From: Melioribacteraceae bacterium
Lineage (GTDB): Bacteria; Bacteroidota; Ignavibacteria; Ignavibacteriales; Melioribacteraceae
DNA length: 34,419 nucleotides
Direction: 5' to 3'
NCBI GenBank assembly: GCA_026983795.1
Contig: JALSTI010000257.1
Span: forward strand, 1 to 34,419
Made by a program: the position numbers and the translations under genes. Positions 1 to 34,419 of this stretch are shown piece by piece. How positions within the stretch are numbered: position 1 is the first letter of the stretch; each line of letters starts with the position of its first letter. Below the pieces are notes generated by a model, which saw only the letters and a list, made by a program, of their open reading frames with translations, did no database searches and was not told where the DNA came from.

Positions 1-31
1 CTTTGAAAGGTTCAAATTTTACTAGTGTCAT
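1..31 (-). CDS. Start of a small heat-shock protein (Hsp20/alpha-crystallin) gene, partial
   Basis: Only the first ten codons are in the window, reading leftward: M-T-L-V-K-F-E-P-F-K. The ATG is preceded at 8 nt by a perfect AGGAGG (positions 45 to 40), one of the strongest ribosome binding sites in the window, so the start is convincing. An 'LV(K/R)F(D/E/N)PF' opening is characteristic of bacterial Hsp20 chaperones, ATP-independent holdases of the cytoplasm. That family call rests on ten residues and memory of the family only. The second ATG at position 38 is in another frame and closes after eight codons, so it was not chosen. Confidence 0.5.
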   Translation of the reverse strand, partial: MTLVKFEPFK

Positions 32-39
32 GGCTCATT

Positions 40-45
40 CCTCCT
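40..45 (-). promoter_or_regulatory. Consensus Shine-Dalgarno site of the leftward gene at position 31
   Basis: AGGAGG on the minus strand, 8 nt before the ATG at position 31. It decides between the two overlapping ATG codons (31 and 38) and implies strong translation, as expected for a stress chaperone. Confidence 0.7.
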
Positions 46-102
46 TTTTTTGTTGATTTTTTTGTATTTTTGCTTAACTAATTACAATAGATATGCCAAC
101 TT

Positions 103-131
103 TTAATAATTGCCGTAAATTATTGTATAAT
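103..131 (+). promoter_or_regulatory. Possible promoter for birA
   Basis: A perfect TATAAT lies at 126-131, with a weak -35 (TTAATA, 103-108) at 17 nt. It would give a leader of about 128 nt before the birA ATG at 266. The region is very AT-rich, so a chance TATAAT is quite possible. Confidence 0.25.
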
Positions 132-168
132 AATAAGTTATGAATTTCCCGTTATTTTTTTAATAAAC

Positions 169-233
169 TGTCATTTTTACTTAGTCTATGTCATTTTTGC
201 ATATTTATATAAATTTTGTCAGATTTACTGTCA
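169..233 (+). repeat. Four TGTCA motifs in the hsp20-birA intergenic region
   Basis: TGTCA occurs at 169, 189, 217 and 229. The first two share the longer core TGTCATTTTT. On the minus strand they read TGACA, and the one at 229-233 forms most of the -35 box of the leftward promoter. The spacings (20, 28 and 12 nt) are not a regular helical period, so this may be an operator cluster or chance. Confidence 0.3.
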
Positions 234-234
234 A
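206..234 (-). promoter_or_regulatory. Sigma-70-like promoter for the leftward Hsp20-like gene
   Basis: On the minus strand TTGACA (234 to 229) is followed after exactly 17 nt by TATATA (211 to 206). The predicted transcription start is near 199, giving a leader of about 170 nt before the ATG at 31. The -35 box is a perfect consensus. The long leader and the AT-rich setting lower certainty. No CIRCE (HrcA) inverted repeat is visible. Confidence 0.45.
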
Positions 235-265
235 ATTAACATACCAAATAAATAAAGGAAGTTAA

Positions 266-1042
266 ATGTTCAGTTATGAAGATTTTGATATAAAACTCGA
301 TACCGATTATATCGGACGAAATTTTATATATGTTGAAGAAACCGATTCTACAAACAATTATTTAATGAATAATTCCGGTTTGGAAAACGGAACATTACTC
401 TTTGCGGAATTCCAGACCAACGGCAAGGGAAGAAGGAATAAATCATGGCTGAGTAATAAAGGACTTAATCTCACTTTTTCAATTTTATTTAATAATAAAA
501 CTTTGTTAAAAAGAATTAACTTGGTAAATTTAGCCGCTTCACTTTCCGTTGCCCAATCAATAGAAAATTTATACCAGTTGAATATTGATTTAAAATGGCC
601 TAATGATGTACTGATTAACAATAAAAAAGTGGCGGGTATTTTAATCGAAAGTTCGTCAAAAGGGACAAAAATTGATAAAGCCGTAGTAGGAATTGGAATA
701 AACGTTAACCAACCCAATTTTTCAGGTCAATTCGATATTAAACCCACATCAATCAGATTGGAAAGCAAAACGCTTGTAAACAGGGAAAGATTGTTGAGTG
801 AGTTATTAAATATTTTTGAAGAAAACCTTTTTTATGTAGTTGATTCACCACAGAAAATATTAAACGATTGGAGAAGCAAATGCAGAATGATTGGAGAAAA
901 GGTAAAAATAATTACTGGGAACGAAACTAAAACAGGTATCTTTGATGATATTGACAGAGACGGTTCTTTAATACTAAAAAACAACGAGCAATACGAAAAA
1001 ATCCGTTTCGGCGATATTTCATTAAGGCATATACCACACTAA
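266..1042 (+). CDS. birA: Biotin--[acetyl-CoA-carboxylase] ligase, monofunctional (group I)
   Basis: This enzyme activates biotin with ATP to biotinyl-AMP and transfers it to the biotin carboxyl carrier protein of acetyl-CoA carboxylase. The 258-residue protein shows the biotin/AMP-binding GKGRRNKSW loop (residues 53-61), KWPNDVL (110-116) and KKVAGILIE (about 120-128). It begins directly with the catalytic domain: the winged-helix DNA-binding domain of E. coli BirA is absent, so it should not act as a repressor. A C-terminal SH3-like cap is present (about 210-258). The ATG is supported by AAAGGAAG at 254-261. The next gene begins 11 nt after the stop, suggesting co-transcription with the cysteine desulfurase. 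AccD of the same target enzyme is encoded convergently at 2241. Confidence 0.93.
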   Translation: MFSYEDFDIKLDTDYIGRNFIYVEETDSTNNYLMNNSGLENGTLLFAEFQTNGKGRRNKSWLSNKGLNLTFSILFNNKTLLKRINLVNLAASLSVAQSIENLYQLNIDLKWPNDVLINNKKVAGILIESSSKGTKIDKAVVGIGINVNQPNFSGQFDIKPTSIRLESKTLVNRERLLSELLNIFEENLFYVVDSPQKILNDWRSKCRMIGEKVKIITGNETKTGIFDDIDRDGSLILKNNEQYEKIRFGDISLRHIPH

Positions 1043-1053
1043 AAAAATCTTCT

Positions 1054-2223
1054 ATGAAAAAAAACGTTTATTTTGATAATTCCGCAACAACAAAATTGCA
1101 TCCAAAAGTTTTGGAAGCCATGCTTCCCTATTTTAAAGATGAATTCGGCAATCCTTCCTCCGTTCATTCTTTCGGAAGGAAAGCAAAAGTGGCTGTTGAA
1201 GAATCAAGAGAAATTATTGCCGGTTTTTTAAATTGCGATGCAAGCGAAATTTATTTTACAAGCAGCGGAACCGAATCGAATAATTTCGTTATTCAGGGTT
1301 TGGCAAAAACCGGATACTTGGAATCCGGAAGAAATTTAATCCTTTCAACCGCTACCGAACATAAATCCGTTTTGGATACCCTTAAACATCTCCAGTCTGA
1401 AAATTTTAGGACAAAATTAATGGAAGTTGATGAATCCGGAAAGCTGACTTCCAAGATCCTTGAAAAATATTTAACCGGTTTGGATTCGGAATTACTACTA
1501 ATTTCAGTTATCGACACAAATAATGAAACCGGAATCAAAAATGATATAGATGAACTTGTAAAAATAACTCGGGGTAGAAATATTTATTTTCATACAGACG
1601 CAGTACAAAAATTCGGTAAAGAAAAAATTGATTTACAAAAAGCGGGAGTTGATTTACTAACCGCAAGCGCACATAAAATTAACGGCCCAAAAGGAACCGG
1701 TATCGCATACATTCGCGCGGGAACGCCAATGATGCCTTTAATTTATGGCGGCTCTCAAGAGCGTAACAGAAGAGGCGGAACCGAAAATGTTGCGGGTATT
1801 GTTGGTTTAGCCGAAGCAGTTAAAATTGCTTCGTCAAATATGCAAAACAACTTTGAATACGTTAAAAGTTTAAGGGAATACTTCAAAAAAGAATTGGGAT
1901 TGTTGGACGACAAATGCATTAGGATTAACGAATCCGGAAATAATTCGCCTTATATTCTTAGTTTGACTTTAATTCCCGATTGTTACAAAATTGATTCCGA
2001 ATCAATTTTGATGTTTATGGATATTAACGGCATTGCCGTATCTAACGGCGCCGCTTGTACTTCGGGAACAGTAAAAGCATCTCATGTTATACAAGCAATG
2101 GGAAAAAGCAAAAAATACGCCGAAGGAACAATCCGCTTTTCATTCAGTGCAGAAAATACTTTAGAGGATATTAATTACGCTTTGGAAATATTAACAAAGT
2201 TAACGCGTCAAATAAAGAAGTAA
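1054..2223 (+). CDS. Cysteine desulfurase, NifS/IscS family
   Basis: This PLP enzyme removes sulfur from cysteine as an enzyme persulfide, for Fe-S cluster or thio-cofactor synthesis. The protein is 389 residues, normal for the family. It shows the opening YFDNSATT, the ESNN cofactor region near residue 74, the Schiff-base lysine in SAHKINGPKG (K208), and the catalytic cysteine on a short loop in SNGAACTSGT (C335). The AACTSGT loop fits class I NifS/IscS-like enzymes rather than SufS. No iscU, iscA or sulfur acceptor is adjacent, so the acceptor (Fe-S scaffold or tRNA thiolation) cannot be told from context. There is no clear Shine-Dalgarno before the ATG; translation may be coupled to birA, which ends 11 nt upstream. 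Its 3' end faces accD across 17 bp with no terminator hairpin seen. Confidence 0.92.
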   Translation: MKKNVYFDNSATTKLHPKVLEAMLPYFKDEFGNPSSVHSFGRKAKVAVEESREIIAGFLNCDASEIYFTSSGTESNNFVIQGLAKTGYLESGRNLILSTATEHKSVLDTLKHLQSENFRTKLMEVDESGKLTSKILEKYLTGLDSELLLISVIDTNNETGIKNDIDELVKITRGRNIYFHTDAVQKFGKEKIDLQKAGVDLLTASAHKINGPKGTGIAYIRAGTPMMPLIYGGSQERNRRGGTENVAGIVGLAEAVKIASSNMQNNFEYVKSLREYFKKELGLLDDKCIRINESGNNSPYILSLTLIPDCYKIDSESILMFMDINGIAVSNGAACTSGTVKASHVIQAMGKSKKYAEGTIRFSFSAENTLEDINYALEILTKLTRQIKK

Positions 2224-2240
2224 TTTAAATTTAACATATC

Positions 2241-3083
2241 TTACGTTGTGTATTCGATTAATAAAGATATTTTATTTTTCATTTCTTTTCGATCTACAAT
2301 CATATCTACAAATCCCTTTTCCAAAACAAATTCCGAACGTTGAAAACCTTTAGGCAAATCTTTTCCTATTGTTTGTTTAATTACGCGGGGTCCGGCAAAA
2401 CCAATAAGCGCAGCCGGTTCGGCTATATTAAAATCGCCAAGCATAGCATAACTGGCGGTAGTTCCTCCGGTTGTAGGATCGGTTAAAATTGAAATATACG
2501 GAATATTTGCTTCTGAAAGCCGGGCAAGTCTTGAACTGGTTTTTGCCAATTGCATCAAAGAAAGCGCCCCTTCCATCATTCTTGCTCCGCCGCTTTGCGA
2601 AATTATGATTAACGGAATTTTATGTTCATAAGCTTTATCGATAACACGGGCAATTTTTTCGCCCACTACCGAGCCCATACTTCCGCCTATAAATTTAAAA
2701 TCCATTGCAGCGAAAGCTACTTTTTTACCGTTTATTTTGCCCAAACCGGTTCTAACCGCATCGTTCAATCCGGTTTTTTTCATCGTGGCTTTTAATCTTT
2801 CGTTATAATCTTTTGTATCGACAAAATTAAGCGGATTTGCCGATTTCATTTTTTTATCCAATTCTTTAAATGAATTTTCATCCAACAAAATTTTAATATA
2901 TTCTTCACTTCCAATTCTAAAATGATAATTGCATTTTAAGCATACCCACGAATTAACTTCCAACTGTTTAACGTGCAATAATTCGCCGCAACTATTACAT
3001 TTTATCCATTGACCGTCCGGTAAAACTTTTTTCTTTGTCTCCGGTGATATTTTATTTTTTGATCTTTTTAACCAGCCCATCAT
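2241..3083 (-). CDS. accD: Acetyl-CoA carboxylase carboxyltransferase subunit beta
   Basis: This is the beta subunit of the carboxyltransferase that moves CO2 from carboxybiotin to acetyl-CoA, the first step of fatty acid synthesis, in the cytoplasm. The 280-residue length is typical. An N-terminal four-cysteine zinc ribbon (C29, C32, C48, C51) is followed by the crotonase-like domain with the [15 protein letters not shown] and [16 protein letters not shown] acyl-CoA-binding segments. AccA is not in the window. Two tandem ATGs (3083, 3080) are possible. The first overlaps the stop of the DUF1573 gene (ATGA arrangement), implying translational coupling. It is the last gene of the leftward sprA-porX-tsaE-tsaB-DUF1573-accD cluster. 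BirA, encoded convergently, biotinylates the partner subunit of the same enzyme. Confidence 0.95.
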
Positions 3084-3796
3084 TTACCTTTTTTTATATC
3101 TACAAATAAAGTGATTGTTTCCATCGGATTTTCGGGATCATCGGAAAGCAGCGAAACTGTTCTGGAAATTTTTCCCACCCGCTTAGCCGTATCGAATGTT
3201 ATATTCAAGATTCCGGTTTCATCCGGTTTTAAAACCTTACTGCTCAATAAAGCGGCAGTACACCCGCAGCTCGATTGAACTTCCTTAATATGTAAAGGCT
3301 TTTTCCCGGCGTTTTTAACTTTTACTTTAAGTTTTAATTTTTCTCCCTCTTTTACAACCCCAAAATTATATCTGTTGGTTGAAAGTTGTATTTTAGGCGA
3401 ATCATTCAAAAGAGATTTATCTTTTACAATTCTTGCCGTAATACTTAATCTGAATTCCGGATTTGCCGGATCGTTGCTGTAAATATAAATATGTTTCCTT
3501 TGATTTCCCGTTCTGCTGTCCGTATTGAACGTTACGGAAATTTTAGCAGACTCCCCCGGAGCTATTTCGTTTTTCGCCGGTTTTGCCACCGTACATCCGC
3601 AAGACGATTTTACATTTTTAATTTTTAATGGGCTTGTACCGGTATTGTATATGATAAAATCATGCGAAACAAATCTGTGCTGCGCAACTTTTCCAAAATC
3701 GAATTTTTTATGCATTGCGGAAATTTTAGGTTGACCAATCTGCGCAAAAGCTGTGCTTGCGAAAAAGACTAATATAAGAAAAAATATCTTTCTCAT
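3080..3796 (-). CDS. Secreted protein with two DUF1573 domains
   Basis: The 238-residue protein starts with a clear Sec signal peptide ([18 protein letters not shown], then Q). Two tandem DUF1573 immunoglobulin-like domains follow: about residues 28-130 (FDFGKV ... [12 protein letters not shown] ... SSCGCT) and 140-238 (YNFGVV ... [11 protein letters not shown] ... SSCGCT). Each carries the hallmark SSCGCT motif; its cysteine pair could form a disulfide or bind metal. The family is very common in Bacteroidetes-type envelopes, and its biochemical role is unknown. Q after the signal peptide, not C, argues against a lipoprotein. The gene overlaps tsaB and accD by 4 nt on either side, so it is translationally coupled in the cluster. 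Confidence 0.85.
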
Positions 3797-4431
3797 TTTT
3801 TAATCCTTGGTATAAAATTTTTAGAATAATTCGGTTCAATATAATCGAAGTTATAAGTTAATAAATCTTTGCCAAAAAAATAAGCCCACTTTGCCATAAA
3901 ATTAGCATTGGGTAAATCTACCCAGTTCTTATTTCCATAACTTCCGAAAATTAAAAAATTCTGTTTTGAATACTCCGGAAAATCACTTTTGTTAATTACC
4001 CGTACTTCGTCTAATATTTTGAAGTTTTCACCGGTAGTTTGGAATTTAGCGACGTAAATTTCCGAAGCGTTTAATTTATTTGCAATAATGAACTTTTGTC
4101 CTTCTTCCAAATATTCGCTCAATTGATACGCGGCTGCGTAAAATGTGGGAACGGGAATTACAGGAATATTTAATCCGAACGCAATTGATTTTGCTACTGT
4201 CATACCTATTCGCAATCCCGTAAAAGAACCCGGACCATTAGAAACCGCAATTGTTTTAATATCTTTAATTGAAAGCCCGGAAGTATTTAACAAAGCATCA
4301 ATCATTCCAATAATTTTTTCGGAATGTATATTTTTTTGTAGATAATTGAACTCCGAAAAGTTGGTTTCGTTTAACATTATTGCAACACTGCAAAGTTCGC
4401 CGCTTGTTTCTATGGATAAAACCGGTGTCAT
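3793..4431 (-). CDS. tsaB: tRNA threonylcarbamoyladenosine (t6A) biosynthesis protein TsaB
   Basis: TsaB is the inactive ASKHA-fold partner that scaffolds TsaD and TsaE, which install t6A at A37 of ANN-decoding tRNAs. The 212-residue protein shows the family signatures near the N terminus: SIETSGELCSVAI, the HSEKII helix (about residue 36), and VSNGPGSFTGLRIGMTVAKSIA (about 64-85). Length is near the usual 220-230. The start codon overlaps the tsaE stop and its stop overlaps the DUF1573 start (4 nt each). The tsaE-tsaB adjacency reinforces both calls. TsaD and TsaC are not in the window. Confidence 0.93.
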   Translation of the reverse strand: MTPVLSIETSGELCSVAIMLNETNFSEFNYLQKNIHSEKIIGMIDALLNTSGLSIKDIKTIAVSNGPGSFTGLRIGMTVAKSIAFGLNIPVIPVPTFYAAAYQLSEYLEEGQKFIIANKLNASEIYVAKFQTTGENFKILDEVRVINKSDFPEYSKQNFLIFGSYGNKNWVDLPNANFMAKWAYFFGKDLLTYNFDYIEPNYSKNFIPRIKK

Positions 4432-4853
4432 ATTTTTTTTATAGAAATTTTTCTGGAATTTTCATCGACGAAAGATAATGAAATTTCGTATCTGTGTTCG
4501 GGAAGAGCGAGCGGTAAATTTTCCGCCCATTCGGCAAAAACAACTGCGTTTGTATCAATTAAATAGTCTTCGTACCCAATATCATAAAGCTCTTCGATTG
4601 ATTTTAATCTGTAAAAATCAAAATGATAAACTTTGTACCGGCCCGAATATTCGTTTACAATTGCAAAAGTAGGGCTGTTCACGTTAAATATACCTAACAT
4701 TTCGCAAACAGATTTAATAAAAAAAGTTTTACCGGATCCTAAATTTCCGTTCAGCGCAACAAAGTCGCCAGGTTTAATCAACCCGGCAAATTCTTTTGCA
4801 ATGTTTTTGGTTTTTGTCTGCGAGTTTGAAATTTTTGAAAAAGGTAAATCCAA
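4428..4853 (-). CDS. tsaE: tRNA threonylcarbamoyladenosine biosynthesis ATPase TsaE
   Basis: TsaE is the small P-loop ATPase that resets the TsaB-TsaD complex after each t6A transfer cycle. Its 141 residues match the family. The Walker A motif GNLGSGKT is at 36-43, the SPTF(A/T)IVNEY switch at 60-69, and the AEWAE signature at about 107-111. The start codon abuts the porX stop with no intervening base, and its end overlaps tsaB by 4 nt. From memory, porX orthologues next to tsaE occur in Bacteroidetes too, so the pairing may be old. Confidence 0.94.
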   Translation of the reverse strand: MDLPFSKISNSQTKTKNIAKEFAGLIKPGDFVALNGNLGSGKTFFIKSVCEMLGIFNVNSPTFAIVNEYSGRYKVYHFDFYRLKSIEELYDIGYEDYLIDTNAVVFAEWAENLPLALPEHRYEISLSFVDENSRKISIKKI

Positions 4854-6422
4854 TTATGCTTTGCTCTCCATAAAAACCACCGGTAAAATCATTTCTTCCA
4901 TCGATATACCGCCATGTTGAAATGTATCGTTATAATGACTTAAATATTTATGGTAATCCGTAGGATAAACGAAATAATAATCTTCCTTTGCAATTATATA
5001 ATTAATTGTAACGCCTCTTCTTGGTAACATATACCGTTCAGGGTCGCGAATATAAAGCGCATGCTTGGCATCCACCTTTAAATTTCTGCCGAATTTAAAT
5101 CTTAAATTTTTAGACGCTTCTTTATCACCCAAAACTTTAGCGCCTCTATGAACTCTTATGCTGCCGTGATCGGTAGTAAGAATAATTTTAGCATTTTTCA
5201 TTTGGGCTATTTTACGGAAAGTTCCGAGCAGGGAAGAATGCATAAACCAGCTGTTAGTTAAGGATCTGTAGGCGGATTCGTCGGGCGCAATTTCTTTAAG
5301 GATATCGGAATCCGATCTGCCGTGAACAAGCATATCCAAAAAATTTACAACCACCGCCATAAAATGTGTTTTTTTGTGGGAAGAAATATTTTGTTCGAAA
5401 GATTTTCCGACTTCGGGATCAATAATTTTCATGTATTTTAAATCCGTTTTCAACTCAATTTTTTCTCTGTTCAATAAAAGCTGTAAAAGATCTTTTTCGT
5501 ATTTATTTTGACTTCTCTCATCGTCTTTTTTTTCGCCCCAAAGTTCGGGATATCTTTTGGCAATTTGCGAAGGGAACAATCCGCTAAAAAGCGCATTACG
5601 CGAATACGGAGTTGCAGTTGGAAGAATGGAGTAAAAATATTCTTTTTGGATATCGAATAAATTTATTAAAGTTTTTTCAAGCACAAACCATTGGTCTAAT
5701 CTTAAACAATCCAAAATAAAAAAGAAAACCGGTCCATCGGAATTACGTAAATGCCGGAAAACATATTTTTCCATAATTTGAGGAGAAAGAACAGGCGTAT
5801 TTTCGGAATTTGGATTTTCCAACCAATTCAAATAATTTTTCTCAACAAATTTTGAAAACTCTTGGTTCGTTTCCTTTTTCTGTTCGTTTAATGTTTGCCT
5901 CAAACCGATTTCGGGATGTTCGTCCATTTCCAATTCCCATCCCACAAGTTTAGTATAAATTTCGATCCAACTTTTGTAATCCATCTTATCCAATAATTTT
6001 CTCGATATTTCATTAAAATCCTGCAAATAATCTTTTGCCACATATTCGCCCGAAATTTTTTTTGATTCAAATATTTTTTTACAAACGAGTAACACTTGCG
6101 AAGGGACAACGGGTTTTATCAGGTAATCGCTAATTTTGCTGCCGATTGCTTCATTCATTAAAGATTCTTCTTCGCTTTTGGTAACCATTACAACGGGAAT
6201 ATTCGGATTTATTTCTTTTATTTTTGACAATGTTTCCAAACCGCCCATTCCCGGCATCATTTCGTCTAAAAAAATCAAATCGTATTGAATTTCTTTAATT
6301 TTGGAAATTGCATCGCTGCCGTTAGTAACCGAATCAACATCGTAGCCTTTTTCCGACAGAAAAATTATATGGGATCTCAAAAGTTCAATTTCGTCATCTA
6401 CCCATAACAGTTTTTTTTTCAT
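4854..6422 (-). CDS. porX: PorX-type response regulator: receiver domain fused to PglZ alkaline-phosphatase-like domain
   Basis: PorX-family proteins regulate type IX secretion. The Porphyromonas protein acts with histidine kinase PorY and sigma factor SigP, and the PglZ half has been described as a zinc-dependent nucleotide phosphodiesterase. In this 522-residue protein the receiver domain spans about residues 1-120, with the acidic pocket DDE (9-11), phosphoacceptor D53 in FLDEMMPG and the switch lysine in YLIKP (K103). A helical linker follows. The PglZ domain (about 210-520) begins near FFILDCLRLDQW and carries the metal-binding TTDHGSIRV segment. The ATG is preceded by AAAGGA at 9 nt, a site that overlaps the sprA stop codon, so translation of regulator and translocon is probably linked. 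No partner kinase is encoded here. The specific link to T9SS is strengthened by the adjacent sprA. Confidence 0.92.
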   Translation of the reverse strand: MKKKLLWVDDEIELLRSHIIFLSEKGYDVDSVTNGSDAISKIKEIQYDLIFLDEMMPGMGGLETLSKIKEINPNIPVVMVTKSEEESLMNEAIGSKISDYLIKPVVPSQVLLVCKKIFESKKISGEYVAKDYLQDFNEISRKLLDKMDYKSWIEIYTKLVGWELEMDEHPEIGLRQTLNEQKKETNQEFSKFVEKNYLNWLENPNSENTPVLSPQIMEKYVFRHLRNSDGPVFFFILDCLRLDQWFVLEKTLINLFDIQKEYFYSILPTATPYSRNALFSGLFPSQIAKRYPELWGEKKDDERSQNKYEKDLLQLLLNREKIELKTDLKYMKIIDPEVGKSFEQNISSHKKTHFMAVVVNFLDMLVHGRSDSDILKEIAPDESAYRSLTNSWFMHSSLLGTFRKIAQMKNAKIILTTDHGSIRVHRGAKVLGDKEASKNLRFKFGRNLKVDAKHALYIRDPERYMLPRRGVTINYIIAKEDYYFVYPTDYHKYLSHYNDTFQHGGISMEEMILPVVFMESKA

Positions 6423-6436
6423 TTATTTATTTCCTT

Positions 6437-9400
6437 TTATTGAATTGTAATGTGAACATCCAAGCCTGCTTCGTTTGTTGTTGTAGGCGGAATTCTTGAA
6501 GCTCCTTCCGGCGCCACGGATGTCCGTTTATAAAATAACGACAATGTAACTTTTGAACTGATAACATATTTAATTCTCGGTTCAATCGACGTTCTGGTTG
6601 TTCCATCCTGAGGTTTTCCCTCTTCGGTAAAATTATCCATTTCAAAAACCACAACCGAATTTCTGCTGCTTGTATAAGATAATGAAATTTCTATATCGTT
6701 TTTAAGCGATAATCCGAACAACGGTAAACTGAACCCGGATTTTGAATAACTTGCAGTTATGCTAATATCTTTGGAAAGCGATTCATTAATATTTCTTGTA
6801 GATGCGCCTAAATCGAAAGAAGATTTTGCCGAATATTTAATTGAGCCGCTTAAGTTACCCTCCCATAATTTTTTGAATGAAACATTAATGCCAATTAAAG
6901 GCGAAAAACCATAAGTAATACGTTGGCTTTGAATTTGAGTTCTCCCGTCGGGATCAATTCGCCAAGATTCGGTATAGCCCGAAGTATAAGCATGGGATAA
7001 AGAAACGCTTTGAGCAAATCCCTTAAAGAATGATATTTTTTCGAGTCCTCTCCAATTTATCCTCCAATTCGGTCTGGGAATATATTTGGCAACGTCGGCA
7101 AGTAAAGGAATTTTTGATAATAACGAAAAACTCTCAAAGCCCGAAACAAAAGCTTCCGATAAATTTTTCTCGGGATCATTTTGATAAATATCGTTAACTT
7201 CTTTAATTCCGGCTTTCGACAAAAATAACGGGAAATAAAGAAACGATCTGTTCAAAGTTCCTGTGGAAGTTATTGTGTTTATTGTAACATTTCCAAATTC
7301 ATCCGTAGTAAGCCGCGTGGATTTGTTCATTCCCCAACCGACTTTCCAGTCAATATCTATCGATGCATTTTGCCACAAAGGTCTTGATGTTCTAAAACTA
7401 AAGTCGTTTTTTTGTGAAAATCTATCGGACAAATTCCCCTTTGGCGCACGGGGACCAACATCGTAAGACAGACCAAGCATAAATGCGCGGCTGGGACCGT
7501 TATCGTCATATTGGTTAAAACCCCAAAAATTAGTAAAACCGGTACCTTCGGCTTTTAATCCGGAGCCCGACTGTGAATTAGTTTGCGAAAAGTTAAACGT
7601 AATTTGTTCGTAATCAAAAAGGAGCCATTTTACGGCATTTCTTAGGAACAACAAAGCTTTTTTAACAACATGAGTTTTATTATTTACCTTCAAACTATCT
7701 GTTTCTTTAATGTTTTCAAGCGAATCGACTTTTACACCCGGTTCACGCGTCAAATATTTTTTCTTTTCTTCTTTTATTTTTTCATTTTGCTTTTTCAATT
7801 CTTTATCAACATTTCTCGATACTCTGCTTCCCCTTCTTCTTCTGCCGCCTCTTCCGGAATTCGAATTTCTTCTTGTGTTTCTACCTTTAACGGCAGGTTT
7901 TTTTCTGCTTCTAAATAACGGCGCCGTCAATGCTTTCAGCTTTAATGTTAAACTGGCGGAAATTCTGTTGGTAAAGCCTGCGCTTCTTCCTAATTCTTCT
8001 TGTTGAAAATTATTTTGCCAATTGTAATTTACATTGTAACCCATGTTTATTGTAAAATACTTATCCAAATTCCACAAAGACGGTAATTTAGGTCGTGTTT
8101 TAATGCTGAGCGTTTGAGCGTATCTAAAATCTTTTCCGAATATAGGACCGTGGAAAATATCCCGCCAAATATCGCGCTCCAGTCTGTCTTTGCCGTTTTC
8201 AGTTAAAAGATGCGCATAAGAAGAAGCCACGTTAACATTATAATTAAAACTCAAATTAAGAAATCCGCCTTCTGTTAATTTCCAATTAAATCCGAAGTTC
8301 CTCTTAGCGGTAAAATCCCGCTGAATATTTAATTTTGCATTTGCGGTTCTGCTTTGGTTAGCAGACCTTTTTCTATTTGCCGATAACCCGGTATTAAAAG
8401 TTTGAGGAGTAAAATAAAGTTTAACATTTCTATAATCTTTAAATATCCTGAATAGCGCTCCAATAACCGGAATATTAGCGGGATAGATAAAGTTATTTCT
8501 GCTAAAATTCAAAGTATATTTTGCATTTGCATTCCATACCCAGCTTTTAGAAAATAGGGTAGTAGGACTGCGGCTTCTGGATTTATTATAATTAAATCCG
8601 AAGGTTAAACCGTTAATAATATCGCGCACGTACCACTTTTTAGAAGGCAATCTAATTTTAATAGAAGGAACCGCCCAAGTATCGGAAACATTGATGGTTT
8701 GAGTTTCCGATTTAAAGTTATTTGCTTCAAGCTCGGCTTGTTTTTTATCTACGCCTTCGGTTACTCTTTTTTCTATTATTTTTTTAGCCGCTTCTTCCAC
8801 GTTTATATCAGTGCCGGGCACGTATAACGGTTTAGCAATAGATTCGTTATGTGAATAATTTATTCTGAATGAGCTGCCGGATAAATTAAGCGGAATCAGT
8901 TTTAACAGATCGAAATTAACCGACCCTCCCCATTTCTTTCTGTCTATTCTTGAGCCGAACCGTTGATTTAATCTATGAAAATAAGGATCTGTTTGACTTA
9001 AATTTAAATTAATATTCATCAGGTCGGCAAATTTAAATTGCGCCGATGCGCTATAAGCCCATCCTTTAGTATCGTCAGCACCTAAAACTCTTAATTCGTT
9101 TATCCATAACGAGCCGGAGATATCGCCTTTATCGTTATTTTGCACGGGATTAACAATACCGAAAATGAAAAAATTAATTTGAGTAAGCGAAGGATTCCCT
9201 TTAATACCAAAAGAATGCCCCGGAAAACCTTTTACCGGCACTGAGAATAATTCATTCGGATCCGGTCTTATTTGTTTTATTGCGGTTAAATCCGAAAACG
9301 GGATATCAATTTCGTTCCATCCGGGTTTAACCGGTTGCCGGTATTCGTAAAAGTTTGCAGTGTCGGCTCCGAATCTAAAATAAACTTCGGCTCCGTAATT

Positions 9401-12400
9401 ATCCGCGTCTTGATAATACGAAATCGAACCAGGACTATCGTTTAAATCACCGTGAACGAATAATTTCATTTCCTTATAACTAAAAACATCTAAAGGTCTG
9501 TACAGGTATTTAACAATTTCCCTCGAATCACCGTCTTGCATATTATTAACTTTCAAAAGCAAAGACTGTTCATTTTTAAACACTTCTTGATCCGGTTTGC
9601 TTCTGTCGCGTTCCCTTTGCACACCGGGCGGTGAAGTATATTCCGGATTATCCTCAAAGTTTATAGTTGATACAACTAATGTAGTATCGTCCTCTTCAAC
9701 TTTTCCGGGGACTAAAACTTTTTGCCACTGGTTTCCTACCAAATTTAGTTCCGCAAATCTCAAGTGAACGGGTTTGGAAACTCCGTTAATCCATAATCTA
9801 ATTGTTTCAATAACAGTAAAACTCGGATTTCCAACCTTTTCAACAAATTCACGCAACGGAATTCTAAATTGATACCAATTGTCATTATCTCCGCCGCCGC
9901 TAATAAATTTATTAGTTGCCCTGTTTGTGTCAATCGGCACTTCATATCTAAAATAACTGTTTACTTTATCCAAAGTAAAGTTTCTATTTAAATCTTCGGT
10001 ATCGGGAATTTTACCTATATCGGTTAACGTGGCATTTCCTTCCGAGCCGTTAATTTTAACATAGTTAAAAGAACCTTGCGTAAAAGAAAAATCATCATTG
10101 CTGGGATCATTAAAAGTGTTACCGAATTTAGCCCTTTCTTCGGCATCCGTCAAGCCGTCCATTCCCGTATCTTCATCCTGGTTATCAATTAAATCATTTT
10201 GATTTTTATCCTCCGTATCGAGTTTGTTATTCGGAATAACATCTTCCGATATTTGTCCCAAGTCAATATAAATCTTACTTCCCGGCGGAGCTTCATCGAC
10301 GTGCAACCAAAATTCAATAAATTCTATATTTTCCTCCACCAAATTACTAGCGGTAGTGGAAAGCCCTTTCATCATTCCCCCCCAAACTTCTTCGGGAGTA
10401 TTGAGATTAGGAGTATAATTGTAAGTACCTCTTTTAGAAGGATCAAAAACCAAATCCAATGCAGTAACTTGCTGGTCTTCGCGCGCAGCTTTTTTTCTGT
10501 TGCCCCAAATATCTTTTACGGTAACATTAGAAGGCAGAAAATTATACCAGTAAGTCTTCCCTTTATAATCCATTTGTTCTTGTTTGGATAAATTTCCTAT
10601 ACCAAGCATATTATCGGGAACGCTCAAATCCTTCCAACCGGTGTATCCAACTCCAATCGGTATAATTCTTTTTGCGCCTTCAAAATCGTCAATGTAGGCA
10701 ATACTTTTAGACTTGTCACTGGAAATTGTACTCTTTTTTGTATTCGGGTCGGGATTCATATAAGCAAATTCGCCTTTAAGGTTAACCGTTGACATTTCTT
10801 TTGTAGAAAACAGATAGTCCAACCCTTTTGTTAAAAATGGCAAATTAAATCCCGTTTGAAAGTCCAAACCTAAAATGGAATTGTTAAGTGGTTCTTCGCC
10901 TATTCTAACTTTATCGCTTAATGTTTTTTGATTTAAGTTTAAATAAGAAAATCCGAACTTTGTTTTTTTATCAAAATCGTAAAGACCTCTGAAACCGATT
11001 AAAGTTTTTGAAGCCAATTGAAAGAGGTCGTTTTTTTCGTAAGTAATTTTCAAATTAGCGCCGGTTACCAGCGCGGCTTCATTTCTAATAATAACCTGCC
11101 CGATATTATAGTCCACGCTGTAATCAACGCCTTCTTTTAACTCGGCTCCGTTTAAGGTAACCCTCACCGAATTTTCCACAACATTAAAGCCAATATTATA
11201 AACCGAAGAAGACAAAGCGGAATATTCGCCGACCAATATAAATTTATCTTTGGCTTTATCTTGCTTGGCAAACGTAACGGTAGTATCGTAAACCGATTGA
11301 TAAGCAAGGTTTTTATCGGATAATGGAAATTGTTTGCCGAAAGGTTCCAATACCGGGAAAATAATTTCTCCGGTTTTTGGTAAAATAGTTCTACCGGGGT
11401 CCCAATCGAATGCACCGTCCGGACCTCCGGTACCACTTTCATCTCTAGTATCCAAACCGAAAGCTTGCAGCAAATTTTGACCGTTGTAATTATCCACCGG
11501 TTCTTGACCGGGAACAATATAATTAATATCGAATTTGAATCCTTTCTTTTTGATATCTCTTCCGCCAATAGGATAAATGTTTTTCAACTGCAAACGCCAA
11601 GCTTCCGCAAAAGTTCCGCCGGGTTGAAGTTTTCTGGGTTTAACAAGTTTAAGCACAATTGTAGCCGAAGTATCGGAACCGGATTCCCGCAAGAATTCGC
11701 CGTAATAACGGTCTTGACTTCCCGGCGGTCCTTCAATTCTATAAGCAACCGCCAGCGCTTCGTCATCTTGAATTTGCGTTTTCAAATTTATAATACCTAC
11801 GTCCGGATTGTAATCGTAATCCACATCTTGAGTTAGCAGAACGAATCTCGAACCTATTTCCGATTTGCCCGGGACGGGGTTTCCTGCATTCTGCCGCCAT
11901 TTGGGTCCGTACGGTTGTATAGTTGAATCGACTCCTGTTCTATAGTTCAAATCTATAAAAGCGTTACCGCGTCTTTCTTTTTGGGGATCAATTCTTGCCG
12001 TAGTGGTTTTCCAAACTTCCAAATCTTTTACCCTGTAAAAAGGAATTACAACGGGATTGGCATTTCCGTAATATTTATGAAACATATTCAGGTCGGGTGC
12101 CGTTGAAGCATAAACTGTATCCAAGAAAAAGTGATTACGGGAATAATCGTATGCATGAATTTCATATTTATTTTTTTCGGAACCTCCGGTAACCGAGACT
12201 TCTTCAACTTCGCTCTTTTTCTGCGAAGCGATAGATGTAAGGGTAAACGGACCCATCTTAAACTTTGCTTTAATACCGAAGAGAGCCTCGCTACCTCCGA
12301 CCAGAGGTGAAGTTTGCAGCGAAACATTTCCGGCTTCTATCGATTGAATAATCTCGTCTTCATAACCGGTATATTTAAGCTTCAATTGATTTTCGTATTG

Positions 12401-13240
12401 AAAATCCCTTTCGGTGTTCCAATCTGCCGAAATTTTTAATTTATCTCCAATAGTTCCATTAACGTTTATTTGAACTTGCTGTTTAAAATCGGGCTCATTT
12501 CTTGTGTTTCCCAATAGTGAAGCGGTAACGCCTTCGGTAGTTTCGTTTCGCCAAGCGCCGTGAATATCCACGGCTCCGTTTATTCGTAAACTTATTCTTG
12601 GCGGGCCGAAAATACTTAAAAACGAAACGCTTGGCAGAGGGATGTCAATCTTTGTAATATCGGATAACAACTTGCTTAAATCTTTTTTACCGGATTTCAA
12701 TTCATATTTGTATGCTAATTTTTCCCAATCGTTTTTATTGGTTTCCTTCAACATCATATTAATATATTGATCGAGCGGGATTTTTAACGAACTGCTTAAT
12801 TCCTTATCCCCGAAGTATTGTTTTATAATTACATTTTCGCCTGTCGAATCCAGCTCGACTTTTCTGTATAAATATCTTTTTGACGGATACGCAAAAAAGC
12901 TATATTTCCTCGGCGGTACAAGAGAGATATATTTTTGGGGTTTTAATTTGAATTTAAAGTATTTTATTCTTGCCGTAGAATCTAACGCCATTGAATCGAC
13001 TATTGTTACCTTGGAACTGTCGGCAGTTAAAGAGTCACTTTTAATTTTGCCTTTTTCCTTGGTCGAATCCGATAACATGTCTGTATAAAAATGATTAGTA
13101 TAATTATGAGGAAAGTTAATTAAAGAAGAGGCGTTAATTTCCATACTACCGGCTTCCCCATCTGTACCGAAGTATAGTGAGATAACCATAAACATAAAAA
13201 ATAAAGGAAACAAAATTTTATTTATTTCCCTTTTAACCAA
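6437..13240 (-). CDS. sprA: Type IX secretion system outer-membrane translocon SprA (Sov)
   Basis: SprA forms the very large single-chain beta-barrel through which T9SS cargo crosses the outer membrane. The 2267 residues fit the family's usual 2300-2500. The protein has long SprA-type beta-strand repeats, the conserved ISADWNTERDFQYENQ region near residue 280, and an Asp-rich calcium-binding-like stretch (about 1003-1034, with a second short one near 1080). It ends in alternating hydrophobic barrel strands. A highly basic Arg/Gly/Lys-rich segment (about 1777-1848) interrupts the barrel. The N terminus has KR followed by a hydrophobic run ending near residue 25, consistent with a signal peptide. 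The start is uncertain: no ATG lies at the expected place, so TTG at 13240 (weak AAGAG four bases upstream) is used. The first in-frame ATG (13195) would cut the signal peptide, and a TAG lies at 13273-13271. The 158-bp upstream gap holds no promoter I trust. Confidence 0.94.
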   Translation of the reverse strand: MVKREINKILFPLFFMFMVISLYFGTDGEAGSMEINASSLINFPHNYTNHFYTDMLSDSTKEKGKIKSDSLTADSSKVTIVDSMALDSTARIKYFKFKLKPQKYISLVPPRKYSFFAYPSKRYLYRKVELDSTGENVIIKQYFGDKELSSSLKIPLDQYINMMLKETNKNDWEKLAYKYELKSGKKDLSKLLSDITKIDIPLPSVSFLSIFGPPRISLRINGAVDIHGAWRNETTEGVTASLLGNTRNEPDFKQQVQINVNGTIGDKLKISADWNTERDFQYENQLKLKYTGYEDEIIQSIEAGNVSLQTSPLVGGSEALFGIKAKFKMGPFTLTSIASQKKSEVEEVSVTGGSEKNKYEIHAYDYSRNHFFLDTVYASTAPDLNMFHKYYGNANPVVIPFYRVKDLEVWKTTTARIDPQKERRGNAFIDLNYRTGVDSTIQPYGPKWRQNAGNPVPGKSEIGSRFVLLTQDVDYDYNPDVGIINLKTQIQDDEALAVAYRIEGPPGSQDRYYGEFLRESGSDTSATIVLKLVKPRKLQPGGTFAEAWRLQLKNIYPIGGRDIKKKGFKFDINYIVPGQEPVDNYNGQNLLQAFGLDTRDESGTGGPDGAFDWDPGRTILPKTGEIIFPVLEPFGKQFPLSDKNLAYQSVYDTTVTFAKQDKAKDKFILVGEYSALSSSVYNIGFNVVENSVRVTLNGAELKEGVDYSVDYNIGQVIIRNEAALVTGANLKITYEKNDLFQLASKTLIGFRGLYDFDKKTKFGFSYLNLNQKTLSDKVRIGEEPLNNSILGLDFQTGFNLPFLTKGLDYLFSTKEMSTVNLKGEFAYMNPDPNTKKSTISSDKSKSIAYIDDFEGAKRIIPIGVGYTGWKDLSVPDNMLGIGNLSKQEQMDYKGKTYWYNFLPSNVTVKDIWGNRKKAAREDQQVTALDLVFDPSKRGTYNYTPNLNTPEEVWGGMMKGLSTTASNLVEENIEFIEFWLHVDEAPPGSKIYIDLGQISEDVIPNNKLDTEDKNQNDLIDNQDEDTGMDGLTDAEERAKFGNTFNDPSNDDFSFTQGSFNYVKINGSEGNATLTDIGKIPDTEDLNRNFTLDKVNSYFRYEVPIDTNRATNKFISGGGDNDNWYQFRIPLREFVEKVGNPSFTVIETIRLWINGVSKPVHLRFAELNLVGNQWQKVLVPGKVEEDDTTLVVSTINFEDNPEYTSPPGVQRERDRSKPDQEVFKNEQSLLLKVNNMQDGDSREIVKYLYRPLDVFSYKEMKLFVHGDLNDSPGSISYYQDADNYGAEVYFRFGADTANFYEYRQPVKPGWNEIDIPFSDLTAIKQIRPDPNELFSVPVKGFPGHSFGIKGNPSLTQINFFIFGIVNPVQNNDKGDISGSLWINELRVLGADDTKGWAYSASAQFKFADLMNINLNLSQTDPYFHRLNQRFGSRIDRKKWGGSVNFDLLKLIPLNLSGSSFRINYSHNESIAKPLYVPGTDINVEEAAKKIIEKRVTEGVDKKQAELEANNFKSETQTINVSDTWAVPSIKIRLPSKKWYVRDIINGLTFGFNYNKSRSRSPTTLFSKSWVWNANAKYTLNFSRNNFIYPANIPVIGALFRIFKDYRNVKLYFTPQTFNTGLSANRKRSANQSRTANAKLNIQRDFTAKRNFGFNWKLTEGGFLNLSFNYNVNVASSYAHLLTENGKDRLERDIWRDIFHGPIFGKDFRYAQTLSIKTRPKLPSLWNLDKYFTINMGYNVNYNWQNNFQQEELGRSAGFTNRISASLTLKLKALTAPLFRSRKKPAVKGRNTRRNSNSGRGGRRRRGSRVSRNVDKELKKQNEKIKEEKKKYLTREPGVKVDSLENIKETDSLKVNNKTHVVKKALLFLRNAVKWLLFDYEQITFNFSQTNSQSGSGLKAEGTGFTNFWGFNQYDDNGPSRAFMLGLSYDVGPRAPKGNLSDRFSQKNDFSFRTSRPLWQNASIDIDWKVGWGMNKSTRLTTDEFGNVTINTITSTGTLNRSFLYFPLFLSKAGIKEVNDIYQNDPEKNLSEAFVSGFESFSLLSKIPLLADVAKYIPRPNWRINWRGLEKISFFKGFAQSVSLSHAYTSGYTESWRIDPDGRTQIQSQRITYGFSPLIGINVSFKKLWEGNLSGSIKYSAKSSFDLGASTRNINESLSKDISITASYSKSGFSLPLFGLSLKNDIEISLSYTSSRNSVVVFEMDNFTEEGKPQDGTTRTSIEPRIKYVISSKVTLSLFYKRTSVAPEGASRIPPTTTNEAGLDVHITIQ

Positions 13241-13398
13241 ATATCTCTTAAAGCTTAAGATGGTTCTACCCTATCCTAAATTAATAATAAATAGTAAAAA
13301 AGTTCGATAAACCTCCATGTTTGTTTTCAGTTAACCAAAATTATTTAATTGAAGTGTTTTTAGCAATATATAAATGATGATACAAAATTTTTGCCCTA

Positions 13399-14088
13399 TT
13401 ATACAATATCGTTCAAATTAGTCTTTACACTCAATTTATCTATAATTTTATTCTTTTCCACTATAACGGCGCTTAACTTTTTACCCGTAAAAGCGCCCGT
13501 ATCAATATAAGCCGCATTTGCTTTCTCGTCAATTCTAACATCTTCCTGCCTTGTATGCCCAACCAATTGTAATTTACCGATATCCATTAACGGTAATCTG
13601 TTCCACATTACGCCAAAATCCTCGTAATAATCTTGTTCCACAAACTTCTTCAGTATATCCTGATCATTCTTAAAATTGGGGGGAAGTCTTTTTTTGTAAT
13701 GAATTGAAATTCCCGCATGTGATAAAAAGCAATCGTCTAAATTAAGCATTAGCGGAGCTTCTTTAATAAAATCAATATGTTTAAACAATTCATTCTCATG
13801 CTTCTCGTATGATTTTAGTGTTGCCTCGCTTCCGTTAAAGGACCATGATCTGGCGAAAATACTTGCCGGTTTCTTAAAGAAATGATAAAACATATAATCA
13901 TGGTTTCCGGCTGTAAATTCTATATTCTCATTAATAATAAAATTTATAACCTCGTAGCTGTTTTTACCGCGGTCAATCAGGTCGCCAACAGAATAAATTT
14001 TTATTGAAGGATATTTTTCCCTAATTAGTTCAACCAATTCGACTAAAGTAAAAAAGCAACCGTGTATATCACCGATAGCAGCAATCAT
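13399..14088 (-). CDS. PPP-family metallophosphoesterase (serine/threonine phosphatase or ApaH-like)
   Basis: The 229-residue protein is a single-domain calcineurin-like phosphoesterase with the ordered PPP motifs: GDIHG (6-10), GDLIDRG (35-41), GNHD (61-64), a later SHAGIS and GHTR. These residues bind the di-metal centre and phosphate. Family members include bacterial PrpA-type protein phosphatases and symmetrical diadenosine tetraphosphatases, and the sequence alone does not choose between them. There is no signal peptide, so it is probably cytoplasmic. The ATG directly follows the TAA of the upstream CoA-transferase gene with no gap, indicating coupled expression. It is followed by a 158-bp gap before sprA. 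Confidence 0.85.
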   Translation of the reverse strand: MIAAIGDIHGCFFTLVELVELIREKYPSIKIYSVGDLIDRGKNSYEVINFIINENIEFTAGNHDYMFYHFFKKPASIFARSWSFNGSEATLKSYEKHENELFKHIDFIKEAPLMLNLDDCFLSHAGISIHYKKRLPPNFKNDQDILKKFVEQDYYEDFGVMWNRLPLMDIGKLQLVGHTRQEDVRIDEKANAAYIDTGAFTGKKLSAVIVEKNKIIDKLSVKTNLNDIV

Positions 14089-15441
14089 TTATATGTGATA
14101 AACTTCTTTTGCATATTCCGTTAATTCATCGCGAAATTTGGGATGAGCAATATTGATGAGAGCTTTAGCCCTTTCTTGAATGGATTTACCAAACAACTGA
14201 GCCACGCCGTATTCCGTAACTACATAATGCACATCGCCTCTTGACGTAACTACTCCCGCGCCTTCTTTTAATTTTGGTACAATACGGGAAATATTAAAAT
14301 CTTTAGTTGTTGAAGGAAGAGCAATAATAGGTTTACCGCCTTCGGAATGGGCTGCGCCCCTTATAAAATCCACTTGTCCGCCAATACCGCTGTAAAGCTT
14401 TGTTCCAATTGAATCAGAGCAGACTTGTCCGGTTAAATCAATTTCAATTGCGGAATTGATAGCGACCATTTTATTATTTTGAGCAATTACAAACGGGTCG
14501 TTTACATACTCTTGAGGATGAAATTCAATTATCGGATTGTTATCAATAAATTCGTAAGATTTTTTCGTTCCCAAAACAAATCCCGCAATAATTTTACCTG
14601 TGTGAAGAGTTTTCTTTTCTCCGTTTATCACTCCTTCTTGAACCAATTCAACTATACCGTCCGAAAACATTTCGGTATGAATTCCCAAATCGTTTTTATC
14701 CCTTAAATATTTCATTACAGAATCGGGAATAGCCCCGATTCCCAATTGTAAAGTGGAGCCGTCTTCAATCATTTCGGAAACATATTGCCCTATTTTATCA
14801 TAAACATCCAAAACCTCTTGCGAAGTATGCGGATCGACTTGAGGAAGTTCCATCAAAGGTTCATCATGTTCAACAATGTAATCCAATTTATTAACGTGAA
14901 TAAAACTATTTCCCAAACCTCTCGGCATTTCTTTGTTAACTTGGGCAATAACTATATTTGCTTTTTCCGCAGGAGTTTTAATATTACCTACATCAATACC
15001 GTAGCTGCAAAATCCGTGTTCGTCCGGCGGGGAAACATTTATTAAAGCCACATCCGCATTCAAAATACCTTTTTTAAATAATAGCGTAACTTCGGATAAG
15101 AAAATAGGAATAAACTCAGCTCTTCCATCGTTAACCGCCGTTCTTGTATTTTTCCCTATAAAAAACGCTTTATGCTTAAAATGTTTTTCCATTCCCGGTT
15201 TTGTATACGGTAAATCGCCAACAATAAGGATATGATAAATTTCAACATCCATCAATTCATCTTTTTTGCGAACCAGGGCGCGAATTAATTCCATTGGTGC
15301 CGCACCACCGGGTTGCACTACAATTTTATCATGTGATTTTACAACCTTTAACGCTTCATCGGCCGTACAAACCTTGGAATTATAATTCTTTATCCAGGCA
15401 GCTTGGCGTGTTTTACCGGTTTTTACTTCATCTATAGTCAT
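14089..15441 (-). CDS. Acetyl-CoA hydrolase/CoA-transferase family protein (4-hydroxybutyrate or acetate CoA-transferase-like)
   Basis: Class I CoA-transferases of this family exchange CoA between acyl-CoAs and short carboxylates, typically acetate. The 450-residue protein covers both alpha/beta halves: SPPDEHGFCSYGIDVG (about 137-152), the CoA-binding loop GIGAIPD (234-240), the probable catalytic glutamate E257 in HTEMFSDGI, and GGQVDFIRGAAHSEGG plus TEYGVAQLFG near the C terminus. Length (about 430-450) fits the 4-hydroxybutyrate/butyrate:acetate group rather than longer Ach1-type enzymes, but substrate cannot be fixed by eye. It lies 12 nt after alanine dehydrogenase and abuts the phosphatase gene, so it is likely part of a fermentation or acid-assimilation operon. 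Confidence 0.88.
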   Translation of the reverse strand: MTIDEVKTGKTRQAAWIKNYNSKVCTADEALKVVKSHDKIVVQPGGAAPMELIRALVRKKDELMDVEIYHILIVGDLPYTKPGMEKHFKHKAFFIGKNTRTAVNDGRAEFIPIFLSEVTLLFKKGILNADVALINVSPPDEHGFCSYGIDVGNIKTPAEKANIVIAQVNKEMPRGLGNSFIHVNKLDYIVEHDEPLMELPQVDPHTSQEVLDVYDKIGQYVSEMIEDGSTLQLGIGAIPDSVMKYLRDKNDLGIHTEMFSDGIVELVQEGVINGEKKTLHTGKIIAGFVLGTKKSYEFIDNNPIIEFHPQEYVNDPFVIAQNNKMVAINSAIEIDLTGQVCSDSIGTKLYSGIGGQVDFIRGAAHSEGGKPIIALPSTTKDFNISRIVPKLKEGAGVVTSRGDVHYVVTEYGVAQLFGKSIQERAKALINIAHPKFRDELTEYAKEVYHI

Positions 15442-15453
15442 TATTAAATGTTT

Positions 15454-16575
15454 TTAATTTGTTGAAAAAAAATGCAAACGCCTAAATTCCAAGTTAAACG
15501 TATCGGCAACAATTTCGTTAGTACACATTCCATTATGAGTGCATACGCCTTTAGCAAGTCCGGGATCTCCAATAACAGCATTCATAAAACCATTATCGGC
15601 AATATTAAGAATATATTCAATAGTAGCATTTGTTAAACCGAAACTGGCGGTTCTTGAAACCAACGCCGGAAGATTTGGAACGCAATAATGAATTACTCCG
15701 TGTTTAGTATAAACAGGGTTCGAAATTGTTGTCGGATAACTTGTTTCCACACAACCGCCTTGATCAATTGCAACATCAACAATAACGGCGCCTTTTTTCA
15801 TGGTTTTAACCATTGCTTCGGTTACAAGATGGGGAGATTTTTCTCCTTTCACCTGTACGGCTCCTATAAACAAATCCGCAAATTTAACGCCTCTGGAAAT
15901 AGTATAAGGATTTGCCGCAACGGTTGTAATATTTTTAGACAAAGAGTTTTCAATTCTCCTCAATCTTCTTAAATCTTTATCGAGTACAATAACTTGCGCG
16001 CCCCTTCCGTAAGCCGCCCGGGCTGCATTTAATCCTACAACGCCGGCGCCCAAAATAACCACGGCTGCAGGCGCTACGCCGGAAATTCCGCCTAAAAGAA
16101 TTCCCCTTCCTCCTTTAACGTCGCTTCCTAAAAACCGTTCGCCTTCTTGAATGGCAAGCTGACCGGCTATTTCACTTACGGATTGGAGAACAGGGAGTTG
16201 ATCATTTTTTTCGATTAATTCGTAACTAACCGCCGAAATTTTTTTCTCAATTAATTTTTGGATAATTGCTTTATGCCCGACAGCCAAATGAAGGAAAGAG
16301 AATATAATTTGATTTTCTTGCAGTAACGAAGCTTCATCTTCCGTTAAAGGAGAAATTTTTGCAATTAATTCCGCCCGTTGAAACGCTTCTTCCGCGGAAT
16401 ATACAATTGTCGCTCCTACATTTCTGTATTCCTCATCGGAAAAGTTACTGCCGAGTCCGGCACCGTTTTGAATAAATACACTATGACCGTTTCTAATTAA
16501 AGTATCAACTCCCGCAGGAGCCAAAGCCACGCGTTTTTCTTCGTATATTGTTTCTTTTGGAATTCCAATTCTCAT
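15454..16575 (-). CDS. ald: Alanine dehydrogenase
   Basis: This enzyme catalyses the reversible NAD-dependent deamination of L-alanine to pyruvate and ammonia in the cytoplasm. The protein has about 373 residues, normal for Ald. It opens with MRIGIPKE, has catalytic lysine K73 (AKISP) and histidine H96 (FSFLHLAVG), and a Rossmann segment with GAGVVG followed by an acidic VLDKD that favours NAD over NADP. Continuous homology to the end of the family argues against a transhydrogenase alpha subunit. I use the ATG at 16575; a TTG six bases upstream is also open but gives an atypical N terminus. No clear Shine-Dalgarno is seen. An 82-bp gap separates it from the permease, and 12 nt from the CoA-transferase. 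Confidence 0.93.
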   Translation of the reverse strand: MRIGIPKETIYEEKRVALAPAGVDTLIRNGHSVFIQNGAGLGSNFSDEEYRNVGATIVYSAEEAFQRAELIAKISPLTEDEASLLQENQIIFSFLHLAVGHKAIIQKLIEKKISAVSYELIEKNDQLPVLQSVSEIAGQLAIQEGERFLGSDVKGGRGILLGGISGVAPAAVVILGAGVVGLNAARAAYGRGAQVIVLDKDLRRLRRIENSLSKNITTVAANPYTISRGVKFADLFIGAVQVKGEKSPHLVTEAMVKTMKKGAVIVDVAIDQGGCVETSYPTTISNPVYTKHGVIHYCVPNLPALVSRTASFGLTNATIEYILNIADNGFMNAVIGDPGLAKGVCTHNGMCTNEIVADTFNLEFRRLHFFSTN

Positions 16576-16657
16576 ATGCAAACAATTTTTAGTTTATGAT
16601 AGAAAATTAAATATTAAATCAAGCGCAAACAATTGAAAAATTAATTTCCAATACAAA

Positions 16658-18418
16658 TTATATAATTAATCTTACTCCTCCTAATTCCTCTACTCGGTAA
16701 GGGAAATGATCGCCCGGAGAGGCGATAAACATAAAATTGATAGGAATTTTCCATTTTTCAGAAAGTTCTTTAACAAGTTCGGGTCCGAATTTTCCTTTTA
16801 ACGAAACAAATTCAATTTCAATTTCGGGATACTCGCGGTTAAGAACATCCAAATCTTCTAAAAATTGCTTGGGCACCTTCTGTCCCTCGTCTAAAACGGT
16901 AACAATTTTTAACCTGTTGGTCTGCTCGTTTTCTTTTATGTATAACATCACTTTATTAAGCGAGGCAACGCTGTCACCTTTCGTAAAATAAACGAACTCT
17001 TGAGAATTTATTTCATTAATCTGTTTTATTATCTTTTTGTTCAAATTCATTACAAATTTTTGAATTGGTTGAAACATGTATCTTATCATGTAAAGTAATG
17101 CTTTTAAAATAACCGTGCGTTTTAGCATTATGATTATTATCAAAATAGTAGGAATAAAGTATTGGAAAAACACAATTAAATAAGGGGGATTCATAATCGC
17201 ATTTCCAACAATTGCAATTCCAACGGCAGTTAACGCCAAAATAACAGCTATCCACGATGCTTTTTCGGGTCTGGGTAATTTTGACCTTTTAATTTTCAGT
17301 AAAATATTACCGATGGCAAATAAAATCATTACCGAGAGGAAAGAGATAGTATAAACTCCGGCTAATGCTCCTAAGTGACCTTCCGTAATTAATAAAATTG
17401 AAATACTAAGCAGAAAGAACATAATAATAATTCTATACGAACTTCCTCTTTTATTTTTTTGAAGCAAAAATTGCGGCATAATTCTATCGAGAGTCATTCT
17501 TTCAATTAATCCCGTTACGCCAACGTAAGAAGTTAAAACAGCGCCGCTTAAAACAAGAGCGGCATCTACGGAAATAAGCACCGAGAGCCACTTTCCTCCG
17601 GCAATGTTTCCCATATAAGATAAAAGAGCTTCCTGATGATTTGCGACATCCGGAAGAGCTATAATAGCTAAAGCCAAAAATGCCATAAGCGGATTAAAGA
17701 TACTAACAACTATCCACATATTTCTTAAAGTTTTGGGAAATACGCCGTGTTCTTGTTCCTCAACAAAATTAGCCGAACTTTCAAACCCCGAAATTCCCAG
17801 CATAGCAGCAGAAAATCCGAAAAACAACGCGGTTAAAAGTCCGCCTTTTACTGGCGCCGCATAATTTGAAAATAAAACATCCAGACCATGATTGGCTATA
17901 AATAAAACAGCCACAGCGGATAAAATAACCAATGAAACTAAATGGGTAATAAAGATAGCAATAGCAAATTTAGCCGACTCGGTTATTCCCATAATTGTTA
18001 AACCCATAAAAAATGCAAGAAGAAGAATAGTGGCGGTTATTACGGGAAATCCTTCAAAAAGCGAATTAACATAATGCATAGCCTCGCTTGCGGAAATTAC
18101 CGCAGTAGCCATATAGGAAAGTATGGTTAACGCAGCCGCTAAAGATGCTGTGGATTTACTTGTTGTGTTTAATAAAGCATTATAAGCGCCGCCGTTTAAC
18201 GGAAGAGCACCTACAACTTCGCCGTAAATTTTTCTAAACAAAAAAAGAACCGCAGCCACAATTAATAACGCCAACCATGCATATTGACCGGCGTAAATAA
18301 TAGCGAGAGCGGAAACATAAAGGCACGAAGAACTTATATCGTTTCCACAAATAGCTGTTGCCGGCAATTCGCTTAATTTATGCGTAACTATTTTAGGAAC
18401 GGAAATATTTTTTTTCAT
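16658..18418 (-). CDS. APC-family amino acid permease with C-terminal soluble domain
   Basis: This is an inner-membrane secondary transporter, probably of an amino acid. The roughly 586-residue protein has about 12 hydrophobic helices in its first 440 residues. The helix-1 region shows GNDISSSCLY, and LPLNGGAYNALLNTTSKS is typical of the APC fold. The last ~130 residues are hydrophilic, with alternating strands and helices (LKIVTVLDEG, IEIEFVSLKG, INFMFIASPG) reminiscent of a universal-stress-like cytoplasmic domain; that is inference. The substrate cannot be read from sequence, but alanine dehydrogenase directly downstream makes an alanine-like amino acid plausible. The ATG at 18418 is preferred over a TTG at 18424. 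It is 12 nt from the upstream dehydrogenase gene. Confidence 0.85.
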   Translation of the reverse strand: MKKNISVPKIVTHKLSELPATAICGNDISSSCLYVSALAIIYAGQYAWLALLIVAAVLFLFRKIYGEVVGALPLNGGAYNALLNTTSKSTASLAAALTILSYMATAVISASEAMHYVNSLFEGFPVITATILLLAFFMGLTIMGITESAKFAIAIFITHLVSLVILSAVAVLFIANHGLDVLFSNYAAPVKGGLLTALFFGFSAAMLGISGFESSANFVEEQEHGVFPKTLRNMWIVVSIFNPLMAFLALAIIALPDVANHQEALLSYMGNIAGGKWLSVLISVDAALVLSGAVLTSYVGVTGLIERMTLDRIMPQFLLQKNKRGSSYRIIIMFFLLSISILLITEGHLGALAGVYTISFLSVMILFAIGNILLKIKRSKLPRPEKASWIAVILALTAVGIAIVGNAIMNPPYLIVFFQYFIPTILIIIIMLKRTVILKALLYMIRYMFQPIQKFVMNLNKKIIKQINEINSQEFVYFTKGDSVASLNKVMLYIKENEQTNRLKIVTVLDEGQKVPKQFLEDLDVLNREYPEIEIEFVSLKGKFGPELVKELSEKWKIPINFMFIASPGDHFPYRVEELGGVRLII

Positions 18419-18430
18419 AAGCAATTATTT

Positions 18431-19384
18431 TTATTTAACAGGAGTAATCGGATTTTTACCCGATAAAACATTTATAACGTTTTTAGCTGCCAATTCAGCC
18501 ATTTTATTTCTGGTTTCTACCGTTGCGCTGCCAATATGCGGAAGCAGGGCAACATTTTTCAGCTTAATTAATTGTTTGTTTATTGCCGGTTCGCCTTCAA
18601 AAACATCTAAACCTGCGCATTTTAATTTTTTAGATTTTAATAACCGGATTAAATATTTTTCGTCAACAATTTCACCGCGCGCGGTATTAATGAAAATAAC
18701 CGAATCTTTCATTAAATTCATATTATCTTTATTCAAAAGATGATAGGTTTTTCCGTTAAGCGGAAGATGAACCGAAACAACATCGGATAATTTTAATAAT
18801 TTATTCAGGCTTACTTTTTTTGCGGCGGTAGATTTCTCAAAATCGTTTTTTTTAGATTTATTGTAGTAAATAATTTTCATCCCGAATGCCTTTGCTCTTT
18901 TTGCGGTAGCGGTTCCAATACGTCCGGCGCCAATAAGACCAAAAGTTTTACCGGATAATTCCGTACCAAGAAAAAGTTGAGGTTGCCAACCGTTAAATTT
19001 GCCGTCACGCATAAATTTTCCGGCTTCACATAAACTCCGTGCGCACATTAACATAAGGCTTATCGCAATATCCGCAGTTGCGTTGGTTAAAATATCGGGT
19101 GTATTTGTAACTACAATTCCCTTTTCCCCGGCATATTCCACGTCAATATTGTTAAAACCTACGGCATAATTTGCAATAATTTTACAATTTTTTAATTGAT
19201 CGATTACTTTTTTATCAATTTTATCGCGCAACAGAGTAATTAATGCATCTGCATTTTTCGCAGATTTTAAAAATGCGCCGGGTTCTAAAGGATTATCACC
19301 CTTATATTGAATTACTTTAAAACCGTTTTCAATTAACAATTCCTTGGAAATATTAGGTACTTTCCCGGTAATAAATACTTTCAT
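18431..19384 (-). CDS. D-2-hydroxyacid dehydrogenase (glyoxylate/hydroxypyruvate reductase-like)
   Basis: This is an NAD(P)-dependent oxidoreductase that interconverts 2-keto acids and D-2-hydroxy acids. The 317-residue protein has the family order: substrate loop NYAVGFNNID (72-81), Rossmann GAGRIG (152-157), catalytic arginine R236 in NTARGE, glutamate E265 in DVFEGEP, and histidine H283 in LPHIGSAT. Overall pattern and length match GyaR/GRHPR-type reductases; phosphoglycerate dehydrogenase is less likely because the ACT regulatory domain is absent. The ATG follows an AGGAT-type ribosome site. It heads the run continuing into the APC permease, with glyoxylate, hydroxypyruvate or pyruvate as candidate substrates. 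A 68-bp gap separates it from the SpmAB gene upstream. Confidence 0.88.
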   Translation of the reverse strand: MKVFITGKVPNISKELLIENGFKVIQYKGDNPLEPGAFLKSAKNADALITLLRDKIDKKVIDQLKNCKIIANYAVGFNNIDVEYAGEKGIVVTNTPDILTNATADIAISLMLMCARSLCEAGKFMRDGKFNGWQPQLFLGTELSGKTFGLIGAGRIGTATAKRAKAFGMKIIYYNKSKKNDFEKSTAAKKVSLNKLLKLSDVVSVHLPLNGKTYHLLNKDNMNLMKDSVIFINTARGEIVDEKYLIRLLKSKKLKCAGLDVFEGEPAINKQLIKLKNVALLPHIGSATVETRNKMAELAAKNVINVLSGKNPITPVK

Positions 19385-19452
19385 ATCCTAAAAAGCAATT
19401 GATTTACAATAAAAATAAAAATGATTTGATGAAGTTAAATTAAAAATTAAAT

Positions 19453-21084
19453 TTATCCAAATAATAATTTTACTATAAATAATGCGCCTAGAATTCCGGC
19501 GGTATCGGCAATTAATCCCGCAGCCAAAGCATGCCTTGTACGTTGAATATTAACAGCGCCGAAATAAACCGCCAAAACGTAAAACGTTGTTTCCGTACTG
19601 CCAAAAAAAGTAGAAACTAAAATTCCGATAAAGGAATCGGGACCGTGCACTTTAATTATTTCCGCCATAATACCAAGGGAACCGCTGCCAGATAACGGTC
19701 TCATTAATGCCATCGGTAAAGCCTCCGCAGGCATTCCAATTAAATCGGTAAAAGGTTTTAAAATCATTGTTAAAAAGTCCATTGCCCCGCCCGCTCTAAA
19801 AATTCCAATCGCAACAAGCATGGCAACCAGATACGGAATTATTCTAACAGCTACATCAAATCCTTCTTTGGCACCTTCAACAAATTTTTCATATACTTTT
19901 ACTTTTTTTATTGCACCGTAACCAATAAAGAGAAGTATCAACATTGGAATAGCTAAAATTGAAATAATCTGAATAATATTTTTGAACAAATCCGGAGTAA
20001 TAAAGCTAAAAACAGTCCCGAATAATTTACCCAAACCTGCAGAAACGGCAAAAATTAACAGAGCCGAGGCGCCGAAAAATATAGCAATTTTTTTAAAATT
20101 AGATTTTATAGTCTTTCTGAAACTGTAACCCGGAATCGAAAATTTTTCTAAAATTTTTGCCGCAGTTATTCCGGTTATTGTAGCGCAAGATGCGCCAAAT
20201 ATTGATGTGCCTATAATAATAGCGGGATCGCTGCTTCCGGCGGCAGCTCTAACGGCAATAGCCGTAGCGGGAATTAAAGTTAATCCAGCTGTATTAACAG
20301 TCAAAAACGTACACATGGCATTTGTTGCAGTACCCTTTTCCGGATTTAATTTATCCAACTCCTCCATTGCTTTTAAACCGAAAGGAGTTGCCGCATTTCC
20401 CAAACCCAACATATTTGCTGAAATATTCATTATCATAGCGCCCATTGCAGGATGATCCGGCGGTACGTCCGGAAATAAAAATCTTGTAACCGGTTTAACG
20501 GCATTTGCAATTATTTTGATTAATCCGGCATCTTCGGCAACTTTCATTACTCCCAACCACAACGCCATAATTCCAATTAATCCCAATGCTATATTAACCG
20601 CAATTCCCGCATATTCCAAAGCGGAATTAGTTACATCTTTCATTTTAATAAAACTGACTTTTTCCAGCCTGAATTTTACCTTTGCTTGAGTATTGTTTAT
20701 TTTCTCCAAACTTAAAATTTCACCGGTAAGATCATCCTTTTTACCGGAAACTTTTGCCATTTCTTTCCAAATTTTCGGGGAGGAATCGTTTACTTTAAAG
20801 AAGAGTGTGGTTTTATTTTTGCCGGGATTAAAAGAAATTTTTGCTTTTTGTATGATATTTTTTTTAATATCTGCTGAATAGACTTTATTAAATATAGTTT
20901 TTGGAATAATAAGAGTAGAGCCAAAAGCCTTTTCGCGGTTTGTACTGAATGTTGAATCGAAATTTACGGTAGCTTCAATTTGAACGCCGTTGGCATATTT
21001 GTTAGTAGATTCATCAATAAAATCTTGTGTTAATGCAACTCCTATACCCAAAACCAATAGCGCTAACCAGACATAATTCAGCAT
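19453..21084 (-). CDS. SpmA-SpmB fusion membrane protein (nucleoside-recognition/Gate domains)
   Basis: The 543-residue inner-membrane protein joins homologues of Bacillus spore maturation proteins SpmA and SpmB (196 and 178 residues there). It begins MLNYVWLALL, an SpmA-like opening helix. A hydrophilic insertion of about 130 residues follows (about 22-150, probably extracytoplasmic). The SpmA core (about 155-330) contains NISANMLGLGNAATPFGLKAMEEL. The SpmB core (about 365-543) contains MRPLSGSGSLG and STFFGSTETTFYVLAVYFG. Such proteins occur in many non-sporulating bacteria; transport of a small molecule is suspected but not established. The ATG follows GGAAA, and a good promoter lies just upstream (21116-21144). 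It is divergent from the Rrf2 regulator. Confidence 0.87.
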   Translation of the reverse strand: MLNYVWLALLVLGIGVALTQDFIDESTNKYANGVQIEATVNFDSTFSTNREKAFGSTLIIPKTIFNKVYSADIKKNIIQKAKISFNPGKNKTTLFFKVNDSSPKIWKEMAKVSGKKDDLTGEILSLEKINNTQAKVKFRLEKVSFIKMKDVTNSALEYAGIAVNIALGLIGIMALWLGVMKVAEDAGLIKIIANAVKPVTRFLFPDVPPDHPAMGAMIMNISANMLGLGNAATPFGLKAMEELDKLNPEKGTATNAMCTFLTVNTAGLTLIPATAIAVRAAAGSSDPAIIIGTSIFGASCATITGITAAKILEKFSIPGYSFRKTIKSNFKKIAIFFGASALLIFAVSAGLGKLFGTVFSFITPDLFKNIIQIISILAIPMLILLFIGYGAIKKVKVYEKFVEGAKEGFDVAVRIIPYLVAMLVAIGIFRAGGAMDFLTMILKPFTDLIGMPAEALPMALMRPLSGSGSLGIMAEIIKVHGPDSFIGILVSTFFGSTETTFYVLAVYFGAVNIQRTRHALAAGLIADTAGILGALFIVKLLFG

Positions 21085-21115
21085 AAATTTCCAAAAAAGT
21101 AACGAAATTTAAAAT

Positions 21116-21144
21116 TTAATAGAAGTAATCAAGTAAATTATCAA
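21116..21144 (-). promoter_or_regulatory. Sigma-70-like promoter for the SpmAB-fusion gene
   Basis: On the minus strand TTGATA (21144 to 21139) is separated by exactly 17 nt from TATTAA (21121 to 21116). The predicted start is near 21109, leaving a leader of about 25 nt before the ATG at 21084. It may drive the whole leftward run into 18431 and beyond. Confidence 0.45.
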
Positions 21145-21189
21145 TTATTCTTTTAAAAGGCATTAAAAAAAAATTGACGCTGGTTAAAC

Positions 21190-21218
21190 TTGACAAAAAG
21201 TACTTATTTACTTATTTT
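21190..21218 (+). promoter_or_regulatory. Sigma-70-like promoter for the rrf2 gene, with a direct repeat between the boxes
   Basis: A perfect TTGACA (21190-21195) is followed after 17 nt by TATTTT (21213-21218), giving a start near 21225 and a leader of about 54 nt. The spacer and -10 contain two tandem copies of TACTTATT (21201-21208 and 21209-21216). This is a reasonable place for a repressor such as the encoded Rrf2 protein to bind, although an IscR-type operator is not obvious. Confidence 0.5.
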
Positions 21219-21278
21219 AATTAGGATAAAAAACTCCAATTAGATTCTTTATGTTCATTATTTTAATAGGAGATATTA

Positions 21279-21707
21279 ATGATATACACTAAAACCGGCG
21301 AATATGCAATTAGAGCCATACTTTTTCTCGCAATGCAGCCCAAAGGGTCTTTGGTTATGTCTTCGGATATTGCCGAAAAAGAGGAAATTCCCGCACATTA
21401 TTTAGCTAAAATATTACAAAGAATGGCTAAATACGGATACGTCGATTCTTATAAAGGAAGGGGCGGCGGATTCAAAATTACAAATTTAGCTAAGAAAAGT
21501 TCTATTCTTGAAATTGTTGAAAGAGTTGAAGGACCTGTAATTAATTTAAAATGCGTTACCGGGCTAAAAGAATGCTCGGACGAGTATCCATGTCCATTAC
21601 ACGAAGAATGGAGCGAACTTAGAGACAGAATTTATAATTTAATTTCAAGCAGATCTGTTGAAGAGGTCGCTACCAAATATGCGGAAACTTTAAGAGGTGG
21701 AAAATAA
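21279..21707 (+). CDS. Rrf2-family transcriptional regulator with IscR/NsrR-like cysteine ligands
   Basis: The 142-residue winged-helix regulator opens with the classic Rrf2 start (MIYTKTGEYAIRAILFLA). A recognition-helix region lies at about 28-56 and the wing GRGGGFKI at about 60-67. Three cysteines, C92, C99 and C105, with H108, sit at nearly the same positions as the [2Fe-2S] ligands of E. coli IscR (C92, C98, C104, H107), so it probably binds a cluster or senses redox state or NO. The spacing X6-X5 differs by one residue. AGGAG at 21268-21272 supports the ATG. The divergent SpmAB gene and its own promoter are candidate targets. A cysteine desulfurase exists far away at 1054 but no isc operon is adjacent. 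Confidence 0.9.
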   Translation: MIYTKTGEYAIRAILFLAMQPKGSLVMSSDIAEKEEIPAHYLAKILQRMAKYGYVDSYKGRGGGFKITNLAKKSSILEIVERVEGPVINLKCVTGLKECSDEYPCPLHEEWSELRDRIYNLISSRSVEEVATKYAETLRGGK

Positions 21708-21710
21708 TTC

Positions 21711-21736
21711 AGGTTTGGGAATTGCTTTCCAAACCT
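21711..21736 (+). terminator. Hairpin terminator after rrf2
   Basis: AGGTTTGGGAA pairs with TTTCCAAACCT around a TTGC tetraloop (11 pairs, one G-U), starting 4 nt after the stop. The following run is only moderately T-rich (TCAATTTCTAC), so intrinsic termination is likely but may be inefficient. Confidence 0.55.
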
Positions 21737-21750
21737 TCAATTTCTACAAT

Positions 21751-21785
21751 TATGACAATTATTGATATTTACAATTAGTGTCATA
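21751..21785 (-). other. AT-rich inverted repeat just beyond the subtilase stop
   Basis: TATGACA (21751-21757) is inverted as TGTCATA (21779-21785), with partly paired AT-rich sequence between. It starts 6 nt after the subtilase stop codon. It could be a weak terminator for that leftward gene, but there is no T-run after it on the minus strand. Confidence 0.25.
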
Positions 21786-21790
21786 TTATA

Positions 21791-23782
21791 CTATTTCAAT
21801 AAAACCATTTTTTTGGTTTCGAAAAAACTACCAACTTCCAACCTGTAAAAATAAACTCCGCCGGCAAGACCCCGCAATTCATCTGATAAATTCGAAGTAT
21901 CAAATTCAACGGTATAAATACCCGGCGAATGTAATTTGTTGACCAATGTAGTTACTTTCCTTCCTAACACATCGAAAATTTCCAATTTAACCGGTACGGT
22001 TTTGGTCCCTTCAAATTTAGGAATCGTATATTTTATATTAGTTTTTGCATTAAACGGATTAGGATAATTGTTAAATAAGAAAAGATTGTCCGGAATTTCC
22101 TTGGATTTTTTTTCTACAAATTCATTACCTGATTTCCAATTATAAAATTCGCTTGCAGGATCTAAAAAATGTTTTCCCGCAAGATTATTGTACTCGAATT
22201 GAAATTCCACATTCCCGGATAATTCGGAAAGGTTAAATTCCACGTTGTATTCATAATTATTTACTTTTGTTAACTGCCTTGTTTTTGGTTTTCCGCCGTT
22301 AACAGCAGAATATATTATTTTTACTGTATTCGGATCGATTCCCGCAGAATCGAGAAAAACCTTGTGAAAAACGATTTTATTGTTATTTACTTCAACGGCA
22401 GGAAATAAAAGTGCGTTTTTAGCCGAAACCAATCCGTAACCGCGATCATTATCCGGCGAGTTGGCATTACCGGCTGTTACTAACAAGATATGCCTTGCCT
22501 GGATATTCGATAAAAAAGGATATTGCGATAAAAGCAAGCCTGCTATTCCCGAAACAATTGGAGTTGAAGCCGAAGTACCGCTGATTGTTTCATAAGAACC
22601 TGAAACCGATGCCGCATAATCACTTACACCTTGAGCATCTACATCCGGTTTAATTCTTCCGTCTGCCGTGGGTCCGCGTGAGCTAAATGAAGCAATTACA
22701 TTCATTGAATTTACCGCTCCGACCGCAATTGTATTAAAGCCGTCAGCCGGCGCATCAACAAAATGCCATGGTTTATTTCCCTCGTTACCTGCCGCCGTAA
22801 TTGTCAAAATTCCCCTCGAAAAAGCAAGCTCGGCTGCTTTTGTTACAATTGTTGTTTTTCCGTCTAAATCCTGATAAGTGTAAGAGAAGGTTGAATCGTC
22901 AAATTCACTGTAACCAAGCGAAGATGTTGTAATATCCACTCCTATTGAATCCATCCATTCGAGTGCCGCCGCGTAATTATCTTCTTCGATGTGAGTTTCA
23001 CTTCTAACATTTTCGGTTTTTGCTAATACAAAATTGGAATGAAATGCCGGACCGACTATATTTCCTTCGTCAAAACCTCCGATTAAGGAAAATATCGCAG
23101 TTCCGTGGGAATCTTGATTAAAAGTATCGCCAGGTTGATTAGCCGTTACAGAATCGTTAAATACAAAATCATGTTCGGCTAAAACGTGCGCGTTTGCAAG
23201 CGCCGGGTGTAATTTCCATCTAAAACCCGAATCCAAAATTCCGATTATTACGTTTTTTCCGTTAATTCCCAAGTCGTGAATTTCAGGTATTTCCGATAAT
23301 TCATATTGGGTGAACGAAGGACCGTAGTTGAAGTTATGGATTGTAAGATTAAAACTTTGCACAGATTTTGCAAAATTATCCGAATTTTCTTGCCGGAATA
23401 TTAATTTTTTAACCGGAATTATTTCTTTAACAAATTTGAGTTTTTTAATCCCGTCAATTTGCCGGGCATTCAAAAAAGCCGAAACGGCATTAAACCATTT
23501 TAGCTTTTTGTCCACTTTTATATTATTTTCTCTCAAAATTCTCAAATATTCGGCGTTTAAGGGAACGTCTTCGTAAGTAAAGAATTGTTTTCCCATAGTT
23601 TTAATTCTGCGCTTTATGGATCTTGCGGAAAGATAATTTCCGGCTGTTTTATTTAATGTTTCCTGTTTAAGTAATTTGGAAGCCCCCGTTCCTTTATCGG
23701 TGAAATAAATAAAATATTTTTGCTGTGCAACCAATTGGGTTGTTGAGAACAGAAAAATGAAAAATAACAATTTAAACTTCAT
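21791..23782 (-). CDS. Secreted subtilisin-like serine peptidase (S8) with T9SS sorting domain
   Basis: The 663-residue exported peptidase carries, in order, a signal peptide (1-19, ending VAQ), a prodomain (about 21-130) with the KWFNAVSAFL segment seen in FCB subtilases, and the S8 catalytic domain (about 170-460). The catalytic residues are D184 (GILDSGF), H226 (DSHGTAI), oxyanion N333 (AAGNEGN) and S404 (SGTSASTPIVSG). A beta linker precedes a type A C-terminal sorting domain of about 90 residues that begins NNYPNPFN and ends in GVYFYRLE and ETKKMVLLK. The protein should cross the inner membrane by Sec, fold, and leave through SprA. All catalytic residues are intact. It lies 57 bp downstream of lepB. 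Confidence 0.93.
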   Translation of the reverse strand: MKFKLLFFIFLFSTTQLVAQQKYFIYFTDKGTGASKLLKQETLNKTAGNYLSARSIKRRIKTMGKQFFTYEDVPLNAEYLRILRENNIKVDKKLKWFNAVSAFLNARQIDGIKKLKFVKEIIPVKKLIFRQENSDNFAKSVQSFNLTIHNFNYGPSFTQYELSEIPEIHDLGINGKNVIIGILDSGFRWKLHPALANAHVLAEHDFVFNDSVTANQPGDTFNQDSHGTAIFSLIGGFDEGNIVGPAFHSNFVLAKTENVRSETHIEEDNYAAALEWMDSIGVDITTSSLGYSEFDDSTFSYTYQDLDGKTTIVTKAAELAFSRGILTITAAGNEGNKPWHFVDAPADGFNTIAVGAVNSMNVIASFSSRGPTADGRIKPDVDAQGVSDYAASVSGSYETISGTSASTPIVSGIAGLLLSQYPFLSNIQARHILLVTAGNANSPDNDRGYGLVSAKNALLFPAVEVNNNKIVFHKVFLDSAGIDPNTVKIIYSAVNGGKPKTRQLTKVNNYEYNVEFNLSELSGNVEFQFEYNNLAGKHFLDPASEFYNWKSGNEFVEKKSKEIPDNLFLFNNYPNPFNAKTNIKYTIPKFEGTKTVPVKLEIFDVLGRKVTTLVNKLHSPGIYTVEFDTSNLSDELRGLAGGVYFYRLEVGSFFETKKMVLLK

Positions 23783-23839
23783 AACCTGAACAAAATAGGA
23801 TTAATGAAAAAGAAAATATAAAATTCACCCGGATAAGTT

Positions 23840-24757
23840 TCAGTGCACTAATTTAGCTATTCTGTTAATTCGTACTGAACCGAGAAGCTTAAAAAAATCG
23901 GAAAATGGAATGCTGGGATTCCATGACCAGTAAATCATAAAAGCTTGCCCTACAATTTTCTCGCGCGGTACAAATCCCCAAAACCTGCTATCGAAACTAT
24001 CGTCCCGGTTATCACCCATCATAAAATAATAATCTTGCGGTACAGTGTAAGTTTCAGCCGGTTTATTATCAATAAAAACTTGATTTCCTCTAACGCTAAC
24101 TACGTTTTTACCATAGTTACGGTTGATTAAAGTTCTCCACTTTTCAATATTTTGGGGTGTCAATTTAACAATTTCGCCTTTTTTGGGAATAACGAGCGGT
24201 CCGTAATTATCTTTATTCCATCCGCTGCCTTTCGGAAAAATATCGGGTTGAGTTTGGCCTTTAGGTAAAATATAATCCATAAGGTATTGAATATGCGGCG
24301 GAATATGCGCTCTTTTTCCGTTAATGTAAACTACTTTATTTTTAATTTCCAAAGTATCGCCCGGTAAACCGATGCATCTTTTTACATAGTTGGAAATTTC
24401 TTTGGGTTTTAATTCGTCTCTGCCTCCGGGAAATTCAAAAACAACTATATCGCCATGCTCGGGATTCCTTACCGCAGGCAGTTGAAAATACGGGAGTTCA
24501 ATATTGGTAAACGGAATATTTCGCGGCGAGGAAGATCCGTAAATAAATTTGTTAACAAAAAGAAAATCCCCAACCATAATTGTCTTTTCCATTGAACCTG
24601 TGGGCACCCGCGAAGTTTCTATAAGAAACGTTTTGATTATTAACGCCGCAATTACTGCGAACAATAAATTCTTAATAAATTCCAAAAATTTTTGCGTTGG
24701 AGTTTTTACCAATTCTTTTTTCTTTGAATTTCTCAATTCATTCTTTGATGAGTTCAA
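23840..24757 (-). CDS. lepB: Signal peptidase I
   Basis: This membrane serine protease removes Sec and Tat signal peptides on the outer face of the inner membrane. The 305-residue protein has one transmembrane segment (about 30-46). The catalytic serine S55 lies in SRVPTGSMEKTI, the general-base lysine K126 in YVKRCIGLPGD, and box E is GDNRDDSFDSRFWG. An insertion between boxes D and E (about 140-215), common in Bacteroidetes and Chlorobi LepB, accounts for the extra length. The start is TTG at 24757: an in-frame TGA lies 9 nt upstream, the first in-frame ATG is the methionine after the catalytic serine, and GAGGA sits 6 nt before the TTG. It lies between lepA (upstream) and a subtilase with a signal peptide; the lepA-lepB order is widely conserved. 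Confidence 0.95.
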   Translation of the reverse strand: MNSSKNELRNSKKKELVKTPTQKFLEFIKNLLFAVIAALIIKTFLIETSRVPTGSMEKTIMVGDFLFVNKFIYGSSSPRNIPFTNIELPYFQLPAVRNPEHGDIVVFEFPGGRDELKPKEISNYVKRCIGLPGDTLEIKNKVVYINGKRAHIPPHIQYLMDYILPKGQTQPDIFPKGSGWNKDNYGPLVIPKKGEIVKLTPQNIEKWRTLINRNYGKNVVSVRGNQVFIDNKPAETYTVPQDYYFMMGDNRDDSFDSRFWGFVPREKIVGQAFMIYWSWNPSIPFSDFFKLLGSVRINRIAKLVH

Positions 24758-24763
24758 TCTATT

Positions 24764-24768
24764 TCCTC
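24764..24768 (-). promoter_or_regulatory. Ribosome binding site fixing the TTG start of lepB
   Basis: GAGGA on the minus strand lies 6 nt before TTG 24757. With the in-frame TGA at 24769-24767 immediately upstream, it leaves TTG as the only sensible start codon. Confidence 0.7.
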
Positions 24769-24856
24769 AACTAATTAAAAAAAATTTAATATAAGACTTC
24801 TACCTGATAATGTTTTATTATAACTTGAAAGCTAAAAAATGTTTCAAAATATTAAT

Positions 24857-26650
24857 TTAATCTTCAATTTGTAAAACCGCTAAAAAAGCTTCTTGCGGAA
24901 TGTCTACATTTCCAACTTGTTTCATTCGTTTTTTACCTTCTTTTTGTTTCTCGAGCAATTTTCTTTTTCTTGTAATATCTCCGCCGTAACACTTAGCCAG
25001 CACATTTTTTCTTAATGCTTTGATGTTTGTCCGGGCAATTACTTTATTTCCTATTGCAGCTTGAACGGAAATTTCAAACATTTGACGCGGAATAAGTTCT
25101 TTAAGTTTTGAGCTGACTTTACGACCCCAATCGTAAGCTTTACTTTTATGAACAATAATTGAGAGCGCATCAACTTTTTCACCGTTAAGCAGAATATCGA
25201 GTTTTACCAAATCGGATTGTTTATAGCCGATAAATTCATAATCGAAAGAAGCATAACCCCGTGATGTTGATTTAAGTTTATCGTAAAAATCAAATATAAT
25301 TTCGGAAAGCGGAAACTCATATTCGATATCGGCTCTTGTAGGATCGATATAAGTCGTGTTTTTATAAACGCCTCTTTTATCCATTGCCAATTTCATTATG
25401 TTACCCAAATATTCGCTGGGTACAACAATCTGGGCTTTTACAAACGGTTCTTCAATTCGTTCAATTTCTCCAAGCTCGGGCATTTCAGCCGGATTATCTA
25501 CCACTACTTCTCCTCCGTTTTTTGTATAAACGCGATACTCAACATTCGGCAAAGTTGTTACAATTGACTGATCGTATTCACGTTCCAATCTTTCTTGAAC
25601 GATTTCCATGTGCAGCATTCCCAAAAAACCGCATCTGAAACCGAACCCGAGAGCAGCGGAAGTTTCCGGAACAAAAATCAATGCCGAATCATTAAGTTGT
25701 AATTTTTCGATTGCGTCCCTAAGACTTTCATAATCTTCGGAATTTGATGGGTAAAGTCCGCTATAAACCATCGGTTTAATTTCTTTATAACCGGGCAGAG
25801 GTTTATCGGCGCCGTTTTTTGCGTGAGTAATTGTATCGCCCACTCTGGTTTCCTTAACGTCTTTAATACTGGCAATCACATAACCAACATCGCCGGTTTT
25901 CAGCTCGTTTGTTTTAATTCTTTTTAACCCCAAAACTCCAATTTCTTCCGCAAGATAAACATTTTGATTTGCAAAAAATTTAATTTGATCTTTTGTGTGA
26001 AGAATACCGTTAAATATTCTAACGTATGCAATAGCACCGCGATATGAATCGAATATTGAATCGAAAATTAAAGCTTGTAAAGGAGCATTTTCATCTCCTT
26101 CAGGCGGCGGAATTCTATTAACGATAGCTTCCAAAATTTCTTTGTAACCGGTTCTTTGTTTTGCGCTGGCAAGAATTATTTCTGAGTCGCTACAACCTAT
26201 TAAATCTATTATTTGGGACTTAACCGCATCGGTCATTGCGCCGGGTAAATCAATTTTGTTAATTATGGGAATAATTTCCAATCCCGCATCGATAGCAAGG
26301 TATAAATTACTTATAGTTTGAGCTTCAACGCCTTGAGCCGCATCCACAACTAATAAAGCACCTTCGCATGCCGCTAAAGATCTAGAGACTTCGTACGAAA
26401 AATCAACATGACCGGGTGTGTCAATTAAATTTAAGTCATATTTTATTCCGTCATCGGCAGTGTAAAACATTTTTATTGCGTGGGATTTAATTGTAATTCC
26501 ACGCTCGCGTTCAAGTTCCATATCATCTAAAAGCTGGGACTTTGCTTCTCTCTCGGTTATTGTGCCCGTTTTTTCAAGAAGCATATCGGCTATTGTTGAT
26601 TTACCGTGATCTATATGCGCAATTATGCTGAAGTTTCTTATGTTTTTCAT
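24857..26650 (-). CDS. lepA: Elongation factor 4 (LepA), ribosome back-translocating GTPase
   Basis: LepA is a translational GTPase acting on ribosomes, with roles in initiation, biogenesis or back-translocation depending on conditions. The 597 residues are standard. It shows G1 AHIDHGKST (about 11-19), G3 DTPGH, and G4 NKID. The EF-G-like domains II, III and V follow, then the LepA-specific C-terminal domain (about 490-597) ending in [20 protein letters not shown]. The ATG follows a short AAAG, and a plausible promoter lies 25 bp upstream. A 99-bp gap separates it from lepB. Confidence 0.97.
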
Positions 26651-26674
26651 AACTTTAAAATATATTAGCTTAGA

Positions 26675-26703
26675 AATATAAAGATAGACTCAGCTAAATT
26701 CAA
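26675..26703 (-). promoter_or_regulatory. Sigma-70-like promoter for lepA-lepB
   Basis: On the minus strand TTGAAT (26703 to 26698), 17 nt, then TATATT (26680 to 26675). The predicted start near 26668 gives a leader of about 18 nt before the lepA ATG. Confidence 0.4.
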
Positions 26704-26704
26704 T

Positions 26705-26733
26705 TTGCAAGTAAGAATAAGATTGACTCTAAT
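26705..26733 (+). promoter_or_regulatory. Weak candidate promoter for the PQQ-propeller gene
   Basis: TTGCAA (26705-26710), 17 nt, then TCTAAT (26728-26733), back to back with the lepA promoter. It would give a leader of about 120 nt. It could be chance in AT-rich DNA. Confidence 0.2.
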
Positions 26734-26859
26734 TTTGGAAAAATTCATCTGCAAAAAATATTTGCTCTGTTACAAGTCGCTATAGCAACTTAATTGATTA
26801 AATTTGTAATAATATTTTTCGCTAATTTTAACTTAAGAAAAATTGAAATCATTAACGCT

Positions 26860-27966
26860 ATGAAATACTTTTTTATTATTCATTTATTGTTCCCCTTGTT
26901 ATTGTTTAGTCAACAACTTAAAAACGAAGCAATTCCGGTAGTTTCCGGGGGTTATAAAATTATCGGGGAAGTCAAATCGGATTCAACAATTTACACCGTA
27001 CTGCTTGCCGATAGTTCTTCATTTATCTTAGTTGATTCCACCGGAGTATTGAGTAAAATTAATACAAGAGGAGATACATTATGGCAAAACGAAGTATTCG
27101 GAACAATAGATAAAAATGTGGAGATATACAACAATCAATTAATCCTTTCAACTAAAGAAGGAGATCTGTTTACTTTTGATTTAACAAACGGCGACCAATT
27201 AATTTCCATTGGATTTGACGACACAATATCCGCGGGACCTGTTTTATTTAACTCCAATTTGGAATCAAACTCAACAAAAATAAAAAACTCAGTTTTGATG
27301 GCATTTGAAAACGGCTTATTAACGGCGTATGATATTAATACATTAGTAGAAATTTGGAATTTCGATGAAAATCATTCAAGAGTTATTTCCGATTTGACGG
27401 TTGTAAAAAATAAAGCGGTCTTCGCCACGGCTAACGGTTTTTTTTATTGCATCGATCTTAAAAAAGGTTGGTTAATTTGGAAATGGAAATTCCCGGAAAC
27501 AATCAAACCGCCTTTTTTATTTTCCAATATAATTTCCGATGACAAAGCCATTTATTTTGTTTCGTCGGATAAAAAAATGTATAAAGTTGATCTTTTACTC
27601 GGGAAAATTGTTTGGAGAGCTAAAAAGAAATTCGGTCCCGGTAAAATTTCATTCGTTAATAAAAAAAATATATTTGCTAACGGATTAAGAAATAGTATTC
27701 TGATTGTTAACAAAAATAATGGTAAAGTCAGAAAATCCGTTAAGTTCCCCTCAAAGGATTTTGCAATTTCAAATCATATTTTAAACTTTGGAAATATGTT
27801 AATTTTTAAATCCGTCAATAATATTTTATACGAATTCAAAAATTTTAAGTTTTATAAAATTACCGGTAATTCCAATATGCAAATCAATCGTTTGCTAAAA
27901 CTTGAAAACAATAAACTTGCTGTTATTTTTAGGTCAGGATTAATCTACATTCTTGAGAAATTATAG
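26860..27966 (+). CDS. Exported PQQ-type beta-propeller repeat protein, function unknown
   Basis: The protein is about 368 residues from the ATG at 26860, where a Sec signal peptide begins (MKYFFIIHLLFPLLLFSQQ). An upstream TTG at 26794 is open but would bury that signal peptide, so I reject it. The mature part has repeated blades of the PQQ/WD-like type, with the recurrent patterns DSTGVLSKINTRGDTLWQN, LTAYDINTLVEIWNF, FYCIDLKKGWLIWKWKF and MYKVDLLLGKIVWRAK (W-x-W or W-R near the blade end). It resembles BamB-like propellers in shape, but the BamB lipoprotein cysteine is absent (Q follows the signal). It has no T9SS sorting domain, so it is probably periplasmic. A HAD phosphatase gene starts one base after its stop codon. 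Confidence 0.75.
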   Translation: MKYFFIIHLLFPLLLFSQQLKNEAIPVVSGGYKIIGEVKSDSTIYTVLLADSSSFILVDSTGVLSKINTRGDTLWQNEVFGTIDKNVEIYNNQLILSTKEGDLFTFDLTNGDQLISIGFDDTISAGPVLFNSNLESNSTKIKNSVLMAFENGLLTAYDINTLVEIWNFDENHSRVISDLTVVKNKAVFATANGFFYCIDLKKGWLIWKWKFPETIKPPFLFSNIISDDKAIYFVSSDKKMYKVDLLLGKIVWRAKKKFGPGKISFVNKKNIFANGLRNSILIVNKNNGKVRKSVKFPSKDFAISNHILNFGNMLIFKSVNNILYEFKNFKFYKITGNSNMQINRLLKLENNKLAVIFRSGLIYILEKL

Positions 27967-27967
27967 T

Positions 27968-28621
27968 ATGAAAAAATTCAAAGGATTTATTTTTGATATT
28001 GACGGAACGCTAACTTCAACTAATAAATTAATATTTGCTTCTTTTAATCACGTTACAAAAAAATATTTGAACAAAACTTTATCCGATAAGGAAATTATTG
28101 CATTATTCGGTCCGCCGGAAGATGTAATTCTCAAAGAATGGTTCGGTGAAAAATTTGAAGATGCGAAAAAAGATTACTATGAATTTTACGAAAGCAGCCA
28201 TAATGAATATGCACAAATATTTCCCGGGATAAAAAAAATATTGCAATTAATTAAAGCTAAAAATTTACCAATTTCAATTTTTACCGGAAAAGGAAGAATG
28301 ACAAGCGAGATTACGCTGAAAAAATTAGGAATTTACGATTACTTTGATTTTATTGTTACCGGAGATGATGTTAAAAATCATAAACCGTCTGCCGAAGGAA
28401 TAAAAATGTTTTTAGAAAAATTCAAACTTGAGCCGGAAAAAGTTTTAATGATTGGAGATGCACCTTCGGATATAAAGGCTGCCCGGGAAGCGGGGGTTAG
28501 TGTTGCATCTGTCGTTTGGGATAGTTATGCAAAAGATGAAGTTTTAAAAATGCAAAGCGATTACGTTTTTCACTCTGTTGAGGAGTTGAAAGAATTTATA
28601 GAACAAGCTTTAACCCATTAA
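27968..28621 (+). CDS. HAD-superfamily hydrolase, subfamily IA (phosphoglycolate phosphatase-like)
   Basis: This is a small-molecule phosphatase with the four HAD motifs: nucleophile D10 and D12 in FIFDIDGTLT, the T/S motif in ISIFTGKG (about 108-115), lysine in NHKPSAEG, and GDAPSDIKAAREAG as the metal-binding loop. The roughly 217-residue length and helical cap between motifs I and II fit phosphoglycolate phosphatase or beta-phosphoglucomutase-like members; the substrate is not determinable here. The ATG at 27968 is used. An in-frame TTG inside the preceding gene (27953) would add five unlikely residues. The gene begins one base after the propeller stop, so the two are co-transcribed. A hairpin follows the stop. 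Confidence 0.87.
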   Translation: MKKFKGFIFDIDGTLTSTNKLIFASFNHVTKKYLNKTLSDKEIIALFGPPEDVILKEWFGEKFEDAKKDYYEFYESSHNEYAQIFPGIKKILQLIKAKNLPISIFTGKGRMTSEITLKKLGIYDYFDFIVTGDDVKNHKPSAEGIKMFLEKFKLEPEKVLMIGDAPSDIKAAREAGVSVASVVWDSYAKDEVLKMQSDYVFHSVEELKEFIEQALTH

Positions 28622-28631
28622 AGAAAGAAGC

Positions 28632-28658
28632 AGCCCAACTTTTTTAAAAAGTTGGGCT
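28632..28658. terminator. Bidirectional hairpin terminator between convergent genes
   Basis: AGCCCAAC (28632-28639) pairs perfectly with GTTGGGCT (28651-28658), extended by T/A pairs around an AT loop, giving one of the most stable hairpins seen here. It sits 10 nt from the HAD stop and 9 nt from the stop of the leftward outer-membrane gene. The minus-strand side is followed by a T/C-rich run, which favours termination of the leftward transcript. The plus-strand side is followed by TCTAAAAAA, with no T-run. Confidence 0.7.
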
Positions 28659-28667
28659 TCTAAAAAA

Positions 28668-30002
28668 TCACATATCAAACGGATAAACAAACGAAATTCT
28701 CGGTTCTATTTTTTTCTGCGGAGTATAATCGATTATATTATCGTTGTCATCTCTGATTGGTGTGAACGTCCAATTGTAAACAACCGAAACCAAAATGTAA
28801 GGAATCGGTTTATAACCAAGCTCGGCAAAAAGATAAGATCTGTCATCCAACGTAAATAAATCTTTCTCGTCTTTAATATTTATTTTATCGTAACCGGCAC
28901 GTGCAACGTAAGACATTCCTTCAGGTGAAATATCGGTCTCAAGATGTAAAATTCCGCTTGTGGGATGTTCGTCGAGTCTTTGATAACTACCGAGAATATC
29001 GAACGTACCAAGAACCCTAACAAGTAATTCCCCATAGAATCCATTCCCGACCGATGTTGCGGATTGAAGCTGCTGAACTTTACTTGATACAGCTCCCGTA
29101 GAATTATTAAACTTAAATCTTTCAATTTCATATAATGAATTAAAGTATGCCGGTAAATAATTGTCGGTGTTGAATCTTCTTTCCAACTTAGCTCTCACAT
29201 TTACTAAGCCCAAACCATTCAACCTTAGAATTGCTCCGGTTGATGTTCCGCTACCGAAATCGAGAATTTTTGCATAATCGAAATAAAGTTCCAAGTTAGC
29301 TACTTTTCCTTTAATAATTGGAAGTCCCACATCAAAGCCTATTTCCGTTACAGAACCTTTATCGTTTGTGGCTTTAAAATTACCGTTATTGTTTATTCCG
29401 GAAATTACTCCGGCGTAATCACTAAAATCTGAAACTACCGTTCCTCCAAATTCAATTCCGCCTAAAATTGGAATACCGGCGGCTTCGGTCAATTGTAATG
29501 GTCGTACAAAACCGCGTATTCCGGCAACGCCGGGTTGACCGAAATTACCGTAAACCGATTCAAATCCGAATGAGCCGAAATCGACGTCAAATTCCAAACC
29601 AATTTTACGAGTATCGTAGCTGGGACTATTGTTATACATATACATAATACTTCCGTGACCAAGCGTTGCATAATCAAGCGCTCCTAACCTCCCATAAACC
29701 GGATCTCCTTTATAACCGTATCTGATATATCTGATTATGCTCAAATAATCGGAAAATTCGTTGAAGTTTTCCGTGCGGATTTTACCGTTTTTATTGAATT
29801 CCAAATTTAAATCTAGACCGATACCGATATTAGCAAATGCAATTTCCGGATTAAAATGAAAAGAATAATGCGGTTCGTTATCAATCCATGTAACACCGAA
29901 TCCTCCGCCCAAGTAACCTTTATAGGGGTCTAATTTTCTGAACTGAGCATTAATCGAAAGAAAGCTGACGATTAGAATTATAAATAGTAATTTTGTTTTC
30001 AT
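28668..30002 (-). CDS. Outer-membrane beta-barrel protein of unknown function
   Basis: The 444-residue protein has a Sec signal peptide (MKTKLLFIILIVSFLSINA, then Q). The rest is rich in alternating aromatic/hydrophobic and glycine strands (for example YLGGGFGVTW, SYLFAELGYKPIPYILVSVVYNWTF), and it ends in a barrel-like strand PRISFVYPFDM. I recognise no named family. It is not an evident PorV/FadL, PorP/SprF or OmpA protein, and there is no plug or sorting domain. The ATG at 30002 is chosen over 30008 because AAGG at 30014-30011 is 8 nt from it but only 2 nt from the other. It lies 37 bp downstream of the C25 peptidase gene, so the two are probably one operon, which suggests a shared envelope role. 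Confidence 0.7.
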   Translation of the reverse strand: MKTKLLFIILIVSFLSINAQFRKLDPYKGYLGGGFGVTWIDNEPHYSFHFNPEIAFANIGIGLDLNLEFNKNGKIRTENFNEFSDYLSIIRYIRYGYKGDPVYGRLGALDYATLGHGSIMYMYNNSPSYDTRKIGLEFDVDFGSFGFESVYGNFGQPGVAGIRGFVRPLQLTEAAGIPILGGIEFGGTVVSDFSDYAGVISGINNNGNFKATNDKGSVTEIGFDVGLPIIKGKVANLELYFDYAKILDFGSGTSTGAILRLNGLGLVNVRAKLERRFNTDNYLPAYFNSLYEIERFKFNNSTGAVSSKVQQLQSATSVGNGFYGELLVRVLGTFDILGSYQRLDEHPTSGILHLETDISPEGMSYVARAGYDKINIKDEKDLFTLDDRSYLFAELGYKPIPYILVSVVYNWTFTPIRDDNDNIIDYTPQKKIEPRISFVYPFDM

Positions 30003-30010
30003 TTCCATTA

Positions 30011-30014
30011 CCTT
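30011..30014 (-). promoter_or_regulatory. Ribosome binding site choosing ATG 30002
   Basis: AAGG on the minus strand is 8 nt before ATG 30002 and 2 nt before ATG 30008, so it favours the shorter protein that begins MKTKLLF. Confidence 0.5.
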
Positions 30015-30038
30015 AAAATATTATTAGAATTGAAATTA

Positions 30039-33000
30039 TTAACGAATTATAGCAAGTTTTTGTGTAAATTGCTCCGTTTTATTTGAAGATTTCATTAACA
30101 CTTTATAAATATAAACTCCGTTTGCTATGGTATCACCATCCGAATCCCTGCCGTCCCAATAAATCCGGTTGAAATCAAAGTTAAGCCGTTCGTGCGGTAC
30201 ATCTATTTCTTTAATTAGTCTGCCCGCAATTGTATAAATTTTTATTTTTATTTCATCGGGAATTTGAGTTAGCTTAAAAGTAAAATAAGTTTCATTGTTA
30301 AAAGGATTAGGATAATTATAAAGGTTTAAAAGTTTTGTTTCGCTTTCCACCAGGAAATTTTTTGAAATACCGGCAGAATCGGCAACATTTCCCGAAGCAT
30401 CTTTTCCAAAGACTGTTAACGTATATTCCCCTTTTTCTAATTTAGGACGATAATTTACTGTTACTTTCGGATTAGTATTTGAAAAGTTTATTGATAACAC
30501 GTCGGGGTTTTTTGAGTAATAAATTCTCCGGTCATTTAAGAATAAAGTAACGGCGGATGTATCATTAATGGGAATTAAAGACGGATCATTCAATTCAATT
30601 TTAATGTCAGGATTAGTAGAAACATATTCGCCGTCAAATATATCATTCCCGTCAAAAGTAATATTCAATGCCGGTTTAGTTGTATCCCCTTTTACAAAAA
30701 ACGGCAAGGAATAAAAATTATTATCCTTGTATAATTCGGTTATTTTGTTTTCAGTATCGATATTAATATTAAACTGACCGTTACCGGAATAACTTGTAGT
30801 TTTAAAGTTTACGGTGAATAATTTTCGTTGTTCGGGTCCAATCGAGTTTACCAATTCTTCAAAGAGTTGTTGTGTGGAATTATTGGGTTTTATTAAATTC
30901 ACACTTACTTTAAAACTATCCGCAGCAGATTCTCCGGCATTATAAACATAAAAAGACAGATTAATATCTTCACCCTGGTCAACCGTATCCTTATCCACCG
31001 ATACGACTTGGTAATTTGTACCAAGTTCAGGAACTCCGGTATAACTGACTCCGAGAGATTTTAGCGATGGCGAAATCAAATCCGATGAAGCATTAAATTC
31101 CGCCAAAACTTTAATATAACTATAATTCAAATCATTTAGAAAAGACAAATCAGCTTCACTGTTATTGATAGTAACATAATTTAAAGTATCCAATTCCGTA
31201 TCGCTTTTAACACCGAGAATTCTGTAATTTATTTTACTGTCGGAAGGAAGTGAATCCGAAACAGACAACTTCTTCCAATGCGAAGCGGGACCGATTTTGG
31301 CGGTTAAAATTGAGCCGGATTCATGAATTCCCGTTATCACCGTATCGATTGTAACCCTTCCGTCAAACGGTTTTGAAAATGCTTCCGGCATACTACCGGG
31401 AGCAGCGCCTTTTTTACCGATAAAAGCCCATGAGCCTCGAAATGCCAAACTGTCTATGTAAATACTTCCGAATTCTTTAATCTTATTTTTCAAATCATTA
31501 CTTAACCCGATTTTACCTTCGTCCTTAACTGCAAAACAGACCAAATACTTAGACGATAATGTATCCAGGAAATTGAGGTATTCCGTTGCAACTGCGCTGC
31601 CTCCCCCTAATAAATCAAACAGCTTTGCCTCTTTAAACATATAAGTGGAGTCTTCAAAAACAACAACATGATGACCCCGCAACGTGTTTTCAGGAATGAA
31701 ATTCTGTCCGTTTTTGAATACAAATGCTGTATTACCATCATTAAATCCTGCAGAAGTTACTTTAAACTCCACATTATTCGAATCCAAATTAATACTATTT
31801 TTCCCTGTTAATACATTTTTTCTATTAGTCCGGTTAAAACTCAAACTATCATTAATCAAGTATCCGGTTTTGCTGCCTATAAAAAATGATTTGGTTAATC
31901 CGAATTCCGATGAGCCGCTTAATTTAGCTCTTACCCAAATTCGTTTGTTTTTATACTCAGCGGGTATATGATATTTACTAAAAAGCGAATTTAGAGATAA
32001 TGTTTCCGTTGTTGGATTTGTAAAATCAGGCGTATTGTCTAACTCTAATGTAAATGAATTATCCTGAGGCTTTTTAGTTGGGTTAATTATTTTCAAAGTA
32101 TCTATTAATTCGTTTTCCACATTATAAGGGGCAAGGAACTTGATAGAACCCGAAAGTACATTAAACGATATATCTGCACTATTGTCATTTTCGTAAATTT
32201 CATCAATCTTGTTCATAGGATCTAATTTAATTGTTAAATGATGTAAACCGGCATAATTTTTTGTGGGCAATTTAATTTCGACCGAATCTATGAAATCGGG
32301 AACCGGTCTTATCAAATTAATTCCGGTTGTCTTTTTTCCGTTAAAAATATCTTCTATATTAATAGCAACCGAATCTCCGGCCGGAACCAGACCGTAATTG
32401 AAATATTTTATTTTTACATTCACGCTGTCATCGGTATCACTCGGCAGCCGGGGATCGAATTCAACCGATGAGTTATCAATTACAAAATTGGGTTTTTCGG
32501 GTAATCTTAATTTGATAACCGGATCACCTATTAATTCGTTCGTCATTGAAAATAATTCATTTACACTTGAACTGCCGTATGTATTCAACAATTCAATTTT
32601 AGCAAGACGGTGTGCATCGGCAATATTAAGAACAGAATCTTTTAAAAACTTTTTATAAAACAATTGCGGATAAGTTGTTGCGGTTGACACGAAACCCAAT
32701 GATGAATTACCTACGTAAGTTAATGCTTGACCACCCTGTTGAACGGTAAACTGTTCGGAAAACGAGGTTACATCGGGTTCTGCGTATTTACCGGTAGAAC
32801 AGCCGAAATCCGTTATCATTGGATTTTTGTTTATTTTATTCTCCAGCTGATTTGATTGACTGATACTGTTATCCCACGTTTGAGTACCGCTGTGTCCCAA
32901 GTAAGAAATAAACAAACCGCCCTGGTCAATTGCATTCGTTATTACATCTTGTGAGAAAGGTCCAAAGTTTGTAACCGGATTTGCAGTCTTATAAAAATGA

Positions 33001-34419
33001 TGCCATATACCGCCAATCGGCGGAGGTACAACATAATTATTAATTATATAATCATTCACCCCTTTTAACTGACTAAGCTGGAAAGGATCATTTAAAGTCC
33101 CGCCGGAAAGAAATAAAAACCTTTTGTTCCATGCGTCATATTTTTGAGAAAGATAATTTTGATGCTTTTGCAAATACAGTCGGAATTCCTCATTTGACTG
33201 ACACGGTAATCTTCCGATATCAATCTGCGGAATTGCAGATCCGGTAGAGTCCCAAATAACATACCAAATATCGCTAACCGGTTCACCATAAGACGGCACA
33301 TAATTTTTCTGAGGAGGAGCGCCGAAATATTTTGTTTTATATCCGTGAAAATCATAAGTCGGTTTACCCACCAAAAAAACATATTTGGGATGCGGCGCCT
33401 GCCAGTTATCCTGCGTCATCATTAAGAAGTCTTTTATAGGCTCCGGCGCCAAAAATCCGTAATTAAATTCATCGTATATATCAAAAACGTTCACAACTTT
33501 TGTCTTTACATTGTAATTATTTTCAACAAATTTTGCGTAATCAGCAGCCGTGCTTAAAAAATCGGGATGAGTTATCAATACATAACCGGCTTGGTTTGCG
33601 GAATTTCTCAAATTCACAAATTTCTTTTTATAATAAAATTTAGGTTTGGCAATTTTATTTACGGCAGTTATAATGTAAGTATTTCCGTTTGAAATCGTAT
33701 CATTAAATATTAAAGTATTTCCATTAAACACATAATTTGTAATTTTAGCTGCTGGTTTATTATCTATTAATTTATAAAGGCTAAAATCATTGCCGGATAG
33801 GCCCGAAACTTTAACTGCGGCAAATTGCTTGGAAGTTAGATTACGATATCCAAACAATAATGAATCGTTATTAACTTTTATTAATCTCGGATATTCGATT
33901 TCCCACCAATCGCCAAAGCAGCTGTTGGGATTTGCTTGTGTGGGATAAGAAATTAATTTCAGTTTGTTATTACCATCGGTAAGGTTACCGGAATCAAACT
34001 CCCCTTGGAGCGTTATAACCTGATATTTATTAATAAAGCTCGAATCAACTGGAGTTGGGTTGGAATTAATTTTTAATGCCAGGTTATGAGCGTTTGTAGA
34101 AATATTGGATGCCCAGCTTTGAATTTTAAGATAAGCCTTTGCAGGCAGACCCGGTTTCAAATCAGAAACATTAAACGAAAAGTTTCTGGTACTAACTCCC
34201 TGCACCCACCATTCCCAAGTTTCATTTTCGTATATATTCGGATTTTGTCGTCTTACTTCACCGCCCGAAAGTGAAAAATCGTACCACATATTTGTTTCAA
34301 AGTGCAAAAATTCATCATAATAATCTAAAGTATCGGTTGTTGTTCCAACGTTATGTAGTAATGTATCAATCCTTTTCCCGGATGTCCCATCCCAAGTTAA
34401 AAAATATGAACTAGTATCC
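30039..34419 (-). CDS. C25-family (gingipain/PorU-like) cysteine peptidase with ILEI-like domain and T9SS sorting domain, N terminus outside the window
   Basis: The frame stays open to the right edge (visible part about 1460 residues; the edge reads DTSSYFLTWDG, an internal sequence), so the true start lies outside. An N-terminal beta region is followed by the C25 domain (about 33620-32500), with catalytic histidine in SYLGHSG (codon 32894-32892), catalytic cysteine in DFGCSTG (32801-32799), and ELIGDPVIKL closing the domain. A CARDB-like domain (about 32477-32162) and beta domains follow. An ILEI/FAM3-like segment (about 31690-31385) contains CFAVKDEG, FGSIYIDSLAFR and SWAFIGKKG. A second CARDB-like domain (about 31022-30700), an Ig-like domain, and a type A sorting domain (YNYPNPFN, about 30341-30042) complete the protein. 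PorU, the T9SS sortase, is also a C25 protein with a sorting domain; whether this is PorU or cargo is unresolved. The barrel gene follows 37 bp on. Confidence 0.88.
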   Translation of the reverse strand, partial: DTSSYFLTWDGTSGKRIDTLLHNVGTTTDTLDYYDEFLHFETNMWYDFSLSGGEVRRQNPNIYENETWEWWVQGVSTRNFSFNVSDLKPGLPAKAYLKIQSWASNISTNAHNLALKINSNPTPVDSSFINKYQVITLQGEFDSGNLTDGNNKLKLISYPTQANPNSCFGDWWEIEYPRLIKVNNDSLLFGYRNLTSKQFAAVKVSGLSGNDFSLYKLIDNKPAAKITNYVFNGNTLIFNDTISNGNTYIITAVNKIAKPKFYYKKKFVNLRNSANQAGYVLITHPDFLSTAADYAKFVENNYNVKTKVVNVFDIYDEFNYGFLAPEPIKDFLMMTQDNWQAPHPKYVFLVGKPTYDFHGYKTKYFGAPPQKNYVPSYGEPVSDIWYVIWDSTGSAIPQIDIGRLPCQSNEEFRLYLQKHQNYLSQKYDAWNKRFLFLSGGTLNDPFQLSQLKGVNDYIINNYVVPPPIGGIWHHFYKTANPVTNFGPFSQDVITNAIDQGGLFISYLGHSGTQTWDNSISQSNQLENKINKNPMITDFGCSTGKYAEPDVTSFSEQFTVQQGGQALTYVGNSSLGFVSTATTYPQLFYKKFLKDSVLNIADAHRLAKIELLNTYGSSSVNELFSMTNELIGDPVIKLRLPEKPNFVIDNSSVEFDPRLPSDTDDSVNVKIKYFNYGLVPAGDSVAINIEDIFNGKKTTGINLIRPVPDFIDSVEIKLPTKNYAGLHHLTIKLDPMNKIDEIYENDNSADISFNVLSGSIKFLAPYNVENELIDTLKIINPTKKPQDNSFTLELDNTPDFTNPTTETLSLNSLFSKYHIPAEYKNKRIWVRAKLSGSSEFGLTKSFFIGSKTGYLINDSLSFNRTNRKNVLTGKNSINLDSNNVEFKVTSAGFNDGNTAFVFKNGQNFIPENTLRGHHVVVFEDSTYMFKEAKLFDLLGGGSAVATEYLNFLDTLSSKYLVCFAVKDEGKIGLSNDLKNKIKEFGSIYIDSLAFRGSWAFIGKKGAAPGSMPEAFSKPFDGRVTIDTVITGIHESGSILTAKIGPASHWKKLSVSDSLPSDSKINYRILGVKSDTELDTLNYVTINNSEADLSFLNDLNYSYIKVLAEFNASSDLISPSLKSLGVSYTGVPELGTNYQVVSVDKDTVDQGEDINLSFYVYNAGESAADSFKVSVNLIKPNNSTQQLFEELVNSIGPEQRKLFTVNFKTTSYSGNGQFNINIDTENKITELYKDNNFYSLPFFVKGDTTKPALNITFDGNDIFDGEYVSTNPDIKIELNDPSLIPINDTSAVTLFLNDRRIYYSKNPDVLSINFSNTNPKVTVNYRPKLEKGEYTLTVFGKDASGNVADSAGISKNFLVESETKLLNLYNYPNPFNNETYFTFKLTQIPDEIKIKIYTIAGRLIKEIDVPHERLNFDFNRIYWDGRDSDGDTIANGVYIYKVLMKSSNKTEQFTQKLAIIR

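Follow-up and report, generated by a model that had tools for sequence, protein, structure and literature searches.

The ILEI (GG) domain (PF15711) is best known from FAM3A-D, which are secreted factors, and from the stem of the glycosyltransferase POMGNT1. According to excerpts of PMC9802357, the POMGNT1 stem binds beta-linked GlcNAc through Arg129, Asp179 and Arg207, which FAM3 proteins keep, and FAM3C, FAM3A and a FAM3-like domain from a worm also bind GlcNAc. ILEI occurs outside animals as well, in fibre and tail proteins of phages, and its presence in phages was already known (excerpts of PMC9437275 and PMC10276149). The phage gp35 and Tal CBM_1 modules have the same fold, and CBM_1 combines the POMGNT1-stem fold with the kept Arg and Asp (excerpt of PMC9437275).

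Among T9SS proteins, the closest described systems are PorU of Porphyromonas gingivalis (NF033707) and PorU2, a family already named by NCBI (NF052324, putative T9SS sortase PorU2). In P. gingivalis, PorZ, a beta-propeller protein that works in trans, binds A-LPS and passes it to PorU, as described in the excerpted text of PMC8545088. On the function of PorU2, we found nothing in the open-access literature searched. The initial annotation of the DNA analysed here, which placed a glycan-binding ILEI module in a PorU-like peptidase, knew of no description of such a role; we likewise found none joining ILEI with bacteria, C25 or T9SS in the open-access literature, and other sources may hold one.

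A C25 protein resembling PorU carries an ILEI/FAM3-type domain

The window, that is, the whole stretch of DNA that was analysed, is a 34,419-nucleotide contig of a Melioribacteraceae bacterium. From N to C terminus, the protein encoded at its end comprises a PorU-like N-terminal part, a C25 domain with His and Cys, beta domains, the ILEI domain, a CARDB domain, Ig-like domains and a T9SS-type tail; a model of 1200 aa of this protein reached a pTM of 0.48 and was left out of domain placement. The features are as follows.

30039..34418, minus strand: PorU2-type C25 protein gene, 1459 residues visible, with its 5′ end past the point where contig and window both end
32508..33584, minus strand: peptidase C25 domain, residues 279-637 (PF01364, 202.4 bits, cut-off 23)
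32892..32894, minus strand: codon of the catalytic-type His509, invariant in 27/27 aligned proteins
32799..32801, minus strand: codon of the catalytic-type Cys540, invariant in 27/27 aligned proteins
31404..31679, minus strand: ILEI/FAM3-type domain, residues 914-1005 (PF15711 and predicted fold)
31677..31679, minus strand: R914, aligned with POMGNT1 Arg129, kept in 16/30
31521..31523, minus strand: D966, aligned with POMGNT1 Asp179, kept in 29/30
31437..31439, minus strand: R994, aligned with POMGNT1 Arg207, kept in 29/30
30708..31004, minus strand: CARDB domain, residues 1139-1237 (PF07705, 45.3 bits, cut-off 22.7)
30066..30314, minus strand: T9SS type A-like sorting tail/FlgD-like Ig fold, residues 1369-1451 (TIGR04183 and PF13860)
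28668..30008, minus strand: 446-aa protein, downstream of the ILEI-C25 gene and adjoining it in relatives too

An ILEI/FAM3-like domain had been claimed at 31385-31690 from the strings RGHHVVVFEDS, FDLLGG, KDEG, EFGS, LAFRGSWAFIGKKG and PEAF. All of these lie in the minus-strand ORF 30039-34418, and the PF15711 match spans 31404-31679 on that strand. Residues 914-1005 matched profile positions 1-90 of 90 (E 1.4e-17, 64.4 bits), and the genome search scored 69 bits at the same position, against a curated cut-off of 27 bits, so that the Pfam search proposed at the outset returned a significant match over the entire profile. This was the single ILEI match in the window's genome, and the Pfam profile search gave 0 matches in 14 control genomes. 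PDB sequence matches at E<=0.01 were solely to FAM3C (best 2.5e-10), POMGNT1 (1.2e-7), FAM3A (1.5e-6) and FAM3B (1.6e-6).

The fold led to the same proteins. An AlphaFold model of residues 886-1022, built from 28 input sequences, had a pLDDT of 94.2 and a pTM of 0.88; each of the 21 Foldseek matches at E<=0.001 was FAM3, POMGNT1 or TMEM2. VIA-align Z values were 14.9-19.2 for FAM3, POMGNT1 and TMEM2, and the next row, from another family, stood at 4.0. BFVD matches of the window domain also included phage fibre and hinge-connector proteins. The predicted fold is that of FAM3 and the POMGNT1 stem, as the initial annotation had proposed, and no other immunoglobulin or jelly-roll fold; profile, PDB sequence and fold comparisons together rule out a chance match or a different fold. 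We conclude that the PorU-like C25 protein contains a genuine ILEI/FAM3-type domain. This domain resembles the animal ones in its whole-profile match, its fold (Z 16-19 for FAM3 and POMGNT1) and the three sugar-contact residues; unlike those secreted factors and glycosyltransferase stem, it is one module of a large bacterial protein, and its sugar site is a predicted one. The phage gp35 and Tal proteins are adhesion devices without a peptidase, whereas the window's ILEI domain sits in a peptidase protein.

Membership of the host protein in C25 follows from its PF01364 score together with the H509/C540 pair, to which we assign a catalytic role by assumed analogy with C25 peptidases. Its N-terminal half scored far above chance and below cut-off against both related models, PorU_rel_Nterm (NF052324, PorU2; 329.1 bits against 450, over residues 1-746) and PorU (NF033707; 269.1 bits against 420). 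The window protein is without 123 N-terminal positions of NF052324, and the listed same-family relatives also scored below that cut-off (best 443.5). Accordingly, the earlier reading of a PorU-like, T9SS-linked C25 peptidase holds in that the protein is PorU-like and has a T9SS-type C-terminus, but it is not PorU itself. The tail match to TIGR04183 was marginal (23.4 bits, cut-off 23), and PF13860 matched the tail with 30.2 bits (cut-off 27). When 27 long ILEI proteins, chosen by their ILEI match, were aligned, all 27 matched C25, NF052324 and PorU, and a Propeptide_C25 match was present in 5/27. The window's genome encodes a separate, stronger C25 protein of PorU size (1325 aa).

On these profile matches, the host most likely belongs to a second, PorU-related C25 family, PorU2 in NCBI naming, with putative sortase activity. 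It resembles PorU2 in its N-terminal match, albeit below cut-off; the NF052324 model spans the N-terminal 879 positions only, so the ILEI domain lies outside its description. With PorU it has in common the C25 core with His and Cys, the PorU-like N-terminal part and the T9SS-type tail, but it scores below the PorU cut-off, and ILEI was found in 0/30 PorU-type rows of the C25 tree described below.

Distribution of the domain among C25 proteins

Which C25 proteins carry the domain had been left to a survey, and the answer was a largely one-family distribution that leaves out the PorU-type rows. Among 395 genomes of the phylum, an ILEI match was present in 101 and a C25 match in 274; among the matches listed, no ILEI match lay in an ORF of PorU's usual size, 1100-1400 aa. 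From the survey genomes, 80 stretches were retrieved. An iterated profile of our own, built from 13 seed domains of the window and 11 loci (best E of 0.23 in a reversed-sequence control), detected the putative domain in PorU2-type proteins missed by Pfam, mostly about 430-480 residues before the end.

In a tree of 109 C25 domains, one side held 64/66 ILEI rows, three shortened rows and one ILEI-less row (L110), and the other held the 30 PorU-type rows, nine further ILEI-less rows and two ILEI rows (family f21). This division coincides with the root as drawn; its support is 94/80, under the starred level, and by strict count the ILEI label needs five changes, several of them due to rows cut before the ILEI position. 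Together, these results suggest that the ILEI domain is largely a family trait of one C25 branch. The idea that every C25 protein carries ILEI was rejected: our profile had no match in L134 (the other large C25 of the window's genome), L129, L130, L132, L133, L136, L138 and L139, nor in L109, L110, L125 and L128, some of these rows being shortened. L129, L130, L133 and L136, from the window's taxonomic order, represent another class of C25 proteins, about 1900 aa long and with no ILEI match, on its own tree branch.

A named scan with one ILEI peptide pattern, covering one genome per species in 84,980 species, matched 83 stretches, of which 43 were confirmed; it is not independent of the phylum survey, with which 8/43 loci overlap (L159, L160, L161, L164, L166, L170, L183 and L189). 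C25 and ILEI shared an ORF in 38/43 loci. The remaining five comprised L159, L190, L192 and L196, on short or cut contigs, and L198, a 203-aa Brocadiia MAG protein (L198:5398-6009) in which ILEI was the sole Pfam match (88.2 bits). Hosts included Ignavibacteriales, Melioribacter roseus, Stygiobacter electus, KSB1 and Calditrichaeota, and the domains closest to the window's (56-64% identity) were mostly from Ignavibacteria.

Two candidate carriers other than C25 proteins proved spurious: L098 is a CvfB-like S1 protein with a sub-cut-off ILEI score (21.8 bits), and L099 is an N6 DNA methylase with no ILEI match at 0.001. Several unusual arrangements were also recorded. Two ILEI domains flank C25, one on each side, in L184, L186, L188, L191, L195 and L197 (KSB1, Calditrichaeota and other bacteria), and a single 2398-aa ORF contains two ILEI domains (L065:169-7365). 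Tandem ILEI-C25 gene pairs occur at L076:4500-15376 and L083:4533-15134. In G188, the ILEI-C25 gene is apparently split (L072:4190-8442), a 227-aa ILEI ORF starting three bases past the end of the C25 ORF. A 585-aa fusion in G005 (L066:9994-11751) joins ILEI (78.7 bits, triad kept) to a phosphatidylserine decarboxylase domain.

The putative sugar site and the linked genes

In the PDB sequence alignments, R914, D966 and R994 align with Arg, Asp and Arg, in that order, in the corresponding POMGNT1 motifs, whose residue numbers were assigned from the spacings of 50 and 78. Among near relatives, represented by the window and 29 loci of the best survey matches (L005-L033, one of them not a C25 protein), the Asp and the second Arg were each kept in 29/30 and the first Arg in 16/30; the D966 and R994 columns were among the most conserved of this set. 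In a wider set, the full triad was present in 10/75 domain copies, and most copies of families f25, f34, f37, f38 and f45, taken to be Bacteroidia-like, had none of it. Since the triad is absent from most distant copies, conservation of the fold exceeds that of the site, and the ILEI fold is kept more broadly than the POMGNT1-type sugar site. For the window's own domain, we infer a sugar binder. Separately, six proteins from five other families (L081, L082, L091, L092, L094 and L103) have a TRH motif with His at the position of the sugar-contact Asp; judging by this substitution, the His could mean a different ligand.

The upstream neighbours of the gene at 37 loci in relatives were PorV2-like in 14, a WecG/TagA/CpsF glycosyltransferase in seven, GT4 in three, an epimerase in three and an O-antigen ligase in one; this set comprises 39 neighbours minus three (two ILEI-C25 genes and one 1213-aa ORF) plus that of L125, several being cut at the locus start. 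WecG was searched in 45 genomes, hand-picked for stronger matches among the 101 ILEI-positive ones and all from the window's class, and was present in 39. In 32/45, WecG started no more than 6 kb from the ILEI match, with 0.17 genomes expected by chance (3.6 Mb each), and in 25 of these 32 it was the sole WecG found in the genome. In the other 13 genomes, WecG was at 6-15 kb in four, on another contig in three and absent in six, G000 being one of the last. The PorU-type or third C25 gene was 159 kb to 1.5 Mb from WecG in the four genomes with listed positions. In the named scan, our own WecG profile matched in 20/43 loci, equal to 20/33 of those having at least 300 upstream bases.

Consistent with glycan assembly, G132 carries, all in one direction, a Wzx-type flippase, a UDP-galactopyranose (UDP-Galp) mutase, three GT2 genes, one GT4 gene, WecG and ILEI-C25. 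Among the window's closest relatives, L156, L157, L160 and L163 have WecG upstream on the opposite strand, Pfam-confirmed in L157 and L163; we infer WecG to be the upstream neighbour that the window lacks. A join of contigs C208 and C257 is not claimed: the glycosyltransferase truncated by the end of C208 is only about 29-34% identical to glycosyltransferases near the relatives' WecG. The glycan idea of the initial annotation gains two supports from the triad kept in the window and from the glycan assembly genes linked in many relatives, and we regard it as partly supported.

Downstream, the window's 446-aa protein, in which no Pfam family was found, shares 59% and 63% identity with the proteins encoded next downstream in L068 and L069. 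A HAD gene comes after it in the window, and the gene that follows in L068 and L069 has the same FDVDGTL start. No family dominated the 35 downstream neighbours (39 minus five, plus the window's). In seven genomes, every PorV2 match was below cut-off and none was directly beside the ILEI-C25 gene, with some PorV-like matches about 10-20 kb away. PorZ scored above cut-off in 6/7 ILEI-positive genomes tested, and G000 had two sub-cut-off pieces. The notion that ILEI replaces PorZ is unsupported, as PorZ co-occurs in these genomes.

Candidate roles of the ILEI-C25 protein

The reading that we tentatively favour, and that may well be right without our expecting it outright, is that the protein acts as a second sortase of the T9SS, with its ILEI domain holding an acceptor glycan that linked genes produce. 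The PorU2-type protein would be exported by T9SS and retained at the outer surface. There, its C25 domain would cleave the signal domain off cargo and transfer the new C-terminus to an amino sugar, and the ILEI domain would grip the acceptor glycan near the linking sugar through the POMGNT1-type site formed by R914, D966 and R994. The acceptor itself would be assembled by the linked Wzx, glycosyltransferase and WecG genes; the substrate of WecG-type enzymes is undecaprenyl-PP-GlcNAc. Whereas PorZ gives PorU its sugar grip in trans, that grip would here be part of the enzyme, the ILEI domain being built into the C25 protein. Joining of cargo to a glycan by a PorU2-type enzyme, with the glycan held by ILEI, is proposed by analogy. 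Counted against it are the full triad in 10/75 copies, the first Arg in 16/30, the PorU2 and PorU scores below cut-off and the failure of WecG linkage in 9/45 genomes.

The triad counts invite another explanation: in PorU2-type proteins, ILEI may serve structure or protein docking, for example of PorV2 or cargo, with the sugar residues a remnant in some lineages. Our own profile finds the domain in distant PorU2-type proteins without the triad, and PorV2 is the upstream neighbour in 14/37 loci, yet, in the wider class to which the window belongs, the Asp and the second Arg rank with the best-conserved columns (29/30 each), and linkage of the gene to glycan genes is seen; we consider this explanation rather unlikely, if deserving of attention. 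The C25 family also includes secreted proteases, and the protein could be one of these, a gingipain-like enzyme instead of a sortase, with ILEI mooring it to the cell's own polysaccharide. A tail that scores as a T9SS type A signal and the Propeptide_C25 match in 5/27 relatives would suit such a protease, but the N-terminal half matches PorU_rel_Nterm (329 bits) and PorU (269 bits), as do 27/27 relatives, which makes this alternative improbable in our estimation. Least probable, and in our judgement scarcely to be expected, is that the ligands of ILEI are foreign glycans, the domain serving adhesion or the targeting of substrates in the manner of phage fibre modules that share its fold. The BFVD matches to phage fibres fit this idea, as does the phage Tal module with the POMGNT1-stem fold and kept Arg and Asp (excerpt of PMC9437275); the linkage to glycan assembly genes, in which the neighbouring WecG is the genome's sole one in 25/32 and the order is once operon-like, argues against it.

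For the sortase with a built-in acceptor holder, the presence of PorZ in the same genomes means that the ILEI-C25 route would be a parallel pathway. A more specific proposal, which we advance as possible and would sooner doubt than rely on, is that a second pathway of T9SS attachment exists in Ignavibacteria-type bacteria: a PorU2-type sortase with a built-in FAM3/POMGNT1-type acceptor holder would join cargo to a glycan whose synthesis, encoded by the linked genes, starts on undecaprenyl diphosphate with a WecG-type step. Sortase and anchor glycan would then be inherited together, and lineages with an altered ILEI site would have changed sugar. The C-terminal half of PorU2 gains a recognisable sugar-binding fold, three named residues and candidate acceptor-glycan genes. 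If the sortase reading is true, T9SS anchoring would not be tied to A-LPS, sortase and glycan would form an exchangeable module, and bacterial protein-glycan coupling would involve a domain whose best-known examples are human FAM3 and POMGNT1.

As a separate observation, the window's contig carries two T9SS-type genes at 4854-6422 and 6437-13240 on the minus strand. One is a response regulator with a PglZ domain, which we take to be PorX-like, and the other encodes a 2267-aa protein with a SprA_N match (translocon family).
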